Assembly (NCBI GenBank): GCA_029547045.1
Contig: JAKPQL010000121.1
Coordinates: 1 to 64,000, forward strand
Direction of reading: 5' to 3'
From: Deltaproteobacteria bacterium
Lineage (GTDB): Bacteria > Desulfobacterota > Desulfomonilia > UBA1062
DNA: 64,000 nt
The notes under the pieces are model-generated. The model worked only from the letters and a program-made list of their open reading frames with translations, made no database searches and was not told the origin of the DNA. Position 1 is the stretch's first letter. Every line of letters begins with the position of its first letter. The position numbers and the translations under genes were made by a program. Positions 1-64,000 of the stretch are shown piece by piece.

Positions 1-202
1 TCGAACATGCCCCGTCATTACCCTTCCTCTTACTCATCAGTGGTCCTCCTTCGGTTAGAGTTTTTGCCAAAATCCTTCTCTCCGAATGGAGGACCTTTCT
101 CAATGAGCAACCAGAAAGTGCGAAAAATATTTTACGTTATCTATATACACGTACACGGCACCCCCTTGTCTTTCCGGAATGCTCTATGGTAACAGCGCCT
201 GC

Positions 203-844
203 ATGGTCCACGTCATTGAGAGCATCAGGACAATCGCCCAGAGCCACTTCGAAGGCGCACAATACAGCCACGATTGGGAGCACACCGAACGGGTCTACCG
301 ACTCTGCATGCACATCGGGGCCGCGGAGGGTGCGGACCTCGAAGTGCTCGCCATCGCCGCCTATCTCCATGACATCGGCCGGGCCCACCAGGACACTTCC
401 CGGGGTTCGGTGTGCCATGCCGAGATGGGCGCCAGAATCGCTTCCGTGATCCTCGAGCGATTTCCCCTCCCTTCGGACAGGAGGGACAACATCGTCCACT
501 GTGTCCTGACCCATCGATACCGGAACAGCCACGTACCCGAGACTCTGGAGGCCAAATGCCTCTTCGACGCGGACAAGCTCGACGCCATCGGAGCCGTGGG
601 CATCGCCCGGGCCTACCTCTTTGCCGGAGAGGTAGGCGCCCTCCTGCACAACCCGGACGCCGTGCCCGAGAAGACGATGCCCTACAGCCGGGACGACACG
701 GGCTACCGTGAGTACCGGGTGAAGCTCAGCAGGATCAGGGACCGGATGCTCACCGCCGAGGGGAGGCGCATGGCCCGGGAACGGCACGCCTTCATGGAGC
801 AGTTCTTCGAGCGTTTTCTCCAGGAGCACGAGGGGCTCCTGTAA
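203..844 (+). CDS. HD-domain phosphohydrolase
   Basis: Small single-domain HD hydrolase of 213 residues. The metal-binding signature is visible: His27 in the SHDWEHT segment, the HD pair His56-Asp57 in AAYLHDIGR, His72, and a downstream Asp in FDADKLDAIG. Such proteins hydrolyse phosphate esters or nucleotides; the substrate here cannot be named. An ATG at 179 would add eight residues, but the homologous-looking segment starts at MVHVIES, so 203 is preferred, although neither start has a clear Shine-Dalgarno. It is followed after 28 bases by hypA on the same strand, so it may be co-transcribed with the hydrogenase maturation genes. Bases 1-178 show no convincing gene. Family is secure, function is not. 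Confidence 0.85.
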   Translation: MVHVIESIRTIAQSHFEGAQYSHDWEHTERVYRLCMHIGAAEGADLEVLAIAAYLHDIGRAHQDTSRGSVCHAEMGARIASVILERFPLPSDRRDNIVHCVLTHRYRNSHVPETLEAKCLFDADKLDAIGAVGIARAYLFAGEVGALLHNPDAVPEKTMPYSRDDTGYREYRVKLSRIRDRMLTAEGRRMARERHAFMEQFFERFLQEHEGLL

Positions 845-872
845 CCGCCGTTTCCCCGGAAAGGAGCCGCCC

Positions 873-1223
873 GTGCACGAACTCCCGGTCATGCAAAGCA
901 TCCTGAACGTCATCCTGAAGCACGCGGTCCTGCACCGGGTGAAGAAGGTCCATGCCATCGGCCTGTCAGTGGGCACGCTGAGCGACCTGGAAGAGGAGTG
1001 GATGCAGAAGTACTTCGACCACCTGAGCACGGGCACCGTGGCCGAAGGGGCGCAGCTCAGGATCCAGTGGATACCCGCAATGCTCTCGTGCGACGAATGC
1101 GGCAACCGCTTCGAACTGGACAAGACCAGGCTCGACGGCATCACCTGCCCCTCCTGCGGGCAAAAGAAGTTTTCTCTCATATCAGGCAGGGAGTACCATA
1201 TCAGGGACATGGAGGCAGAGTGA
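873..1223 (+). CDS. hypA: HypA, hydrogenase nickel-insertion zinc protein
   Basis: HypA delivers nickel to the large subunit of [NiFe]-hydrogenases together with HypB, in the cytoplasm. The 116-residue protein begins with a GTG start preceded by AAGGAG. It starts Met-His-Glu, so the N-terminal nickel ligands His2 and Glu3 are present. The structural zinc site is complete with two CxxC pairs, Cys73/Cys76 and Cys92/Cys95. Length is normal for the family. Its TGA stop overlaps the hypB ATG by one base (TGATG), so translation is probably coupled. No hydrogenase structural genes or hypC-F lie in the window. Confidence 0.96.
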   Translation: MHELPVMQSILNVILKHAVLHRVKKVHAIGLSVGTLSDLEEEWMQKYFDHLSTGTVAEGAQLRIQWIPAMLSCDECGNRFELDKTRLDGITCPSCGQKKFSLISGREYHIRDMEAE

Positions 1224-1891
1224 TGGCTGAGATCAGACTCATCGAGATCAAGGAGGAGATCCTCACGGACAACAGGAAAGAGGCCGACAACCTGAGGGCA
1301 AAACTGAAGAAAACCGGGACCTTTCTCCTGAACCTCATGAGCTCGCCGGGCGCGGGCAAGACCACCCTCATCCTGAAGACCATCGAGCAGCTCAGGGGAA
1401 GGCTCCGCATGGGCGTGCTGGAAGCGGACATCGACTCCATGGTTGATGCCGAGAAGATCGCAGCATCCGGCATTCCAGCGGTGCAGATCCGAACGGGCGG
1501 CTTCTGCCACCTGGACGCTTCCATGGTCATGAAGGGCCTGGATGCCTTCGACCTGAAGTGCCTGGACCTCGTCATCATCGAGAACGTGGGCAACCTCGTG
1601 TGCCCGGCCGAGTTCGACACCGGCGCCGTCAGGAACGCCATGATCCTGAGCGTGCCCGAGGGAGACGACAAGCCGCTCAAGTACCCGCTCATGTTCTCGG
1701 TGAGCCACGTGGTCCTGGTGAACAAGATCGATTTCCTCTCCCTGTCGGACTTCGACATGGATGTGTTCCGTGAGCGCGTCCACACCCTGAACCCCGCAGC
1801 CGCCATCATGGAGACCTCGGGCAGAACCGGCCAGGGGGTCGCAGCCTGGGCGGACTGGCTCGAGTGCGAGGTGAAGGCCTTCATCGCATAG
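1223..1891 (+). CDS. hypB: HypB, hydrogenase nickel-incorporation GTPase
   Basis: SIMIBI-class GTPase that powers nickel transfer to [NiFe]-hydrogenase, 222 residues. Visible motifs are the P-loop around residues 40-48 (SSPGAGKTT), the NKID guanine-specificity motif at 167-170, and the G-domain metal site Cys95-His96 plus Cys127. It lacks the N-terminal CxxCGC nickel motif and the His-rich nickel-storage stretch of some HypB proteins, so it is the minimal form. The start at 1223 overlaps the hypA stop. The reading frame is open further upstream, but that part only shadows hypA. Confidence 0.96.
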   Translation: MAEIRLIEIKEEILTDNRKEADNLRAKLKKTGTFLLNLMSSPGAGKTTLILKTIEQLRGRLRMGVLEADIDSMVDAEKIAASGIPAVQIRTGGFCHLDASMVMKGLDAFDLKCLDLVIIENVGNLVCPAEFDTGAVRNAMILSVPEGDDKPLKYPLMFSVSHVVLVNKIDFLSLSDFDMDVFRERVHTLNPAAAIMETSGRTGQGVAAWADWLECEVKAFIA

Positions 1892-1905
1892 GGTTGTCCA
1901 GGGGC

Positions 1906-1934
1906 TTTTCCCTGGCGCAGAATGCGTGTATAGT
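1906..1934 (+). promoter_or_regulatory. possible sigma70 promoter of dapL
   Basis: A good -10 element TATAGT lies at 1929-1934, 32 bases before the dapL ATG. The hexamer 17 bases upstream, TTTTCC at 1906-1911, is a poor -35. A small hairpin (CCAGGG/CCCTGG, about 1899-1916) overlaps the -35 and could instead belong to the end of the hypB transcript. Tentative. Confidence 0.3.
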
Positions 1935-1966
1935 GCCGCGCATCCAGAAAACCGAAAGGGTGCACG

Positions 1967-3190
1967 ATGATCCGGATCAATGAAAACTACCTGAAGCTGA
2001 AGCCTTCATACCTGTTCTCTGAGATCGCCAAGCGCGTGGCGGCCTTCCAGGCGGCCAACCCGGACAAGCCCATCATCCGGCTGGGCATCGGCGACGTGAC
2101 CAGGGCCCTGCCTGAGGCCTGCATCACCGCCTTTCACCGGGCCGTGGACGAAATGGCGTCCGATGCCACCTTCAAGGGGTACGGCCCTGAGCAGGGGTAC
2201 GCGTTCCTCAGGGAGAAGATCGCCGAACACGACTACCGGTCACGGGGGGCGGACATCGACGCGGACGAGATCTTCGTGAGCGACGGTGCCAAGAGCGACA
2301 CGGCCAACATCCAGGAGATCTTCTCCGTCGAGACCCGCGTTGCCATCCCGGACCCGGTGTACCCGGTGTACCTGGACACCAACATCATGGCCGGCCGCGC
2401 AGGCATCCTGGCAAACGGCAGGTACTCGAGCATCGTCTACCTGGACTGCACCCAGGAGAACGGCTTCGTGCCGGATCTCCCGGGAGAACGCCCAGACCTC
2501 ATCTACCTGTGCTTCCCCAACAATCCCACCGGCGCGGTCATCACCAAAGGCCAGCTGAAGAGGTGGGTCGACTATGCCCGGGAAAACCGGGCATTGATCC
2601 TCTACGACGCAGCCTACGAGGCATTCATCCGGGACAAGGCCCTGCCCAGGTCCATCTACGAGATCGAGGGCTCCAGGGAGGTGGCCATCGAGTTCCGGAG
2701 CTTCTCCAAGACCGCGGGCTTCACCGGCACGCGCTGCGCCTTCACCGTGGTGCCGAAGGACTGCAGGGCATACGACGTCGCAGGGAACGCGCACGGCCTG
2801 CACGCATTCTGGAACCGCAGGCAGTCGACCAAGATGAACGGCGTGTCCTACCCTGTCCAGAGGGCCGCCGAGGCGGTGTATTCCGATGCTGGCAGGACTC
2901 AGGTGAAAGAATTTGTGGGCGCCTACATGGCCAACGCCTCCCTGATACGCACCACCATGCAGGATCTGGGCTTTGCCTGCACCGGCGGGGAAAACTCTCC
3001 CTACATCTGGGTGAAGACCGGCATGGACTCCTGGGAGTTCTTCGACATGCTCCTGGAAAAGGCGTCAGTGGTCTGTACGCCCGGGGCCGGATTCGGCAGG
3101 TGCGGTGAAGGCTACATCCGCATCAGCGCCTTCAACAGCGCGGACAACGTGAACAGGGCACTGGAAAGAATCCGCCGGGTCCTGCAGTAA
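1967..3190 (+). CDS. dapL: LL-diaminopimelate aminotransferase
   Basis: Fold-type I PLP aminotransferase of 407 residues. It converts tetrahydrodipicolinate directly to LL-diaminopimelate, bypassing the succinylase or acetylase routes of lysine and peptidoglycan synthesis. The N-terminus ([17 protein letters not shown]) is characteristic of DapL. The substrate-loop PNNPTG lies at 184-189, a DAAYEAF segment near 214, and the PLP lysine Lys248 in [13 protein letters not shown] moderate AAGGGTG site precedes the ATG. The next enzyme of the route, dapF, is about 17 kb downstream in the window, fitting a DapL-DapF pathway. A strong hairpin follows the stop. Confidence 0.96.
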
Positions 3191-3200
3191 CCTGTGCTGA

Positions 3201-3243
3201 AACATCGGGGTACCCCGCATGCATGCCGGGGCGCCCCGATGTT
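3201..3243. terminator. bidirectional intrinsic terminator
   Basis: A perfect 10-base-pair stem, AACATCGGGG (3201-3210) with CCCCGATGTT (3234-3243), contains a second inner CCCCG/CGGGG pairing. On the plus strand it is followed by TGTTGTTTCTCTC-like sequence. It sits between the convergent dapL and the last gene of the 16-kb minus-strand operon and can serve both. Confidence 0.75.
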
Positions 3244-3262
3244 GTTTCTCTCGGCCCGCACC

Positions 3263-5536
3263 TCAGGGCTCGGGGTATGAAACGCCCGGGTGGTAGATCA
3301 GCGTGACCCTGAAGTAGTACGGCGCCGTGCCGTATGCCCCCCAGTCCTCGTCCGGCTCGGTGTTGTCGTTGCCGCCTGCGTCCAGGAGGTAGTTGAAATC
3401 GCTGATGCTGAAGTAGGCGGGCCCCTGCCAGGGGTCTCCCACCCAGAACATGCCCTGCCCAGCGGACGGCGTCCTCATGTTGAGCGTGTCCGCGGCAATG
3501 GTCAGGTCTCCGGCACTGGCGATGAACCCGTCATAGCCGCTGGTCCTGTCAGCAACCACGGCATTGTCGTTGCGGTCAGGATAGAACTTCCAGATGTACT
3601 CCACGTCGGATGCGGCCGCATAGATGTCCACAAAGATCTCGTAGTACCAGTCCGCGGAGTCGTCCTGGGGCTGGATGTCTATCATGTACCAGTCCTGGTC
3701 ACCCTGGTAGTCCACGTACCCCGCAATCCAGCCGAAGGTGAGCGTGGTGAGCCCGGGCCCGGGGGTGCCTGTCTGGACCACGGCCTGTGCGAAGTCGAGC
3801 ATGGTCGTATCCACGTCGAAGCTCCGGCGCAGCACCGAGTTGTACTCCAGGGTGATGGAACTCTGGACCGGAGAGGACGCCTCGTTGAAGTACCGGATCG
3901 TCCAGCCATGTGGCGGCGCCCCTGGGGACAGCGCCGGGAGCGCATCCGGGATGTCCTTCAGGTCCACCCGGAGGGCATAGGCGACGTCCGCTCCCTCGTC
4001 GTCCTGGTAATCGCTCACCTTGATGGAGTACACCGCCTGCGCCGAGTTCGCCGGGATGATCAGGCTCGTCTTCAGGTTCGTGGGCACGGTGGCGGACCTC
4101 TGGTTTGTCAGGGTCTTGAGGAGCTGGGTTCCCATGATGCCCACGGTGTATTCCACCGGCGATACCGGGGCCTGGAGGTAGACCTCGAGCACCAGGGGCC
4201 GATCGTGGGCCGGGACTGTCACGGCATACCAGTCCGCGTCTCCGCGGAAACTTATCTTCCCCGGGGTGGCCAGGGATGGGTTCGCAGTGGGCGTGATGGG
4301 GTCAGCGGTCTGTATGGTGTCGTTGCCTCCAGGTGCCATGTCCGCGTCGTCCTCAACGTCGTGGACCGTCAGGGCCACCCGGTACGGGAGGGCCTGGCCG
4401 AACCGCTCACCCGTCGCGGGCTGGACCAGGAGGAAGCAGTCCTCGTCGATCCTTACCTGGGTGGTGTACGGTGCTGACCCGGCGCTGTAGGTGTGGGTCA
4501 TGAGGGGGACCGAGTCAACATCCACCAGGCTTACCTGGTACGCGCCCGTGCCCGAGGCGGAAAATTCCACCGAGAGGACCTTGAACCCGTCGGGGAACAG
4601 GGGCGTGGTCACCTCGTAGTAGTCCCTGTCCTCGCGGTAGTCCAGGGAGGCGTTGATGACGAGGGTCTGTCCGTAGTCGACGAGATCGGCGGGAGATGCC
4701 AGGCCCAGGGTGTCGTTTTCAAAGGATTCGGTACCGGACTGTGGATTGATGCACACCTGGTAGGTGGATGCGTTGTCGAAGTGGTCCTTGCCGTAGTCGC
4801 TGACAAGGACATAGTATTCTCCTGCCGCCAGGTGATGGACGAGGTGAAAGTTTCTCACCCCTGCCCCGGTCTGGGACTCCAGAAGGGTCCCGTTCGCATC
4901 GTAGAGCATGACCTGGAGCTGTACCTGGGTCCCGGAAAAGGCGTTGAACCCCACCGCCACGTCGTAGATGCGGTCCGTGGAGGTGAACCGGTAGCAGTCG
5001 GTGTCCAGGACGTGCCCGATGGTGTTCACCGGGCACGTGGCGGCACCGGGGGAAAGGGTCGTGGCCTGGCCGAAGGAGTCGTCTCCGTCGGCGCTGCCCG
5101 CGTAGTCGAGGGTGAGATAGTACCGCTCGTCAGCTGCCGCCTCGTCGTCCTTGAAGTCACGCACCGCGATGTAGATGTCCTTGGGTGCGTCGATGAAGGC
5201 GTTCAGGGTAAGGTTGGCGGGATTTGTGGCATCTTCAGGGGCATGGCAGCCGTATATGACTGTTCTTTCACCCTGGCCGTCCTGCTGGTAGAGGGTCACC
5301 AGGAGGTCGACGTCGGGCCGCAGCGTGTCGCTCATGCACCTGACCTGGAGTACCCTGTTGGTCTCCACGGCCCGGAAGTGGTACCACTTCACGTCGCCCA
5401 CCGAAGATATGGCCCCCGTGGTCCTCGTGCGCAGGGTCAGCTCCTCTGCGCCGGCAGCAGCGCTGTCCGATGGACTGGAAGAGCACGAAACGACAAGGAG
5501 GAGCAGGAAGGGGATAATACCGTACAAGCGTCTCAT
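3263..5536 (-). CDS. lipoprotein with five PPC-like modules
   Basis: Last gene of the 16-kb minus-strand operon, 757 residues. It opens with a lipoprotein signal (MRRLYGIIPFLLLLVVSC) with lipobox ending at Cys18 and a Ser-rich tether, so an envelope or cell-surface lipoprotein is predicted. The body repeats a bacterial pre-peptidase C-terminal (PPC)-like pattern: a Gly/Asp-Asp-x-Asp/Lys-Trp/Tyr-Tyr core recurs about five times (GDVKWYHF, DTDCYRF, EDRDYYEV, GDADWYAV, GDQDWYMI), each followed by beta-rich sequence. No protease or other catalytic domain is visible, which is unusual because PPC domains normally trail an enzyme. A GAGGAG site lies 7 bases before the ATG and overlaps the stop region of the upstream VWA gene. 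Function unknown; surface binding or display is inference. Confidence 0.82.
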   Translation of the reverse strand: MRRLYGIIPFLLLLVVSCSSSPSDSAAAGAEELTLRTRTTGAISSVGDVKWYHFRAVETNRVLQVRCMSDTLRPDVDLLVTLYQQDGQGERTVIYGCHAPEDATNPANLTLNAFIDAPKDIYIAVRDFKDDEAAADERYYLTLDYAGSADGDDSFGQATTLSPGAATCPVNTIGHVLDTDCYRFTSTDRIYDVAVGFNAFSGTQVQLQVMLYDANGTLLESQTGAGVRNFHLVHHLAAGEYYVLVSDYGKDHFDNASTYQVCINPQSGTESFENDTLGLASPADLVDYGQTLVINASLDYREDRDYYEVTTPLFPDGFKVLSVEFSASGTGAYQVSLVDVDSVPLMTHTYSAGSAPYTTQVRIDEDCFLLVQPATGERFGQALPYRVALTVHDVEDDADMAPGGNDTIQTADPITPTANPSLATPGKISFRGDADWYAVTVPAHDRPLVLEVYLQAPVSPVEYTVGIMGTQLLKTLTNQRSATVPTNLKTSLIIPANSAQAVYSIKVSDYQDDEGADVAYALRVDLKDIPDALPALSPGAPPHGWTIRYFNEASSPVQSSITLEYNSVLRRSFDVDTTMLDFAQAVVQTGTPGPGLTTLTFGWIAGYVDYQGDQDWYMIDIQPQDDSADWYYEIFVDIYAAASDVEYIWKFYPDRNDNAVVADRTSGYDGFIASAGDLTIAADTLNMRTPSAGQGMFWVGDPWQGPAYFSISDFNYLLDAGGNDNTEPDEDWGAYGTAPYYFRVTLIYHPGVSYPEP

Positions 5537-5548
5537 GTCTGATCTCCT

Positions 5549-7153
5549 CTAGTGAAGTAGGATGAAGTCCCCCGGTGTGAGCACCACCCGGCGGTCGCGG
5601 TCGTCTATGTTCACGATGACCTCTGCCATGCGGAAGATGGGCGGTGAATCGGGACGGTCCTCGGGCACCTGGGCGAGGTAGAACCGGATGAGGTTGTCTC
5701 CCTCGTGCCACTGGGTGCCGTCCTCCATGACATAGGCCTGGGTGTCGGCCAGGTCGATGTTGGACACATCGAAGGTGAACTGTCTCACGTACGACTCCAT
5801 GTCCGTGCCCTGGTTGATGGGAACGAGCCCGCCGTCAACGATGTCGTAGACATAGCTGTTCCGCTCCCTGATCCTGGGGTCGTTGGACATGACGTTGGTG
5901 TGCCGCTGCACCTCCATCCAGTCGATGACGCCGTCGAAATCCGTGTCCTTGTTCTCATCGGCGGCCAGGGGATTGGTCCCGGATAGAAACTCGATCCCGT
6001 CCGGCATGCCGTCTGAGTCGGTGTCCGGGTTGAACCGGTTCGTTCCCTTGACGTACTCCTCGCAGTCGGTCATGCCGTCGTTGTCCGAATCGATGCCGGC
6101 CATCCATGCGTCGCAGATGCTGTCGGTGGAATCCAGGGGGTCCAGCACATGGCCGGGCGAGCTCATCTTCACCTCGCAGAAGTCGCTCAACCCGTCGTCA
6201 TCGGTGTCTCTGCGCGTCGGGTCCGTTCCGTGGGACTCCTCCTCTTCGTCGGTGAGGCCGTCTCCGTCGCTGTCCACGCCGAGCAGCTCGATGCCCGGCC
6301 GCACGTTGAAGTTGTAGGCCACCAGGTATTTCACGGAATATTCCACGGTAAGCCGCATATCCACGATGTTGATGAAGTCGATGGTCTCTGCGTTCTCGAA
6401 GAGCCGGAACTGCCCGTTCCCCCGTTCGGCCATGCCCTGCAGGGTGGTCTCGGCCTCGGCCTGGCGGGCCCGCCCGTAGGCGTCGTTCCCGAAGTTGCCC
6501 AGGAGCAGGAAGGTGTGGAAGTTGAACGAGCCCACGCCGTAGTCGTCCACCATGGCTGCGATCTCGTCCACCTTGCGCCATATGTCCACATCGGCCTGGG
6601 TCTGTCCCTGGGCGTTGGGCACGCCGTCGCTCAGGAAGATCACGACGTACTTGGAGCGGACCCGCTCCTCCTCGTTGGAGTTCATGATGTCGTTGCGCAG
6701 GTCCACGTAGATGGCATCGAGCGTACCGAGGTAGTCTGTGGTGGTGTCGTTCTGGACATCGGTGAGAATGTCCTCCAGAACCGCGGGATCCTTGGTGAAC
6801 CCGTTCGTGGTCTCGAAGACCGTGTTGCTCCAGAGCATGACGGCGAACGAGGTGTTCTCGTTGCTGTTGTACTGGTTGATGAACTCCCGGGCGGCCTCGA
6901 TGCGCAGGAAGTAGGGGTCCGACCCCGCCACGACGCCCATCTCCTCGTCGCCCATGCTCAGCGAGCAGTCGATGGCGAAGAGCACCTTCACCGGGAACTG
7001 GATCTCGTCCGGGCTCTCCGTGAGGAAGGATCCGGCCAGGGCCCCCTTGGTCTGGGACTGGGTCCGCTCCAGGTCCGGGCTGTCCGTGCACCCGCAGGCC
7101 AGGACCAGCAGAAGGGCGGCCCCAAGGAGGGTTATACGGGGTTCAGTTCTCAT
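5549..7153 (-). CDS. VWA-domain, TSP3-repeat lipoprotein (CglB-like candidate)
   Basis: Predicted surface lipoprotein of 534 residues. A hydrophobic signal ends in LLLVLACGC. The von Willebrand A domain follows with a complete-looking MIDAS metal site: DCSLS (DxSxS) after LFAI, a Thr in the DTTTDYLGT segment, and an Asp in VIFLSDGVPN. After it come Asp-rich calcium-binding TSP3-type repeats (DSDGDGLTDEEE, DTDDDGLSDFCE, DSDNDGMTDCEE, DTDSDGMPDGIE), then a beta-rich C-terminus. The ATG at 7153 is 9 bases after AAAGGAG; the gene overlaps the end of its upstream neighbour by 11 bases, so translation is probably coupled. In Myxococcus, CglB is a VWA-containing outer-membrane lipoprotein acting as the adhesin of the Agl-Glt gliding motor; a similar job here is inference from domain and operon. 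Confidence 0.85.
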   Translation of the reverse strand: MRTEPRITLLGAALLLVLACGCTDSPDLERTQSQTKGALAGSFLTESPDEIQFPVKVLFAIDCSLSMGDEEMGVVAGSDPYFLRIEAAREFINQYNSNENTSFAVMLWSNTVFETTNGFTKDPAVLEDILTDVQNDTTTDYLGTLDAIYVDLRNDIMNSNEEERVRSKYVVIFLSDGVPNAQGQTQADVDIWRKVDEIAAMVDDYGVGSFNFHTFLLLGNFGNDAYGRARQAEAETTLQGMAERGNGQFRLFENAETIDFINIVDMRLTVEYSVKYLVAYNFNVRPGIELLGVDSDGDGLTDEEEESHGTDPTRRDTDDDGLSDFCEVKMSSPGHVLDPLDSTDSICDAWMAGIDSDNDGMTDCEEYVKGTNRFNPDTDSDGMPDGIEFLSGTNPLAADENKDTDFDGVIDWMEVQRHTNVMSNDPRIRERNSYVYDIVDGGLVPINQGTDMESYVRQFTFDVSNIDLADTQAYVMEDGTQWHEGDNLIRFYLAQVPEDRPDSPPIFRMAEVIVNIDDRDRRVVLTPGDFILLH

Positions 7154-7940
7154 CACACGCATCTCCTTTGCCGTCGTGGTCCGAGTCCTTCTGCTCCGGG
7201 TTTGCATAGCTCGGGCAGTTGTCACAGGCATCGCCGATGCCGTCGGAGTCCATGTCCGAGTTCTGCTCGCTGTGCACCCGGGGGCAGAGATCCACGGAAT
7301 CATCGAACCCGTCGTTGTCCCAGTCGTCGTCGCAGGCGTCGCCCGAGGGGTCGCCCGTGAGGTAGCCGTCCGAGTTGCCCTGATTGACGTTTGGCTTCTT
7401 GGGGCAGTTGTCCACATTGTCCGGAATTCCGTCGTTGTCGTCGTCGTCGTCGCAGGCATCGCCCATGCCGTCGCCGTCCGTGTCGATCTGGGAGCTGTTG
7501 CTCACGGCCGGGCAGTTGTCCTGTCCGTTGGGGAAGCCGTCGCCGTCCCGGTCGCTGTCACAGGCATCGCCCTGTCCGTCGCCGTCCGTGTCGGTCTGGT
7601 CGTTGTTCGCCACGGCCGGACAGTTATCACAGGCATCGCCGTAGTCGTCGCCGTCTGAGTTGGTCTGGTCGTTGGCACGGTAGGGGCAGTTGTCCCTGGT
7701 GTCCACCACACCGTCCGCGTCCGCGTCCTCGTCCAGGGACCAGTACGGCCCCAGGTCATACTGCACCAGGATGGGCCCCCCCCCTGCTCCTCCACCTCCC
7801 ACTCCGCCCGCAGGAGGTGCGCCGCAGGTCTGGTCCGGGCATTCGTCGAACCAGTCGTTGGGGTCGGTGATGCCGAACGAGGAAGTGCACATGAGCAGCA
7901 TGAATGCCGCGCATCCGATGATGATCTTCAGGTAGTGCAT
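7143..7940 (-). CDS. secreted thrombospondin type 3 repeat protein
   Basis: A 265-residue exported protein. The N-terminus has a Sec signal (MHYLKIIIGCAAFMLLMCTSSFG), then a short Cys-containing region and a Gly-rich linker. The rest is a tandem array of thrombospondin type 3 units (DxDxDGxGDxCDNCPxxxNxxQ), about seven, with paired Cys and many Asp residues expected to bind calcium and form a rigid rod. There is no other domain. The following VWA gene carries the same repeat type, so the two may form a joint calcium-dependent surface structure. A Shine-Dalgarno AGGGGAG precedes the ATG. The repeat identification is firm, the role is not. Confidence 0.85.
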   Translation of the reverse strand: MHYLKIIIGCAAFMLLMCTSSFGITDPNDWFDECPDQTCGAPPAGGVGGGGAGGGPILVQYDLGPYWSLDEDADADGVVDTRDNCPYRANDQTNSDGDDYGDACDNCPAVANNDQTDTDGDGQGDACDSDRDGDGFPNGQDNCPAVSNSSQIDTDGDGMGDACDDDDDNDGIPDNVDNCPKKPNVNQGNSDGYLTGDPSGDACDDDWDNDGFDDSVDLCPRVHSEQNSDMDSDGIGDACDNCPSYANPEQKDSDHDGKGDACDEN

Positions 7941-7952
7941 GTCAGTCTCCCC

Positions 7953-9326
7953 TCACCGATGGAAAAGGTAGATGGTGCGGTCGGTACCCGAGTAGGTGCA
8001 GATCCAGGCCGATCCGCTGTTGTCGAACAGGAGTGTGTTGTAGGTACCGATATCGCCCGTCGAAGCAACGGTCTGCCTGTCCCAGACCGTTCCCGAGCGC
8101 CGTGCCAGCATGAGGTCCTTGAGGATGAGGCTGCCGCTGTGATTCTGCAGGGCGTAGTAGGCGATGGCGGGATTGCCGGAGGCGTCGAAAGCCAGGCTGC
8201 AGTGCTGCCCGCAGTGCGTGCTCTCGTCGACGAAGCTGGTGGTCCACGCGGTGCCGATCCTGGTGGCGAACTTCAGACAGCGGCCGTGGGTGACGCCCCG
8301 GGAGTCGGTGTACTCGCCTTCCACGGAGTAGGCCACGCAGAGGTTGCCTTGGGCATCCAGTCCGCAGCTGATGCCGGATACCTCGAAGCCCTGCTCCACC
8401 CATTCCCTCTGCCATGCCTGGCCGTCGTAGATGGCGACACGCAACCCCTTGGTGTCGGAGTCCGACATGTTGGGCGCAAGGTCTGCCGAGTAGAACACCG
8501 CCGGGTTCCCCTGGGCATCGATGACCATGGCGGCGTGGGCACCGACCCTGTTCTGCTCGCTTGCCGTACCGTTCGGATTGTACATGTTCCCCTCCACGGT
8601 AACTTCTTCACCTGCCGAGTCGAGGGCAGCCCGGTCCTTTGCCACATGGAGCAGGTCAGGATAGTTGAAGTTCATGGCGTCGATTCCCTCATAGAAAAAC
8701 TGATAACAAAGGTGGATCAGACCGGTCCCGTCAACGGCCATGGCCACATGCTTGCCTGCCAGGCCGTCCTCGAACACCGGGTTTCTCTCAACGAACCCGA
8801 TGCCGCCGGTATACTCCCGCCAGGTGCTGCCTTGGAGAACGCTCACCATGACATCGGACTGCTGCTCTGATCCTCCCGCCCTGACCTGGCCGCCCTGGTA
8901 GGCCACCAGCGGCATGCCGTCGGGGTCGAGAGCCGCTGCCAGGGTCCTGCAGTTGTCCACATCCACCACCTGTTCACGGGAGACCTCGGCCTCTGCCACC
9001 ATATCCCATGCGACATGGTGGAGGGTGTAGTGGCCGTCGGTGTACGTGCTGTCATCGAAATAGGAGATGTGGAGCATACCCGTGCCGTCGTGCACGGCCT
9101 TCACCTGGGGCAGGAGCAGCCCGCCGTCACTCACAGTGGCGATGGCGACGCGCTGCCACGTATCCGTGCCCGGCTCCACCTGTGAGTTTCCGTCATTGCC
9201 GCCCGAGTCGCCACCCGAGGCGGACCCTTTTCCTCCACAGGCCGGGAACAGGGCTGCTGCCAGGAACAGGCACCACGCCAGGAACAGGGCGAACAGGTCA
9301 CTTCTTCGATATCTGGATGGATGCAT
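7953..9326 (-). CDS. lipoprotein with seven propeller-like repeats
   Basis: Lipoprotein of 457 residues. The start at 9326 is chosen because AAAGGAG lies seven bases upstream and the sequence then gives a clean lipoprotein signal (LFLAWCLFLAAALFPAC) followed by a Gly/Ser/Asp tether. The mature part contains seven copies of a short motif: Asp-x-x-Gly, then hydrophobic residues, then Tyr (for example DGTGMLHISY, DPDGMPLVAY, DAQGNPAVFY, DAQGNLCVAY, DASGNPAIAY, DNSGSAWICTY). This spacing suggests a seven-bladed beta-propeller, related in style to sialidase/YVTN-type folds. It overlaps the end of the upstream TPR gene by 29 bases. No catalytic residues were recognised. Surface binding is plausible but inferred. 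Confidence 0.8.
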   Translation of the reverse strand: MHPSRYRRSDLFALFLAWCLFLAAALFPACGGKGSASGGDSGGNDGNSQVEPGTDTWQRVAIATVSDGGLLLPQVKAVHDGTGMLHISYFDDSTYTDGHYTLHHVAWDMVAEAEVSREQVVDVDNCRTLAAALDPDGMPLVAYQGGQVRAGGSEQQSDVMVSVLQGSTWREYTGGIGFVERNPVFEDGLAGKHVAMAVDGTGLIHLCYQFFYEGIDAMNFNYPDLLHVAKDRAALDSAGEEVTVEGNMYNPNGTASEQNRVGAHAAMVIDAQGNPAVFYSADLAPNMSDSDTKGLRVAIYDGQAWQREWVEQGFEVSGISCGLDAQGNLCVAYSVEGEYTDSRGVTHGRCLKFATRIGTAWTTSFVDESTHCGQHCSLAFDASGNPAIAYYALQNHSGSLILKDLMLARRSGTVWDRQTVASTGDIGTYNTLLFDNSGSAWICTYSGTDRTIYLFHR

Positions 9327-12300
9327 GGTAGAGCTCCTTTGCCCGTGGATGGATGACGTCCTCGGTCTTCTCGATCTCTGAAAGGGCGGGCAGCCCTGCA
9401 TAGATCTCCTGCGCCTGCACGGTATGCCCGTAGTGCGTGAGCAGGGCGGCAAGGTTCACCCGTGCGCCCACGTGGGTGGGTAAAGCTGAGATGGCACCGC
9501 GGAATGCATCGCGGGCAAGGCAGTCTTCGCCGAGGTGCAGCCGGGACACGCCCAGGGCGTTCTGGAGGTCTGCCGTCACGTCCGGGCTCGCGCCACTTTT
9601 CTCATCAAGCGCCTTCAGCGCGATGAGGGTGGCGTGCCGGTAGTCCCCGCGCTGCATGTATGCCGTGCAGAGATCCAGCAGCGTCCCCTGATCAGGTTTT
9701 TCCTTCAGAAGCCGCTCGTGGATCGCCTTGAGCTCCTGGTCCAGCAGGCACTGGCCGCCGATCTCCGCCGATGCCGATGTGCCGGCAAAGGTGGCAACAC
9801 GCGCCGGGGCCGAGCCGGGCTCCGCGGCGTGATTGCAGTACCAGGCAAGCCCTGGGTCACAGATCTCCCACTTGCGACCCTGCTGCACCGCGGTCTGCAG
9901 GTACTGGTCCGCCTTGTCCCGGTATGCCTGGGCCTTCTCCTCGATGATCTGGGCGTACTGCTCCTGTTCCTCGGGGCTCAGCTCCGCAGGGATGGGTGCC
10001 TCTTCGAGGAAGCGGGCGAATTCCCGGTTGATGGAAGAAGCCTGATAGCAGGCCTTGAGTGCCCATTCCGGCGACCTGGAGAGCATGACCTCCTGGTAGC
10101 CCTTTTCCAGCCGTTCCAGCAGGGCCGTCTTCCTGGCCACCACGTCATTGTCGATCTGGCCCGAGAGCTTCAGTTCCATGTATTCTCTCAGCTGCAGGGA
10201 GGTGGACGCATAGGTCATGCGGGCCAGGTCCCGGGCAGCAGCGGGGTCGGTATCGGAGATCTTCCGGGCAGGGGACTTTTCGACCCTCTTCAGGGAGGCC
10301 TCCGCCCTGCCTGCCTCACCCGACTCGATGAGGAGCGCCGCGGTCCTGGCCTCGGCACGGATCCTGCCCGCTTCGCCCAGCCTGTCCCGGTGCTCGGTCA
10401 GGACCTCGATGGATGCACCGGTCTCGCCGCGGGCAAGGAGGCTATCGGATGCGCCGAATACCGCCTCGTTCATCATGGCGCCGTTCACGGACCGCATGGA
10501 AAGGAGCTGGCGGTAATCCTTTGCGGCGAGGTCATGCTGGCCGAGACCCGCCCTGATGCGAGCCGCCTGCAGGAGGAAATCCTTCGCGTTCTTGTGGTCC
10601 GGCAACCTCAGGGAGAAGGACTCCAGGTAGTCGGCCGTGAGCCGGAACTGGGCCATGCGGAGAGACCCGTCGATCATGGCGTTCAGGGTGCCCTCCACCT
10701 TCGGCGACGTCGGGTACTGCCGCACGAGGTCGGCGCCCGTGGTGAGCAGGGTCCTGATGTCCCCCTTCTCTTTGCTGGACAGGACCACCGCTGCCAGGGC
10801 CTGCTCGCCCATGCCGCTCGTGGGGGTCTGAGAGGCGTACGAGATGAGATCTTCCTTGCCCTTTTCCCAGTCATCCAGGGCCGCAACGGTGAGCGACGAG
10901 ATGACCTTGTTCTCGGTGGACTGCACGATGCCCGCAACCTCGGCCTTGAGCTGCTGGTCCGTGATGCCCGCGTTTCTGATGACGCCGTTGCCGAATGCGA
11001 TGAGGCCAGGGTAGTCCTCCTTGAGACTGTAGGCGTCGAGGATCATGTGCACCGCGGCCTTGGAGGCTTCACCGTCCGGGTAGTCCTGCACGAACCTGGT
11101 GAACTCCGCGATGGCACCGTCATAGTCGCCGGCATCGTAGGCGACCCATGCCACGTTGAACCGCACATCCGGCACCCGGGGCGAGCCCGGATAGGATTCG
11201 GCAAAGAGCCTGCCCGCCGACTTGAGACCTTCCCGGGCATAGGCTGTCTCGAAGTAGGTGAGATGTTCCCGATTCCTGATGGCATGGTAGTACGAGGTCA
11301 CCGCGGCCGACAGCTTCTCCTGCCTTCCCGGATCGGCCTTGTCCATGCGCAGGGCCAGGGTCTCGTACTGTCTGCCCGCCTTGAGGTACTGATGCGAGCT
11401 GAAGAGCGCCTCGGCATAGTTCTCCGCCATGTCTGCGTATGCGGGGCTGTCCTCGAAGAAGTCCAGGTAGACCTTGTACGCTTCGGCGGCGCGTCTGAAC
11501 TCGTCCGCCGAGTCGTTTCCGCGAGCATGCTCGTGCAGGTAGGTGATGATGTTCCGGGCATAAAGCTCGAAGTCGGCCTGGTCCTTGGCCTTCACCTCAT
11601 CGGGACAGAAGGCGGAGTACTTTTCCTTCCTGAGCGCCTTCACGATGAGCACCACGTCCTGGTCCGCATGCTCGAAGGTGCCCAGAGCCTGCACGCACTC
11701 GAAGGTGTTCCGCGCATACTCCAGCAGCTTCACGGGTTCCTGTTCCAGCGAGGAGAGCTTCCGGTAGACCACCGCGGCATGGGCCCACTTCTTCTTGATG
11801 TAGTAGCGGTTCGCCAGCTTCTCCAGGACAGACGCGTAGACCTGGCGGGACCAGGAGTATTTCTGGAAATATGCCAGAGCCTCCTCGGGCGGGTTGTCCC
11901 GGTGGGCCTCGGTGTAGCAGTAGGCCATGTCCATGAGGGCCTCCTGCTTGATGTCCACCCGCTTGTAGGTGTCTATCTCCAGGTCCTTGCCCTTCTCCAC
12001 GCCCGTGACAACCTCCTGGAAGAGCGCGAGTGCCTCGGCGAACTGGAGCTGGTTGATGTGGCACCAGCCGAGCTTGTAGCGGGCGATGGAGACGGCACTG
12101 CTGCCAGGGTATCTGAGGACCGCCTCGTAGTGCTTCTTTGCCGTGTCAAGGTCCTGCCTGCTGATGAAGTAGTCTCCCAGGAGCAGGTACGACTCCGGCA
12201 CATAGATGCTGTCAGGGTACTTCTGGATAATGGTCCGGTACTGTACCACCATGTCGTCGATCTGGTTCAGCTCCCGGTACTCGTGGGCCATGAAGAAGTG

Positions 12301-12732
12301 CACCTTGTCACGGGCTCCGAAGGAGGGGAAGTCGTTCAGGATCCGCTGGTAGATCTCCAGCGCCTGGTTCTTCAGGGCGTTGGACTCCATCTGGTCGAAG
12401 GCCGATGCAGCCTCGCGCCTCTCTGTCCTGCGCACGTAGTAGACGATGCGCGACTGCTCGATGTAGAGCTCGGCAAGACGCATGTAGAGCTCGGGAAGAT
12501 ACGGTTTGTTCCTGGCCTTGTGGATCAGGGCCTTTGTGTTGAGGATGGCGAGCTCGACCTTCTTCCTGTCCTCGGCAAGGCGGGAGAGATACTTCGCCTC
12601 CCCGGCGAGCCTGTCCTTCTTCTCGAACCCGTACTCGTCGGCACGGACGGGACAGGCGACCGTAAAGGCCAGGAAAACCGCGAGGAGAACCCGGAAGAGA
12701 ACCGATGATGGCAGGCTGTGTCGTGTCTTCAT
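9298..12732 (-). CDS. large periplasmic TPR protein
   Basis: A 1144-residue exported protein with a signal peptide (MKTRHSLPSSVLFRVLLAVFLAF, then VACPVRADEYG). Nearly the whole length is helical tetratricopeptide repeats; typical TPR signatures with Pro at the turn are seen in LNDFPSFGARDKVHFFMAHEY, IIQKYPDSIYVPESYLLLGDY and LRYPGSSAVSIARYKLG, and again near the C-terminus. The start overlaps the stop of the upstream gene as ATGA. Large TPR proteins bridge the periplasm in Myxococcus Glt/Nfs complexes; this gene has the matching position between the beta-barrel and the lipoproteins. Orthology to a named Glt protein was not tested. A plus-strand open frame of similar length opposite it is a coding shadow. 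Confidence 0.88.
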   Translation of the reverse strand: MKTRHSLPSSVLFRVLLAVFLAFTVACPVRADEYGFEKKDRLAGEAKYLSRLAEDRKKVELAILNTKALIHKARNKPYLPELYMRLAELYIEQSRIVYYVRRTERREAASAFDQMESNALKNQALEIYQRILNDFPSFGARDKVHFFMAHEYRELNQIDDMVVQYRTIIQKYPDSIYVPESYLLLGDYFISRQDLDTAKKHYEAVLRYPGSSAVSIARYKLGWCHINQLQFAEALALFQEVVTGVEKGKDLEIDTYKRVDIKQEALMDMAYCYTEAHRDNPPEEALAYFQKYSWSRQVYASVLEKLANRYYIKKKWAHAAVVYRKLSSLEQEPVKLLEYARNTFECVQALGTFEHADQDVVLIVKALRKEKYSAFCPDEVKAKDQADFELYARNIITYLHEHARGNDSADEFRRAAEAYKVYLDFFEDSPAYADMAENYAEALFSSHQYLKAGRQYETLALRMDKADPGRQEKLSAAVTSYYHAIRNREHLTYFETAYAREGLKSAGRLFAESYPGSPRVPDVRFNVAWVAYDAGDYDGAIAEFTRFVQDYPDGEASKAAVHMILDAYSLKEDYPGLIAFGNGVIRNAGITDQQLKAEVAGIVQSTENKVISSLTVAALDDWEKGKEDLISYASQTPTSGMGEQALAAVVLSSKEKGDIRTLLTTGADLVRQYPTSPKVEGTLNAMIDGSLRMAQFRLTADYLESFSLRLPDHKNAKDFLLQAARIRAGLGQHDLAAKDYRQLLSMRSVNGAMMNEAVFGASDSLLARGETGASIEVLTEHRDRLGEAGRIRAEARTAALLIESGEAGRAEASLKRVEKSPARKISDTDPAAARDLARMTYASTSLQLREYMELKLSGQIDNDVVARKTALLERLEKGYQEVMLSRSPEWALKACYQASSINREFARFLEEAPIPAELSPEEQEQYAQIIEEKAQAYRDKADQYLQTAVQQGRKWEICDPGLAWYCNHAAEPGSAPARVATFAGTSASAEIGGQCLLDQELKAIHERLLKEKPDQGTLLDLCTAYMQRGDYRHATLIALKALDEKSGASPDVTADLQNALGVSRLHLGEDCLARDAFRGAISALPTHVGARVNLAALLTHYGHTVQAQEIYAGLPALSEIEKTEDVIHPRAKELYHASIQISKK

Positions 12733-14222
12733 TTGAAAAAGATGTCCCACTCCTCGAGATTTGAGCACTTGTTGGGGAGGACCACCTTGAGGTCCGCGAG
12801 TTCGTCGTTCCAGAACTCGCCCTGGAACGGGTACACCACCACGCCCCGTGAGTCGTCGCCGCGAGCCTGATCCTTTCCTGCGTAGTGGTACTGGCTGACC
12901 CGCTGGTACATGTCGAGGCCGATCTCGTAGGCCATGAGGTGCGCCTCCTCCTCGTAGCGCAACAGGTCGTCGGCGTATTTTTCGTACTCCTCCTCCACCT
13001 GCGTCTTCAGGGTGTCCGTTTCCTTTTCGATCTGAAGGGCATAGATCCTGTCCAGGTAGGTGAAGAAGTCATCGTCCCCGTCCTTCCTGAAGCTCCCGCA
13101 CCGGGCACGTTCCTGCTCCAGCAGCTGGAGGAAATCCCAGGTCTGGCGCACGGCCTTCCTGTTCAGGATCAGCAGCAGCAGCTCGCTGTTCTCGCTGGTC
13201 TTGCCCCGCTGGTAGATCCCGGCAAGGGCGGATCCGTATCGGCCCTTGAATTCGTTCACCACGTTCAGCGCGCTCTGGTAGTGGCACACGTCCTTGTAGA
13301 TGAAGGACTTGAGCATGTAGTATTCCGGCGTGAGATGGTTACGGTAGCTCGGGGCCTCGAAGGCGTAGAGCAGGCCCATGGCCTTCTCGGGGTTGCCCAT
13401 CCGGTAGTGGGCCCACGCCCGCTCCATGAGGTTCTGCGACTGGGCCAGGATGTTCTCCTCGATGGCCTGGTACAGGAGGTCGCTCTCGGCGTACTTCTTC
13501 TGCTCGTAAAGCAGCCGGGCCAGGGTCTTGCGCGCCTGGTCCTTGAGGTTCTCGTCCGTGCACGAGCCGGTGATCACCTGCCTGAGCAGGGGGACAGCCT
13601 CTTCGATCCTGTCCTGGTGGATCCTCAGCAGGGCTTTCCGGTTGAGGTACTGGTAGTAGTACCGGCTCTGCGGGGTTATCCTCGCGAAGTGCTCGTCGCC
13701 CCAGGACATGAACCCGTGCTCCCAGTCGTACACGCCCTGGTGGTAATGGACGAAGTCTGACAGCGCGCCTTCCACATACCCGAATTCATGGTCGCACACG
13801 GTCTGGGCGACGATGAGTTCGCGGTCATGGGGCTGGGAGCGGGACACGGACTCGAAGACCTCCAGGCTGTATTCCACGATCCTCGGGTTGGGCCTGCGCG
13901 CCACGACTCTGGCCAGGATACCGGTGGCCGCATGGGTGTACCCGAGCTTCATGAGGGACACCCCCAGGAAAAACTCGGCCCACTCGTAGTCGGGCGCATC
14001 CGGAGTGTAGGTGCTCACGTAGCGGTGGAACTCCGGGCACGCAGCGGCGTAGTCCTGCTGCTTGAAGAACTCGTAGCCCCTGAAGAAGCTCGTCTGGTCC
14101 ACCTCTACCACTGCCGGAGCTGCCATGGTCTCCATGGGCGCGGCATCGGGCTCAGCGGTGTATCCGGCAAGGGACACGCCGAGGCAGAACGCCGCGATGA
14201 GTACAGCTGTGCGGCTATTCAT
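12729..14222 (-). CDS. exported TPR protein
   Basis: A 497-residue protein with a signal peptide (MNSRTAVLIAAFCLGVSLAGYTAEP) and a body of TPR-like helical repeats, for example the segment beginning FFRGYEFFKQQDYAAACPEF and the later DQARKTLARLLYEQKKYAES and GNPEKAMGLLYAFE stretches. It probably acts in the periplasm as a scaffold. The ATG at 14222 was chosen because it precedes the signal peptide and overlaps the end of the upstream beta-barrel gene by 8 bases; the downstream TPR gene starts within its stop codon. The pair of consecutive TPR genes after an outer-membrane beta-barrel matches the style of Glt/Nfs clusters. Confidence 0.85.
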   Translation of the reverse strand: MNSRTAVLIAAFCLGVSLAGYTAEPDAAPMETMAAPAVVEVDQTSFFRGYEFFKQQDYAAACPEFHRYVSTYTPDAPDYEWAEFFLGVSLMKLGYTHAATGILARVVARRPNPRIVEYSLEVFESVSRSQPHDRELIVAQTVCDHEFGYVEGALSDFVHYHQGVYDWEHGFMSWGDEHFARITPQSRYYYQYLNRKALLRIHQDRIEEAVPLLRQVITGSCTDENLKDQARKTLARLLYEQKKYAESDLLYQAIEENILAQSQNLMERAWAHYRMGNPEKAMGLLYAFEAPSYRNHLTPEYYMLKSFIYKDVCHYQSALNVVNEFKGRYGSALAGIYQRGKTSENSELLLLILNRKAVRQTWDFLQLLEQERARCGSFRKDGDDDFFTYLDRIYALQIEKETDTLKTQVEEEYEKYADDLLRYEEEAHLMAYEIGLDMYQRVSQYHYAGKDQARGDDSRGVVVYPFQGEFWNDELADLKVVLPNKCSNLEEWDIFFK

Positions 14223-14937
14223 GGACTTCGTTGCCCTCCAGGTACCCCTTGAGTCTGTCCACGGTCTCGTCCTGTTCACCCCTGTCCGGGAACAGATTGA
14301 ACTGAACCGACATGCCTATCCCGAAATAGATGTTGTTCTCGGTGTTGTCCTTCTTCAGGTTGACCAGATCGCGGATCTCCAGGGTCATGCAGAGGTTCCT
14401 GCTGAGGAAATATCGGGTCCCGGCTCCCAGGCAGATGGACGGGTCGGTCTCGGCATCGGTGTCGCCGTTGCTGAAGTTCTTCTCATAGGCGATCATGCCG
14501 CCGCCCAGGATGAGGTAGCTCTCGTGGTTGAGGATGCCCCTGTTCCAGAGCGTTTCCTTGCCATACAGGGGCTTGAGGATGATATTGGAGTGGATCATGT
14601 ACCTGGGTTCCAGGAAAACCTCGGGGGTGACCCCGAACTCGTCTTCAAGCTTGTCCTTGATGTCCTTCTCCTGGGTGAACATGTACTGGCCGCGGACCAC
14701 CTCCCAGGCCAGCCAGTGGTTGAAGTGGTACGTGTAGCCGATGCCCACGGGGTATGCGTTGTAGAAGTCCTCGTCAGGCACGTACCCGATGTTGATGCCG
14801 ATCTCGTGGTGACGGTGGAAGACCCGCTCCTGGATGGCGAACACCTTTTCATCGTTCTGGGCGCCCGCGGCCATGGCGGGTGCCGGTGCGAGGACGATGA
14901 ACAGGATCATGATGCCCGTGATGGTTGTGCTCCGCAT
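14215..14937 (-). CDS. outer-membrane beta-barrel protein (myxobacterial type)
   Basis: A 240-residue predicted outer-membrane beta-barrel. The signal peptide (MRSTTITGIMILFIVLAPAPAMAAGA) is followed by a segment with the feel of the OMP_myx_plus family: VFAIQERVFHRHHEIGINIGYVPDEDFYNAYPVG, then alternating aromatic and polar strands, a GAGTRYFLSRNLCMTLEIRDLV strand pair, and a final strand NNIYFGIGMSVQFNLF before a short charged tail. In myxobacteria this family accompanies gliding and sporulation envelope complexes. The Shine-Dalgarno AAGGAG lies 9 bases before the ATG. It sits 13 bases after the FHA/TonB gene, so a trans-envelope contact between the two products is plausible. Confidence 0.87.
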   Translation of the reverse strand: MRSTTITGIMILFIVLAPAPAMAAGAQNDEKVFAIQERVFHRHHEIGINIGYVPDEDFYNAYPVGIGYTYHFNHWLAWEVVRGQYMFTQEKDIKDKLEDEFGVTPEVFLEPRYMIHSNIILKPLYGKETLWNRGILNHESYLILGGGMIAYEKNFSNGDTDAETDPSICLGAGTRYFLSRNLCMTLEIRDLVNLKKDNTENNIYFGIGMSVQFNLFPDRGEQDETVDRLKGYLEGNEVHE

Positions 14938-14950
14938 TGCTCCACGCTCC

Positions 14951-17182
14951 TTAGAATCCGACGATGTCGAAGATGAACGGATAGGACACGATCACCTCGT
15001 TGCCTTCGGGCTGGGGGAATTCCCACGACTTGATGGACGACTGGATGCAGGCATGGATGTCGGACGAATTGAGGGTGGAAGACTTGACGCTCACCTCGCC
15101 GACGCGTCCCGACATGAGGATCTTCCACTCGAACACGACCCGTCCCATGAGGGAGGGGTTGGCCACGAGCGCCGTCTCGTAGCAGCGGGTGATTTCCTCG
15201 AGGTGCATGTCGATGATCCGCTTGACTTCTTCGCGGCTCATGCCCCCGCCGGCCACCTTGACGGTCTTGCTCAGCCGGGCAGACACCTTCGCCTTGACCT
15301 GGTTCTTTCCCGTGCTCCCCTTGTCCAGAGCCGCCACGAGGGCGCCTCCGCTTCCGGATCCCATGACCTGGGACGATCCCTTGGTGTTCACGATGCCCGC
15401 CTTGGGGATCTCGATCCTGCCCCCGTCGAGCTTGCCCACGATGCCGCCCACCTTGAACTGGGCACTGTTCTGGGCAGAGCTGCTCACCGCATCGAGATTG
15501 GTGACCGCGGCCATGGCCTCCTGGGGCTTGATGCCGATGTTGTCGCCGAGCATGCTCAGGATTCCGGTCTGGCGGACATTCCTGACCGGCGCGCCGGCCT
15601 GGGGCTCGCCTGCGGCGGACGCCACCTTCCGGGTGTCTGCGGGTGAAGGGGCCGCAGTGCGTTCCGCCGTGCCCTTGGGCAAAGCCTTCTTCGGGACCCT
15701 CTGGGCGAGCTGCTTCTCCTTTTCCCTGATGATCTCCGGGGCCTTCTTGGGCAGCTGGGGAGGCTGGATCCTCTTCCTGATCTCGTCCATCTGCCGGGAG
15801 TCCACCTTGACGAAGCGGCCGCTGTCCTGGGACAGGGGTTCAGGCTTGTAGGTGGGCATCATGCCCAGGATCACCAGGATGATGACGTGGATCACCACGG
15901 ACCTGCCGAAATGACGGACATACTCCCGGTCGCCCTTGGGTGTCTCCTGGATCCGGGGGCTTTTTCCCGGCCGGGTGAGCCTGAGTAGGTACTCATAGGG
16001 TCCATGGTGGAACACCGCTGTCTCTTCGCCCGTGAGCTGCCTGCCGCGGACAGGCGGGTGCTGATCCGTGCCAGGGCCCTTTCCCTTCCCGGTCGAGGCT
16101 GTCTGAACACCTGCAGGATCCTGGTCCTGCAGGTACAGGAAGACCTCTCCCTTGCCCCTGTTCTCTGCCAGGCAGAACACGCCCTGGCCCGTACGGATGA
16201 AGTACTTCTCCTTGGCGCCGAGGAACCGCACGTCCATGATGGCGTCGTGCCGTGTCTTGACCACCTCGAGCAGGATATCCTGACCTGCGGGTGCCGGGTG
16301 TTCCTCCGTGACGCAGCGGCCGTCCCTGATGCTGTCCTTCAGGGAGAAGGTGGGCCGGAAACCATCATCGTCATCATCATCGTCATCATCCTCTCCTGTT
16401 CCCCTTTTCCTGCCGGCCGGAGCCTGAACCTGTTCGGGCAAGGGTCTGCATACGGTCTCCGCCCGCTCATCGGTCTGATCATGTGCCCTTTCACAGCTCT
16501 CCGGCGGGATGGTTTCTCCGTGCTCAACGAAACACAGGGCCCCTGCCTCCTCGAACATGTCCCGCAGCTCGCGGACGACATCATGGGAGGCATTCTTCTT
16601 GAGAATGATCTTCTTCCCCGAGAAGAGCCGTTCCAGGGAGGCGCTGTCCTTCCTGAGCAGGCGGGCGAGGTTCTCGATCACCTGGGCCTGGGACATGCCC
16701 TGTCTGATGCGCCCCTCGAAGGTCAGCGTGAAGGAACCGTTCCCCGGGATTGAGTCCTCGCGGGCCTGTGGGGCCCTGTCGGTGGGCTCATCCTTGATGG
16801 AGGCACCGGAAGGTCCTGCAGAGAGCTGTTTCGAACCCTTGTTGAGCTTGACCTTTAGGGTGAAGGGACCCACGAGGATCGCATCCAGGGGACCCACAAC
16901 CATCCCGCCTGTGGCTGACGCATGTGCACGTTTCTGCCCAGGGTAGGATGCCAGCACGCTGCCCTGGGCGATCCGCAGGATTACGTGGGCCTCTTCCACC
17001 GCGCTGTCCTCGAGCCGCAGGTCGGCGTCAGGCCCGCTCCCGACCACCACCTGTTCCTTGCAGAAGCAGTCCCAGCCGAGATGCTCGCTGCCTCTAAAGA
17101 CGAAGACCTGGAGCAGGGCCTGCTGCCGGTGAGACTCATCCCCAGGCATCGATGTGCCAGCTCGTGGATTATTCCGATCCAT
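14951..17182 (-). CDS. FHA/TonB-like trans-envelope protein (AgmX/PglI-type C-terminus)
   Basis: Multi-domain inner-membrane protein of 743 residues. In order: an FHA-like domain (about 20-115); a small domain at 150-220 (LTFEGRIRQGMSQAQVIENL to AGALCFVE) of a kind also seen at the N-termini of unrelated membrane proteins; a run of nine Asp at 265-273; a second FHA-like stretch (about 303-400); one membrane helix at about 427-444; a Pro/Lys-rich TonB-like periplasmic linker; and a C-terminal AgmX/PglI-type domain (VKRIIDMHLEEITRCYETAL onward). This architecture matches the Glt proteins that couple the Myxococcus AglRQS motor to the outer membrane. The start at 17182 overlaps the upstream gene by 14 bases; an inner Met at 17149 lacks a Shine-Dalgarno. 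FHA domains read phosphothreonine, so kinase input is possible. Confidence 0.85.
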   Translation of the reverse strand: MDRNNPRAGTSMPGDESHRQQALLQVFVFRGSEHLGWDCFCKEQVVVGSGPDADLRLEDSAVEEAHVILRIAQGSVLASYPGQKRAHASATGGMVVGPLDAILVGPFTLKVKLNKGSKQLSAGPSGASIKDEPTDRAPQAREDSIPGNGSFTLTFEGRIRQGMSQAQVIENLARLLRKDSASLERLFSGKKIILKKNASHDVVRELRDMFEEAGALCFVEHGETIPPESCERAHDQTDERAETVCRPLPEQVQAPAGRKRGTGEDDDDDDDDDGFRPTFSLKDSIRDGRCVTEEHPAPAGQDILLEVVKTRHDAIMDVRFLGAKEKYFIRTGQGVFCLAENRGKGEVFLYLQDQDPAGVQTASTGKGKGPGTDQHPPVRGRQLTGEETAVFHHGPYEYLLRLTRPGKSPRIQETPKGDREYVRHFGRSVVIHVIILVILGMMPTYKPEPLSQDSGRFVKVDSRQMDEIRKRIQPPQLPKKAPEIIREKEKQLAQRVPKKALPKGTAERTAAPSPADTRKVASAAGEPQAGAPVRNVRQTGILSMLGDNIGIKPQEAMAAVTNLDAVSSSAQNSAQFKVGGIVGKLDGGRIEIPKAGIVNTKGSSQVMGSGSGGALVAALDKGSTGKNQVKAKVSARLSKTVKVAGGGMSREEVKRIIDMHLEEITRCYETALVANPSLMGRVVFEWKILMSGRVGEVSVKSSTLNSSDIHACIQSSIKSWEFPQPEGNEVIVSYPFIFDIVGF
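16364..16390 (-). repeat. trinucleotide repeat coding for nine aspartates
   Basis: Nine consecutive GAT/GAC codons (ATC/GTC on the plus strand) inside the FHA/TonB gene encode an unbroken run of nine Asp in the cytoplasmic linker. Seven of nine are GAT and two GAC, so the tract is imperfect but could still slip during replication without changing frame. Confidence 0.9.
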
Positions 17183-17594
17183 GCCCCTTCCCCTTGAGAA
17201 CGGGATGTTTCCCCGTGCGGTCTTCCTCCCGTGCCGGATTGCCCCGAGCGTCCCGTCCCTCCTGGTGCTGTTCGTCCTGGGTGACAAACCCTTCCAGGAT
17301 CTCCTTGCGGTAATCCTCCCGGTAGGTGAGCATGCTCTTGATCTCGCTCTTCTTGCGCTGGAGGAGATAGACCGCCCCGGACTTGATGGTCTGGCCGATG
17401 ATGTAGGTGTTCCCGAAATCGATCCTGCTCATGCGCGAATCGGCAGGCTGCCCTCTGTCGGCTGATGCCTCGGCCCGAACGGGCTTGTCGGCTGTCAGCG
17501 CTTCGGGAGTATCCTGGAAAGGCTCAGGCACTGCGGCAATACACAGGAGTCCCGCAACGAGGGCGGCGAGGAGTGTCTTATCGTTCAGCTCCAT
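17169..17594 (-). CDS. small exported protein of the motor operon
   Basis: A 141-residue protein with an N-terminal hydrophobic segment (LLAALVAGLLCIAAV) acting as signal peptide or anchor, a Pro/Ala-rich spacer, and a conserved-looking core (residues about 60-100) reading FGNTYIIGQTIKSGAVYLLQ followed by a Lys/Arg-rich helix. Small periplasmic proteins with a similar 'G-x-I-x-K-x-x-x-x-x-L-x-R' core occur next to ExbD genes in myxobacterial clusters, as far as I recall, but I cannot name the family. AGGAGG precedes the ATG. It lies between the second exbD-like gene and the FHA/TonB gene, so a role as an adaptor of the motor is plausible. Confidence 0.7.
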   Translation of the reverse strand: MELNDKTLLAALVAGLLCIAAVPEPFQDTPEALTADKPVRAEASADRGQPADSRMSRIDFGNTYIIGQTIKSGAVYLLQRKKSEIKSMLTYREDYRKEILEGFVTQDEQHQEGRDARGNPAREEDRTGKHPVLKGKGHGSE

Positions 17595-17609
17595 GGCGGA
17601 ATCCTCCTG

Positions 17610-18098
17610 CTACTGCTTCAGCACGCCGAACTGGAAGTTCGGAAACCCGGCCATGCCCGCGGTCTTGATGATGCCGTTGATGGTCTTGAAGGAGAGGCGC
17701 TTGTCGCAGAGGAACAAGACCAGGTCCTTGTCCACTGCCGGATCCTGAGACCGGCTGATCGCGCTCTTGCATTCCTTGAGTCTCTGGTAGAGGACAGATC
17801 CCTCCAGGTTCTCCGGATCGAGGCCCACCACGCGGCCGCCCTGGACCTTGGCCACGGCCTGGCTGCCCAGCCACACCGTGTTCTCCGACACCACGAGCCT
17901 GACGGTATCCTGGTAATCCGCCTGCGCCGCCGACTTGGGGAGCTGAATCTTGCCATCGATCTTCATGGTCACCACGTCCTTGGAAAAGGACACGAGGAGG
18001 AAAATGAGCAGGATGGTGAACATGTCCATCATGGAGGTGAGCTGGAGCTTCGGGATATCGGTCTGCCTTGAACGTCTCCGTGACCTGCCAAGCGCCAT
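17610..18098 (-). CDS. ExbD/TolR-family protein with intact Asp
   Basis: A 162-residue inner-membrane protein with a basic cytoplasmic N-terminus, a single membrane helix and a periplasmic domain, the ExbD/TolR plan. The helix carries the expected proton-binding acidic residue: Asp25 in LTSMMDMFTILLIFLLVSF. ExbD/TolR proteins form a dimer inside an ExbB/TolQ pentamer and convert proton motive force into movement or energy transfer. The periplasmic domain includes a helical segment and an FLCDKRLSFKTINGI stretch typical of the ExbD fold. GGGGAGG lies shortly before the start. It is the second of two exbD-like genes; the first has lost this Asp. Confidence 0.93.
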   Translation of the reverse strand: MALGRSRRRSRQTDIPKLQLTSMMDMFTILLIFLLVSFSKDVVTMKIDGKIQLPKSAAQADYQDTVRLVVSENTVWLGSQAVAKVQGGRVVGLDPENLEGSVLYQRLKECKSAISRSQDPAVDKDLVLFLCDKRLSFKTINGIIKTAGMAGFPNFQFGVLKQ

Positions 18099-18109
18099 GG
18101 CGTCCTCCC

Positions 18110-18616
18110 CTACCCCACCTTCCCCGATATCACCACGTTGGGGAAGAGCTGAGTCTCGCCGGTGTTCCGCGCCACGTCCATGGCCCTGATGATGGTTTCG
18201 TAGACAATGGTGTCCCCGGGCATGATGATCACCGTGTCGCTCAGGGGGTAGCTGGTCTTGATTCCCTGAAGGAACGAGGACAGCCGATCCATGGCGTACC
18301 GGCCCGTTCCCTCCTTCGCGATCACCGTCTCGAAGCCTCTGAGCGTCTGCTCGTCCACCTCGTCGGACATGGCGGACACCGTGATGCCCGTCTCCTCGAG
18401 CTGCACGATCACGGTCACCTTGGCAGTGCTCTGCACCGGCCCTGACTCCGCTTTGCTGCTCAGGACAGGGACCGTGGTGTTGATGGCCCTCAGGTGGAAG
18501 AAGCTCGCCGAAATGAGCAGGAACGGGATGATGACCAGGAACATGTTCATGATGGGGACCAGGTCGAGGTCGGTGACCTCGGCCTGCCTTTTACGGGGCT
18601 TCCTGTCGCCTAGCAT
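18110..18616 (-). CDS. ExbD/TolR-like protein with Asn replacing the key Asp
   Basis: A 168-residue protein with the ExbD/TolR arrangement: charged N-terminus ending DLDLVPIMNMF, one membrane helix (LVIIPFLLISASFF) and a periplasmic domain. The position that carries the proton-conducting Asp in ExbD, TolR and MotB-like proteins is Asn24 here (VPIMNMF against the usual VPLxDxx). The protein is otherwise well preserved, so a heterodimer with the Asp-containing neighbour is likely. The start at 18616 was chosen because the encoded N-terminus matches the family; it overlaps the exbB-like stop by 7 bases. The frame remains open upstream only as a shadow. Confidence 0.9.
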   Translation of the reverse strand: MLGDRKPRKRQAEVTDLDLVPIMNMFLVIIPFLLISASFFHLRAINTTVPVLSSKAESGPVQSTAKVTVIVQLEETGITVSAMSDEVDEQTLRGFETVIAKEGTGRYAMDRLSSFLQGIKTSYPLSDTVIIMPGDTIVYETIIRAMDVARNTGETQLFPNVVISGKVG

Positions 18617-19245
18617 GAGGTCTCCCTCTCCTGCTTCATGGACGATAGCGCGTTGAAGAGACCGAGCGCCTTCTCCTCGAACTGGTCGATGAGGTGGTCG
18701 CCCCTGTTGTTCAGCACGTAGTACCCCACCAGGCACGGGATGGCGACGATAAGGCCGAAGGCCGTGGTGAGCATGGCCACGGAGATGCCGCTGGCGAGCA
18801 TCTCCTGCTTCATGGCCTCGTTCGCGTTGCTCACCCCCTGGAAGGCGCCGATGAGCCCGATGATGGTGCCCAGCAGCCCCAGGAGGGTGGATATGTTGGC
18901 GAACAGGGTGAGCAGGTTGATGCGGGCCTTCACACGGGGGATCTCCTGGATGATCTTCTCCTCCATGGCCCGCTCGATCTCCTTGTCGCGCCGGTCCGAC
19001 TTCAGGAGACCCGCCTTGAGGATCCTGCCCAGGGGGTGCTTCTCGAACCGCGTGCATTCCTCGATGGCGCCGCGGAAGTTCATCCCCTCCAGCGAGAGCA
19101 TCACCTTCTGGAAGACCGCATCCGCATCGAGCTTCAGCCGGAAGTAGAGAAAGCTCGCACGCTCGCAGAAGAGGCCCAGGGCGATGATGGACACCAGCAA
19201 GATGGGGTACATGAAGAATCCACCTGCCTGAAACATGGATAACAT
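18610..19245 (-). CDS. ExbB/TolQ/MotA-family motor protein
   Basis: First gene of the 16-kb operon, 211 residues. It shows the three-helix ExbB/TolQ plan: helix 1 near residues 12-30 (MYPILLVSIIALGLFCERASF), a cytoplasmic loop rich in charged residues, then helices 2 and 3 in NLLTLFANISTLLGLLGTIIG and VAMLTTAFGLIVAIPCLVGYYVL. The Gly/Thr-rich helix 2-3 sequence is the proton-channel surface of this family. Together with the two ExbD-like proteins it would form a proton-driven motor comparable to AglR with AglQ/AglS of Myxococcus. AAAGGAG lies seven bases before the ATG at 19245; an upstream in-frame Met was rejected because it has neither. Confidence 0.93.
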   Translation of the reverse strand: MLSMFQAGGFFMYPILLVSIIALGLFCERASFLYFRLKLDADAVFQKVMLSLEGMNFRGAIEECTRFEKHPLGRILKAGLLKSDRRDKEIERAMEEKIIQEIPRVKARINLLTLFANISTLLGLLGTIIGLIGAFQGVSNANEAMKQEMLASGISVAMLTTAFGLIVAIPCLVGYYVLNNRGDHLIDQFEEKALGLFNALSSMKQERETSC

Positions 19246-19727
19246 GCACGATCTCCTTTCCCAATCAGTAGGTTTGTTTTCCGGATGCCATGGATACTGC
19301 ACAAATTTGCACTGTGCGCATTGACTGCCCGCCACATTGAATTATAGTTCAGTACATTTCCAGCAACTTCGAGCCCACCATAAGCACTATATGTGCCATG
19401 ACAGAACACGATTGATTTTTCAGCCTTCCTGCATGCGTTTGTACCTTCCTGTTTTCATGACATATTCCCGGGTGATATGCGCGCATGAGCCCCCGGGTTT
19501 TCCTTCCGGTGCAGGCGGCGGCAGTGCGTATTCCAGGGTCTGACGGGTTACACATTCAGTTGTGCCGGTTACATTTTCGCTCGGCTCACATGACCGTTTC
19601 GATCCGGACAGCCCCCCGGTCTCGCTTCTTGACGCGGCTGCCCCGTGTCTGTTAAGTCATCCCTACCTTCATGGGAGGCACGGCACTGTGTCCTCACTCC
19701 AATGCACCGGAAGGAAGATGTGACGCC
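19246..19727. other. 482-base divergent intergenic region
   Basis: Lies between the minus-strand motor operon and plus-strand dapF and is more AT-rich than its surroundings near 19260-19460. It contains a candidate sigma54 promoter facing the motor operon, and must also hold a dapF promoter that I could not place. Short open frames on both strands here have no coding signature or Shine-Dalgarno site. No tRNA or known riboswitch fold was recognised. Confidence 0.6.
19383..19398 (-). promoter_or_regulatory. candidate sigma54 (-24/-12) promoter of the motor operon
   Basis: Read on the minus strand the site is TGGCAC, five bases, then GTGCT. This matches the RpoN consensus TGGCAC-N5-TTGCW except for the first T of the -12 box; the invariant GG and GC are correctly spaced. 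It is about 140 bases upstream of the exbB-like ATG. If real, transcription would need an enhancer-binding activator, none of which lies in the window. Confidence 0.4.
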
Positions 19728-20561
19728 ATGACAGCACACGGCATGACAGGGACGGTGAGCTTTACCAAGATGGAGGGGGCGGGGAATGACTTCATCATGA
19801 TCAATAATGCCGACTCCTCGCTATCTCTGGACTGGCGCTCGTTTGCAGCGAGCATGTGTCCCCCGAAGACCGGCATCGGCGCCGACGGGGTCATCGTCAT
19901 CGAGCCTGACTCCGAAACCGATTTCACCTTCCGCATCTTCAACGCCGACGGCAGCGAGGCGGAGATGTGCGGCAACGGTGCCCGCTGCGCAGCGCTCTTC
20001 GCCCACGAACAGGGCATCGCCGGGACCGCCATGCGGTTCACGACCCTGGCCGGCGTCATCGGCGCGCGCATCGACGGCAACGAGGTGGCCATCGAGATGA
20101 CCGAACCCTTCGGGATGGAGACCGGGATCGACCTCGACCTGCAGGGTGCCTGCAGGACCGTCCACTACGTGAACACCGGCGTGCCCCATGCGATCCTGTT
20201 CACGCACCGCCTCGACGAGGAGGACGTCGCCGGTATCGGGCGCCTCGTCCGGTTCCACGAGCGGTTCGCACCTGCCGGGACCAACGCGGACTTCGTGGAG
20301 GTGCAGGGGCCCGGGTGCATCCGGGTGCGCACCTATGAGCGGGGCGTGGAGGGGGAAACCCTTGCCTGCGGTACCGGCGCAGTGGCCTCGGCCATCCTGT
20401 CACACCACCTGGGCAAGGTCTCGGAAGTGCCGGTGCTCGTGAGGATGAAGGGCGGGGACCTGAAGATCGATTTCACTGCAGGCCAGAAGGGCTACACCCG
20501 GGTATGGCTCATGGGCCCGGTGACCACCGTGTTCACCGGCCAGGTCCGCCTGGGCACGTGA
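19728..20561 (+). CDS. dapF: diaminopimelate epimerase
   Basis: Cofactor-independent racemase converting LL- to meso-diaminopimelate for lysine and peptidoglycan. The 277-residue protein has both catalytic cysteines in their conserved settings: Cys81 in EMCGNGARC and Cys214 in GETLACGTGAVA. The N-terminal KMEGAGNDF signature is present. The ATG at 19728 follows a GGAAGGAAG purine stretch at a slightly long distance; a later Met at 19743 lacks any site. It is the step after DapL, whose gene is at 1967-3190. guaA follows 51 bases downstream. Confidence 0.96.
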   Translation: MTAHGMTGTVSFTKMEGAGNDFIMINNADSSLSLDWRSFAASMCPPKTGIGADGVIVIEPDSETDFTFRIFNADGSEAEMCGNGARCAALFAHEQGIAGTAMRFTTLAGVIGARIDGNEVAIEMTEPFGMETGIDLDLQGACRTVHYVNTGVPHAILFTHRLDEEDVAGIGRLVRFHERFAPAGTNADFVEVQGPGCIRVRTYERGVEGETLACGTGAVASAILSHHLGKVSEVPVLVRMKGGDLKIDFTAGQKGYTRVWLMGPVTTVFTGQVRLGT

Positions 20562-20612
20562 GCTGACTACAGGTGGAGTGCCCTTCATACACCATGAATG
20601 GAGCCATCGCAC

Positions 20613-22151
20613 ATGCGTGAGTTCGTAGCAGTCCTCGATTTCGGTTCCCAGTACGCCCAGCTCATCTCCCGGCGCATCCGCGAGTGCGGTGTGTACTGCG
20701 AGATCCTGCCCCACGACGTCACCTCCAGCGAGCTTGTGGCCATGGCGCCCCGGGCAGTGGTGCTCTCCGGCGGCCCCGCCTCGGTTCTCGAGGAGGGGCA
20801 TCCGGGCATGGATGCCGCGATCTTCGATCTCGGCCTGCCTGTGCTCGGCATCTGCTACGGACTCCAGCTCACGGCCAAGGTGCTCGGCGGCCGGCTGGAG
20901 CGCGGCCTTGCCAGGGAATACGGGCCTGCGACCATAGAGGTGGACACCCCCCTCGGTCTCTTCCAGGGCCTGGCCGGCCGGCTCGACGTGTGGATGAGCC
21001 ACGGCGACCACGTCTCGTCCCCGCCTGCGGGCTTCACCGTCCTTGCCCATACTCCCACCTGCCAGGTGGCAGCCATGGGGAACGAGGGGAAGAAGATCTA
21101 CGGCGTCCAGTTCCACCCCGAGGTGGTGCACACCCCCCGGGGCACCGAGATCCTGAAGAACTTCCTCTTCGCCATCGCCGGGTGCACCGGCGGCTGGAGC
21201 ATGAAGGGATTCATCGAGGAGGCCGTTGAAGCCATCCGAACCGAGGTGAAGGACGGCAGGGTGATCTGCGGCATGTCCGGCGGGGTGGACTCGGCGGTGG
21301 TGGCGGCCCTGCTCAACAGGGCCATCGGCGAGCGGATGACGGCCATCTTCGTGGACAACGGCGTGCTCAGGGGCGGCGAGGCAGATGAGATCCGCAGGAC
21401 CTTCACCGGGTCGTACCCCCTGAACCTGGACATCGTGGACGCATCGGACCGTTTCCTGGACGCCCTTGCCGGCGTGACCGATCCCGAGGAGAAACGGAAG
21501 ATCATCGGCCGCACCTTCATCGACGTGTTCAACGCCGAGGCCGCGCGCATCGGCGGGGCCGAATTCCTGGCCCAGGGCACCCTCTACCCGGACATCATCG
21601 AGAGCCGCTCCGCCAAGGGAGGGCCGTCGGCCACCATCAAGAGCCACCACAACGTGGGCGGCCTGCCCGAAGACCTGCAGTTCAGGCTCATTGAGCCCCT
21701 CAAGGAGCTCTTCAAGGACGAGGTGAGGATGCTGGGCAGAGAACTCGGCATGCCCGAGTCCATCCTCCAGAGGCAGCCCTTCCCGGGTCCTGGACTGGCC
21801 GTGCGCATCCTGGGCGAGGTGACCAAAGAGAACGTGGCCATTCTCCAGGAGGCCGACGCCCGGGTTCAGGAAGAGATGGCCAGGTGGGACGGATACGGCG
21901 GGGTCTGGCAGTCCTTCGCGGTGCTGCTCCCGGTGAAGACCGTGGGCGTCATGGGCGACGAGCGCACCTATGCCAACGTCATCGCCGTGCGCGCGGTGCA
22001 GAGCCAGGACGGCATGACCGCGGACTGGGTCAAGGTGCCCTACGACGTGCTCTCGCGAATCTCGGCGCGCATCATCAACGAGGTCCAGGGCGTGAACCGG
22101 GTGGTGTACGACATCAGCTCCAAACCGCCGAGCACCATCGAGTGGGAGTAG
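20613..22151 (+). CDS. guaA: GMP synthase (glutamine-hydrolysing)
   Basis: Makes GMP from XMP, ATP and glutamine. The 512-residue protein has the class I glutamine amidotransferase domain with catalytic triad Cys81 (GICYGLQL), His168 and Glu170 (VQFHPEV). The ATP-pyrophosphatase domain follows with SGGVDS at 222-227, and then the GMP-synthase dimerisation domain ending in KPPSTIEWE, the family's typical C-terminus. The ATG at 20613 has GGAG nine bases upstream. It is followed on the same strand by a PurF-like gene, so the two form a purine gene pair. Confidence 0.97.
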
Positions 22152-22296
22152 CCACAGACATGGCCGTGCATCGAAACACCGCATGTTCGGCAGCTGCGGG
22201 ATATGGTATGGTCATGTACGCACGGTGCACGATGCATCATCACCGACAGGGTACGATTACAGCACAACACGACCATCCACGCGAGGAGGTAGGCCC

Positions 22297-23700
22297 ATGG
22301 GCGGACTGTTCGGCATAGCTTCCCGGCAAGACTGTGTGAGGGATCTCTTCTACGGGACCGACTACCATTCCCACCTCGGGACGCGCAGGGCCGGTCTTGC
22401 GGTGGTGAACGAGAAGGGGTTCACCCGTTCCATCCACTCCATCGAGAGCGCCTACTTCCGCTCCAAGTTCGAACCAGACCTCTCCATCTTCCAGGGCACC
22501 ATGGGCATCGGGGTGATCAGCGACTCCGACTCGCAGCCGCTCATCATCAATTCCCACCTGGGCACCTTCGGCATCGTCACCGTGGGGAGGATCAACAACC
22601 TGCCCGAGCTGGGCAGACAGGCCTTCTCCCAGAGGAAGTACTTCTCCGAGACCTCGGGCTTCGACATCAATCCCACCGAACTCATCGCCATGCTCATCTG
22701 TGAGCACGACAACTTTGCGGACGGCATCCGCCACGTCCACAACTCCGTGAAGGGGTCGTGCTCCATGCTCCTGCTCACCCGCCAGGGCCTGTACGCGGCC
22801 CGAGACAGGTACGGCCGGACCCCCATCGTCATCGGGAAGAAGGAGGGCGCCTTTGCCGCGTCCTCCGAGTCCAGCGCCTTCCCGAACCTGGGCTATGAGA
22901 CCTGTTACTACCTCGGGCCGGGCGAGATCCTGCTCGTCACGCCGGACGGCTTCACCCAGGTGAGCCCTCCCGGCGACACCTTGCAGGTGTGCGCGTTCCT
23001 GTGGGTCTACTACGGCTACCCGCCGTCGTGCTACGAAGGCATAAACGTGGAGGAGGTCAGGTACAAGTGCGGGAGGGCCCTGGCCAAGGACGATCCCGTG
23101 GAGGTGGACTTCGTGTCCGGCATCCCGGACTCGGGCATCGGCCATGCCCTGGGCTATGCCGGCGGCAAGGGCATCCCCTACATGCGGCCGTACGTCAAGT
23201 ACACCCCCACCTGGCCCCGGAGTTTCATGCCCCAGAACCAGTCGGTGCGCGACCTGGTTGCCAAGATGAAGCTCATCCCCAACCGTGCCATCATCGAGGG
23301 CAAGCGCATCGTCTTCTGTGACGACTCCATCGTGCGCGGCACCCAGCTCCAGGACAACATCCAGATCCTCTACGACTACGGGGCAAAAGAGGTGCACATG
23401 CGGGTGGCCTGCCCCACGCTCATCTACCCGTGTGAGTTTCTGAACTTCTCGACTTCCCGCTCGCAGCTTGACCTGGCTGGCAGGAAGGCCATCAAGGCCC
23501 TGGAGGGAAGGGACGATGCCTTCCTCGAGGAGTATGCGAGAGCCGGGTCGGACAGGAACAGGGCCATGGTGGAGCACATCCGCAGGACGCTCGGCATGAC
23601 CTCGCTGAAGTACCAGACCATCGACGACCTGGTGAAGGCCATCGGCCTCCCCAAGGAGCGGCTCTGCACCCACTGCTGGGACGGGTCGAGCTTCAGCTGA
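22297..23700 (+). CDS. PurF-like amidophosphoribosyltransferase paralogue without the glutaminase cysteine
   Basis: Resembles glutamine-PRPP amidotransferase over its full 467 residues. The N-terminal nucleophile domain should begin (after Met or propeptide) with Cys-Gly; here it reads Met-Gly-Gly-Leu-Phe-Gly, and the usual RGQE/D glutamine-site motif is replaced by GTRRAG, so glutaminase activity should be absent. The phosphoribosyltransferase half is intact, with the PRPP loop FCDDSIVRGT at 340-349 and an upstream SGIPDSG. Four Cys at 232, 379, 457 and 460 fall where Bacillus-type PurF binds a [4Fe-4S] cluster. GAGGAGGT precedes the ATG. It may use free ammonia, be fed by a partner, or do something other than purine synthesis. 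No normal purF is in the window. Confidence 0.85.
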   Translation: MGGLFGIASRQDCVRDLFYGTDYHSHLGTRRAGLAVVNEKGFTRSIHSIESAYFRSKFEPDLSIFQGTMGIGVISDSDSQPLIINSHLGTFGIVTVGRINNLPELGRQAFSQRKYFSETSGFDINPTELIAMLICEHDNFADGIRHVHNSVKGSCSMLLLTRQGLYAARDRYGRTPIVIGKKEGAFAASSESSAFPNLGYETCYYLGPGEILLVTPDGFTQVSPPGDTLQVCAFLWVYYGYPPSCYEGINVEEVRYKCGRALAKDDPVEVDFVSGIPDSGIGHALGYAGGKGIPYMRPYVKYTPTWPRSFMPQNQSVRDLVAKMKLIPNRAIIEGKRIVFCDDSIVRGTQLQDNIQILYDYGAKEVHMRVACPTLIYPCEFLNFSTSRSQLDLAGRKAIKALEGRDDAFLEEYARAGSDRNRAMVEHIRRTLGMTSLKYQTIDDLVKAIGLPKERLCTHCWDGSSFS

Positions 23701-23732
23701 GGGGCCCAACGCCCGCGGGGGATCACCGGGGG

Positions 23733-26700
23733 TTACAGCTCAGCCTGACCTCCGGGCAGCAGCGATGCGAGCCGCACGGCCTCGAAGCCTGAATCCTCCA
23801 CGATCCGCAGCAGCTCCATGCACGCCCCGCCGGCCCCGCGCAGGAGATCCCTGATCTCCCTCTCGGAAAGCTTCCTGCCGGCCATGCCCAGCAGTACCCG
23901 CAGCAGGGCCGTCCAGCGGACGAGGTCCTCCATGGCCTCCTTGTTGAACCACCACTTGTCGTTGAACAGGTTGAATCCCAGGAGATCCCGCACCATGGTG
24001 TCCGAGAGCATGTCCCTGAGCAGCACCCCCATGTCTACCCCTGCCGGGAGCGACTGGTGCCGGGTGAGTATCCTGATGAGCATCACCTCGTATCCCGCCC
24101 TTCCCCCATGGGCGCCCAAGGCAGTTATGGATGAGGCCATGGCGCTGCCCAGGAGCCAGTCCTCGATGAGGGCCGCGGACACCCCGTGTGGGTCCTTCTC
24201 AGGGCTGAGCGTGCCCATGCGCGACACCAATGCCCAGAGCACGGCGATCCTCCACCCCGCGAGGTCTTCGGTGGTCTTCTCCGGGATCAGGTCCACAAGC
24301 GGCCGGACCTTCGCGTCCTTCTTCCAGGATGCCTTGCGCCTGAGCCTGTCCAGGGTGAACAGGGCATCCAGCAGCAGACATGCATCGTCGCTGCCCGGAC
24401 GGCTCCGCGGGCGCCAGCGGGCGAATTCGCAGGCGCGGTCGAGAAACGAGGCCACCTTGTCGCTGAACTGCACAGGCACGGTTCCCAGGCGCATGCCCTC
24501 GGCCACGAGGCGCCGCAGGCCCTCGGGGGCGACCATGTCCCTGAACGGTGCCAGGACCGGCTCCAGGGTGAGCTCCTTAAGCGCGGCCATCACGTCCGGC
24601 ACCCCCCTGCCCATGAGGGTGCCCTCGAGCCGGGCGCACCTTCCGTCAGTGTCGTGGAGCTCACGGAAGGAGGTGAACACGTGGCACTTGAAGGCCCCGA
24701 GGTGGACCATGAGCCCGTCGTTCCAGAGGCTGCGGGAGGACCTGAGGTACTCGAGCCCGCCCTTCTCGTCCCGGAACACGTAGTACACCCCCTCCCCGCT
24801 CCTGAGGCCGAGCCCCTCGGCCAGACCCTTGTGGACGATGTGGCGTCTGCCGCCCTGCTCCACGTTCATGCCCACGGAGCGGCTGATGGTGCCCGTGGCC
24901 TCGGCGTACCGGTTGTTGTACACCACGAGTATCCGCTCGTCGTTGTACCGGTTGGAGTAGGCGAACACGTCCTCGTTCACGTGGCCCTCGGGGGTGGTAA
25001 AATCGTAGAGCACGAAGTGTTCCACCCCGGAGAAGAGGCGGCGCTTCCTCAGCAGCGGGAAGATCTCCTGCTCGTGGCGCCAGACCAGGTGCTGGTCCAC
25101 GGGTTCGTCCCAGTAGGATCGGCGGTATTCCATGCCGTACTTCTCGGAGAAACCCTCGATCTGGCCGTGGCCGAACATGGGAAGCCCCGGCAGGGTGGCC
25201 ATAAGGGTGGCCACACCGAAGTACTTGTCTTCCCGGCCGAAGCCGTGCACCGCGGGCTCCTCGTCCGGGTTGTTCATGAAGTTCACGAAGCGCCTGAGGA
25301 TCTCGGGGTTGAAGCGGAGCACGTTCTTCATGACGTCTCGGTACTTGCTGTTGTCCTCGGCCTTGAGCATGTTCATGAAGGCCGAGTTGTACACCCGGTG
25401 CATGCCCAGGCTGCGCACGAAATACCCCTCCATGAGCCAGAACGCCTCGGCCAGGAGCAACGTGTTGGGGGCCTCGACGGCGATGCGGTCCACGAGCTCA
25501 CGCCAGAACTCCACCGGGAAGAGCCGCTCGAACTCGTCCGGGGACACGCTGTGGCCTGCGCGGGACGGGATGTCGCCGCCGTAGCCGGGTGCCGGGTACC
25601 AGAGGCGCTGGAAGTGGCGCTTGGCAAGCGTCATGGCCGCGTCGAAGCGGATGATGGGGAAGCGCCGGGCAATGGCGATGGTCTGGCCGATCACTGCCTG
25701 GCGCACCTCGTGCTTGAGGAAGTCGAGCTGGGCCGTGTCGTTCCAGGGCATGCTCGTGCCGTCGTTGCCGTGGTAGATGTACCGGTCCTGGCCGGTCCAC
25801 CGGTCGTGCCTGCGAAACACCACGGCGGCGTCCCTGCGGTCCCAGTAGCCGTCCTCGATCTGGATCACCACCCGGTCGTCCTGCGACAGGTTGGGCCCGG
25901 TGTAGCGGTAGGCAGGGAACGGCGGGCTTTCCAGCTGGATGAACCATTCCGGGTGCTCGATGACCCAGCGGGAGTAGATGCCCATGTGGTTCGGCACCAT
26001 GTCGGTCGCCATGCGGATGCCGAAATGCATGGCCCGGGCCTTGAGGTTCTCGAAGGCGTCGTCGCCGCCCAGCTCGGAGGCGATGGTGTAGTCGTAGATG
26101 GAGTAGGCGGACGCCTCGGCCTCGGGGTTGCCGGTCATGCGCTTGATGGTCTTGGAGGCCGGGCTGCGCTCCCAGATACCGATGAGCCAGAGACCGGTGA
26201 ATCCCCATCGGGAAAGCAGTTCCAGTTCCTCGTCCGGGATCTGGTCCAGGCGGCTGATGTCACGGCCGTACTTCACCGAGAGCTGGTGCAGCCACACGTA
26301 CACGCTCTTGGCCATGAGCACCAGGCTGGGCATCCAGTCCTCATCCGGGCTGAACCGCTCCACGTCCTCGTAATCCCGCAGGCCGAACGTGGGCACGGGC
26401 GCATAGCCCTTGCTGAGGAAGCGGACCTTGGTCTCCTCCTTGATGAGGTCGAGCCCTGAGAGCAGTCTGATGTAGAGCTCTGCCAGGAGGTGGCCCCAGT
26501 GCTTCCGAATGAACTCGAGCTGGTCGTGGAGCGAGTTCGGGCAGGCTCGAAGCGGCGCCATGAGGAGATCCAGCAAAGTGAGCCCGAGCGCGCCGAGTAC
26601 GGGCTGGGACCGGAAGAACTCGTCCAGGGTGCTGATGAGGTCCAGGTACGTCGTCTCCTGCCGCAGCGGTGCATCGTCGAAGAGCTCCTTGTAGCTCGTG

Positions 26701-27170
26701 GTTGCCGGGTTCTCGTTGGACACGTAGAGCAGCAGCATCTCCTCCACGGCGATGATCCGGTTGGGGACGCCGTTCGTCTCGGAGGCGAGGTACTCCTGCA
26801 CCGTGAGTTCGCCACGATACACGCTGATAGGCGGGAAGTGGTCAACGAAGCGCTCCATGGTGGCGTCCACGCCGGGAAGTCGCCTGGAGGCGTACTCGTA
26901 GGCGTCCTTCATGATGTTGGCATTGACCTGCCTGCGGTAGAGCTCGATCATGAAGTGCAGCACCTCGTCGATGAGTCCCATGGCGTTGATGTCGGATGCG
27001 CGCACCGCCTTCTCCGGGTGTGCCGCCGCGTCGCGGACGCGGTTCATCCTGTCCGCGAAGTCGCGCGCCGCCTGCGGGCTGGTGAATATCACGTTCCCCG
27101 TGATGGAGAACAGGGACTGGTCGAACTGGTAGAGGTCTCTCGCCTTTTTCGAGATGTGGAATTCGTACAT
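23733..27170 (-). CDS. large GH13 (alpha-amylase family) protein
   Basis: An 1145-residue protein with a GH13 catalytic barrel in the middle. Conserved regions are DMVPNHMG (region I, 390-397), FPIIRFDAAM with nucleophile Asp510 (region II), LLLAEAFW with acid/base Glu575 (region III) and FMNNPDEE with the third carboxylate Asp636 (region IV). About 320 residues precede the barrel and more than 300 follow the GH13-like C-domain; neither flank was recognised. No signal peptide is seen, so a cytoplasmic role in alpha-glucan or trehalose/maltose metabolism is likely, but the substrate cannot be assigned. It is a lone gene, convergent with the PurF-like gene 32 bases away. GAGG lies about ten bases before the ATG. 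Confidence 0.88.
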   Translation of the reverse strand: MYEFHISKKARDLYQFDQSLFSITGNVIFTSPQAARDFADRMNRVRDAAAHPEKAVRASDINAMGLIDEVLHFMIELYRRQVNANIMKDAYEYASRRLPGVDATMERFVDHFPPISVYRGELTVQEYLASETNGVPNRIIAVEEMLLLYVSNENPATTSYKELFDDAPLRQETTYLDLISTLDEFFRSQPVLGALGLTLLDLLMAPLRACPNSLHDQLEFIRKHWGHLLAELYIRLLSGLDLIKEETKVRFLSKGYAPVPTFGLRDYEDVERFSPDEDWMPSLVLMAKSVYVWLHQLSVKYGRDISRLDQIPDEELELLSRWGFTGLWLIGIWERSPASKTIKRMTGNPEAEASAYSIYDYTIASELGGDDAFENLKARAMHFGIRMATDMVPNHMGIYSRWVIEHPEWFIQLESPPFPAYRYTGPNLSQDDRVVIQIEDGYWDRRDAAVVFRRHDRWTGQDRYIYHGNDGTSMPWNDTAQLDFLKHEVRQAVIGQTIAIARRFPIIRFDAAMTLAKRHFQRLWYPAPGYGGDIPSRAGHSVSPDEFERLFPVEFWRELVDRIAVEAPNTLLLAEAFWLMEGYFVRSLGMHRVYNSAFMNMLKAEDNSKYRDVMKNVLRFNPEILRRFVNFMNNPDEEPAVHGFGREDKYFGVATLMATLPGLPMFGHGQIEGFSEKYGMEYRRSYWDEPVDQHLVWRHEQEIFPLLRKRRLFSGVEHFVLYDFTTPEGHVNEDVFAYSNRYNDERILVVYNNRYAEATGTISRSVGMNVEQGGRRHIVHKGLAEGLGLRSGEGVYYVFRDEKGGLEYLRSSRSLWNDGLMVHLGAFKCHVFTSFRELHDTDGRCARLEGTLMGRGVPDVMAALKELTLEPVLAPFRDMVAPEGLRRLVAEGMRLGTVPVQFSDKVASFLDRACEFARWRPRSRPGSDDACLLLDALFTLDRLRRKASWKKDAKVRPLVDLIPEKTTEDLAGWRIAVLWALVSRMGTLSPEKDPHGVSAALIEDWLLGSAMASSITALGAHGGRAGYEVMLIRILTRHQSLPAGVDMGVLLRDMLSDTMVRDLLGFNLFNDKWWFNKEAMEDLVRWTALLRVLLGMAGRKLSEREIRDLLRGAGGACMELLRIVEDSGFEAVRLASLLPGGQAEL

Positions 27171-27304
27171 CGGTTCAGGTCCTCACCGTATGCGTTTCGT
27201 GGAGGATCGTGTCATGCATAGTGGTCATAGAATGTCATTCCAACGGGTCTGAAGGTTGTAGGAGAATGTAGGGGAACGGGGGATGTGAGTCAAGACAAAA
27301 GCGA

Positions 27305-27334
27305 GGACCAGTTTGGGTGCGTGATCCCTGGTCC
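27305..27334 (-). terminator. intrinsic terminator of the kinase/lipoprotein operon
   Basis: On the minus strand GGACCAG and CTGGTCC form a 7-base-pair stem with a 16-base loop, followed by TCGCTTTTGTCTT. It lies about 50 bases after the glycine-zipper lipoprotein stop. Confidence 0.55.
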
Positions 27335-27385
27335 CCGACTTCATCGCCTGGAATAGTCCGGTCGCAGGACGGACAATACCCGGGC

Positions 27386-28033
27386 CTACCTCACCCTCAC
27401 CAGTGCGTACATGAGACCCTGGTCTCCCTGGACCATGCTCACCCGGAAACCGGCCTGTTTCGAGCTGGTCCTGCCGCCCGCTTCCACGGTGCCGTTCAAG
27501 GTGTACGTGGCCGAGGGGATGTTCTGGGGAAAGGTGACCTCCTGTTCGGTCACGTAGGTCCCGGCATTCCGGCTCCTGCTCATGGGCCCGATCTTCTTGA
27601 CGGACTTGCCGTCCGAGAGTATCTGGCGGGTCTCCATGACCGGGACCACCTTGTTGGGATCACTGTTGAGCAGGGCATAGTTGATGACGAGCTTCGCCTT
27701 CTGCCCGGGTCTGATCACACTCGGCTCCATGCGCACGTCTTCGACCTGCACCATGGTGCCCTGCGATGGCTCATACTGGTAGGTCTTCGCCGTATCCTGG
27801 GCCGACTTCAGTTTCCTGTCCAGATATTTCCCGATCACCGCTCCCGCAAGGGCCCCAGCCGCGGCACCGATCGCCGCACCCAGCTCCGGATCGTCCTTGG
27901 ACAGCTTGCCTCCGAGAACCCCGCCCGCTGCAGCGCCTATGAGCGCGCCTGTCTGGGCACTGTCCATCTCGGCACAGGACCAGAACAGTCCCACAAGAGA
28001 GATGCATACCACCACTGCTATCGCCTTCTTCAT
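27386..28033 (-). CDS. glycine-zipper lipoprotein
   Basis: A 215-residue lipoprotein. The signal (MKKAIAVVVCISLVGLFWSC) ends in a lipobox with Cys20. Residues about 28-70 form a glycine-zipper with repeated GxxxG/AxxxG spacing (TGALIGAAAGGVLGG and GAAIGAAAGALAGAVIG), as in SlyB/Rcp-like envelope lipoproteins. The remainder is beta-rich, from about residue 90, and ends with a basic tail. It probably sits in the envelope, possibly inserting its zipper into a membrane. GGGAGG precedes the ATG. It is 22 bases downstream of the Ser/Thr kinase gene, so the two are likely one transcript; whether it is a kinase substrate is unknown. Confidence 0.85.
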   Translation of the reverse strand: MKKAIAVVVCISLVGLFWSCAEMDSAQTGALIGAAAGGVLGGKLSKDDPELGAAIGAAAGALAGAVIGKYLDRKLKSAQDTAKTYQYEPSQGTMVQVEDVRMEPSVIRPGQKAKLVINYALLNSDPNKVVPVMETRQILSDGKSVKKIGPMSRSRNAGTYVTEQEVTFPQNIPSATYTLNGTVEAGGRTSSKQAGFRVSMVQGDQGLMYALVRVR

Positions 28034-28055
28034 GCCACCCTCCCTGCTTTCTGTA

Positions 28056-29381
28056 TCATGGCGTCCGGTCCCTCAGTTCCCCGATACCCCACGCGTCGTC
28101 CTGCCCTGAAACAGGACTGCTCCCGGCCTCCGGAGAGGGGGCACGGGGTTTTGTGCGGACCTGTCTTCGTGTCGTTTCCTTCTGCGCTTCCTGCTCATGG
28201 TTTTCAGCATGCCCTTCCTTGTATCCGGGGCTCTCCGAATCTGGAGCCTGCGCGGATGGGGGCTGCGCTGGTTCCTGGGATACGGCCTCCGCCTGGGAAG
28301 ACGCCGGCTCCGGGGCCTCCTGAACGGCCTGCTGCTGTACCGGTGCGGGCAGGGCGGGCTGAGACGCCGTGGCCGCGGGCCTGACGGCTTCAGGCAACTG
28401 CGGCTGTGTCCGGACCCTGTGGTGAAGATAGTAGTACGTCCCTCCACCTGCAGCCGCGAGCGCAATGGCTGCGATCAGGAGGAACACCACGACCCTGGAC
28501 CTCTTTCCCTCTGGTCTGCCCTTCTCCTGGGCGGCCGGCTGCAGAGGCGCTTCTTCTTTCTTTTCTGCCATAGCGTCCTGCAGCGCAAGGGCAACCTCCT
28601 GCCCTGTCTGATAACGCTCATCCGCGTTCTTGCTGAGGCATTTCATGATGACCGCGGACACACCGGCAGGCACCTCTGCAGGGGCGTTCACGGCAGCGGG
28701 CTCCACCGGGTTCTCCTGCATGATGTCGTTGAACAGTGTCGCCAGCGTCTTGCCCGGTCCGCCGAAGGGGCGCCTCCCCGTGCTCAGCTCGTAGAGGACG
28801 ACCCCGAGGGAAAAGATGTCGGTGCGCCTGTCCACGGGCTTCCCGACGACCTGCTCGGGAGACATGTAGGCAGGGGTTCCCATGATCTCCCCGGTCTGGG
28901 TCTGCAGGGTGGCCGTGGAGTCTTCGACCCTCGCAATGCCGAAATCGGTGATCTTGATCCGGCAGCCGGGCTGGATGATGATGTTGCTCGGCTTGATATC
29001 CCGGTGGATCACCCCCTTCTCATGGGCGTAGTGCAGCGTCTGGGCCATCTGGATGCCCATGTCCACGATCTCGGCGATGGTGAACCGCTGCTCCCTGATG
29101 AGCTCGTTCAGCGGCCTGCCCTCGAGGAACTCCATGGCGATGTACACATTGCCGTTATCCTCGCCGACATCGTGGATGGTGACGATGTGAGGATGGGAGA
29201 GGCGGCCTATGGCCTTGGCCTCGCGGAGAAAGCGTTTGATGAGCACCTCGTCGTCGGCCTTGTCCTGACGGAGCACCTTGAGCGCCACCACCCGGCCTAT
29301 CCGCGGGTCGTGGGCCTCGTAGACCACTCCCATCGAACCCTTGCCCAGTTCCTTGGTAATCTCGTAACGGCCGTAGTTCAT
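28056..29381 (-). CDS. membrane-anchored serine/threonine protein kinase
   Basis: Hanks-type kinase of 441 residues with a full catalytic set: Gly-rich loop GKGSMG at 13-18, Lys35, HRDIKPSN with catalytic Asp128, DFG from Asp146, and the activation-segment end GTPAYMSPE near 168-176. One membrane helix lies at about 297-317. The outer part is a Pro/Ala/Glu/Gln-rich, low-complexity tail of about 120 residues without PASTA repeats. Such kinases relay envelope signals by phosphorylating Ser/Thr, often read by FHA domains. An FHA protein is encoded about 11 kb away in the motor operon. A good promoter lies upstream. Confidence 0.95.
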   Translation of the reverse strand: MNYGRYEITKELGKGSMGVVYEAHDPRIGRVVALKVLRQDKADDEVLIKRFLREAKAIGRLSHPHIVTIHDVGEDNGNVYIAMEFLEGRPLNELIREQRFTIAEIVDMGIQMAQTLHYAHEKGVIHRDIKPSNIIIQPGCRIKITDFGIARVEDSTATLQTQTGEIMGTPAYMSPEQVVGKPVDRRTDIFSLGVVLYELSTGRRPFGGPGKTLATLFNDIMQENPVEPAAVNAPAEVPAGVSAVIMKCLSKNADERYQTGQEVALALQDAMAEKKEEAPLQPAAQEKGRPEGKRSRVVVFLLIAAIALAAAGGGTYYYLHHRVRTQPQLPEAVRPAATASQPALPAPVQQQAVQEAPEPASSQAEAVSQEPAQPPSAQAPDSESPGYKEGHAENHEQEAQKETTRRQVRTKPRAPSPEAGSSPVSGQDDAWGIGELRDRTP

Positions 29382-29476
29382 GAGCTCATCAAGCCCGTCA
29401 GGGTGGAACGGATCCCTCGCAGTGCCCCCCCGTACAGCGGCACGGGATGCCTCCGGGTGTCTCTGCCATTCCCTGC

Positions 29477-29505
29477 ATTATAAATGGATACATCTGGTTA
29501 TTCAA
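29477..29505 (-). promoter_or_regulatory. sigma70 promoter of the kinase operon
   Basis: On the minus strand TTGAAT and a perfect TATAAT are separated by 17 bases. The predicted start point is about 90 bases before the kinase ATG. The -10 is ideal, the -35 matches four of six. Confidence 0.6.
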
Positions 29506-29527
29506 CTTTCCGCGCACTGTTGAAGGT

Positions 29528-30586
29528 TCAATCCTTTTTTACCTGCTTCTTGTACGTCTTGAGGAACTTTCCGAAGGCCCTGTCCTTCTTCCGCCTGTCC
29601 AGGTACGACATTTCATAGTGCTCGGACTCCTTCCTGAGCTTGAGATAGCTGGAGTATCGATCTTCGGACAGCTCTCCGGTTTCCACCGCGGCCCGGACGG
29701 CACAGCCGGGTTCGTGCCCGTGGCTGCAGTCCGCATACCTGCACCGGGCGGAAAGCCTGACGAACTCCTCGAACCCCATGTCGACGCCGTCACTGGCTCC
29801 CATGATGCCCAGTTCCCGCATGCCGGGAGTGTCGATGAGCATCGCACCCTGGCCGAGCATGATGAGCTGCCGGCGAGACGTCGTGTGCGTGCCCTCCCCG
29901 GTGCCGCTCACCGCCTTCGTCTCGAAGGCCTGCCGGCCCATAAGGCGGTTGATGAGCGTGGTCTTCCCCACACCGGAAGAGCCGAGCAGACAGTACGTCC
30001 TTGACGGGGAGAGCGTCTTCCGGAACTCGTCGAAACCGCTGCCAGTGACATTACTGAGCGCGAGAACCTGTGCCCTGGTGACCGAGCCGATGATAGCGAG
30101 CTTCTCCTCCAGTTCCTCCCGGGAGATGAGGTCTGTCTTGGTAAGGATGACCTTGGGATCGACATGCCCGTCCGCTGCCATGACCAGGTACCGTTCCAAC
30201 CGGTGCGGGTTGAAGTCGTAGTGGCACGACTGAACGATGAACGCCGTGTCTATGTTGGCCGCAATCATCTGGTAGTCGGCATGGTCACCTGCGCTCCTGC
30301 GGCGCAGGAAGGTCTTGCGCGGGAACACCCCGTGGATGATCGCCGCGGTGTCGTCGTTGTAGAACTGCGCCGTCACCCAGTCCCCGACACAGGGCAGGTC
30401 GCCGGGGTCCTCAGTCTGGAAGGACAGCCTGCCTGCGAGCTCGGCCGGGACCTCCGTCAATTCGTTTCTTATCAGGTACGAGCCCCGATCCACCGCCGTC
30501 ACCCGGGCAATGCAGCAGTCCTGACGGGGCAATGTGCCCGCTTGGGCTTCAAACCACTGGTCGAATCCGAAATCTTTCAGTTCCAT
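29528..30586 (-). CDS. rsgA: ribosome small-subunit biogenesis GTPase RsgA
   Basis: Circularly permuted GTPase that helps 30S ribosome maturation. After an N-terminal OB-like domain come the motifs in permuted order: the TKTD specificity motif (ILTKTDLI), then the P-loop GSSGVGKTT, then the DTPGMRE switch. The C-terminal zinc knuckle CRYADCSHGHEPGC is present. The Met at 30586 (MELKDFGFDQW) is preferred; upstream in-frame Mets at 30595 and 30607 are possible because no strong Shine-Dalgarno distinguishes them. A toxin-antitoxin module lies directly upstream on the same strand. Confidence 0.94.
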   Translation of the reverse strand: MELKDFGFDQWFEAQAGTLPRQDCCIARVTAVDRGSYLIRNELTEVPAELAGRLSFQTEDPGDLPCVGDWVTAQFYNDDTAAIIHGVFPRKTFLRRRSAGDHADYQMIAANIDTAFIVQSCHYDFNPHRLERYLVMAADGHVDPKVILTKTDLISREELEEKLAIIGSVTRAQVLALSNVTGSGFDEFRKTLSPSRTYCLLGSSGVGKTTLINRLMGRQAFETKAVSGTGEGTHTTSRRQLIMLGQGAMLIDTPGMRELGIMGASDGVDMGFEEFVRLSARCRYADCSHGHEPGCAVRAAVETGELSEDRYSSYLKLRKESEHYEMSYLDRRKKDRAFGKFLKTYKKQVKKD

Positions 30587-30667
30587 ATGGTGCATCACCG
30601 AACACACAGGCCGCGGCAGAAGGTTGTCGGCTGGAGTTGCCCGCTCGGCCGTTCTCCAGCGAATCAG

Positions 30668-31015
30668 CTAGGCTGCCTGCAATAAGAACTCGACTTTGAC
30701 GGCCTCGTACGGAAACTCGATTGCGCCGTTTTCAGTGCGAACGAGCAGGCCTGCGCTGAGAAGTGCCATGACGTCTCCGTGAACACCCTTTACATCGCGC
30801 CCTGCCCGTCGTGCCGTCTCACGGATCGATACCGCACCCGCACCACAAAGCACCTTGAGGAGCTCCCATCGTTTTGCAGTCAGCACTTTCCACAGAAGCT
30901 CGGGAGATGCAAAACTGATTCGGGCCGACTTCTGTTGCTTGTTCGTACCCCAGGCCTGGGCGAACCCATCCATAGCCTCTTTCGGTGTCCGAACCTCAAG
31001 AATCACTGTTTTCAT
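30668..31015 (-). CDS. winged-helix antitoxin/regulator, HVO_A0114-like
   Basis: A 115-residue protein with a short N-terminal segment and a winged-helix DNA-binding domain (WELLKVLCGAGAVSIRETARR, then VHGDVMALLSAGLLVRTENG). The sequence resembles the HVO_A0114 family of putative DNA-binding proteins, commonly the partner of DUF6516 proteins. It overlaps the end of the upstream DUF6516 gene by 20 bases, so expression is coupled. GAGAGG precedes the chosen ATG at 31015 by seven bases; the adjacent Met at 31018 is equally possible in principle. By analogy it would neutralise the toxin and repress the shared promoter. Confidence 0.8.
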   Translation of the reverse strand: MKTVILEVRTPKEAMDGFAQAWGTNKQQKSARISFASPELLWKVLTAKRWELLKVLCGAGAVSIRETARRAGRDVKGVHGDVMALLSAGLLVRTENGAIEFPYEAVKVEFLLQAA

Positions 31016-31292
31016 CATTCCACCTCTCAATGTCGTGCTGAAAATCCTGTGTCAATTTCTCTGGGGTGGAAAAACGATACGTGCCTTCCTTTTCGCCCCA
31101 ATGACTACGATCACCTTTCACGCCCTCGTTGTCATACCTGAGAACGCATACTTCATTCACGATGTACTCCAGACGATATTTATAAGGATGCCTGGACCCT
31201 GCCAGCGGATGGGCCAGCCGCCAGAGTACGAGTTCAGTAAACTTGTTTTCTGCATACACAATGTGCTGACGAACCAGCTCCGTGGCTTGCAT
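30996..31292 (-). CDS. DUF6516 (TumE-like) toxin candidate
   Basis: A 98-residue protein. The segments KYRLEYIVNEVCVLRYDNEG, a GDRSHWGEKEGTYRF stretch and an ending of the type FSTPEKLTQDFQHDIE are the hallmark of the DUF6516 family, which I recall being described as the TumE toxin type; that label was not checked. The start is set at MQATEL because family members begin that way. No Shine-Dalgarno precedes it and the ATG lies only seven bases after a -10 element, so a nearly leaderless message is predicted. The downstream overlapping gene is its putative antitoxin. Confidence 0.8.
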   Translation of the reverse strand: MQATELVRQHIVYAENKFTELVLWRLAHPLAGSRHPYKYRLEYIVNEVCVLRYDNEGVKGDRSHWGEKEGTYRFSTPEKLTQDFQHDIERWNDENSDS

Positions 31293-31299
31293 GTTCGCG

Positions 31300-31328
31300 A
31301 TTGTACCAACGCTGGTCACTGTTGTCAA
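31300..31328 (-). promoter_or_regulatory. strong sigma70 promoter of the toxin-antitoxin pair
   Basis: On the minus strand a perfect TTGACA (31323-31328) and TACAAT (31300-31305) are separated by exactly 17 bases. The -10 ends seven bases before the DUF6516 start codon, so the transcript would begin at or next to the ATG. Confidence 0.75.
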
Positions 31329-31344
31329 TTACAACAACACCTAA

Positions 31345-31701
31345 GTATCGGAGAACATTGGTGAAGGTAGGCTCTCCCTGAGGATACATGCCCTGCTGTA
31401 CCTGCTCATGGGCAGGGTCTCCCCCTCCTTCGAGGGTTGCGGCGGCGGGCGGTATTCGGAGATCGGTAACGACTTCTCCCCGTTCCTGCACTACGGCGGC
31501 GGCATACGGTTCATGCTGTCGGAGCACGTCGTCATAAGAGCCGAGTACATGCTCACCGATGTCAGCTGCGAGTACGAGATCGGCCAGGTCGAGTACTGCG
31601 AGTTCGTCGGAGGGGGAACGAGTCTTGGCGTGATTCCCCTCTAGTACTCAGAGGATCTGAAATTCAAGAGCATCATGTTCGGCATCGGATACGCCTGGTG
31701 A
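31345..31701 (+). pseudogene. remnant of an outer-membrane beta-barrel gene
   Basis: An open stretch encoding beta-strand-like sequence with barrel character: FSPFLHYGGGIRFMLSEHVV, then IRAEYMLTD. After an in-frame TAG at 31642-31644 the same frame continues as YSEDLKFKSIMFGIGYAW and stops, a typical final outer-membrane strand ending in an aromatic residue. The N-terminal half of such a protein, its signal peptide and a ribosome site are missing. It begins next to the toxin promoter. This looks like the decayed 3' end of an outer-membrane protein gene rather than a live short gene. Confidence 0.6.
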
Positions 31702-31727
31702 GGGAGTCGCTGCCAAACCACAGCCAA

Positions 31728-32582
31728 TCACGCGCAGGTGTTGAAGAAGGCCAGCGCGCTCCCCTCGGCCACCCCCACTTCGCGGCTGATGACCGGACAC
31801 TTGGCCACGAAGAGGTGGAACACCTCCCGCTCCTCCTCGTGCAGGCTCTCGAAGTTGCCCTGGCCCTTGGCGATGACGAGGTCCGCCTTGGCGAACACGT
31901 CCCTGAACTCGTCGGTGCAGACGGCCATGGGCGTCCCCGAGGCGCCGGACCCGCTGGACATGACCCTGCAGATACCCGTCAGCCCGGCCTGCTCCGCGTC
32001 CTTCAGGGTGACGTCGTTGATGATGGGCACCGCCCTCACCGCGCAGGTCACGCGGTCCTGCCCGATCTGTTCGATGAAGACCCGGTCGAACACAATCTCT
32101 CCTGCATTGTCCAGGATGTACAGGACGTTCGTCGCACCTTCAAGTATGCGCCTTAACCGGTCCCGGTGGTCCAGGGCGAACTCCGCCGCCAGGAACGACC
32201 TCACCACCCGCTCCATGTCGATGCCGTCCGCCGACTGCCGGCCGTAGTCGATCATGTTCCCTGCGAGCGCGATGCGCAGCGCAGTGTCGAAGGGGTCGCC
32301 AGAGGCAGCCACTGCATCCTTCAGCACGGGGTAACACTGCAGGGCCTTGGCGTTGGAGCGCTCCTTGATCCGGGCAAAGGGGTCGTCGATCCCTGTGGTG
32401 CGATGGAGCATGTCATACATCTCCCTCGCAGCCAGCGGAGGCACCTGCGCATAGTTCAGCACAGACGCCCAGGCCAGGACCTCCCGCAGGAACCGCTCTC
32501 GGTCAGATGCGCTCAACGCCTGGTCGGAGATGTCGTAGCCGTGCCGGATGAGGCACGGGATGCATTCGAGCTGGAGGTTCAT
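31728..32582 (-). CDS. DUF89/ARMT1-family metal-dependent phosphatase
   Basis: A 284-residue member of the DUF89 damage-control phosphatase family, which removes phosphate from harmful or side-product sugar phosphates and related metabolites using a metal. Visible are an N-terminal CIPC pair (Cys7, Cys10), a NMIDYG segment, the ILDNAGEIVFDR metal/phosphate site, an AVRAVPIINDVT segment, and the late LVIAKGQGNFESL motif. Its ATG is three bases after the mrp stop, with no clear ribosome site of its own, so translation is likely coupled to mrp. Substrate unknown. Confidence 0.9.
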   Translation of the reverse strand: MNLQLECIPCLIRHGYDISDQALSASDRERFLREVLAWASVLNYAQVPPLAAREMYDMLHRTTGIDDPFARIKERSNAKALQCYPVLKDAVAASGDPFDTALRIALAGNMIDYGRQSADGIDMERVVRSFLAAEFALDHRDRLRRILEGATNVLYILDNAGEIVFDRVFIEQIGQDRVTCAVRAVPIINDVTLKDAEQAGLTGICRVMSSGSGASGTPMAVCTDEFRDVFAKADLVIAKGQGNFESLHEEEREVFHLFVAKCPVISREVGVAEGSALAFFNTCA

Positions 32583-32585
32583 GGG

Positions 32586-33434
32586 CTAGAACATCTTCAT
32601 GATCTTTTCCACGATACGCTGGAAGGACATGCCCGCCGCGCAACCCATGGCGTAGAGCATGAACGGCTTGCCGTTGTCTGTGTCCCTCACCACGTTCGGG
32701 TCGATGGGTATGGCCCCGAGGAAGGGCACGCCCAGTTCAGTTGCGGCTCGCTCGCCTCCTCCCTGCTTGAACAGGTCGATGGCGTGCCCGCAATGGGGGC
32801 AGGAAAAACTGCTCATGTTCTCGATGATACCCAGCAGCTTTAGGTTCAGCGTGCGGGCGAACTCCACGCTCTTGCGCGAATCCAGCAGGGCCACGTCCTG
32901 GGGCGTGGTCACCACCAGGGCGTACGGGGTTATGCCCGCCTGGGCCTGGCTGATGAGCTGGGCGATGGACAGGGGCTCGTCCCCGGTGCCCGGGGGAAGG
33001 TCCACGACGAGGAAGTCCAGTTCGCCCCACTTCACGTTGGCCAGGAAGTGCCGCATCATGGTGTGCTTCACCGGGCCCCGCCACACCACGGGCTGGTCCC
33101 TGTTCTGCAGGAGGTTGCCCACGGATACCAGGGACAGGTTCTTGTACACCTCCACGGGGAGCATGTTCCCCTCCTCGTCGCCCATGAGCGGCCTGCCCTC
33201 CACGCCCATGATGAGCGGGATGTTTGGGCCGTGCATGTCGCCGTCGAGGACTCCCACCGCGTAGCCCTGGCGGGCCAGCGCTGCGGCGAGGTTGGCGGCC
33301 ACGGTGGACTTGCCCACTCCTCCCTTGCCGCTCATGACCATGATGGTGTGCCTGATGTGCGAGAGCCGTTCCTTCAGCTTTTCCTGCTCCTCGCTCATCT
33401 CCTTGGCCTTGGTCTTTTCTTTGATCTTGATCAT
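32586..33434 (-). CDS. mrp: Mrp/ApbC-family iron-sulfur carrier ATPase
   Basis: P-loop ATPase of 282 residues that binds and transfers [4Fe-4S] clusters to apoproteins. The deviant Walker A motif KGGVGKST lies at 37-44, with DGDMHGPNIP (switch I) and DFLVVDLPPGTGD (Walker B) after it. The C-terminal CxxC (SCPHCGHAID) is the cluster-binding site formed by a dimer. An N-terminal extension of about 30 mostly charged residues precedes the core. It is followed immediately by the DUF89 gene and preceded, 82 bases upstream, by the HEAT-repeat membrane protein gene. Confidence 0.95.
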   Translation of the reverse strand: MIKIKEKTKAKEMSEEQEKLKERLSHIRHTIMVMSGKGGVGKSTVAANLAAALARQGYAVGVLDGDMHGPNIPLIMGVEGRPLMGDEEGNMLPVEVYKNLSLVSVGNLLQNRDQPVVWRGPVKHTMMRHFLANVKWGELDFLVVDLPPGTGDEPLSIAQLISQAQAGITPYALVVTTPQDVALLDSRKSVEFARTLNLKLLGIIENMSSFSCPHCGHAIDLFKQGGGERAATELGVPFLGAIPIDPNVVRDTDNGKPFMLYAMGCAAGMSFQRIVEKIMKMF

Positions 33435-33516
33435 ATCGTGCCTCTGTGGACCTGTGATCTCTCCCCAAGGTGCGTAGCACAGAATGGAGCCGATCTCAAG
33501 GGAGCCGAGCGGTCGC

Positions 33517-35055
33517 TCACTCCTCCAGGGCCACCACCATTGTTTCGGGCATCATCCTCCCTGCCGCAGCATAGGCGTAGTCCCTCACGTACCACGAGGG
33601 GTCGGTACGTGCCGCCTTGCGCAGGAGTTCCAGGGATCTCCCCGTGCCTATCCTGCCCAGTGTCCAGCATGCCTTGGTGCGCACGTTCAGCTGCGGGTCG
33701 GTCATGTTCTCCTCGACCAGGGGGAGGCACTTCGGGTTGCGCCGCTCGCCCGCCTCCACCAGGGCGTTCACCCGCACCCGCTTGCTTGCGTCCCGCAGCA
33801 TGGCCGCAAGCGCTTCGTCACCTATTGCACCGGGATAGGTGGCCACGGCGATGTAGCGTTTCTGCTCGGTGTCCGATGCCGCGAACTCAATGATCTTCGC
33901 CGGGTTGCGCCTGAGCTGCATGGCCAGGTACGACCCCGTGAAGAGCGGTGCGAAAAGGCTCACATAGGCTGTGGCAACAGCCGCGGTCGCGAGCAGGCTC
34001 CTGCGGGAGACCCGTTCGAGGCCCAGGGCGAGCCAGGACAGCAGCAGCATGGTCATGATCACCATGGGCCCGAGGCGGAAGAACACGCCGAGGCCGCTGC
34101 GCAGGAGACGGTTTGGGTCTGAGGACTCCTGCGCCCCCTCGAAGACCCGGTTCCCCAAGTTCAGGGGCAGGCCGTCCTTCGGCACAGCCACTGCCGGGCA
34201 GGGGAGTGTGTCCCTGGTCACGCTGAACCTCGCGCCCTGCACCGAGCACGGGTCTTTGGCGCGGACCCACAGCGTGCCGTGGGGCGAGTGACCGATACGG
34301 CGCTCTTCCTGTTCGACTGCCACGACGTTCTGCGTCCTCATGGCAGGGGTCTTGATGACGTCCGCGCTCAGCAGGGTGTGGTCGTAGTAGAAGTCGCTCA
34401 CTGCCGCCAGGATCGGCCATGCGATCATGGCGTCCCGCACGTTCATGAACGAGGATCCCATGGCAACGGTCACCATCACAGGGGACACGATGAAGGCGCA
34501 GAACAGTGCGAATCGCTTCCAGTTCACGGGGGTTCCCCCGCACCTCCTCAACACGAACGCCCAGGCACCCGTGAAGAAGACCGGGCAGAGCAGGCCCATG
34601 ACCACCGAGGTCACGGGCAGCTCGCCGCTGAAGATCAGGTACGTGCATGCGAGGCCCGCGCAGACCGCCGTTGCGGCATCGTACCGGTTGAGGCGGCCGG
34701 AGAGCCAAGCGGGGAGCGTCACCACCATGCAGACCATGGCGTTCTGCACGCCGAGGGTCAGGCCGAAGAACAGGGCGCTGGAGAGACGGTGGGTGAACGA
34801 GACCAGGTGGGGGTCGTCGGGCGCCACGAGGACGGTCATTCCGAACCGCCCGAGCAGGATGGATTCGGCACGGATCATGTCCGCATGCAGGCCCACCAGA
34901 ATGAGTCCGTAGACGGTCATGAGCACGATGCACGCCAGTGCCCCGCAGAAGGTGGCCAGGTACCATGCGTTTACGGTGCGTGCAGCGCCCTGGGGCCGGA
35001 GCGCCAGGCCCGGGGCTTGTGCAGGGGGGCTGGCGTCACGCCCGATCCCGCTCAT
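33517..35055 (-). CDS. membrane protein with C-terminal HEAT repeats
   Basis: A 512-residue protein not assignable to a named family. The N-terminal half has about six hydrophobic helices (for example YLATFCGALACIVLMTVYGL and WLALGLERVSRRSLLATAAV region). After a soluble middle portion and two more helices, the last 120 residues are HEAT-like repeats (DEALAAMLRDASKRVRVNAL, then LNVRTKACWTLGRIGTG, then PSWYVRDYAYAAAGRM), typical protein-binding helices. The start at 35055 is the first Met after the upstream gene; its ribosome site is weak. It follows the small ribbon-helix-helix candidate by 34 bases, so both probably share a transcript. Confidence 0.75.
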   Translation of the reverse strand: MSGIGRDASPPAQAPGLALRPQGAARTVNAWYLATFCGALACIVLMTVYGLILVGLHADMIRAESILLGRFGMTVLVAPDDPHLVSFTHRLSSALFFGLTLGVQNAMVCMVVTLPAWLSGRLNRYDAATAVCAGLACTYLIFSGELPVTSVVMGLLCPVFFTGAWAFVLRRCGGTPVNWKRFALFCAFIVSPVMVTVAMGSSFMNVRDAMIAWPILAAVSDFYYDHTLLSADVIKTPAMRTQNVVAVEQEERRIGHSPHGTLWVRAKDPCSVQGARFSVTRDTLPCPAVAVPKDGLPLNLGNRVFEGAQESSDPNRLLRSGLGVFFRLGPMVIMTMLLLSWLALGLERVSRRSLLATAAVATAYVSLFAPLFTGSYLAMQLRRNPAKIIEFAASDTEQKRYIAVATYPGAIGDEALAAMLRDASKRVRVNALVEAGERRNPKCLPLVEENMTDPQLNVRTKACWTLGRIGTGRSLELLRKAARTDPSWYVRDYAYAAAGRMMPETMVVALEE

Positions 35056-35089
35056 GAGCCCTGCCCCGTCATGTCCGCCCCCGTGCGGA

Positions 35090-35587
35090 TCAGCCGGCCG
35101 ATGCCGCGTTGTTCTTGTAGGTCTGCAGGAGCCCGGCGATCTCCTCGATGGACTTGATGCTCTTCCTGCCCCGGACCGCCTCCACATCGGACCGGGCGGT
35201 CCAGACGTTCCTGAAGTTCCGCGACTCCTTGGTGAAGGCGATGAAGTTGGCGATGGCGTCGTCGCACACGTGGGTGAAGCGCCTGCCGTCGAGGCAGGCG
35301 ATATCGCGGATCCGCTCCACCAGGTTCTTGTCCAGGCGCATCACGTAACGGATCCGCTTGTCCGAGGTGTCGTTACGCGGCCCAACGTAGCGCTTCCGCT
35401 GCCGCGCCGGTATGACGCCGCCGAACTCCTTCTCCTTCTTGTATATATATGCCTCCAGGGCCGCGCCCACGAAGTCCACCATGGCGATGTTCAGCATGCG
35501 GGAGATCACCCTGAGTTCGCTCAGGTTGTTCTGCTTGAAATACATCATGAACCGGGAAGTTGCCTTGTCCTCTCTTGAGCCAGTCAC
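35090..35587 (-). CDS. possible tandem ribbon-helix-helix protein
   Basis: A 165-residue protein of unknown family. It has two segments that each look like a ribbon-helix-helix unit: one near residues 14-50 (strand, then NLSELRVISRMLNIAMVDFV, then an Ala-rich helix) and one near 78-115 (RYVMRLDKNLVERIRDIACL, then a helix). The region between is basic. If real, one polypeptide would provide a whole DNA-binding dimer. The GTG start at 35587 follows an excellent AGGAGGAG. No operator was located. It lies upstream of the HEAT-repeat membrane protein gene. Confidence 0.6.
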   Translation of the reverse strand: MTGSREDKATSRFMMYFKQNNLSELRVISRMLNIAMVDFVGAALEAYIYKKEKEFGGVIPARQRKRYVGPRNDTSDKRIRYVMRLDKNLVERIRDIACLDGRRFTHVCDDAIANFIAFTKESRNFRNVWTARSDVEAVRGRKSIKSIEEIAGLLQTYKNNAASAG

Positions 35588-35695
35588 AGATGCTCCTCCT
35601 CGCTGTCTGGGATCATGAGATCCTTGCCTGCTGCACTGTCGTGCTCACGGTTGCCTTGGGGATCCCCCCGCCCGGGCGCGGTTGCCCGTAGAGGG

Positions 35696-36253
35696 TCAGA
35701 CTTCCATGATCTCCTTTTCCTTCGCCGCCAGGAGTTCGTCGATCTGTTTGATGGAGCTGTCCGTCAGCTCCTGGACCTTGTCCTGGTACACCTTGAGCTC
35801 GTCCTTGTTGATCTCCTTGTCCTTCTCCAGGTCCTTCAGCATGGCGTTGGCGTCGCGCCGGTGGTTGCGGATCTCGATGCGGTAATCCTCCGCGTTCTTC
35901 TTGATCATCTTCACGAGCTCCCTCCTGCGCTCCTCGTTCAGGGGCGGGATGGGGATGCGGATGATCTTTCCGTCGTTGTTCGGCATGAGCCCGAGCTCCG
36001 ACTTCATGATGGCCTTTTCGATGGGGGCCATGGCGCCCTTGTCCCACGGCTGGATGGTGATGAGCCGCGCCTCTGGTACCGCCATGGAGGCGAGCTGGTT
36101 CAGGGGGGTGGGGGTTCCGTAGTAGTCCACCATGATGCCGTCGAGGATGCCGATGGAGGCACGGCCGGTGCGCACCTTCTGCAGCGCGGTCTTCATGGCC
36201 TCGATGGTCTTGGCGATGCTTGCCTTCATGTCGTTCATGATATCGTTTACCAT
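35696..36253 (-). CDS. frr: ribosome recycling factor
   Basis: A 185-residue protein that, with EF-G, splits post-termination ribosomes. It shows the full family pattern: KVRTGRASIGILDGIMVDYYG near the N-terminus, MAVPEARLITIQPWD in the middle, and the long basic helix with LNEERRRELVKMIKKNAED and IRNHRRDANAMLK. The start codon overlaps the pyrH stop by one base (TGATG). It is the last gene of the rpsB-tsf-pyrH-frr operon, the order conserved in many bacteria. Confidence 0.97.
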   Translation of the reverse strand: MVNDIMNDMKASIAKTIEAMKTALQKVRTGRASIGILDGIMVDYYGTPTPLNQLASMAVPEARLITIQPWDKGAMAPIEKAIMKSELGLMPNNDGKIIRIPIPPLNEERRRELVKMIKKNAEDYRIEIRNHRRDANAMLKDLEKDKEINKDELKVYQDKVQELTDSSIKQIDELLAAKEKEIMEV

Positions 36254-36975
36254 CACACATCCCTCCCGGGCCTCACCACCGATCCGATGGCCTCGCCCTT
36301 GAGCAGTCTCATGAGCCCGTCTGGTTCGAAAATGTTGATCACCCGCACCTCGAGGCCGTGCTCTCGGCACAGGGATATTGCCGTGGCGTCCATGACCCCC
36401 AGGCTCAGCCTGAGCACGGTGTCGTAGTCCAGTGACGCGAAAAACTCCGCATCCGGGTGCTTTACCGGGTCCCTGTCGTAGATGCCGTTCACCTTGGTGG
36501 CCTTGATGAGGACGTCGGCCCCGATCTCCAGAGCGCGGAGCGCCGCGTTGGTATCGGTGGTGAAGAAGGGGTTGCCCGTGCCGCCGGCGAAGATCACCAC
36601 GGCGCCGCCGGCCAGGTGCCTGCGCGCCTGGTCGACCACTATGGGGTCGCACACGGTGTCCATGGGGATGGCGCTCATGACCCTGCACTCGATGCCCTGA
36701 GATGCCAGGGCGGCCCTGAACGCCAGGGCGTTCATCACCGTGGCCAGCATGCCCATGTGGTCGGCGCTCACCCGGTCGATGACGCTCGCGGCGCTCACCC
36801 CGCGGAAGAAGTTTCCGCCTCCCAGGACAAGACCCACCTCAACGCCTGAAGCGGTGGCTGCCTTCACCGGATCGACAAAGCGCTTGAGCGTCACCTCGTC
36901 TATCCCGAAGCCTTTCTCTCCCGCCAGGGCTTCACCGCTGAGCTTGAGGAGTATTCGCCGGTAGAGCACGGACAC
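36253..36975 (-). CDS. pyrH: UMP kinase
   Basis: Amino-acid-kinase-fold enzyme phosphorylating UMP to UDP, 240 residues. The N-terminal KLSGEALAG motif, the GGGNFFRG phosphate loop, the DHMGMLATVMNALA helix and the AGGTGNPFFTTD nucleotide motif are all present. Length is normal. It lies three bases after tsf and overlaps frr by one base. Confidence 0.97.
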   Translation of the reverse strand: MSVLYRRILLKLSGEALAGEKGFGIDEVTLKRFVDPVKAATASGVEVGLVLGGGNFFRGVSAASVIDRVSADHMGMLATVMNALAFRAALASQGIECRVMSAIPMDTVCDPIVVDQARRHLAGGAVVIFAGGTGNPFFTTDTNAALRALEIGADVLIKATKVNGIYDRDPVKHPDAEFFASLDYDTVLRLSLGVMDATAISLCREHGLEVRVINIFEPDGLMRLLKGEAIGSVVRPGRDV

Positions 36976-36978
36976 CCT

Positions 36979-37578
36979 CTAGAGGTCTTCTCCCACCTGG
37001 TACCGGGCAAAGCGCCTCACGAGGCACTTCTCGCCGGTCTTGGCCATCAGCTCGTCGAGGAGCTGCTTGATGGTCTTGTCCTGGTCCTTCACGAAGGGCT
37101 GGTCCATGAGGCAGCGCTCGGAGTAGAACTTGGCGAGCTTGCCCTCCACGATCTTCTCGATGACCTTCTCGGGCTTGCCCGTCTTCAGCGCCTGCTCCTT
37201 GAGGATCTCCTTCTCCTTGTTCAGGACGTCCGCGGGCACCTCCTCGCGGACTACCCAGTCCGGGCTCGCCGCGGCGATCTGCATGGCCACGTCCTTGACG
37301 AAGTTGTTGAAGTCATCCGACTTCGCCACGAAGTCGCTCTCGCAGTTCACCTCGAGCAGCACGCCGATCTTGCCGCCCATGTGGATATAGGATGCGATGG
37401 TGCCCTGGCTGGCCGTGCGGCCGGAGCGTTTGTTCGCGACATCGATGCCCTTCTTCCTGAGGATCTCCACCGCCTTGTCGAAGTCCCCGTTCGTCTCCTC
37501 AAGGGCCTTCTTGCAGTCCATCATGCCGACGCCGGTCTTGTCCCTGAGCTTCTTGACTATCTCCGATGTAATCTGCAC
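36979..37578 (-). CDS. tsf: elongation factor Ts
   Basis: Guanine-nucleotide exchange factor for EF-Tu, 199 residues, the short form without the second core repeat of the Escherichia coli protein. The N-terminal LRDKTGVGMMDCKKAL signature, the GKIGVLLEVNCESDFVA core motif and a C-terminal coiled segment are present. It follows rpsB by 23 bases. Confidence 0.97.
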   Translation of the reverse strand: MQITSEIVKKLRDKTGVGMMDCKKALEETNGDFDKAVEILRKKGIDVANKRSGRTASQGTIASYIHMGGKIGVLLEVNCESDFVAKSDDFNNFVKDVAMQIAAASPDWVVREEVPADVLNKEKEILKEQALKTGKPEKVIEKIVEGKLAKFYSERCLMDQPFVKDQDKTIKQLLDELMAKTGEKCLVRRFARYQVGEDL

Positions 37579-37601
37579 CGTCTACCTCCGTTGTGCGTGT
37601 G

Positions 37602-38489
37602 CTATGCGAGCTCTTCTTCTTTCGCTTCTGCCGCCTCGGCCGCTGCGGGGGCCGTCTTGTCCCTGGCAGGCTTGCTCTCCTTCACGATGATCTCGATCTC
37701 TCCCTCGAGGCCCTTGCCCATGGTCTCCCCCTTGGGCGCCCTGCCCTTGCCGGCACCCTTCTCCTCGGCCGCCTCCTCCTTCACCTCGGTGGCCAGTTTC
37801 TCCTGCCAGAGGCGGGAGCCCTGGTCAACGGCGTCGGCGATCTTGGACGTGAAGAGCCTGATGGCGCGGATGGCGTCGTCATTCCCCGGGATCACGTAGT
37901 CGATGAGCGTGGGGTCGCAGTTCGTGTCCACGATGGCCACGATGGGTATCCTGAGCTTCTTGGCCTCCTGGATGGCGATGTACTCGCGGGAGGGGTCCAC
38001 GATGTAGAGGATGTCCGGCAGCCCGTTCATGTCCTTGATGCCGTGCAGTGAGCGCTCGAGCTTCATCTTGTGGCGCTTCATGCTGATCTGTTCCTTCTTG
38101 GGGTAGTTCTCGATGGTGCTGTTGTCGATGATGGACTCGAGCCACTTGAGCTTGTCCACGCTCTTGCGGATGGTGGTGAAGTTGGTGAGCGTGCCGCCCA
38201 GCCACCGGTAGTTCACGTAGAAGGCGCCGACGCGTCCTGCCTCTTCCTCGATGGCGTCCTGGGCCTGCTTCTTGGTGCCCACGAACAGGATCTTGCCGCC
38301 ATTGGCCGCGGTGTCGCGGATAACGTCACAGGCCTTTTCGAAGAGCTTTTCCGTCTTCTGCAGGTCGATGATGTGGATGCCGTTGCGCGAACCGAAGATG
38401 TAGGGTTTCATCTTGGGGTTCCACCGCGGTGTCTGGTGGCCGAAATGGACCCCTGCCTCGAGAAGCTGCTTCATGGTGACGACTGACAT
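37602..38489 (-). CDS. rpsB: 30S ribosomal protein S2 with extended acidic tail
   Basis: Ribosomal protein S2, 295 residues. The family start [21 protein letters not shown] is clear, and the two conserved segments around [12 protein letters not shown] and [19 protein letters not shown] are present. The last 55-60 residues beyond the usual end form a Lys/Glu/Ala-rich tail, longer than in many bacteria. First gene of the translation operon; a good AGG-rich site precedes the ATG. Confidence 0.97.
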
Positions 38490-38592
38490 GTACTACCTCC
38501 TTGGTTTTTTCCTCCGTCCCTGCAGGGCCGGACCTCGTAAAAACGGGCACCCCCGGCTTCTGCGCGGTGCGGGACGTGTGTGCTGGTTGAGC

Positions 38593-38621
38593 GGTTTACC
38601 ACACCATGGTCCATGTTTCAA
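38593..38621 (-). promoter_or_regulatory. possible promoter of the rpsB operon
   Basis: On the minus strand TTGAAA and TAAACC are separated by 17 bases, about 105 bases before the rpsB ATG. The -35 is good, the -10 weak. The leader between could carry the usual ribosomal-protein autoregulation, but no specific structure was identified. Confidence 0.35.
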
Positions 38622-38648
38622 GGGCCTAAATGCTGTAACTTGATCCGC

Positions 38649-39203
38649 TCACCGGAACAGCGGCGAGAGCTGCCTGAACTCCGGCGTCCCTGCCCGCTCC
38701 ATGAGCATGAACGCAATCGTCTCGGTGGGGTACACCAGGACGCTGAGGCGTGCCATGGCGTCCAGCGCAGCCTGACGGTCCCGGGTTCTCCGGGAGCAGA
38801 CCGCGTCCGAAGCCACCGCCACGGTATAGCCTGCGCCGAGCAGGTCCAGGGCGGTCTGCATGACGCATACGTGCGCCTCGATGCCCGCGATGACTGCGGT
38901 CTTTCTGCCGAGGGTCTCCATCTCTGCGTGGATGGCTTCATCACGGAAGCAGCTGAAGGAGAGCTTTTCCCTGCGCGGGATGTCCCCCAGACGGGCCGCC
39001 ACGGGTTCGATGGTGGCGCCGAGACCTCTGGGATACTGCTCTGACACGACGATGGGCAGCGAAAACGCCCTGGCCGTCTCTACGAGGATGATGCCGTTCT
39101 TCACATACGTGTCCCGGAAGGTCTCCTCCATGGCGGCGTGGAGCCGTTCCTGGATGTCCACGACGAGGAGGAAGCACTGGGCCCTGTCAAGGAATACCTG
39201 CAT
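38649..39203 (-). CDS. isochorismatase-family hydrolase
   Basis: A 184-residue cysteine hydrolase of the isochorismatase/nicotinamidase superfamily. The triad is visible: Asp16 in LLVVDIQERL, a Lys in REKLSFSCF (about 79), and Cys112 in GIEAHVCVMQTALDL with its preceding cis-peptide Ile-Glu/Ala pattern. Closest in style to the YcaC-like or generic isochorismatase subgroup; the substrate cannot be read from sequence. AGGGGG precedes the ATG. It lies 39 bases downstream of the DUF554 gene on the same strand. Confidence 0.92.
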   Translation of the reverse strand: MQVFLDRAQCFLLVVDIQERLHAAMEETFRDTYVKNGIILVETARAFSLPIVVSEQYPRGLGATIEPVAARLGDIPRREKLSFSCFRDEAIHAEMETLGRKTAVIAGIEAHVCVMQTALDLLGAGYTVAVASDAVCSRRTRDRQAALDAMARLSVLVYPTETIAFMLMERAGTPEFRQLSPLFR

Positions 39204-39242
39204 ACGAACCCCCTGGAAAAGGATGTGCCTGGTCCTGATACG

Positions 39243-39920
39243 TCATGGGAAGAGCAGCGGGTAGAGCCCCGCGTACACGAGCGCAGGGATGAAGTTCCCC
39301 ACCCGTATGACGCTCAAGCCGAGCAGGTTGATGCCGATGGCAAGGATGATCATGCCGCCGGTGCTGGTGATGGAGGCCAGCACGGCCGGTTCCTGGAGAA
39401 AGGCGATGTGGCCGGCCAGCAGGGTCATGGAACCCTGAACCAACAGGACGCTCAAGGCGGAAAACGCCACCCCGATGCCCAGAGTGGAGGCCAGGGCCAT
39501 GGAGGCGACGCCGTCCAGGAGCGATTTGAGGAAGAGCGTGTCGGGATTGCCCGCAGTGCCGTCCTGGATGCACCCGATGATGGTCATGGCACCGGTTATA
39601 TAGAGGACCGTGGCGCTCACGAACCCCTGGACGAAGGTCCCTGACCCGGAGGCGAAGCGGGCCTTCAGGACCTCGCCGATACGCTCCACCCCGCGTTCGA
39701 TCCTCATGAGCTCGCCCGTGAGCGCGCCCAGCAGGAGGCAGGCCACCGACGGGATGAGTCCTTGGGCTGACAGGGCCATCTGCAGGCCGATGACCACCAC
39801 GGCAAGCCCCAGGGCCTGCATGAGGATCCTCTTCAGGTCCTCGCCGAGGTGCCTGCCCGCAGCGACCCCGACGAGGGAGCCCGCGACGATTGCAGACGTG
39901 TTGGCCAGGGTCCCGATCAT
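39243..39920 (-). CDS. DUF554 family membrane protein
   Basis: A 225-residue integral membrane protein with about six helices, beginning MIGTLANTSAIVAGSLVGVAAG as DUF554 (YdfK-like) proteins do. Other family features are the GALTGELMRIE loop, the FVSATVLYITGAMTIIGCIQDG segment and the Gly-rich LASTLGIGVAFSALSVLLVQG helix. Function of the family is poorly known. It starts divergently from the diguanylate cyclase gene across a 209-base gap. Confidence 0.93.
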   Translation of the reverse strand: MIGTLANTSAIVAGSLVGVAAGRHLGEDLKRILMQALGLAVVVIGLQMALSAQGLIPSVACLLLGALTGELMRIERGVERIGEVLKARFASGSGTFVQGFVSATVLYITGAMTIIGCIQDGTAGNPDTLFLKSLLDGVASMALASTLGIGVAFSALSVLLVQGSMTLLAGHIAFLQEPAVLASITSTGGMIILAIGINLLGLSVIRVGNFIPALVYAGLYPLLFP

Positions 39921-40129
39921 ACCCGCACCCCGGCCGTTGGTGGTGTCATGTCCATGCCACCTCCACTACCGGAGCCCGGCGCACCAGGTCAATGCGAAAA
40001 ACCCGCAGCACGGCACCATGCCGTCCGGGCTGGAAATAGCATCATAGGTTCGAGAAAAGACTTATGCTTTCTGCAGAATGTGACGAACAGGATTCTTGAT
40101 GCCCGGGTCAAGATGACAGGTGAAGGGGA

Positions 40130-41248
40130 ATGCTGCGGATCATACCTGAAGACGACTACAACCAGTCCCTGAGGATCAAGCGGTTCCTCATCGCGAGCGC
40201 ATCCTACTCCATGTGGATGCTCCTCATCTGGTACTGCTACTTCCAGGGCATGTTCAGGATGCAGTTCACCGGGACCCTGCTGCTCTTCTGCGCCGTGGTG
40301 CTCATGAACGCCGGCCTCTATGCGGTGTTCCGCACCGGTCTGAACAAGCGCTCCCACGACCCGAGCCTCACCCTGCTCCAGATGAGCCTTGCCACCATGT
40401 GGATCATGATCGTGGCCTACCACCTGAACGAGGCCCGGGGGATCATGCTCCTGCTCTACCTTGTGGTCTTCATCTTCGGCGCCTTCAAGCTCAACCTCCG
40501 CCAGTTCATCATCCTCTCCCTGTTCGCCAGCATCAGCTACGCCATCGTGATCCTCCTCCTGGAAGAAAATCACCCGGAGAGCGTGAACCTCAAGGTTGAG
40601 GCCCTGTACCTGCTCATCCTCACCGCGGTCCTGTTCTGGTTCTCCTTCGTGGGGAGCTACATCAACATCATGCGGAAGAAGCTGAGCAAAGCGAACGCTG
40701 AGCTGCACAACGCCATGCAGATCATCAAGCAGAAGGCCATCCATGACGACCTCACCGGCGCCTACAACCGGGGACACCTCTACCAGATCCTGGCCCGGGA
40801 GAAGTCCCTGGCCGACCGGGGCGAGGCGCCCTTTTCCCTGTGCATCTTCGACCTGGACGATTTCAAGAGCGTGAACGACACCTTCGGGCATGTGGCCGGT
40901 GACACGGTGCTCAAGACCCTTTCTGAAATCGTGCGCGGAAACATCCGCCAGCAGGACTACCTCGCACGGTACGGAGGCGAAGAGTTCGTGATCGTGCTCG
41001 CCTACCCGGACTTGCACGATGCACTCACGTGCGTGGAACGGATCCGCACCCTCATCGCCGAGTCCTCCTACCCAGGCCTGCCGGGGGACTACCCCGTCAC
41101 CGTATCCATGGGGCTGACCCGCTATGTGAGCGGCGAATCCATCGACTCGCTGCTGGTGCGCGCCGACAACGCGCTGTACCGGGCCAAGCGGTCGGGCAAG
41201 AACCTCACTGTCTGCGATTCTCCCTCCGTGCTCGAGCCCGCCGCCTGA
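40130..41248 (+). CDS. membrane-bound diguanylate cyclase (GGDEF)
   Basis: A 372-residue protein that makes cyclic di-GMP. The N-terminal ~180 residues contain about six hydrophobic helices and no known sensory motif. A short coiled linker leads to the GGDEF domain, with DLTGAYNRGHLYQ at its start, the metal and substrate region DLDDFKSVND, and an intact active site RYGGEEF. An inhibitory I-site RQQD lies five residues before GGEEF, so product inhibition is expected. GAAGGGG precedes the ATG. Its 3' end overlaps the convergent HAD gene by 44 bases. Confidence 0.95.
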   Translation: MLRIIPEDDYNQSLRIKRFLIASASYSMWMLLIWYCYFQGMFRMQFTGTLLLFCAVVLMNAGLYAVFRTGLNKRSHDPSLTLLQMSLATMWIMIVAYHLNEARGIMLLLYLVVFIFGAFKLNLRQFIILSLFASISYAIVILLLEENHPESVNLKVEALYLLILTAVLFWFSFVGSYINIMRKKLSKANAELHNAMQIIKQKAIHDDLTGAYNRGHLYQILAREKSLADRGEAPFSLCIFDLDDFKSVNDTFGHVAGDTVLKTLSEIVRGNIRQQDYLARYGGEEFVIVLAYPDLHDALTCVERIRTLIAESSYPGLPGDYPVTVSMGLTRYVSGESIDSLLVRADNALYRAKRSGKNLTVCDSPSVLEPAA

Positions 41249-41918
41249 CGGCCTTCCCTTCGAGATACCCCAGCAGCTCACGTGGGTCCTCCATGAGCAC
41301 CCGCGCCCCCCCGGCAAGGAGTCGCTCCCGGTCCTGGTACCCCCACAGGGCACCGAAGCCCGCCATGCCGGCGCGCACGGCCGTCTCCATGTCGACGCCG
41401 CTGTCCCCCACCAGGATGCAGGCATCGGGATCCACACCCATGAGGCGGGCGCATGCCAGGGCCCCTGCCGGGTCGGGTTTCCTCGGCCCTCCCGGGACGA
41501 GGCCGCGGACCTCGGTGAAGGTCCAGCCGGCCAGGAGCGATGCCGCCATGGCCCTGGTAAATCCGTCGAGCTTGTTCGAGAGGATGGACATGGGGATGTT
41601 CCGGGAGGAAAGTCCGTCGAGCAGGTCGCCGACCCCGGCATACGGTCTGGACTTCACCGCCCACCGCTCGGCGTATACCTCCCGCATGATCCGGACCGCC
41701 TCGGCCACCGTCGGAGCGGTCCGCTCGGAGGCCGGCAGGGATCGTTCGGCCAGGACCTCGATCCCTTCCCCCACGAAGGCGAGGTAGGCGTTCACCGGGT
41801 GGCCGGCATAGCCCATCCGTGACAGCGCCTCGTTCATGGAGTCTGCGATGTCCTCGATGGTGTCCAGGAGCGTGCCGTCCATGTCGAAGATGACCGCCCT
41901 GCAGGTATGCGTCCGCAT
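41205..41918 (-). CDS. HAD hydrolase, phosphoglycolate phosphatase-like
   Basis: A 237-residue haloacid dehalogenase-superfamily phosphatase. Motif I is VIFDMDGTLLDT with nucleophile Asp12, motif II is MSILSNKLDGF, motif III a Lys in KPDPAGAL, and motif IV GDSGVDMETA. An alpha-helical cap lies between motifs I and II. It resembles Gph (2-phosphoglycolate phosphatase), but the substrate is not certain. The C-terminal 14 codons overlap the end of the diguanylate cyclase gene in antisense; the last residues are Arg-rich. Confidence 0.92.
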   Translation of the reverse strand: MRTHTCRAVIFDMDGTLLDTIEDIADSMNEALSRMGYAGHPVNAYLAFVGEGIEVLAERSLPASERTAPTVAEAVRIMREVYAERWAVKSRPYAGVGDLLDGLSSRNIPMSILSNKLDGFTRAMAASLLAGWTFTEVRGLVPGGPRKPDPAGALACARLMGVDPDACILVGDSGVDMETAVRAGMAGFGALWGYQDRERLLAGGARVLMEDPRELLGYLEGKAVRRRARARRENRRQ

Positions 41919-41974
41919 CCGCTCTCACCCCGTGTGCGTTCCGACCCCGGTGCGGGGGCGGCTTCCCCGGCCCG

Positions 41975-42532
41975 CTAGAGCTCCTTGCCCACCTGGAAGG
42001 CGGTGCCAACCACCTGTCCGAGCTTGTGGTAGGTCTCCGATGAGGTGGCGTAGATGAGCGGGTCCACCAGGAGCGGGTCCACCTTCTTGCCCGTCAGGCA
42101 GTCCTGTCTCACGTGGGACTGCGTGATCTCTCCGATGACGAGGGTGTGGCTCCCCAGGTCCAGGCTGTGCAGCAGGGTGCACTCGAGGTTCACCGGGCAC
42201 TCCCTGATGAGGGGGATCCGGGGGTTCTCCCCCTTGTCCACGTGGAAGAGGCTTGACTTGTCACGGTCCTTTCCCGAATAGATGCCGCAGAAGTCCACGG
42301 TCTTGACCATCTTGCTCGTGGGTATGTTCACGGAGAAACACCTCAGCGCATCAATGCCCTTCAGCGTGTGCCTCCCCTTGCGGATGGCCACCGAAACTGT
42401 GGGCGGCTGGTGGGATGCAATGCCGCACCAGGCGACGGTCATGAAATTGGGTTTGCCGTCCACCTCGGAACCGATGAGGACCGAGGGCATGGGAAACAGG
42501 AGCGTCCGCGGGCCCAGTCTTTCCTTGTTCAT
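41975..42532 (-). CDS. flavin reductase-family FMN-binding protein
   Basis: A 185-residue protein of the split-barrel flavin reductase family. The start (FPMPSVLIGSEVDGKPNFMTVAW) and the GRHTLKGIDALRCFSVNIP segment are typical; in anaerobes such proteins act as FMN-binding electron carriers or reductases. AAGGAGGGAG precedes the ATG closely. It lies upstream of the HAD gene by 56 bases. Electron partner unknown. Confidence 0.92.
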   Translation of the reverse strand: MNKERLGPRTLLFPMPSVLIGSEVDGKPNFMTVAWCGIASHQPPTVSVAIRKGRHTLKGIDALRCFSVNIPTSKMVKTVDFCGIYSGKDRDKSSLFHVDKGENPRIPLIRECPVNLECTLLHSLDLGSHTLVIGEITQSHVRQDCLTGKKVDPLLVDPLIYATSSETYHKLGQVVGTAFQVGKEL

Positions 42533-42690
42533 CCTCTCCCTCCTTTGTGAACATCTCTATGGTGGAATACGTGCCCCACGGGCACGGAACGCAGGCCCCC
42601 TTCGTCGGCGCTCGACATCATCCATGGGTGCCGGGGACGTGCACCAGTCTATACCATTCACCACGGTTACACAATCGCAAGGTTCCACCC

Positions 42691-43164
42691 TCATCCCGGG
42701 GTGTAGATGAACTCCACCACCTTCAGGTACACCGGGTAACTCGCCTCAACCAGCATGAGGATATCCTCTTTCGAGAAAAGGCGGCCCCTCCCGATGCCCG
42801 GGCACCTGAGCCGGTTCTCCTCCCAGGCGAGGAGCGACCGCATGTTCTGGAACCAGAAGGGGAAGGTGGCGCACTGAACCGGCCTGACAGGGTAGATGAC
42901 GCACCCGTTCTCGTAGAAGATGCACCTGCCCTGTTCCGCCTCACGCACCGTATACCCGTCCTTGAAGGGGTCGAGCATCCGCTCCTCGAGCACCTCCCCG
43001 GGTATACCGAGGAACGCCGCGGCACGGCGGACTTCATCCCTGTCCATGTACACGATGCCCGGTTCGCCGGTGCAGCATGCGCCGCATCGGGTGCATTCGA
43101 AGCGGATGCCGTTGTCGAAAAAGTGTTTCCTGTCGTGGAACGATCCGGGAATGGTGCTGTTCAT
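42691..43164 (-). CDS. YkgJ-family cysteine-cluster protein
   Basis: A 157-residue protein with the YkgJ/UPF0153 cysteine pattern: CTRCGACC near residues 20-27, then a Cys in QGRCIFYENGCVIY and the ending RPVQCATFPFW. Such proteins are expected to bind zinc or an iron-sulfur cluster; their role is not established. GGGGAGG precedes the ATG. It is divergent from the ferredoxin gene across 196 bases. Confidence 0.92.
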   Translation of the reverse strand: MNSTIPGSFHDRKHFFDNGIRFECTRCGACCTGEPGIVYMDRDEVRRAAAFLGIPGEVLEERMLDPFKDGYTVREAEQGRCIFYENGCVIYPVRPVQCATFPFWFQNMRSLLAWEENRLRCPGIGRGRLFSKEDILMLVEASYPVYLKVVEFIYTPG

Positions 43165-43297
43165 GGACTGGCCTCCCCCTGTTGCAGGACATATAGACGA
43201 ATCGACGGAAAAAGGTCAACATCTGCAGCGCCTTTGCCCCGCGCCCGGCATCCCTTCCCCTTCCCTTCTCGGCAAGGATCAAAGGCGAAAAAAATAC

Positions 43298-43324
43298 TTG
43301 CCATTTCATTCCAATTCCTATACC
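43298..43324 (+). promoter_or_regulatory. weak candidate promoter of the ferredoxin gene
   Basis: TTGCCA and TATACC are separated by only 15 bases, about 37 bases before the ferredoxin ATG. The surrounding AT-rich stretch is unusual for this genome. Spacing is short, so the call is weak. Confidence 0.3.
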
Positions 43325-43360
43325 AACCAAGCAGGAAACCCGGAAAGGAGAGGTGCTGCA

Positions 43361-43534
43361 ATGGCTTACGTAATTACCGATGAATGCATATCATGTGGAA
43401 CATGTGCAGACGAGTGCCCGGTTGACGCGATCAGCGAGGGTGAAGACAAGTACGTCATCGACCCGGAGCTGTGCACCGACTGCGGGACCTGTGCCGACGC
43501 ATGTCCCACCGAGGCCATCGTGCCCGGAGAGTAA
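43361..43534 (+). CDS. 2[4Fe-4S] ferredoxin
   Basis: A 57-residue clostridial-type ferredoxin. Two CxxCxxCxxxCP motifs, CISCGTCADECP and CTDCGTCADACP, ligate two low-potential [4Fe-4S] clusters, fitting an anaerobic electron-transfer role. The ATG at 43361 is preceded by AAAGGAGAGG; the frame is open upstream but without meaning. A hairpin terminator follows the stop, so it is a one-gene transcript. Confidence 0.97.
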   Translation: MAYVITDECISCGTCADECPVDAISEGEDKYVIDPELCTDCGTCADACPTEAIVPGE

Positions 43535-43547
43535 AGACTGTATCCTG

Positions 43548-43581
43548 GCAAGGCCCGGAGTACGATCCTGCCGGGCCTTGC
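43548..43581 (+). terminator. hairpin terminator after the ferredoxin gene
   Basis: A perfect 11-base-pair stem, GCAAGGCCCGG with CCGGGCCTTGC, and a 12-base loop lie 13 bases after the stop. The downstream sequence has only scattered Ts. Confidence 0.6.
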
Positions 43582-43728
43582 GCCATTCCTTGCCGTGTAG
43601 CGCCTGGAACAATCACCGTACACGCTTTCATCAGAAAACCTTTCGTCCTGTCCCGTATGCGATGATCGATGTGCAGCGTCTTGCGCACTGCATCCGGATG
43701 ATACCGGGGTTTAGGGGGATCAAAAGGA

Positions 43729-43792
43729 GTCTCCCCGTCGCACCCTCGGATGGGCCGCCAACGGGACGGCAGGGTGGTGCGGCCGGGGAGAC
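43729..43792 (-). terminator. terminator of the HU/IHF gene
   Basis: On the minus strand GTCTCCCC and GGGGAGAC pair over a long imperfect inner stem, followed by TCCTTTTGATC. It begins 17 bases after the stop of the HU-family gene. Between this and the ferredoxin terminator (43582-43728) I see nothing coding. Confidence 0.5.
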
Positions 43793-43809
43793 GTTCGTTT
43801 CTTGATCGA

Positions 43810-44100
43810 TCAGGATTTGCTGGTGAGCTTAGCCCTGAGCACATTGGAGAGCGAGAAGGTGACCACCCTGCGGGGAGAGATGGTGATCTCCTCGGCGGTC
43901 TTGGGGTTTCTTCCTCGCCGGGCGGTCTTTTCCCTGATCTTCCACTTCCCGAATCCCGAGATGCTGATGGGCTCCTTCTTGGCCAGATTTCCCTTGATGA
44001 TGTCGATGAACGTCTCGATCCCTTCGCTGGCTTCCTTCCTTGAAAGGCCCGTGTTCAGAACGATCTCGTCGATAATGCCGCTCTTCGTGAGGGTCCCCAT
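43810..44100 (-). CDS. HU/IHF-family DNA-binding protein
   Basis: A 96-residue histone-like protein. It has the HU/IHF dimer fold signature: helical N-terminus (MGTLTKSGIIDEIVLNTGLS), the FGKWKIREKTARRGRNPKT beta-arm and the closing VVTFSLSNVLRAKL. The arm sequence is closer to IHF alpha than to HU, but subunit identity is not certain. AAAGGAGG lies 10 bases before the ATG. A lone gene with its own terminator. Confidence 0.94.
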   Translation of the reverse strand: MGTLTKSGIIDEIVLNTGLSRKEASEGIETFIDIIKGNLAKKEPISISGFGKWKIREKTARRGRNPKTAEEITISPRRVVTFSLSNVLRAKLTSKS

Positions 44101-44175
44101 ATGGCACCGTCCTCCTTTGTGGTCAGGGAGATAACTATAACTACAGAGAATTATTAATGCGGATACCCGCCCATG

Positions 44176-44523
44176 TCAATATCCGAATGGATAATATGAA
44201 GATTTTGGGAATTTCAGAACCCCCATGTCACGGGTGAGGATAAGCTTGAGATCGGACACCTTGATCATCTGCACCTCGTGCTTCACCCCGTAGGTAAAGG
44301 GGAAGAGGTGGATCTTGCCTGCCAGGTCGGATTCCTCGACTGGGGAAAGCCTGATCTTCCATCCCATCTTCCTCATCCTGGGCACGACGGTCTTCAGCTC
44401 AGGCCAGGTGAAGCACTCGCTCCAGTAATCCTCTTCCTGGACGCCGGTGGGGTTGGCGTTCTCCTTGATGACCTCGTACCTTCCCAGGGACGGTACGATT
44501 ATCTGAATGTTGTAGCGCCTCAT
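44176..44523 (-). CDS. unknown 115-residue protein
   Basis: Not recognised. The sequence reads as a mixed alpha/beta soluble protein: MRRYNIQIIVPSLGRYEVI at the start, then an acidic helix-rich middle (WSECFTWPELKTVVPRMRKM) and a beta-rich end with LILTRDMGVLKFPKSSYYPF. No signal peptide or membrane helix. AGGAGG lies three bases before the ATG at 44523; a GTG further upstream lacks a site. It stands between HU and radA on the same strand with gaps of 75 and 110 bases. Confidence 0.7.
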   Translation of the reverse strand: MRRYNIQIIVPSLGRYEVIKENANPTGVQEEDYWSECFTWPELKTVVPRMRKMGWKIRLSPVEESDLAGKIHLFPFTYGVKHEVQMIKVSDLKLILTRDMGVLKFPKSSYYPFGY

Positions 44524-44633
44524 GATCCTCCTATCGTCACCGGCAGTGCCTGTCTTGAGTTGAATCACAGGGGATCCGTACTTGAAAATGGTAACGATGA
44601 GGCAGGAAAAGTCAATGCGGGCGCTATGCCTTT

Positions 44634-45989
44634 TCAGGAGATGGTTCTGAGCGCAGAACCCACGTCCGCAAGCGTCTGGATGGTGATACCGGCCATGCCG
44701 GACATCCTGTCTTTGTTGGAAGCGGGGATGAAGATGCGGGAGAAACCCATTTTGCAGGCCTCCCTGATGCGCGACTCCATGTGGTTCACGGGCCGCAGCT
44801 CACCCGAGAGGCCGATCTCCCCGATGAAGACAGAGCCTCTGGGCACGGGCCTGTCCAGCGCGCTCGACGCGACGGCCATGAACAGGGCGAGGTCCACGGC
44901 CGGCTCGCGTACCTTGAAACCGCCCGCGATGTTCACCACGATATCCGACTGGGAGAGGTACATGCCCGCCCTCTTCTCCATCACGGCGAGCAGGACCGCG
45001 AGCCGTGACGGGTCCGACCCCATGGTGATCCTCCGGGGCATGCTGTATGCGGTCCTGCTCACCAGGGCCTGCACCTCCACCACGAAGGCCCGACTCCCCT
45101 CGCAGGTGGCCATGACCGCGCTCCCCGGGGTTTCACCGCCGAGCCCGTGGATGAAGATGGCCGACGGGTCCTTGACCTCGCTGAGCCCGTCGGACCTCAT
45201 CTCGAAGACCCCTATCTCGCCCGAGGTGCCGAACCGGTTCTTGACGGTCCGCACGATGCGGTAGGCCCCGGTATCGTCTCCCTCGAAGGCGAGCACCGTG
45301 TCCACCATGTGCTCCAGGACCTTGGGGCCCGCCACAAGGCCGTCCTTGGTGACATGCCCCACGATGAACACCGTGACGCCTGCGGACTTCGCGATGTCCA
45401 TGAGCGCACCCGCGCAGTGCCGTATCTGTGACACGCTTCCCGGTGGCGCATCGATCTTCTCCGAACAGATCGACTGGATGGAGTCGACAACCACGAGCCC
45501 GAATGCGTTCGCCTCGATCTCCTCGCCGATCCGTTCCAGGACCACCTCGGGAAAGATCATGAACCCGTCCGATTCCAGCCTCAGCCTGTTCGCACGCATC
45601 TTGATCTGCTGCGCAGACTCCTCCCCGCTCGCATAGAGGACCTTCATGCCGGCCTGTGCGAGGTTGTGGGCCATCTGAATCATGAGGGTGGACTTCCCGA
45701 TGCCCGGGTCTCCGCTCATGAGCACGAAGGATCCCTCCACCACGCCGCCGCCGAGCACCCGGTCGAGCTCACCGATTCGGCAGCTGCTCACCAGGGAGCT
45801 GCCGGCGCTGATCTCGTGCAGCGCCATGGGTCTTGTCCGGCCTGCACTGCGCTGGGGGAGGGGCTTCTCCTCGACGAGCACATCCTCTTCGAGGCTGTTC
45901 CACTGCCCGCACTGGGCGCATCTGCCCATCCACTGGGGGTGCGTGAAGCCGCAGGAGCTGCAGCGGAAGATCTTCCTGGGACGTGCCAT
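44634..45989 (-). CDS. radA: DNA repair protein RadA
   Basis: RecA-like branch-migration ATPase, 451 residues. The N-terminal zinc finger CSSCGFTHPQWMGRCAQCGQW, the Walker A GDPGIGKST near residue 95, the KNRFG motif typical of RadA and the C-terminal Lon-protease-like domain ending in an ASNKDRMSGM-like stretch are all present. It overlaps the gspE stop by one base, so DNA repair is translationally coupled to a secretion operon. Confidence 0.96.
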   Translation of the reverse strand: MARPRKIFRCSSCGFTHPQWMGRCAQCGQWNSLEEDVLVEEKPLPQRSAGRTRPMALHEISAGSSLVSSCRIGELDRVLGGGVVEGSFVLMSGDPGIGKSTLMIQMAHNLAQAGMKVLYASGEESAQQIKMRANRLRLESDGFMIFPEVVLERIGEEIEANAFGLVVVDSIQSICSEKIDAPPGSVSQIRHCAGALMDIAKSAGVTVFIVGHVTKDGLVAGPKVLEHMVDTVLAFEGDDTGAYRIVRTVKNRFGTSGEIGVFEMRSDGLSEVKDPSAIFIHGLGGETPGSAVMATCEGSRAFVVEVQALVSRTAYSMPRRITMGSDPSRLAVLLAVMEKRAGMYLSQSDIVVNIAGGFKVREPAVDLALFMAVASSALDRPVPRGSVFIGEIGLSGELRPVNHMESRIREACKMGFSRIFIPASNKDRMSGMAGITIQTLADVGSALRTIS

Positions 45990-47686
45990 TACTGCTGGGT
46001 GACCCGCAGGACTTCCTCGATGGTGGTGATGCCGTCCTCAACCTTGCGGGCACCGTCCTGGCGCAGCGTATGGAGTCCCTCTTGAACGGCCTGCTTCTTG
46101 ATGATGGTGGAGTCCGAGGTCTTCAGGATGGTGGTCTTGATGGAGTCGCTCATCATGAGGATCTCGTAGATGCCCGACCTGCCCTTGTACCCGGTGCCGA
46201 TGCACTCCTTGCACCCGGCCCCCCGCCAGAGGTAACCCTCCTTGCCCAGCAACTCCTTGGACAGTCCGACCTCCAGGAGGGACTCGCTCTCCGGAAAGTA
46301 CTGCTGCTTGCAGAAGGGACAGATCTTCCGGGTCAGCCTCTGGGCGAGAATGGCGTTCACCGACGACGTCACCAGGAAGGGCTCGATGCCCATGTCGATG
46401 AGCCTGGTCACGGCGCTCGCCGAATCGTTTGTGTGCAGGGTGGAGAAGACCAGGTGACCAGTCAGGGCCGCCTGGATGGCGATCTCCGCGGTCTCCAGGT
46501 CGCGTATCTCGCCCACGAGGATCACGTCAGGGTCCTGGCGCACGATGGAGCGCAGTCCGGATGCGAAGGTGAGCCCCACCTTCACGTTCACGGGGATCTG
46601 GCCGATGCCCTTGAGCTGGTACTCGATGGGGTCCTCGATGGTGAGGATGTTCTTGTCCGGCGAGTTGATCCTGCTCAGCATGGAGTAGAGCGACGTGGTC
46701 TTGCCCGAGCCCGTGGGGCCCGTCACCAGGATGATGCCGTGCTCCTGCCTGACGAGCCGCTCCACGATGGCCAGGTCGTCGGGGTAGAACCCCAGTTCCT
46801 CCAGTCCCAGCAGAACCGAGGACTTGTCCAGGATCCTCATCACCACCCGCTCCCCGTTCACCGTGGGCACGGTGGATATCCTCAGGTCCACCGAGTGATC
46901 GCCGAGCTTGATGCCGATCCTCCCGTCCTGGGGGAGACGCTTCTCAGCGATGTTGAGCATGGCCATGACCTTGATGCGCGACACCACGGCGGGGTGGAGC
47001 CGCTTGGGAAGGCTCAGGACGTCGTGGAGGATTCCGTCGACGCGGAAGCGGATCTTCACGTCGCTCTGGTAGGGTTCCACGTGGATGTCCGAGGCCCGCT
47101 CACGGAAGGCCTGCACCATGAGCCGGTTCACCATGCGGATGATGGGCGCCTCGGTTTCCATGGCCGTGATGTCCTGGATGCTCTCGAGGTCCCGGAGGAT
47201 CTCGTCGTCCTCCTCCTCGATATCCTCCATGATGTCCTTGGCACTCTCGTCCTTCATCTCCACGAGACGGTTGATGGCCCCCAGAATCTCCTGCCTCGGG
47301 GCGAGAACCCTCCTGATGTCCCTGACGTGCAGGGCGCGGGTGATGTCGTAGAAAGCCTCCTGCTCCGCAGGGTCATGCACCGCCACCACCATGACGTCGC
47401 CCTGCTGCTTGACGGGGACCATGACGTACTTCCTCAGGTAGTTCACCGGCAGCTTCTCCAGGAGGGTCGCATCCACCTCCAGGTCACCGATGACCTGGAG
47501 CACGGGGATGTCCCACACCCTGCCCAGGGCAGTCACCAGGTCGTGGTCGCTCACCATGCCCGTTGCGGACAGGGCCTCGCGGAGCGTGATGCCCTTCTCC
47601 GCCACGACCTGTCTGGCCCGATCCATGGACGAAGGATCGAGGACCTGCATCTCGATCAGGACGTTCTCAAGGCTTGTTCTTCTCAT
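45989..47686 (-). CDS. gspE: type II secretion ATPase GspE
   Basis: Hexameric ATPase driving pseudopilus assembly, 565 residues. An N-terminal GspE-N domain is followed by the secretion ATPase core with Walker A GPTGSGKTTSLYSML, an Asp box and Walker B, and a His box region. The four-Cys zinc site (CPFC and later CKEC) of the GspE/PilB group is present. It overlaps the secretin gene by 20 bases. gspF, the pseudopilins and gspL/M are not in this window. Confidence 0.94.
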   Translation of the reverse strand: MRRTSLENVLIEMQVLDPSSMDRARQVVAEKGITLREALSATGMVSDHDLVTALGRVWDIPVLQVIGDLEVDATLLEKLPVNYLRKYVMVPVKQQGDVMVVAVHDPAEQEAFYDITRALHVRDIRRVLAPRQEILGAINRLVEMKDESAKDIMEDIEEEDDEILRDLESIQDITAMETEAPIIRMVNRLMVQAFRERASDIHVEPYQSDVKIRFRVDGILHDVLSLPKRLHPAVVSRIKVMAMLNIAEKRLPQDGRIGIKLGDHSVDLRISTVPTVNGERVVMRILDKSSVLLGLEELGFYPDDLAIVERLVRQEHGIILVTGPTGSGKTTSLYSMLSRINSPDKNILTIEDPIEYQLKGIGQIPVNVKVGLTFASGLRSIVRQDPDVILVGEIRDLETAEIAIQAALTGHLVFSTLHTNDSASAVTRLIDMGIEPFLVTSSVNAILAQRLTRKICPFCKQQYFPESESLLEVGLSKELLGKEGYLWRGAGCKECIGTGYKGRSGIYEILMMSDSIKTTILKTSDSTIIKKQAVQEGLHTLRQDGARKVEDGITTIEEVLRVTQQ

Positions 47687-50003
47687 CGGGATTCGCCTTC
47701 CCGGGAGCCGTCATGCCCTCCAGCAGCCTGTCCGCCTCCTCCGATTTCTCCCTGTAGAGCGCCTGGGTCTTGTCATCAGTGTCGATGATCATGGGCGTGA
47801 GGAAGATGTACAGATTCGTCTTCTCCCTGCTCCTGGTCAGCGTCTTGAAGAGGTACCCCAGGAGCGGTATGTCGCCCAGCAGCGGCACGCGGTAGTCGCC
47901 CAGCGTAAGGGTATCGCCGATGAGGCCGCCGATTACCATGGTGGATCCATCCTTGATGTTCACCGTGGTGGATGCGGACCGTTTCAGCGTCGAGGGGGCG
48001 TACTCGTCACCCGTGCTGCCCGGGACCAAGGTGGTGATCTCCTGGAAGAGGTTCATCCGGATGTTCCCCTGCTGGTTGATCTGGGGGGTGAGCTTGAGGG
48101 TGACTCCCACGTCGCGGTAGTCATAGGTACGCACGGTGCGGTCGATGTTCGTGGAGTCGGTGTCCTCGCGGGTCACATAGGGGATGTTGGCGCCCACCTT
48201 GATCTCGGCCTCCTTGTTGTCCATGGTGAGGATCTGGGGCGTGGAGATGATGTGCACGTCCGAGTCCTGGGCCATGGCGTTGATGAAGGAGGACATGTTG
48301 GGGAAGGTGAGCTTGGTGCTGCCGCTGGTGATGGTGATGGCCTCCCCGATCACGCCCACCAGGGGGCCGCCGGGAAGGTCCGTAGGGCTGGTGATGAAGC
48401 TCTGGCCTGTCCTGCCGATGACCGCGCCGGTCCGCTTCCCGCTGTCATAGGTGAAGTCCTCGGCAAAGGTCCACTCGACGCCCACCTTGAAATCCTTGGT
48501 GGTGTTGACTTCCATGATGGCGGCCCGGACGTAGACCTGCTTGCGCGGGATGTCCAGGAACCGGATGGTCTCCATGATGCTCTTGTACTGGTAGGGGTCT
48601 GCGTAGATGATGAGCGAGTTCGTTTCCTTGTCAGGGCTGATCTTGATGTTCTGCTGCTTCAGGGCCGGGTTCTGCACGGACCGGGCCCGGGCCGCTGCAG
48701 CGGCGCCGGCCTGTGCGGTCGTCCCCGTGGCGGCCTGGGCCTGGGAATCCGGGCTCTCAGGCGTAGGGATCTCGGTGAGGACCTTGGCAAGGTCCTCGGC
48801 GTTGGCGTGCTGGAGGTAGTACACGTGGATATCCTCCTTGCCCGTGGGCGTGGGGATGTCCAGCTTCCGTATGAGGTCTTCGATCCCCTGGAGATTCTGG
48901 GGAGGAGCCATGACGATCATGGAGTTGGTCCGTTCGTAGGGGATGATCTTGGTGGCGGTCTTCTGGCCGGCGGTTTCCGGCTGTCGGGCCGTCCTCAGCC
49001 GCTGGATCTCATCCTGCCTCCCCTCGGAAAGGATCTCGCTCAGTTTGGCTGAGAGGTCGGCTGCGGATGCGTAGGTGAGTGGGATGATCTTCACCTCCTG
49101 GGCAAAACCCGCCACGTCGATGACCTTGAGGATGTCCATGATCTTCTTGATGTTGGACTTGTTGTCCGTGACGATGAGCACATTGCTCTGGGGATAGGAC
49201 AGCAGCTGGGAAGAGGCCTTGGACATGAGGGGGGACAGGAGGTTCCTCATGTCGTTTGCGTCCGCGAACTTGAGCTGGATGATCTGGGTCACCATGGTGT
49301 CGTCCTTGATCAGGGGCACCTCAGTGGTGGTGTCCAGGCTCTTGGTGATGGCGTCGGCGGCCTTCACGATCTTGGTGACCCCGCCCATGTCCACAGTCCC
49401 GAAACCGTTGACCTCGAGAACGCTCAGGAAGACCCGGTAGGCCTCGTCCATGGTCATCTTCCTCGGCGAGATCACCGTGATCTTGCCGGACACCTTATCA
49501 TCTATGATGAAGTTCTTGCCCGTGATGTCGGCGATGAACTTGATGAACACCTTTATGTCCACGCCGTCGAAGTCCATGGTGATGAACTGCCCGCCGGCAT
49601 CCACGGACGCCTTCGGCTCCGGCCGCGAGGTCGGCTGGGCCGCCGGCCGTGGCTGAGGCATCGGCACGGAGGACGGGGCCGACATGACCGGGGGGTTCTC
49701 CCTGCGGGGCTCTGGCTGTTCCTCCACCTGAGCTGGCGGCGTCGTGACCAGGCCTGGTTCTCTCTTCATGAGCTCCGGGTTCTGCCTCTTGAAGGTGCTC
49801 AGGGGGATAACCGTCTCCTTGGGGGGCTGCGCACCCTGGTTCGTCGTGGCCTGCGTCCTGGACGGTTCCGTCCGTGCAGGCTGGGTGACCTGTTTCTGTG
49901 CGGGGGCAGGCGTCTCCTCCTGGATGAGCCGTGCGCCCCAGCATATGGTGACGCACAGCAGAACGATGAGAACCACACCACCCATGACCCTGTGTATGTC
50001 CAT
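47667..50003 (-). CDS. gspD: type II secretion secretin GspD
   Basis: Outer-membrane secretin of 778 residues. A hydrophobic N-terminal segment (VMGGVVLIVLLCVTICWGA) is followed by an unusually long Pro/Gln/Thr-rich linker of about 100 residues. Then come the N0 domain (FDGVDIKVFIKFIADITGKN), N1-N3 domains (LKFADANDMRNLLSPLMS; LTYASAADLSAKLSEIL; YYLQHANAEDLAKVL), and the C-terminal secretin barrel with the signature VPLLGDIPLLGYLF. The start at 50003 follows AAGGGGG. An N-terminal hydrophobic anchor with a long linker differs from a classic cleaved signal; it might first be inserted in the inner membrane. Confidence 0.93.
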   Translation of the reverse strand: MDIHRVMGGVVLIVLLCVTICWGARLIQEETPAPAQKQVTQPARTEPSRTQATTNQGAQPPKETVIPLSTFKRQNPELMKREPGLVTTPPAQVEEQPEPRRENPPVMSAPSSVPMPQPRPAAQPTSRPEPKASVDAGGQFITMDFDGVDIKVFIKFIADITGKNFIIDDKVSGKITVISPRKMTMDEAYRVFLSVLEVNGFGTVDMGGVTKIVKAADAITKSLDTTTEVPLIKDDTMVTQIIQLKFADANDMRNLLSPLMSKASSQLLSYPQSNVLIVTDNKSNIKKIMDILKVIDVAGFAQEVKIIPLTYASAADLSAKLSEILSEGRQDEIQRLRTARQPETAGQKTATKIIPYERTNSMIVMAPPQNLQGIEDLIRKLDIPTPTGKEDIHVYYLQHANAEDLAKVLTEIPTPESPDSQAQAATGTTAQAGAAAAARARSVQNPALKQQNIKISPDKETNSLIIYADPYQYKSIMETIRFLDIPRKQVYVRAAIMEVNTTKDFKVGVEWTFAEDFTYDSGKRTGAVIGRTGQSFITSPTDLPGGPLVGVIGEAITITSGSTKLTFPNMSSFINAMAQDSDVHIISTPQILTMDNKEAEIKVGANIPYVTREDTDSTNIDRTVRTYDYRDVGVTLKLTPQINQQGNIRMNLFQEITTLVPGSTGDEYAPSTLKRSASTTVNIKDGSTMVIGGLIGDTLTLGDYRVPLLGDIPLLGYLFKTLTRSREKTNLYIFLTPMIIDTDDKTQALYREKSEEADRLLEGMTAPGKANPDEKNKP

Positions 50004-50023
50004 GATTCCCCCTTGCTCCCCCC

Positions 50024-50740
50024 TTATTCTGCAGGGCGCATTATGGCCTTGAACTCCCTGTCGTCCCTGAGCGAGGCCAGGTCGGGGTCCCTGCTCGCCC
50101 ACAGCCTCACTTCCGGCTGCATGGCTGCAGCCTGGCTCAGCGACGACAGCGCGGCGCCTTTCTTGTTCAGCCTCGCATAGGCGCAGGCCATGTTGTACAG
50201 CGGCTCGACGTATTCCGCAGAGTTCTTCCTCGCCTGGACAAAGTACGTCAGCGCCTGCGCTGGATCACCTTTAGCTAATAACACACTCCCCATATTATTC
50301 AATATCCGCGGTTCATCAGGCTTCATTTTCCGGGCCTCTTCCAGGACCGCCAGGGCTTCGTCGAACCGCTGAACCCCGTAATACAGCTCTCCCAGACGCA
50401 TGCGCCCTTCAATATGTGTCGGCGAGATCGCAATGACCTCCCGGTACGCCTCGATGGCGCCGTCCGGGTCATCCTTGAGGCGGAGGCGGTCCGCCTTGTT
50501 CATGAGGTCTGCCACCCTCTCCTGGTCCGCAGCCCGGTTCTCTGCCGGGGCCGTCTTCTGCCTGTCTCCCACGAGCGAGACGCCGTATACCAGGGCAAGG
50601 GTGAGCGCCGAGCTGACGAGGATCGCTGCCGCGACTACCCTGACCATCCTGGCGCCCCCGTGGGGCTGTGGTCCGTCTGAGAGGGGAGGAATCGGCCTGT
50701 TCGCCTGGGTCCTCTTCAGGGCGTCATAGATGGAGCTCAC
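50024..50740 (-). CDS. membrane-anchored TPR protein with GspB-like start
   Basis: A 238-residue bitopic protein. The N-terminus MSSIYDALKRTQ is the short motif seen at the start of GspB-like partners of ExeA/GspA. A membrane helix (VRVVAAAILVSSALTLALVYGV) comes next, then about four TPR units (GAIEAYREVIAISPTHIEGR; RFDEALAVLEEARKMKPDEP; GDPAQALTYFVQARKNSAEY). It overlaps the upstream ATPase gene as ATGA and precedes gspD by 20 bases. It probably replaces GspB in guiding secretin assembly; that is inference. Confidence 0.85.
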   Translation of the reverse strand: MSSIYDALKRTQANRPIPPLSDGPQPHGGARMVRVVAAAILVSSALTLALVYGVSLVGDRQKTAPAENRAADQERVADLMNKADRLRLKDDPDGAIEAYREVIAISPTHIEGRMRLGELYYGVQRFDEALAVLEEARKMKPDEPRILNNMGSVLLAKGDPAQALTYFVQARKNSAEYVEPLYNMACAYARLNKKGAALSSLSQAAAMQPEVRLWASRDPDLASLRDDREFKAIMRPAE

Positions 50741-52302
50741 AGCATGGCCTCCCGGATGCTGCGAATCAGGACCATGGTCTCGTGGCCCACGATGCCGTCA
50801 CGCCTCAGGCCGAAGATCTCCTGGAACCGTTCCACCCCCTTGGCCGTCTCGATGCCGTATACCCCGTTGGGCTCGATGTCCAGCACGCCCATGTGCGCCA
50901 GGACCTGCTGGATCTCCTCCACCTTATCCCCGGCGGCATTGAGCTGGAATATGGTCGTGTGGAGCGGTTTCGCATAGGGGACCATCACATTCCAGCGGTA
51001 GAGGCGTGTGAATTCGGCCATGGGGATCTCGATGACCGCCTTGTCCCTTCCCACCACCTGCACGAAGGCAGGGTCCGCCTTGAGCATAACCATGTATCCG
51101 CCGTCCATGGACACGATGGCCGGCATGGGGAGGTATTTCATGAATGCCGGCTGGGGATGGAGGTTCATGTCGTCCGGACCGACGATGCCCTCCGGGAGCT
51201 GCATGAGCACCTCGATGGCGGCCTGGTAGTCCTTCATGATCCATGCCCTGAAGTCACGCACCGGCGCCTCGTGGAGCACCGGCGCCGCCTCCTGCACGTT
51301 CATGCCCTCATCAGGCCCGGGCCGTGACGGGGGCGGCAGAGACGCCTCGACCTCGGGGGTGTTGGCGACCGTCATGAGGTTCGAGAACTCCTGGACAGGG
51401 TGGGACATGCCGTTCCACAGGAAGATGCCGGCTACCAGGGCGACGATGGCGAAAGCCGGGATGAGGAGCGCCGGCCTGAGCCTGCGGCGGTGTGCGTAGT
51501 TGCCTTCGAGCTCGCGGATGGCTCCCATCACGATCCGGGCGGTGATCCTCCTGGACGATCTCAGGTAGGCGATGAGCAGCGAACGTTCCGCCACGGCATT
51601 GATCCTCCGGGGGATGCCGTGGGAATACCGGTATATGAGCCGGTACGCCAGCGGGGTGAACGTGATCTCCCCGTGCGACCCGGAGATGATGAGCCGGTGG
51701 TTGATGTAGCTCCTGGTGTCCCAGAGCTTCAGGGGCCAGATGTGGTACCGCAGCACGATGCGGTCGTCGATCTGCTTCATGGCGGGCGAGGAGAGCATCT
51801 TCGCCAGCTCGGGCTGCCCCACGAGCACGATCTGGAGGAGCTTCTCCTTTTCCGTCTCCAGGTTCGAGAGCATGCGGATCTGCTCGAGCACGTCCGGGCA
51901 CAGGTTCTGGCACTCGTCGATGATGAGCACGGCGTTCTCGCCGCCCACGAAGGCGTTGATGAGGAATTCGTACAGCTCGTCCAGGAGTGCCTTCTTGGAG
52001 CTGTGCGAAGCGGTGATGCCGAAGTCCTGGTTGATGGCCTGGAGGAGCTCGACATCTGACAGGGCGGGGTTCAGGATGAGCGCGGTGCGCACGGTCCTGG
52101 GCAGGCTCGAGAGCAGTGCCCTGCAGATGGTCGTCTTGCCGGCCCCCACCTCGCCGGTGATCATGATGAAGCCCTTGCGCTGCTCGATGCCGTACCGCAG
52201 GTACGACAGGGCCTCGTCATGCGCCTTGGACAGGAACAGGAACTTCGGGTCCGGGGTCACGTTGAAGGGATTTTCCGATAATCCGAAAAACTGTTCGAAC
52301 AT
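50737..52302 (-). CDS. ExeA/GspA-like AAA ATPase with peptidoglycan-binding domain
   Basis: A 521-residue protein of the ExeA/GspA type. The start (FFGLSENPFNVTPDPKFLFL) is the family signature. Walker A GEVGAGKTT lies at about 50-58, with an LLIIDECQNL Walker B. A membrane helix follows near residue 280 (ALLIPAFAIVALVAGIFLWNG). The periplasmic end is a peptidoglycan_binding_1 domain (EIQQVLAHMGVLDIEPNGVYG and KGVERFQEIFGLRRDGIVG). Such proteins open or bind the wall so the secretin can cross it. Co-transcribed with gspC, the TPR gene and gspD. Confidence 0.93.
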   Translation of the reverse strand: MFEQFFGLSENPFNVTPDPKFLFLSKAHDEALSYLRYGIEQRKGFIMITGEVGAGKTTICRALLSSLPRTVRTALILNPALSDVELLQAINQDFGITASHSSKKALLDELYEFLINAFVGGENAVLIIDECQNLCPDVLEQIRMLSNLETEKEKLLQIVLVGQPELAKMLSSPAMKQIDDRIVLRYHIWPLKLWDTRSYINHRLIISGSHGEITFTPLAYRLIYRYSHGIPRRINAVAERSLLIAYLRSSRRITARIVMGAIRELEGNYAHRRRLRPALLIPAFAIVALVAGIFLWNGMSHPVQEFSNLMTVANTPEVEASLPPPSRPGPDEGMNVQEAAPVLHEAPVRDFRAWIMKDYQAAIEVLMQLPEGIVGPDDMNLHPQPAFMKYLPMPAIVSMDGGYMVMLKADPAFVQVVGRDKAVIEIPMAEFTRLYRWNVMVPYAKPLHTTIFQLNAAGDKVEEIQQVLAHMGVLDIEPNGVYGIETAKGVERFQEIFGLRRDGIVGHETMVLIRSIREAML

Positions 52303-52327
52303 GTGCGATCGCTCCCTGTCTCCCCGC

Positions 52328-53176
52328 CTATTTCAGGGGGATGGTCAAGGAGGTGGTGGCTCCCTGCCGCTCCACTTCCATCTGGACCGTGGTGCCGTTC
52401 TGCAGCTCCTGATACGCATTCAGCGCGTCCTGCGGCGTCTTGATGGGAATGCCGTTGACGGATTTGATAATGTCGCCGGAACGCATGCCGTGCTCGTATA
52501 CCTGTGACCCCTCCACCACGTTGCTCACCCTGAACCCGTAGGGCTGCCCGCCACGGTAATAGGGAACCACCCGTGCATTCCCGATGAGCTGGTCCATGTT
52601 CCTCATGGCCTGGGGGATGCCGCCTGCATTCGCCGTGTCCGCGAACCTCGGGCTTCTGGGCTCCCTCACCTTCGAAACCCTGGAGGCGACCCTCGAAGCC
52701 GACCTCGTCTCCTCCACCATGAGCATCTGCTGCTGGCCGTTCACCTCCATGATGACCTTGTTCCTGAAGATGGCGATGAGCGTGGCGCCCTTCACCGTTT
52801 CGCCGATCCGGAAGAGCTTCTGGTCGTTGGCCTCCTCGATGATGGCCCGGGCGATCTCGCTGGGGCCGGTGATGGTCCCCCGCAGAGCGATGCCGAGCTG
52901 GGCAAGGGGCCGTTCCTCATCCCCGGAAAGCGGCCTGCCGGCGTCCTTGGACCGGGCCTTGGCCACCTTGAGGAGGTCGCGGTCCAGGATGACATTGTAC
53001 TCGGTCTTGGTCCTGGGCTGCCGGTCCTTGTTGATCTTGGCCACCTCCACGGTTTTCAGCGGTTTGGGCGGCTCGTAGATGATGTGGCCGATGACATCGG
53101 TGATGACGCCTGCGATCACCCAGGCGAACAGGGTGATCATCACGAGGGCGGCAATCAGCTTGTAGCGTCTGTCCAT
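52328..53176 (-). CDS. gspC: type II secretion protein GspC (with PDZ)
   Basis: Inner-membrane GspC of 282 residues. A short N-terminus and one helix (KLIAALVMITLFAWVIAGVI) precede the homology region with an LALRGTITGPSEIARAII-like stretch, which contacts the secretin. A C-terminal PDZ domain (about 190-282) carries GSQVYEHGMRSGDIIKSVNG. It connects the inner-membrane platform to GspD. It lies seven bases after fusA and 25 bases before the ATPase gene. Confidence 0.9.
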   Translation of the reverse strand: MDRRYKLIAALVMITLFAWVIAGVITDVIGHIIYEPPKPLKTVEVAKINKDRQPRTKTEYNVILDRDLLKVAKARSKDAGRPLSGDEERPLAQLGIALRGTITGPSEIARAIIEEANDQKLFRIGETVKGATLIAIFRNKVIMEVNGQQQMLMVEETRSASRVASRVSKVREPRSPRFADTANAGGIPQAMRNMDQLIGNARVVPYYRGGQPYGFRVSNVVEGSQVYEHGMRSGDIIKSVNGIPIKTPQDALNAYQELQNGTTVQMEVERQGATTSLTIPLK

Positions 53177-53183
53177 CTCGCCC

Positions 53184-55199
53184 CTAGACCTTGTCGAAAC
53201 CCGAGAACCTCATGCTGAAGCTCCCCCTTCCGCGGGTCAGAGACCGCAGGGCGGTGGAATAGCCGAAGGTGTTCGAGAGCGGGACATATGCCTTGATCTC
53301 GTGGTATTTTCCCTTGATGAGAACGCCCTCGATGCCAGCCTTCCGTGCAGACAGATCACCCACCACGTCTCCCACATAATCTTCCGGAGACAGCGCGTCA
53401 AGCTCCATGATGGGCTCGAGCTGCGCCACGCCGCCTTTCTTCAGGGCATCCTGCAGGGCCATCTGCGCGGCGATCTTGAGTCCCTGGCCCGTGGTCTTGT
53501 CCGTCACGACGACCTTCAGGGTCTCCACCTCGATGTCCACCACCTCGTATCCGAACTCCGGATCGGCAAGGCACGCCTCTTCCAGGCCGTTCATGACAAA
53601 AGCCTTGAGCCCGTTGTCCAGGGCCTCGTCCACATGGAAGGTATTGCCGCTCCCCCGCTTCGCGGGTCGTACCGAGAGCTCCACGTGGCCGTGATGGGCC
53701 GACTCGCCGATGACCTTGTCGAAGACCTTCTCGGCCTGGGAGGGCCTGTCGATGGTGGAGCAGTACAGCACCTGGGGCTTCCCCACGTTGATGTCCACCC
53801 CGAAGACTGTCCGGAACCGGTCCAGGGCGATCTCCAGGTGGAGTTCCCCCATGCCCGCCATGATGACCTGGCCGGTGTCCGGGTCTTCGTGGACCTTGAT
53901 GGTGGGGTCCTCCTCCATGATCTTGCGCATGGCTTCCTGGAGCCGTTCGAGGTTTTCCGAGCTCTTGGGCTCGATGGCCACCGAGATCACCGGTTTCTGT
54001 ACCTCGATGGCCTCCAGGACCAGGGACTCGTTGGCATCTGTGAGGGTGTCTCCGGTCACGGACTCCTTCAGCCCAACCGCGGCCACGATGTCGCCCGCGG
54101 ACGCCTGGTCGATGCGCTGCTTGAGGTGCGCATGCATGTCGAAGAGCCGGGCGATCTTCTCCTTCACGTCCCGGGTGGTGTTGTACACCTCGGCGCCCAC
54201 CCGGAGCACCCCGGAGTAGATCCTCAGGTACACCATCCGCCTCCCCTCGTCCACGTACACCTTGAAGACATAGGCCACGAGGCCGCCCTTGGGGTCTGGC
54301 CGAACCGGGATCTCTTCCCGGGTCGTCTTGTGGTGCGCCATGACCGGCTTGACCTCCAGGGGCGACGGGAGGTAGTCGATGATGCCGTCGATGAGCGGCT
54401 GGATCCCCTTGTTCCTCAGGGCCGACCCGCAGAACACCGGCACCAGGAGCTCTTCCAGGGTGAGCCTGCGGATGGCCTGCATGAGCCTCTTCTCATCCAC
54501 GTCCACGCCTGCGAGGAAGAGTTCCATGATCTCGTCGTCGTAGTCCGAAAGCAGTTCGATCATGCGCTCGCGGGCGGCCTTGGCCTCGGCGAGGCGGTCT
54601 TCGGGGATGGCGGACGTCTCGAAGCTGGAACCCTGGGCATCCTCCCACACGAGGCGCTTCATGGTGACGAGGTCGATGACCCCCCTGAAGGCATCCCCCT
54701 CGTAGTACGGGATCTGGACGGGCAGCGCCGTCACCTCGAGGCGCTTGGCCATCTGGGAGAGGACCGAGTCGAAATCCGCGCCGATCCGGTCCAGCTTGTT
54801 GATGAAGGCCATGGCGGGGATGTGGTACTTCCGGCACTGCTGCCAGACCGTCTCGGTCTGCGCCTCCACGCCGCCCACGCCGCAGAGGATGACCACGGCG
54901 CCGTCGAGTACCCTGAGGCTCCGCTCCACCTCAATGGTGAAATCCACGTGGCCGGGGGTGTCGATGACGTGGATCTCGTGGTTGTTCCATTCGCAGGTGG
55001 TGACCGCAGAGGTGATGGTGATGCCGCGCTCCTGCTCCTGGGGCATCCAGTCCATGGTGGCCTGGCCGTCGTGCACCTCACCCATGCGGTGGATCTTCCC
55101 TGCATAGAAGAGCACGCGCTCGGTGACCGTGGTCTTGCCGGCGTCGATATGGGCGACAAAGCCCATGTTGCGCACCCTGGACAGGTTCTTAGCCTTCAT
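53184..55199 (-). CDS. fusA: elongation factor G
   Basis: Translational GTPase of 671 residues, slightly short of the usual 690. G1 AHIDAGKTT at 16-24, G3 DTPGHVDFT and G4 NKLDR are all intact. Domains II-V follow, with domain V ending in [21 protein letters not shown]. It moves tRNA and mRNA during translocation. It stands apart from the rpsL/rpsG/tuf genes, so it may be a second EF-G paralogue. The Met at 55199 is preferred; an ATG at 55217 has GGAGG too close. Located 24 bases after murI and directly upstream of gspC. Confidence 0.95.
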
Positions 55200-55223
55200 T
55201 CTGGACGACCCCCACATCCTCCA

Positions 55224-56021
55224 TTATACACAAAGATCCACATCGTATACATACTTCATTTCACGTCCCAGGAAGTGCTCGCCCAGTTCTATGAACCGCT
55301 CCGAGGAGTCGGTGAGGTGATACGACACCCTGCCCTCGCCACCGGTGCGGCCCCGACGGTCCACGACGGACTTCACCACCCTGGCCGTGGACAGGGCTGA
55401 ATCAACGATTTTCACGGAGTCCCCCATGATCCTGGAGATGACATCCTTCAGGAGGGGGTAGTGGGTGCAACCCAGGAGCAGGGTGTCGATGCGTGCCGCG
55501 ATGAGGTCCTTCAGGTACCGCGAGGCCACCTGGGCAGTGATCTCGTCGTCGTGCCAGCCTTCCTCCACCAGGGGGACCAGCAGCGGGCACGCCTGGGCGA
55601 AGATGGAGGCATCGGGCTTCAACGCCTTGATGGTCTCCTCGTAGGCCCTGCTCTTGATGGTGGACGAGGTCCCGATGACCCCGATCCGCCGGCCGCCTGC
55701 CTGAACGGCGGCCTGAGCCCCTGCCTCCACCACGCCCACCACCGGGATGTGGAACTCGTTCTGCAGCGCAGGGAGCGCATGGGCGCTGGCCGTGTTGCAC
55801 GCCACCACGAGCATGTCGATGTCCATGGAGGCGAGGAAACCGGCGCACTGCAGGCTGTACCGCACAATGGTCCTTGAGGACTTTGTCCCGTAGGGAAGAC
55901 GAGCCGTATCCCCCAGGTAGACCATGTCCACCTGCGGGACCAGATCCAGCAGGCACTTCAGCACGGTGAGCCCGCCGATCCCGGAGTCGAACACACCGAT
56001 GCGCGATATCTCTTTCTCCAT
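55224..56021 (-). CDS. murI: glutamate racemase
   Basis: Supplies D-glutamate for peptidoglycan, 265 residues. The two catalytic cysteines Cys75 (VVACNTASA) and Cys185 (LLGCTHYPLL) are in place, as are the N-terminal GVFDSGIGGLTV loop and the YLGDTARLPYG segment. It heads the long minus-strand operon with fusA and the secretion genes. Confidence 0.97.
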   Translation of the reverse strand: MEKEISRIGVFDSGIGGLTVLKCLLDLVPQVDMVYLGDTARLPYGTKSSRTIVRYSLQCAGFLASMDIDMLVVACNTASAHALPALQNEFHIPVVGVVEAGAQAAVQAGGRRIGVIGTSSTIKSRAYEETIKALKPDASIFAQACPLLVPLVEEGWHDDEITAQVASRYLKDLIAARIDTLLLGCTHYPLLKDVISRIMGDSVKIVDSALSTARVVKSVVDRRGRTGGEGRVSYHLTDSSERFIELGEHFLGREMKYVYDVDLCV

Positions 56022-56068
56022 GATTTCTCCAGCCTCTATAGGGTCTGTGGAGCAGGAAAACGGTTATC

Positions 56069-56097
56069 TGTCTAGTGCTTTTACACCACCCTGTCAA
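56069..56097 (-). promoter_or_regulatory. candidate promoter of the murI operon
   Basis: On the minus strand a perfect TTGACA (56092-56097) and TAGACA (56069-56074) are 17 bases apart, about 50 bases before the murI ATG. The -10 is weaker than the -35. Confidence 0.5.
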
Positions 56098-56172
56098 GGT
56101 TGGAGCCCCTTCCCGGAGGGTATCCGGCGGGAGGTCCGCTCGGGGATTATCCTTCTGAATTCATGAAAGATA

Positions 56173-56201
56173 TGGACTTTTCACCCCCCGGATGGTAGAA
56201 T
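56173..56201 (+). promoter_or_regulatory. candidate promoter of the ompA-like gene
   Basis: TGGACT (56173-56178) and TAGAAT (56196-56201) are separated by 17 bases and lie 56 bases before the ATG. Matches are four of six and five of six. Confidence 0.5.
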
Positions 56202-56256
56202 TTCTTTTTCACAGTGTGTTTATGCGAAGCCCTATGTTGAGGAGGAGAGAGCCTTC

Positions 56257-57381
56257 ATGAAGATTCGCCATTTCATGGGCATGGCAGCGCTCATGCCCGT
56301 CGTGTTCCTGCTTTCCGTCACCGGCATCGCCGGCGCCCAGAACAGGGGCGGTACCGTGAACGTCACCCCGTACCTCGGTGCGTACGTGCCCGACAGTTCC
56401 CTGGACATCGACAGCGGCATCGCCTGGGGACTCGGGGTCGGGCTCAATTTCTCTGAAAAGGCAGGCGTGGAGTTCACGTTCAATGCAGCCGACTCGGAGA
56501 TGGACGGGGATGACGCGCAGGTCTTCCTCTACCGGCTCGACCTGGTGCACCACCTCACGGGCAGGCTTCCGGAGCGCATCGTGCCCTATGTCTCCGCCGG
56601 CCTGGGCATGCAGACCATCAATTCAGACCGGCGGGGGTTCGACAAGGACTCCGATATCCTCTTCGACACCGGCGTCGGGCTGAAGTACTTCATCACCAGG
56701 GACCTCGCCCTGCGGGGTGACCTGCGATACCTCCTCGACTTCGCCAATGACGGGCTCTGCCACAACTTCCTCGCCGGCGCCGGGCTCACCCTCCAGATGG
56801 GGTTCGGGGAGAGACCTTCCGAGATCGCGGTCCCTGTGGAGCTGATGCCACCGGTGACTGCACAAGCCCCTGTGGTCATCGAGGAGAAAGCACCGTGTCC
56901 GGATGCCCCCCCTGGCTGCACTGAGCGGGACTGGTGCCAGAAGGACGCCGATGCCGATGGTGTTCCAGACTGCCTGGACAAGTGCCCGGACACCCCGAAG
57001 GGGACCACGGTGGAGGCGAGCGGGTGTCCGCCTGCTTCCCAGCAGGGTGCCATCATCTTCCGGAACATACTGTTCGCCTTCAACAAGGCCGACCTCATGG
57101 CGGAATCACTGCCGGTCCTCGACCAGGTGGTGGAATACCTCCTGGCCAACCCCGGGGTGAACATGGAGATCCAGGGCCACACCGACAACGTGGGGACCCC
57201 GGGGTACAACCTGAGGCTCTCCGAGAGACGCGCCGCATCGGTTCAGCAGTATCTCACCGGCAGGGGGGTCCCGGCCGAACGTCTCAGGACAAAAGGCTTC
57301 GGCCTCACCAGGCCCATCGCCCCGGGCAACACCGACGAGGACAGGGCCCGCAACAGGCGGGTGGAGTTCTCCCCGTTCTGA
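56257..57381 (+). CDS. OmpA-family outer-membrane protein with TSP3-like hinge
   Basis: A 374-residue outer-membrane protein. The signal peptide (MAALMPVVFLLSVTGIAGAQ) is followed by an 8-strand-like barrel (YLGAYVPDSSLDIDSGIAWG to AGAGLTLQMGFG). A Pro/Glu-rich linker then leads to a short thrombospondin type 3-like motif (DADADGVPDCLDKCPDTP). The C-terminal OmpA domain, with NVEIQGHTDNVG-like NMEIQGHTDNVGTPGYN and the closing RNRRVEFSPF, binds peptidoglycan. GAGGAGGAG precedes the ATG. A structural link between outer membrane and wall is expected. Confidence 0.94.
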   Translation: MKIRHFMGMAALMPVVFLLSVTGIAGAQNRGGTVNVTPYLGAYVPDSSLDIDSGIAWGLGVGLNFSEKAGVEFTFNAADSEMDGDDAQVFLYRLDLVHHLTGRLPERIVPYVSAGLGMQTINSDRRGFDKDSDILFDTGVGLKYFITRDLALRGDLRYLLDFANDGLCHNFLAGAGLTLQMGFGERPSEIAVPVELMPPVTAQAPVVIEEKAPCPDAPPGCTERDWCQKDADADGVPDCLDKCPDTPKGTTVEASGCPPASQQGAIIFRNILFAFNKADLMAESLPVLDQVVEYLLANPGVNMEIQGHTDNVGTPGYNLRLSERRAASVQQYLTGRGVPAERLRTKGFGLTRPIAPGNTDEDRARNRRVEFSPF

Positions 57382-57502
57382 GGACCCGTTCGAACAGGCT
57401 GCAGGGGCATCGAACCAGGGATGCAGGTGCGAGTTTTCAGTAGCACCCCGGGCTTCCTTTACGGTATAAGCGGCCCATCTCACCTGTGCGAATGGAGGTT
57501 GC

Positions 57503-58759
57503 ATGGAGCACCGCATTGCCGTCATCGGGCTCGGATACGTGGGACTGCCCCTGGCCGTGGAGTTCGGGAAGCACTACCCCACCACGGGCTTCGACATCCA
57601 GTCCAAACGGATCGAGGATCTCAGGAACCACCTGGACAGGACCCTCGAGGTCAGTGGCGAGGAACTCAGGGCGGCACACCTGCTCACCTATACCACCGAC
57701 GTGGACGACCTGAAGCCCTGCAATACCTACATCGTCACCGTGCCCACCCCCATCGACACCTACAACAGGCCCGACATATCCCTGCTGCTGAAAGCCAGCG
57801 AGACCGTGGGCAGGGTCATCGGGAAGGGGGACATCGTGGTGTACGAGTCCACCGTGTACCCGGGCTGCACCGAGGAGGACTGCGTGCCGGTCATCGAGCG
57901 CGTGTCCGGGCTGAAATTCAATGTTGACTTCTTCTGCGGCTACAGCCCCGAGCGTATCAATCCGGGCGACAAGGCGCACCGCGTCACCACCATCAGGAAG
58001 GTGACCTCGGGCTCCACCCCGCACGCAGCACGGATCATCGACGACCTGTACCGCTCCGTCATCACCGCCGGCACCCACCTGGCGCCCTCCATCAAGGTGG
58101 CGGAGGCGGCCAAGGTCATCGAGAACGCCCAGCGCGACATCAACATAGCCTTTGTCAACGAGCTCGCCCTGATCTTCGCCCGCATGGGGATCAGAACCGC
58201 GGATGTCCTCGAGGCGGCCCGGACCAAGTGGAACTTCCTGCCCTTCTCCCCGGGCCTGGTGGGCGGGCACTGCATCGGCGTGGACCCCTACTACCTCACC
58301 CACAAGGCCGAGAGCCTCGGCTACATCCCCCAGGTCATCCTCGCGGGCCGCAGGATCAACGACGGCATGGGCAGGTACGTGGCCACCCAGCTCATCAAGC
58401 TCATGATCAAGAAGAACCACCGCATCACGGACACCACCATCCTGGTGCTGGGGGTCACCTTCAAGGAGAACTGCCCGGACATCAGGAACTCCAAGGTCAT
58501 CGACGTGATCGGGCAGCTCAAGGACTTCGACTGCGGCGTGGAGGTCTACGATCCCGTAGCAGACCCGGACGAGGTCAGGCACGAGTACGGCATCGACATC
58601 AAGTCCCGCCCGGAGCAGCTCACCTCCACCTACGAGGGCATCATGGTGGCGGTGGCCCACGACGCCTTCAGAGATCTCGAGCTGGGGCGGCTCAAGGCGA
58701 AAGACTGCGTGGTCTACGACGTGAAGAACCTCTATGCGGACGCGGATGCCTTCCTGTAG
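57503..58759 (+). CDS. UDP-N-acetylhexosamine dehydrogenase (TviB/WbpO-like)
   Basis: NAD-dependent nucleotide-sugar dehydrogenase of 418 residues, oxidising the C6 alcohol of a UDP-HexNAc to a uronic acid for polysaccharide synthesis. The Rossmann motif VIGLGYVGLPLAVEFG, the VPTPID segment, YESTVYPGCTEE and the catalytic Cys in GGHCIGVDPYYL are all present. The sequence is nearest the TviB/WbpO group. No glycosyltransferases are adjacent, so the polymer is unknown. GGAGG precedes the ATG. Confidence 0.94.
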   Translation: MEHRIAVIGLGYVGLPLAVEFGKHYPTTGFDIQSKRIEDLRNHLDRTLEVSGEELRAAHLLTYTTDVDDLKPCNTYIVTVPTPIDTYNRPDISLLLKASETVGRVIGKGDIVVYESTVYPGCTEEDCVPVIERVSGLKFNVDFFCGYSPERINPGDKAHRVTTIRKVTSGSTPHAARIIDDLYRSVITAGTHLAPSIKVAEAAKVIENAQRDINIAFVNELALIFARMGIRTADVLEAARTKWNFLPFSPGLVGGHCIGVDPYYLTHKAESLGYIPQVILAGRRINDGMGRYVATQLIKLMIKKNHRITDTTILVLGVTFKENCPDIRNSKVIDVIGQLKDFDCGVEVYDPVADPDEVRHEYGIDIKSRPEQLTSTYEGIMVAVAHDAFRDLELGRLKAKDCVVYDVKNLYADADAFL

Positions 58760-58786
58760 GCCGGGGACACGGGGCCAGGCATCGTC

Positions 58787-59275
58787 GTGAAACGGATCGG
58801 CGTCATCTCCGACACCCACCTGAACGGTCCGGACGACCGCCTGGAAACGCTCGCCCTGAACTATTTCGCGGATGTGGACCTCATCGTCCATGCCGGTGAC
58901 ATGGTGCACTGCTCGGTGCTCGACGTGTTCCTCGCCCTGGGCAGGGACGTGGTGGCGGTGTGCGGCAACATGGACGGATACGACGTGAGGGCCTCGTACC
59001 CGGTGCAGAGGATCATCGAGGTGGAGGGAGTCACCCTGGGCATCATGCACGGGTGGGGGGCGCCCTCCGGTATCAGGAGGCGCATCAGGGAGGCGCTGCC
59101 GAGGGTGGACGCCATCGTGTACGGCCACACCCACGAGGGGTTCGCGGCCTTTGATGCAGGGGTCTTCTTCTTCAACCCGGGCTCGCCTATGGAGTCTCGA
59201 TTTACAAGCACCAGGTCCATCGGTATAATGACCGTCAAGGGCACCACCATTACAGGAGACATCATACCCGTATGA
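58787..59275 (+). CDS. YfcE-type metallophosphoesterase
   Basis: A 162-residue calcineurin-like phosphodiesterase of the MJ0936/YfcE group. The metal ligands are visible in order: SDTHLN, HAGDMV, GNMDGYD, and the later HGWG and GHTHEG. GTG start. Its stop overlaps the next start as ATGA. The physiological phosphodiester is unknown. Confidence 0.92.
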   Translation: MKRIGVISDTHLNGPDDRLETLALNYFADVDLIVHAGDMVHCSVLDVFLALGRDVVAVCGNMDGYDVRASYPVQRIIEVEGVTLGIMHGWGAPSGIRRRIREALPRVDAIVYGHTHEGFAAFDAGVFFFNPGSPMESRFTSTRSIGIMTVKGTTITGDIIPV

Positions 59276-59739
59276 GCACGATCTGGGCACCGTGGAGGAT
59301 CGACTACATCATCTCGGACAAGGGCCAGGGGTGCGCCCTGTGCACCGCTGCCGTCGACGGCGACGGGCTGGTCCTGAAAAAGGGCGAGCAGTGCTACGCC
59401 ATCATGAACCGCTACCCCTACACCACGGGCCACTGCATGGTTGCGCCCTATCGCCATACCGGGGACCTCGCCTCCCTGACGGCCCAGGAGCTCTCCGAGA
59501 TGATGTCCATGGTCCAGGATATCGTCCGGGCCATCCGAAAGGGCATGTCGCCGGACGGATTCAACATCGGATGCAACCTCGGCGCAGTGGCGGGCGCCGG
59601 CATCGCCGACCACCTGCACCTGCACATCGTGCCACGCTGGAAGGGTGACACCAACTTCATGCCCGTTCTGGGCGATGTGCACGTCATCTCCGAACACATC
59701 GTCAGTACCCTGGACAAGATCAGGGAGAACCTGCCGTGA
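59272..59739 (+). CDS. HIT-family nucleotide hydrolase
   Basis: A 155-residue histidine-triad protein. The catalytic HxHxH stretch reads HLHLHIVPRW. The N-terminal CALC pair (CALCTAAV) and GCNLGAVAGAGIADH are typical of bacterial HIT proteins that cleave nucleotide-phosphate bonds (AP4A or AMP conjugates). It overlaps both neighbours by a few bases, so it belongs to the 57.5-63.5 kb gene string. Confidence 0.94.
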   Translation: MSTIWAPWRIDYIISDKGQGCALCTAAVDGDGLVLKKGEQCYAIMNRYPYTTGHCMVAPYRHTGDLASLTAQELSEMMSMVQDIVRAIRKGMSPDGFNIGCNLGAVAGAGIADHLHLHIVPRWKGDTNFMPVLGDVHVISEHIVSTLDKIRENLP

Positions 59740-60056
59740 TCTACCTGAAGGCAGCCCTCTTCCTCGTCCTCGCCGTACTGGGCATCCTGTTCGGCGTGTC
59801 CAACCAGGGCAGCGCCGAGGTCCACATCTTCTGGTTGGCCACCAGGTCATACCCCCTCTACCTCGTCCTGTTCGCGTGCTTCGTGGCAGGCACGCTCACG
59901 GCCATCCTGTTCAGCGTCCTGTCGGGCAGCGACCGCCAGGATCAGGAGCGCCGTCTGAACCGGCGTCTGGACGAACTCAAGGAGCGGGTGAGCAGACTCC
60001 CTGCACAAGGCGCATCCCCGGAAAGACCCGATGGCATCCACGACAAGACCCCCTGA
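59736..60056 (+). CDS. LapA-domain (DUF1049) membrane protein
   Basis: A 106-residue protein with two membrane helices (LKAALFLVLAVLGILFGVSN and YPLYLVLFACFVAGTLTAIL), the NQ-x-x-V hinge typical of LapA/YciS, and a cytoplasmic coiled tail rich in Arg and Glu. YciS-type proteins take part in lipopolysaccharide assembly; here the partner YciM is not in the window. GTG start overlapping the HIT gene, and its end overlaps lipA by 26 bases. Confidence 0.85.
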   Translation: MIYLKAALFLVLAVLGILFGVSNQGSAEVHIFWLATRSYPLYLVLFACFVAGTLTAILFSVLSGSDRQDQERRLNRRLDELKERVSRLPAQGASPERPDGIHDKTP

Positions 60057-60927
60057 ATCCGCCGACAGGCTGCCCGACTGGCTCAAGAAATCCAAGGACC
60101 TGAGATCCCTGCACTGCCTGAAGGCGCGGCTGAGACGTTCGAGGCTCTCCACGGTGTGCGAGGAGGCGCGGTGCCCGAACATATCCGAATGCTTCAGCAG
60201 GCCCACCGCCACGTTCCTCATCCTGGGCGACACCTGCACCCGTGCCTGCTCCTTCTGTTCGGTAAACCACGGGGCCCCTGTGCCACTCGATCCGGAGGAG
60301 CCCGGCAGTATCGCAGAGGCCGCGCACGACATGGGGCTTCACCATGCGGTCCTCACCTCGCCCACGAGGGACGACCTCCCCGACCGGGGGGCATCGGGCT
60401 TCGCGGCCACCATCAGGAGCGTGAGGTCGCGAAACCCCGGGTGCACCGTGGAGGTCCTGTGCCCGGACTTTTCCGGCAGGATGGACCTCTTGGACAGGGT
60501 GCTCGACCAGAGGCCCGACGTGTTCGGGCACAACGTGGAGACCGTGCCCCGGCTCTACCCTGCAGTCCGGCCCGGGGCTCATCTGGATCGAAGCCTGTCG
60601 ATCCTCGAGCACGCGAAGACCCTGTATCCTGACATGCTGGTGAAGTCGGGTTTCATGGTGGGCCTCGGGGAGGACCGCGACGAGATCGAGGGTCTCCTCG
60701 CACTGCTGGCGGGTGCCGGATGCGACGTGGTCACCATCGGCCAGTACCTCCGGCCCACCAGGGCCCAGGCACCGGTGGTGCGCTACTGGGAGCCCGAGTG
60801 CTTTCCGGCCTGGTCCAAGCTTGCGGAATCACTCGGCATAGGTTATTGTATCGCCGGACCCTATGTGAGGAGCTCCTACCGCGCCAGAGAGGTGCTCGAA
60901 GAGATGGAGAACAGGCGCGTCCCGTGA
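60031..60927 (+). CDS. lipA: lipoyl synthase
   Basis: Radical SAM enzyme inserting two sulfurs into octanoyl groups to make lipoate, 298 residues. Auxiliary cluster ligands are Cys43, Cys48 and Cys54; the SAM cluster is CxxxCxxC at Cys69, Cys73 and Cys76. The C-terminal Arg-Ser-Ser-Tyr (VRSSYRA) supplies the unusual serine ligand of the auxiliary cluster. The usual TSVxRDD segment reads TSPTRDD here. No lipB or lplA is adjacent. Confidence 0.95.
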   Translation: MASTTRPPESADRLPDWLKKSKDLRSLHCLKARLRRSRLSTVCEEARCPNISECFSRPTATFLILGDTCTRACSFCSVNHGAPVPLDPEEPGSIAEAAHDMGLHHAVLTSPTRDDLPDRGASGFAATIRSVRSRNPGCTVEVLCPDFSGRMDLLDRVLDQRPDVFGHNVETVPRLYPAVRPGAHLDRSLSILEHAKTLYPDMLVKSGFMVGLGEDRDEIEGLLALLAGAGCDVVTIGQYLRPTRAQAPVVRYWEPECFPAWSKLAESLGIGYCIAGPYVRSSYRAREVLEEMENRRVP

Positions 60928-60957
60928 TGAACCCTCACCGTACATGAAGGAGAGTGC

Positions 60958-62283
60958 ATGGACAAGATACAGATCGGCCTCATCGGATTAGGCACCATCG
61001 GAACCGGAGTCGCCAAGACCCTGCTCGAGAACGGCGCCCTGCTGGAGGACAGGCTCGGCTTCTCCCTGTCCCTGAAGGGGATCGCGGATGTGGACATCAC
61101 CCGCGACCGCGGCATCGCCATTCCGGAAGGCATGCTCACCACCGATGCGAACATGCTCATCAACGATCCGGAGATCAACATCATCATCGAGCTCATCGGC
61201 GGGACCGACCCGGCGAAGACCTTCATCCTCAATGCCCTCAAGAAGGGCAAGCATGTGGTGACGGCGAACAAGGCCCTGCTGGCGTCCCATGGAAAGCAAC
61301 TCTTCGACGCCGCCCAGACCTACGGCCGCGACCTCTACTACGAGGCCGCGGTGGGGGGCGGCATACCCATCATCAAGACGCTCCGCGAGGCCCTGGTGGC
61401 CAACAACTACACCTTCATCTACGGGATTCTGAACGGCACCTGCAACTACATACTCACCGAAATGGGCGAGAAGGGATCCAGCTTCGCCGAGGCGCTGGGT
61501 CAGGCCAAGGAGCTCGGCTATGCCGAGGCGGACCCGACCCTGGACATCGAGGGGATCGATGCGGCCCACAAGCTCGCCCTGGTGACCAGCCTGGCGTACG
61601 GCGTGCCGCCGGATATGAAGGGCGTGTACGTGGAGGGGATCACCAATCTCGACAAGCTGGACGTGACCTTTGCCCGCGAGCTCGGGTACAAGGTGAAGCT
61701 TCTGGCACTCACCATCGACCGGGGCAGCAAGGTGGAGGCGAGGGTGCACCCCACCCTGGTCCCCTTCAACTACCTGCTCTCCAAGGTGGACGGCGTGTTC
61801 AACGCCTTCTACGTCCGGGGGGACATCGTCGATTCAACCCTCTTCTACGGCAGGGGCGCAGGCATGATGCCCACGGCGTCCGCCGTGGTGAGCGACCTCG
61901 CGGACATAGGCAGGAACATCCTGGCGGGAATCGCGGGACGCATCCCCCACCTGGGGTACCGCAAGGGCAGCTCGGTACCGAAGAGGTACATGCCCATTGA
62001 CGACATCTACACGAACTACTACCTCAGGATAAACGCCCTGGACAAGCCCGGGGTGCTGGCAAAGGTCGCGGGCATCCTCGGGGAGCGGGACATCAGCATC
62101 GTATCGGTGATGCAGAAGGGGAGCGAGGACACCGACTTCGTGCCCGTTGTGCTCCTCACCCACGAGGCCAAGGAGTCGAACATGCGCAGCGCCGTCCAGG
62201 CGATATCGAAGTTGTCCGAGGTGAGCGGCATGCCCGTGGTCATCCGGGTGGAAGACAGAAGGCTCAAGAACAAGAAGCCGTGA
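60958..62283 (+). CDS. hom: homoserine dehydrogenase
   Basis: NAD(P)-dependent enzyme of threonine and methionine synthesis, 441 residues. The Rossmann loop GLIGLGTIGTGVAKTL, the TANKALLASHG segment, the catalytic AVGGGIPIIKTLREAL region and the GILNGTCNYILT signature are all present. A C-terminal ACT domain (about residues 350-430) predicts allosteric feedback by an amino acid, probably threonine. Its TGA overlaps an upstream start of the next gene. Confidence 0.96.
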   Translation: MDKIQIGLIGLGTIGTGVAKTLLENGALLEDRLGFSLSLKGIADVDITRDRGIAIPEGMLTTDANMLINDPEINIIIELIGGTDPAKTFILNALKKGKHVVTANKALLASHGKQLFDAAQTYGRDLYYEAAVGGGIPIIKTLREALVANNYTFIYGILNGTCNYILTEMGEKGSSFAEALGQAKELGYAEADPTLDIEGIDAAHKLALVTSLAYGVPPDMKGVYVEGITNLDKLDVTFARELGYKVKLLALTIDRGSKVEARVHPTLVPFNYLLSKVDGVFNAFYVRGDIVDSTLFYGRGAGMMPTASAVVSDLADIGRNILAGIAGRIPHLGYRKGSSVPKRYMPIDDIYTNYYLRINALDKPGVLAKVAGILGERDISIVSVMQKGSEDTDFVPVVLLTHEAKESNMRSAVQAISKLSEVSGMPVVIRVEDRRLKNKKP

Positions 62284-62315
62284 TGCTCATGAAGGGAAAG
62301 GACGTGGCAGATCGT

Positions 62316-63515
62316 ATGAAATACCTCATCCTGCTCGGTGACGGCATGGCGGACGAGCCCCTGGAGGCGCTCCAGGGGAAGACCCCCCTGGACGTGGCCC
62401 GCACACCGGTCATGGACGGCCTGGCTTCAAAGGGCGAACTCGGCATGGCACGCACCGTCAGGGGTGGGTTCCCGCCGGGCAGCGACGTGGCCAACATGGC
62501 GGTGCTCGGGCTCGACCCGGGAGCCTGCTACACCGGCCGTGCCCCCATCGAGGCCGTGAGCATGGGGGTGGCGCTCTCCCCCGACGACACTGCCTTCAGG
62601 ATCAACCTGGTGACCCTGTCGGACCTTGGCGGGAAGACCGTCATGGAGGACTACTGCTCGGGGCACATATCCACCGAAGAGGCCCATGTGCTGATCACGG
62701 GCCTCAGGCAGACCGTCCGCGACAAACCAGCCATCGCCATGTACCCCGGCATCGAGTACCGCCACCTCATGGTTATCAGGGGATACGAGGGTGCCGGGCT
62801 GAAAACCACCCCGCCCCACGACATCACCGGTGAGCGCATCGATGGGTACCTCCCCAACGACCCCCTGCTGGTGGATCTCATCCACAGGTCCATGGCCTTC
62901 CTGAAGGATCACCCCGTCAACCGGGCCCGCACGGAGAAAGGCCTGCGCCCGGCAACCTCCCTGTGGCCATGGGGAGAGGGAAAGGCCATGCAGGCCCGTA
63001 CCCTCCAGGAGGAGTACGGCGTCTCCGGCGCAATGATATCCGCCGTGGACCTCCTGAGGGGGCTCGGCAGGCTCCGTGGCATGGAGATCATCGTCGTGCC
63101 GGGCGCCACCGGGTGGATCGACACCAACTACGAGGGCAAGGCCCGGGCCGCCATCGATGCCCTTGCACGCCACGACCTCGTCTATGTCCACGTGGAGGCG
63201 CCGGACGAGGCGGGGCACGGGGGGTACCTGGACAAGAAGATCCAGGCCATCGAGGACTTCGACGCCAGGATCGTGGGGCCCATCGTGAAAGGCATGCGCG
63301 ACTCGGCAGTGCCCTTCAGGGTACTGGTCATGCCCGACCATCCCACACCCATCGCCAGAAAGACCCATACCGCAGACCCAGTACCCTACATTCTCTATGA
63401 CAGCACCAGGCAGGCGGACGCCCAGAGGCGTTTCACCGAGGAGTACGCCCGGGCTTCGGGCCTGTTCGTGGAAGAGGGGCACACCCTGCTGTGCAGGCTT
63501 CTGGGCAGGGCCTGA
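62316..63515 (+). CDS. apgM: cofactor-independent phosphoglycerate mutase, archaeal type
   Basis: Alkaline-phosphatase-fold mutase interconverting 3- and 2-phosphoglycerate, of the archaeal/ApgM group rather than GpmI. Metal ligands lie in LILLGDGMAD at the N-terminus, a Ser in GSDVANMAVLG, HVEAPDEAGHGG, and MPDHPTPIARKTHT near the end. The start MKYLILLGDG is the family's normal one, but its ribosome site is 13 bases away; an alternative ATG at 62283 overlapping the hom stop (TGATG) would add 11 residues. In some deltaproteobacteria this gene follows hom, as here. Confidence 0.93.
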   Translation: MKYLILLGDGMADEPLEALQGKTPLDVARTPVMDGLASKGELGMARTVRGGFPPGSDVANMAVLGLDPGACYTGRAPIEAVSMGVALSPDDTAFRINLVTLSDLGGKTVMEDYCSGHISTEEAHVLITGLRQTVRDKPAIAMYPGIEYRHLMVIRGYEGAGLKTTPPHDITGERIDGYLPNDPLLVDLIHRSMAFLKDHPVNRARTEKGLRPATSLWPWGEGKAMQARTLQEEYGVSGAMISAVDLLRGLGRLRGMEIIVVPGATGWIDTNYEGKARAAIDALARHDLVYVHVEAPDEAGHGGYLDKKIQAIEDFDARIVGPIVKGMRDSAVPFRVLVMPDHPTPIARKTHTADPVPYILYDSTRQADAQRRFTEEYARASGLFVEEGHTLLCRLLGRA

Positions 63516-63546
63516 CCGGACGGTCGGTGAGAATGGCCCGTCGGAT

Positions 63547-63576
63547 CCTCCTGCCGTCCTGAACCGCGACAGGAGG
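63547..63576. terminator. possible hairpin between apgM and the HDOD gene
   Basis: CCTCCTG and CAGGAGG form a seven-base-pair stem with a 16-base loop, between convergent genes. Only the plus-strand side has a modest T-rich follow-on (GTGTTTCC). Confidence 0.4.
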
Positions 63577-63577
63577 C

Positions 63578-64000
63578 TCAGTGTTTCCTGAACACGGAGA
63601 GGAAGCTCCCCTGCCGGTCGATCTCGATATCGAGCTGCCCCATGAGCGAAACCATGTCCTCGGTACCGAAGGTGTGCCTGTGCTCCTGGATGATGGGCAG
63701 GACGCTCCGGTTGACGGTGACGAAGTGATGGTCCTTCACCGGGGTGATCCCCCGGGCGGTACACAGGACGTCTGCGAGGTGTACGCACGCGGCAAGCAGC
63801 GGGCTCCCCTGTGAAGCTGCCGGATCGTGGTGGAACGCGACGGCATCCCTCACGTCCGGCGGAAACATCCAGGAACCGAGCAGTATCCGGCCCACCTCCT
63901 GGTGGGTGATCCCGAGGATCCGTTCCTCCAGGGCATGGTACCCGTACAGGTTATCCTCGTCACCCATGGCGCTCAGGATCCGATGGAAGCTCTCCGCCAG
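63578..64000 (-). CDS. HDOD-domain protein, C-terminal part
   Basis: The 3' part of a minus-strand gene that runs off the window; 141 codons including the stop are inside and the start is outside. The frame is open from the window edge without interruption. The segment with EERILGITHQEVGRILLGSW, then a Pro and AVAFHHDP, is characteristic of HDOD domains, signalling proteins related to HD phosphohydrolases but often without their metal ligands. An ATG inside at 63967 is unlikely to be the start because the domain sequence continues upstream of it. Confidence 0.85.
   Translation of the reverse strand: MAESFHRILSAMGDEDNLYGYHALEERILGITHQEVGRILLGSWMFPPDVRDAVAFHHDPAASQGSPLLAACVHLADVLCTARGITPVKDHHFVTVNRSVLPIIQEHRHTFGTEDMVSLMGQLDIEIDRQGSFLSVFRKH

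Follow-up and report, generated by a model that had tools for sequence, protein, structure and literature searches.

The ExbB5–ExbD2 and TolQ5–TolR2 motors of Escherichia coli turn on a homodimeric axle with two aspartates. The flagellar stator MotA5–MotB2 follows the same 5:2 plan, again with a homodimer and a membrane aspartate on the axle (PMC9389320). Published models assign one proton to each 36° step, ten protons to a full turn, and a maximal torque of 10 e PMF/2π (PMC9389320, PMC12215075); asparagine at the proton site is treated as a protonation mimic (PMC9389320). The Agl–Glt system of Myxococcus xanthus (AglR–AglQ–AglS plus Glt) combines one ExbB-like protein with two ExbD-like proteins, AglQ and AglS. 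Both carry the conserved aspartate according to a review that states as an open question whether they form hetero- or homodimers (PMC9389320). The D28N exchange in aglQ abolishes proton conductance and paralyzes the Agl motor (PMC3858216). Single-operon homologues of the Agl–Glt core complex have been described by Luciano et al. (2011, PMC3169522), whose main text contains neither "aspart-" nor "Asn".

The window, i.e. the whole 64,000-nucleotide stretch of DNA analyzed here, encodes an operon of similar composition, with one ExbB-like and two ExbD-like proteins (Table 1). A GltG/J-type transducer, an OMP_myx_plus barrel, a GltC-like TPR protein, a CglF-like protein, and a VWA protein nearby are likewise shared with M. 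xanthus Agl–Glt.

Table 1. Coordinates of the motor genes and the adjoining operon in the window.
Feature	Position	Strand	Remarks
ExbB/TolQ/MotA-like pore subunit, 211 aa	18610..19245	-	overlaps subunit 1 gene
Subunit 1, ExbD-like, Asp-less	18110..18616	-	168 aa; N24 at proton-carrying position, Pro31 at +7
Subunit 2, ExbD-like, Asp-bearing	17610..18098	-	162 aa; D25 in TSMMDMF, codon GAC
CglF-like small protein	17169..17594	-	NCBIfam NF033764 E=1.4e-4, below cut-off; syntenic in 19/19 contig loci
GltG/GltJ-like TonB-type transducer, AgmX/PglI C-terminal domain	14951..17287	-	NF033768 109.5 bits, cut-off 40; start codon unsure
Outer membrane beta-barrel (OMP_myx_plus)	14215..14937	-	TIGR04565 85.1 bits, cut-off 60
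GltC-like TPR protein	12729..14279	-	NF033756 E=1.1e-27, below equivalog cut-off
Large TPR protein of same operon	9298..12768	-	profile matches, synteny
Operon-end protein, no Pfam match	7953..9452	-	syntenic in most relatives
VWA + TSP3-repeat protein, possible surface adhesin	5549..7459	-	PF00092 and PF18884

Both ExbD-like proteins match the ExbD/TolR profile PF02472 (42.4 bits for subunit 1 and 45.4 bits for subunit 2, at a curated cut-off of 25.4). The segment around Asn-24 of subunit 1, DLDLVPIMNMFLVIIPFLL, retains the ExbD transmembrane motif, and a long stretch of invariant columns flanks the pore residue. The membrane aspartate expected of a proton-carrying ExbD/TolR/MotB axle subunit is absent from subunit 1, where Asn-24 (codon AAC) sits in VPIMNMF. 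The first-pass annotation had set this residue against Asp-25 in TSMMDMF of the neighboring paralogue, and its coordinates, strand, and residues are all exact. In this respect the window would differ from M. xanthus; if both AglQ and AglS have an aspartate, as the review states (PMC9389320), the trait may be absent from the best-studied relative. The host genome contains two further ExbD genes, and the aspartate is present in L002, the one inspected.

By domain content and synteny, the operon is assigned to the Agl–Glt-type gliding "core complex"; the matches to GltG, GltC, and CglF stay below their curated equivalog thresholds. Its composition fits the single-operon form reported by Luciano et al. 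(PMC3169522). The order ExbB, Asn subunit, Asp subunit, CglF-like, and GltG/J-like protein is found in 19 of 19 named loci, and the barrel comes next in all of these except L016, whose contig continues without a match. In three of three loci scanned from more distant clades, the gene after the motor trio encodes a TonB-like protein that carries the AgmX/PglI domain. The GltG/J-like protein itself shows a weak FHA-type match at its N terminus (PF16697). In L018 and L024, homologues of the VWA/TSP3 protein adjoin the motor operon, which recalls the CglB adhesin of Myxococcus gliding. The operon (positions 9298–19245 of the window) is patchily distributed, with the Asn subunit encoded in 3 of 41 near relatives and in two of the five genomes of the genus. 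This pattern suggests frequent loss or transfer. No relatives were found in plasmids (tblastn) or viral contigs (scan).

The structure model of subunit 1 (mean pLDDT 74.0) comprises a helix at residues 19–37, predicted with low confidence, and a folded domain from about residue 66 (pLDDT about 85–94). It thus matches in prediction the single N-terminal membrane helix and periplasmic α/β domain expected of the family. For the model of subunit 2 (mean pLDDT 66.6), solved ExbD and TolR periplasmic domains are the best matches, whereas no such domain appears in the top 50 Foldseek hits of the subunit 1 model, so that the periplasmic part of subunit 1 may be specialized. A PDB search by sequence returned nothing for subunit 1.

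An initial pattern scan of genome contigs yielded 19 loci, all of them with Asn in subunit 1 and Asp in the partner. Since one of the peptide patterns contained the Asn, this set is biased, and we therefore searched with subunit 2 instead and read the residue in the gene upstream, which makes the query independent of the Asn. This survey drew on 395 genomes of the window's phylum, 321 of the gammaproteobacterial class, and 198 from the phylum to which a Nitrospirae locus belongs, and it also took in 16 genomes behind named loci, the fetched loci, and the 19 contig loci. Two extra draws, from the phyla of G425 and G421, consisted largely of the window's phylum again, and the survey was without Myxococcota genomes.

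Altogether, 159 distinct loci were collected, and subunit 1 was readable in 156. Its residue at the proton position is Asn in 132 pairs, Ser in 13, Cys in two, Thr in one, and Asp in eight, these counts being of distinct sequences and not of independent events. Thus, the aspartate is missing from subunit 1 in 148 of 156 pairs, whereas subunit 2 has Asp every time. All 33 unpaired (single) ExbD proteins from the same searches, some of them near-duplicates, carry Asp as well. The other two near relatives with a gene for subunit 1 have the Asn as well (68% and 57% identity), which, together with the 132 pairs, disposes of the possibility that it is unique to this sequence. Nor does another acidic residue take over the equivalent position: in the 94 Asp-less first subunits examined, the stretch from −5 to +13 around the site contains no Asp or Glu. 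Acidic residues are frequent on the cytoplasmic side, though no closer than −6, and return from +14. Judged from these sequences, the Asp-less/Asp pair is kept across three large groups, the window's phylum, Nitrospirota, and Gammaproteobacteria; the feature is an old and widespread property of a motor class, broader than could be seen from the window alone.

The two subunits are closely linked to each other and to one ExbB. In the 198 Nitrospirota genomes, the 25 strong matches to subunit 1 and the 25 strong matches to subunit 2 lie at the same 25 places, as judged by comparing the two match tables by eye. A strong subunit 2 match (E below about 1e-25) is present in 72 of the 321 sampled gammaproteobacterial genomes (∼22%). 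In 101 of 102 loci, the gene immediately upstream of the pair encodes ExbB. In the window, the ExbB stop codon overlaps the start of subunit 1 (ATGCTAG) and the two ExbD genes are only 11 bases apart; joint translation of all three genes is therefore probable. The distances of the first subunit, the second subunit, and ExbB co-vary (Mantel r 0.87–0.90), as is partly expected from vertical descent. At two loci of the window's phylum, L048 (149–1468, plus strand) and L049 (1995–3326, minus strand), ExbB is fused to an Asp-less first subunit with Ser at the site in one frame of ∼440 amino acids, and a separate Asp subunit is encoded next door.

A tree of 209 rows separates first subunits, second subunits, and single ExbD proteins (SH-aLRT 98, 99, and 91 for the respective branches) and needs three changes between Asp and other residues. 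Three changes are likewise required in a 159-row first-subunit tree computed with the site and position +7 masked, in which Asp arises three times among Asn rows. These trees were computed by a quick method from about 170 columns, and their deep branching order is unsure. The simplest history would be a single duplication followed by one loss of the aspartate, in the ancestor of all first subunits, and by three returns. Each return comes with loss of the proline at +7, and two of the three come with a Glu in ExbB. The third, independent return, in L227 (674–1234, minus strand), keeps Val in ExbB.

The residue at the proton site changes together with other positions. Proline at +7 is present in 142 of 148 Asp-less first subunits and in none of the eight with Asp. 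In ExbB, Thr-127 and Thr-161 of the window align with Thr-148 and Thr-181 of E. coli ExbB (both proteins belonging to the MotA_ExbB family, as both axle proteins belong to the ExbD family), and the equivalents of both threonines are kept in 94 of 94 partner ExbB proteins each; because these ion-path residues are kept, the channel appears to be live. Glu-176, which matters in E. coli ExbB, is replaced by Val-156 in the window. Its equivalent is hydrophobic or Thr in all Asp-less systems but one, whereas it is Glu in seven of the eight systems with two aspartates. A perfect link between the aspartate of subunit 1 and the glutamate of ExbB was rejected, as the Asp pair in L227 has Val and the Ser pair in L040 has Glu. 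Some single-ExbD systems have Val in place of this Glu too, and the link is therefore only suggestive; with only three phylogenetically independent pairs, the coupling cannot reach significance in any test, and a Fisher value, which takes no account of relatedness, carries little weight.

What the sequences show directly is which residues occupy the sites and how well they are conserved, together with the obligate pairing, the operon, and the coupled changes; from these we infer the dimer type, stoichiometry, proton use, stepping, and role of the machine. The three genes probably specify one 5:2-type motor, in which an ExbB-like pentamer surrounds an axle that pairs an Asp-less with an Asp-bearing ExbD-like subunit. 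A heterodimer with a single protonatable residue had already been suggested by the first-pass annotation and stands as the best reading, backed by obligate adjacency, a single ExbB in each operon, co-divergence, strict conservation, and the coupled changes. In such a motor, only subunit 2 would take up and release protons, and subunit 1 would be permanently neutral, like a protonated arm. Because there would be one aspartate per axle, published turnstile logic predicts five protons and five 72° power strokes per turn instead of ten strokes of 36°; each proton would then drive twice as much rotation, and the maximal torque would fall to one half. From the axle, the torque would go to the GltG/J transducer, which is TonB-like, and to an envelope machine of the Agl–Glt type. 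The asymmetric or reduced torque that the same annotation proposed follows from the published model of 36° per proton, provided that the heterodimer is real.

Alternatively, the axle could be a homodimer of the Asp-bearing subunit, with the Asp-less paralogue as an accessory protein outside the pore, serving as a scaffold or contacting peptidoglycan or the transducer. The periplasmic domain of subunit 1, predicted to differ from that of subunit 2, may indeed do something else, and fusions of ExbB to the first subunit would put copies outside the pore; these fusions also fit a 5:1:1 stoichiometry poorly unless the chain is cleaved. We nevertheless regard an accessory role as unlikely: the transmembrane motif of ExbD survives in the Asp-less subunit, where the pore residue sits among invariant columns, and the residue at the site varies in step with the helix proline and, in part, with the ExbB TM3 position, behavior that a helix within the pore should show. 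The two subunits could also form separate homodimers. Another scenario is regulation by mixed assembly, in which rings with two aspartates are active, those with one or none are slow or blocked, and the subunit ratio sets the activity. That an Asp-to-Asn exchange can inactivate a motor is known from aglQ D28N (PMC3858216), but the fixed adjacency, the overlapping genes in one operon, and the 25/25 pairing favor a fixed stoichiometry and make such regulation improbable.

The Asn, Ser, or Thr subunit might instead help to coordinate another ion, such as Na+, and not be inert. The replacements found (Asn, Ser, Thr, or Cys) and the Thr pair present in most partner ExbB proteins would agree with this, as threonines tune Na+ use in PomA (PMC10341847); the same Thr pair is, however, common in single-ExbD systems, and this role seems very improbable to us. 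Relaxed constraint or a decaying gene in the window's genome alone might be suspected from a protein encoded in so few near relatives (3 of 41), but decay is refuted by the conservation of the Asp-less state over three major groups with intact frames. Moreover, a single transition (AAC to GAC) would restore Asp, which was nevertheless regained only three times.

If the heterodimeric one-proton-site axle is real, the motor should advance in 72° steps, use five protons per turn, and contain the two subunits at a fixed 1:1 ratio. Current 5:2 models assume two equivalent aspartates, and the system of the window is conserved and would be naturally asymmetric. The Asp-to-Asn exchange is a laboratory mutation in MotB and a conserved natural state here. 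With the lopsided pair kept in three large groups, motors with one proton site seem to be in use in nature. More tentatively, and with the balance tipped slightly against it, we suggest a widespread class of rotary motors built on this axle, a gear change that halved the protons per turn and broke the two-fold symmetry, fixed once after duplication while the pore proline and the ExbB TM3 glutamate changed too. The proteolipid ring of V-type ATPases, a protein family unrelated to ExbD, offers a likeness, since gene duplication there was followed by the loss of part of the proton sites, which changed the proton-to-rotation ratio. In the literature searched, with subscription papers largely outside its reach, no report of the Asn state was found, nor was a laboratory test of a single-proton-site axle.

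Asymmetric pairs occur in culturable groups such as Gammaproteobacteria, which makes the dimer type and the two-aspartate assumption testable. In L233 (756–1433, plus strand) and L234 (743–1420, plus strand), the first subunit has Cys at the proton position (PIMCLF) and the partner has Asp, so that the Cys provides a natural handle for labeling or cross-linking. Downstream of the gammaproteobacterial motor trio in L244, a 1233-amino acid protein with cyclic-nucleotide-binding and rhodanese domains (3450–7151, minus strand) is encoded after a PDZ/GspC-like protein.
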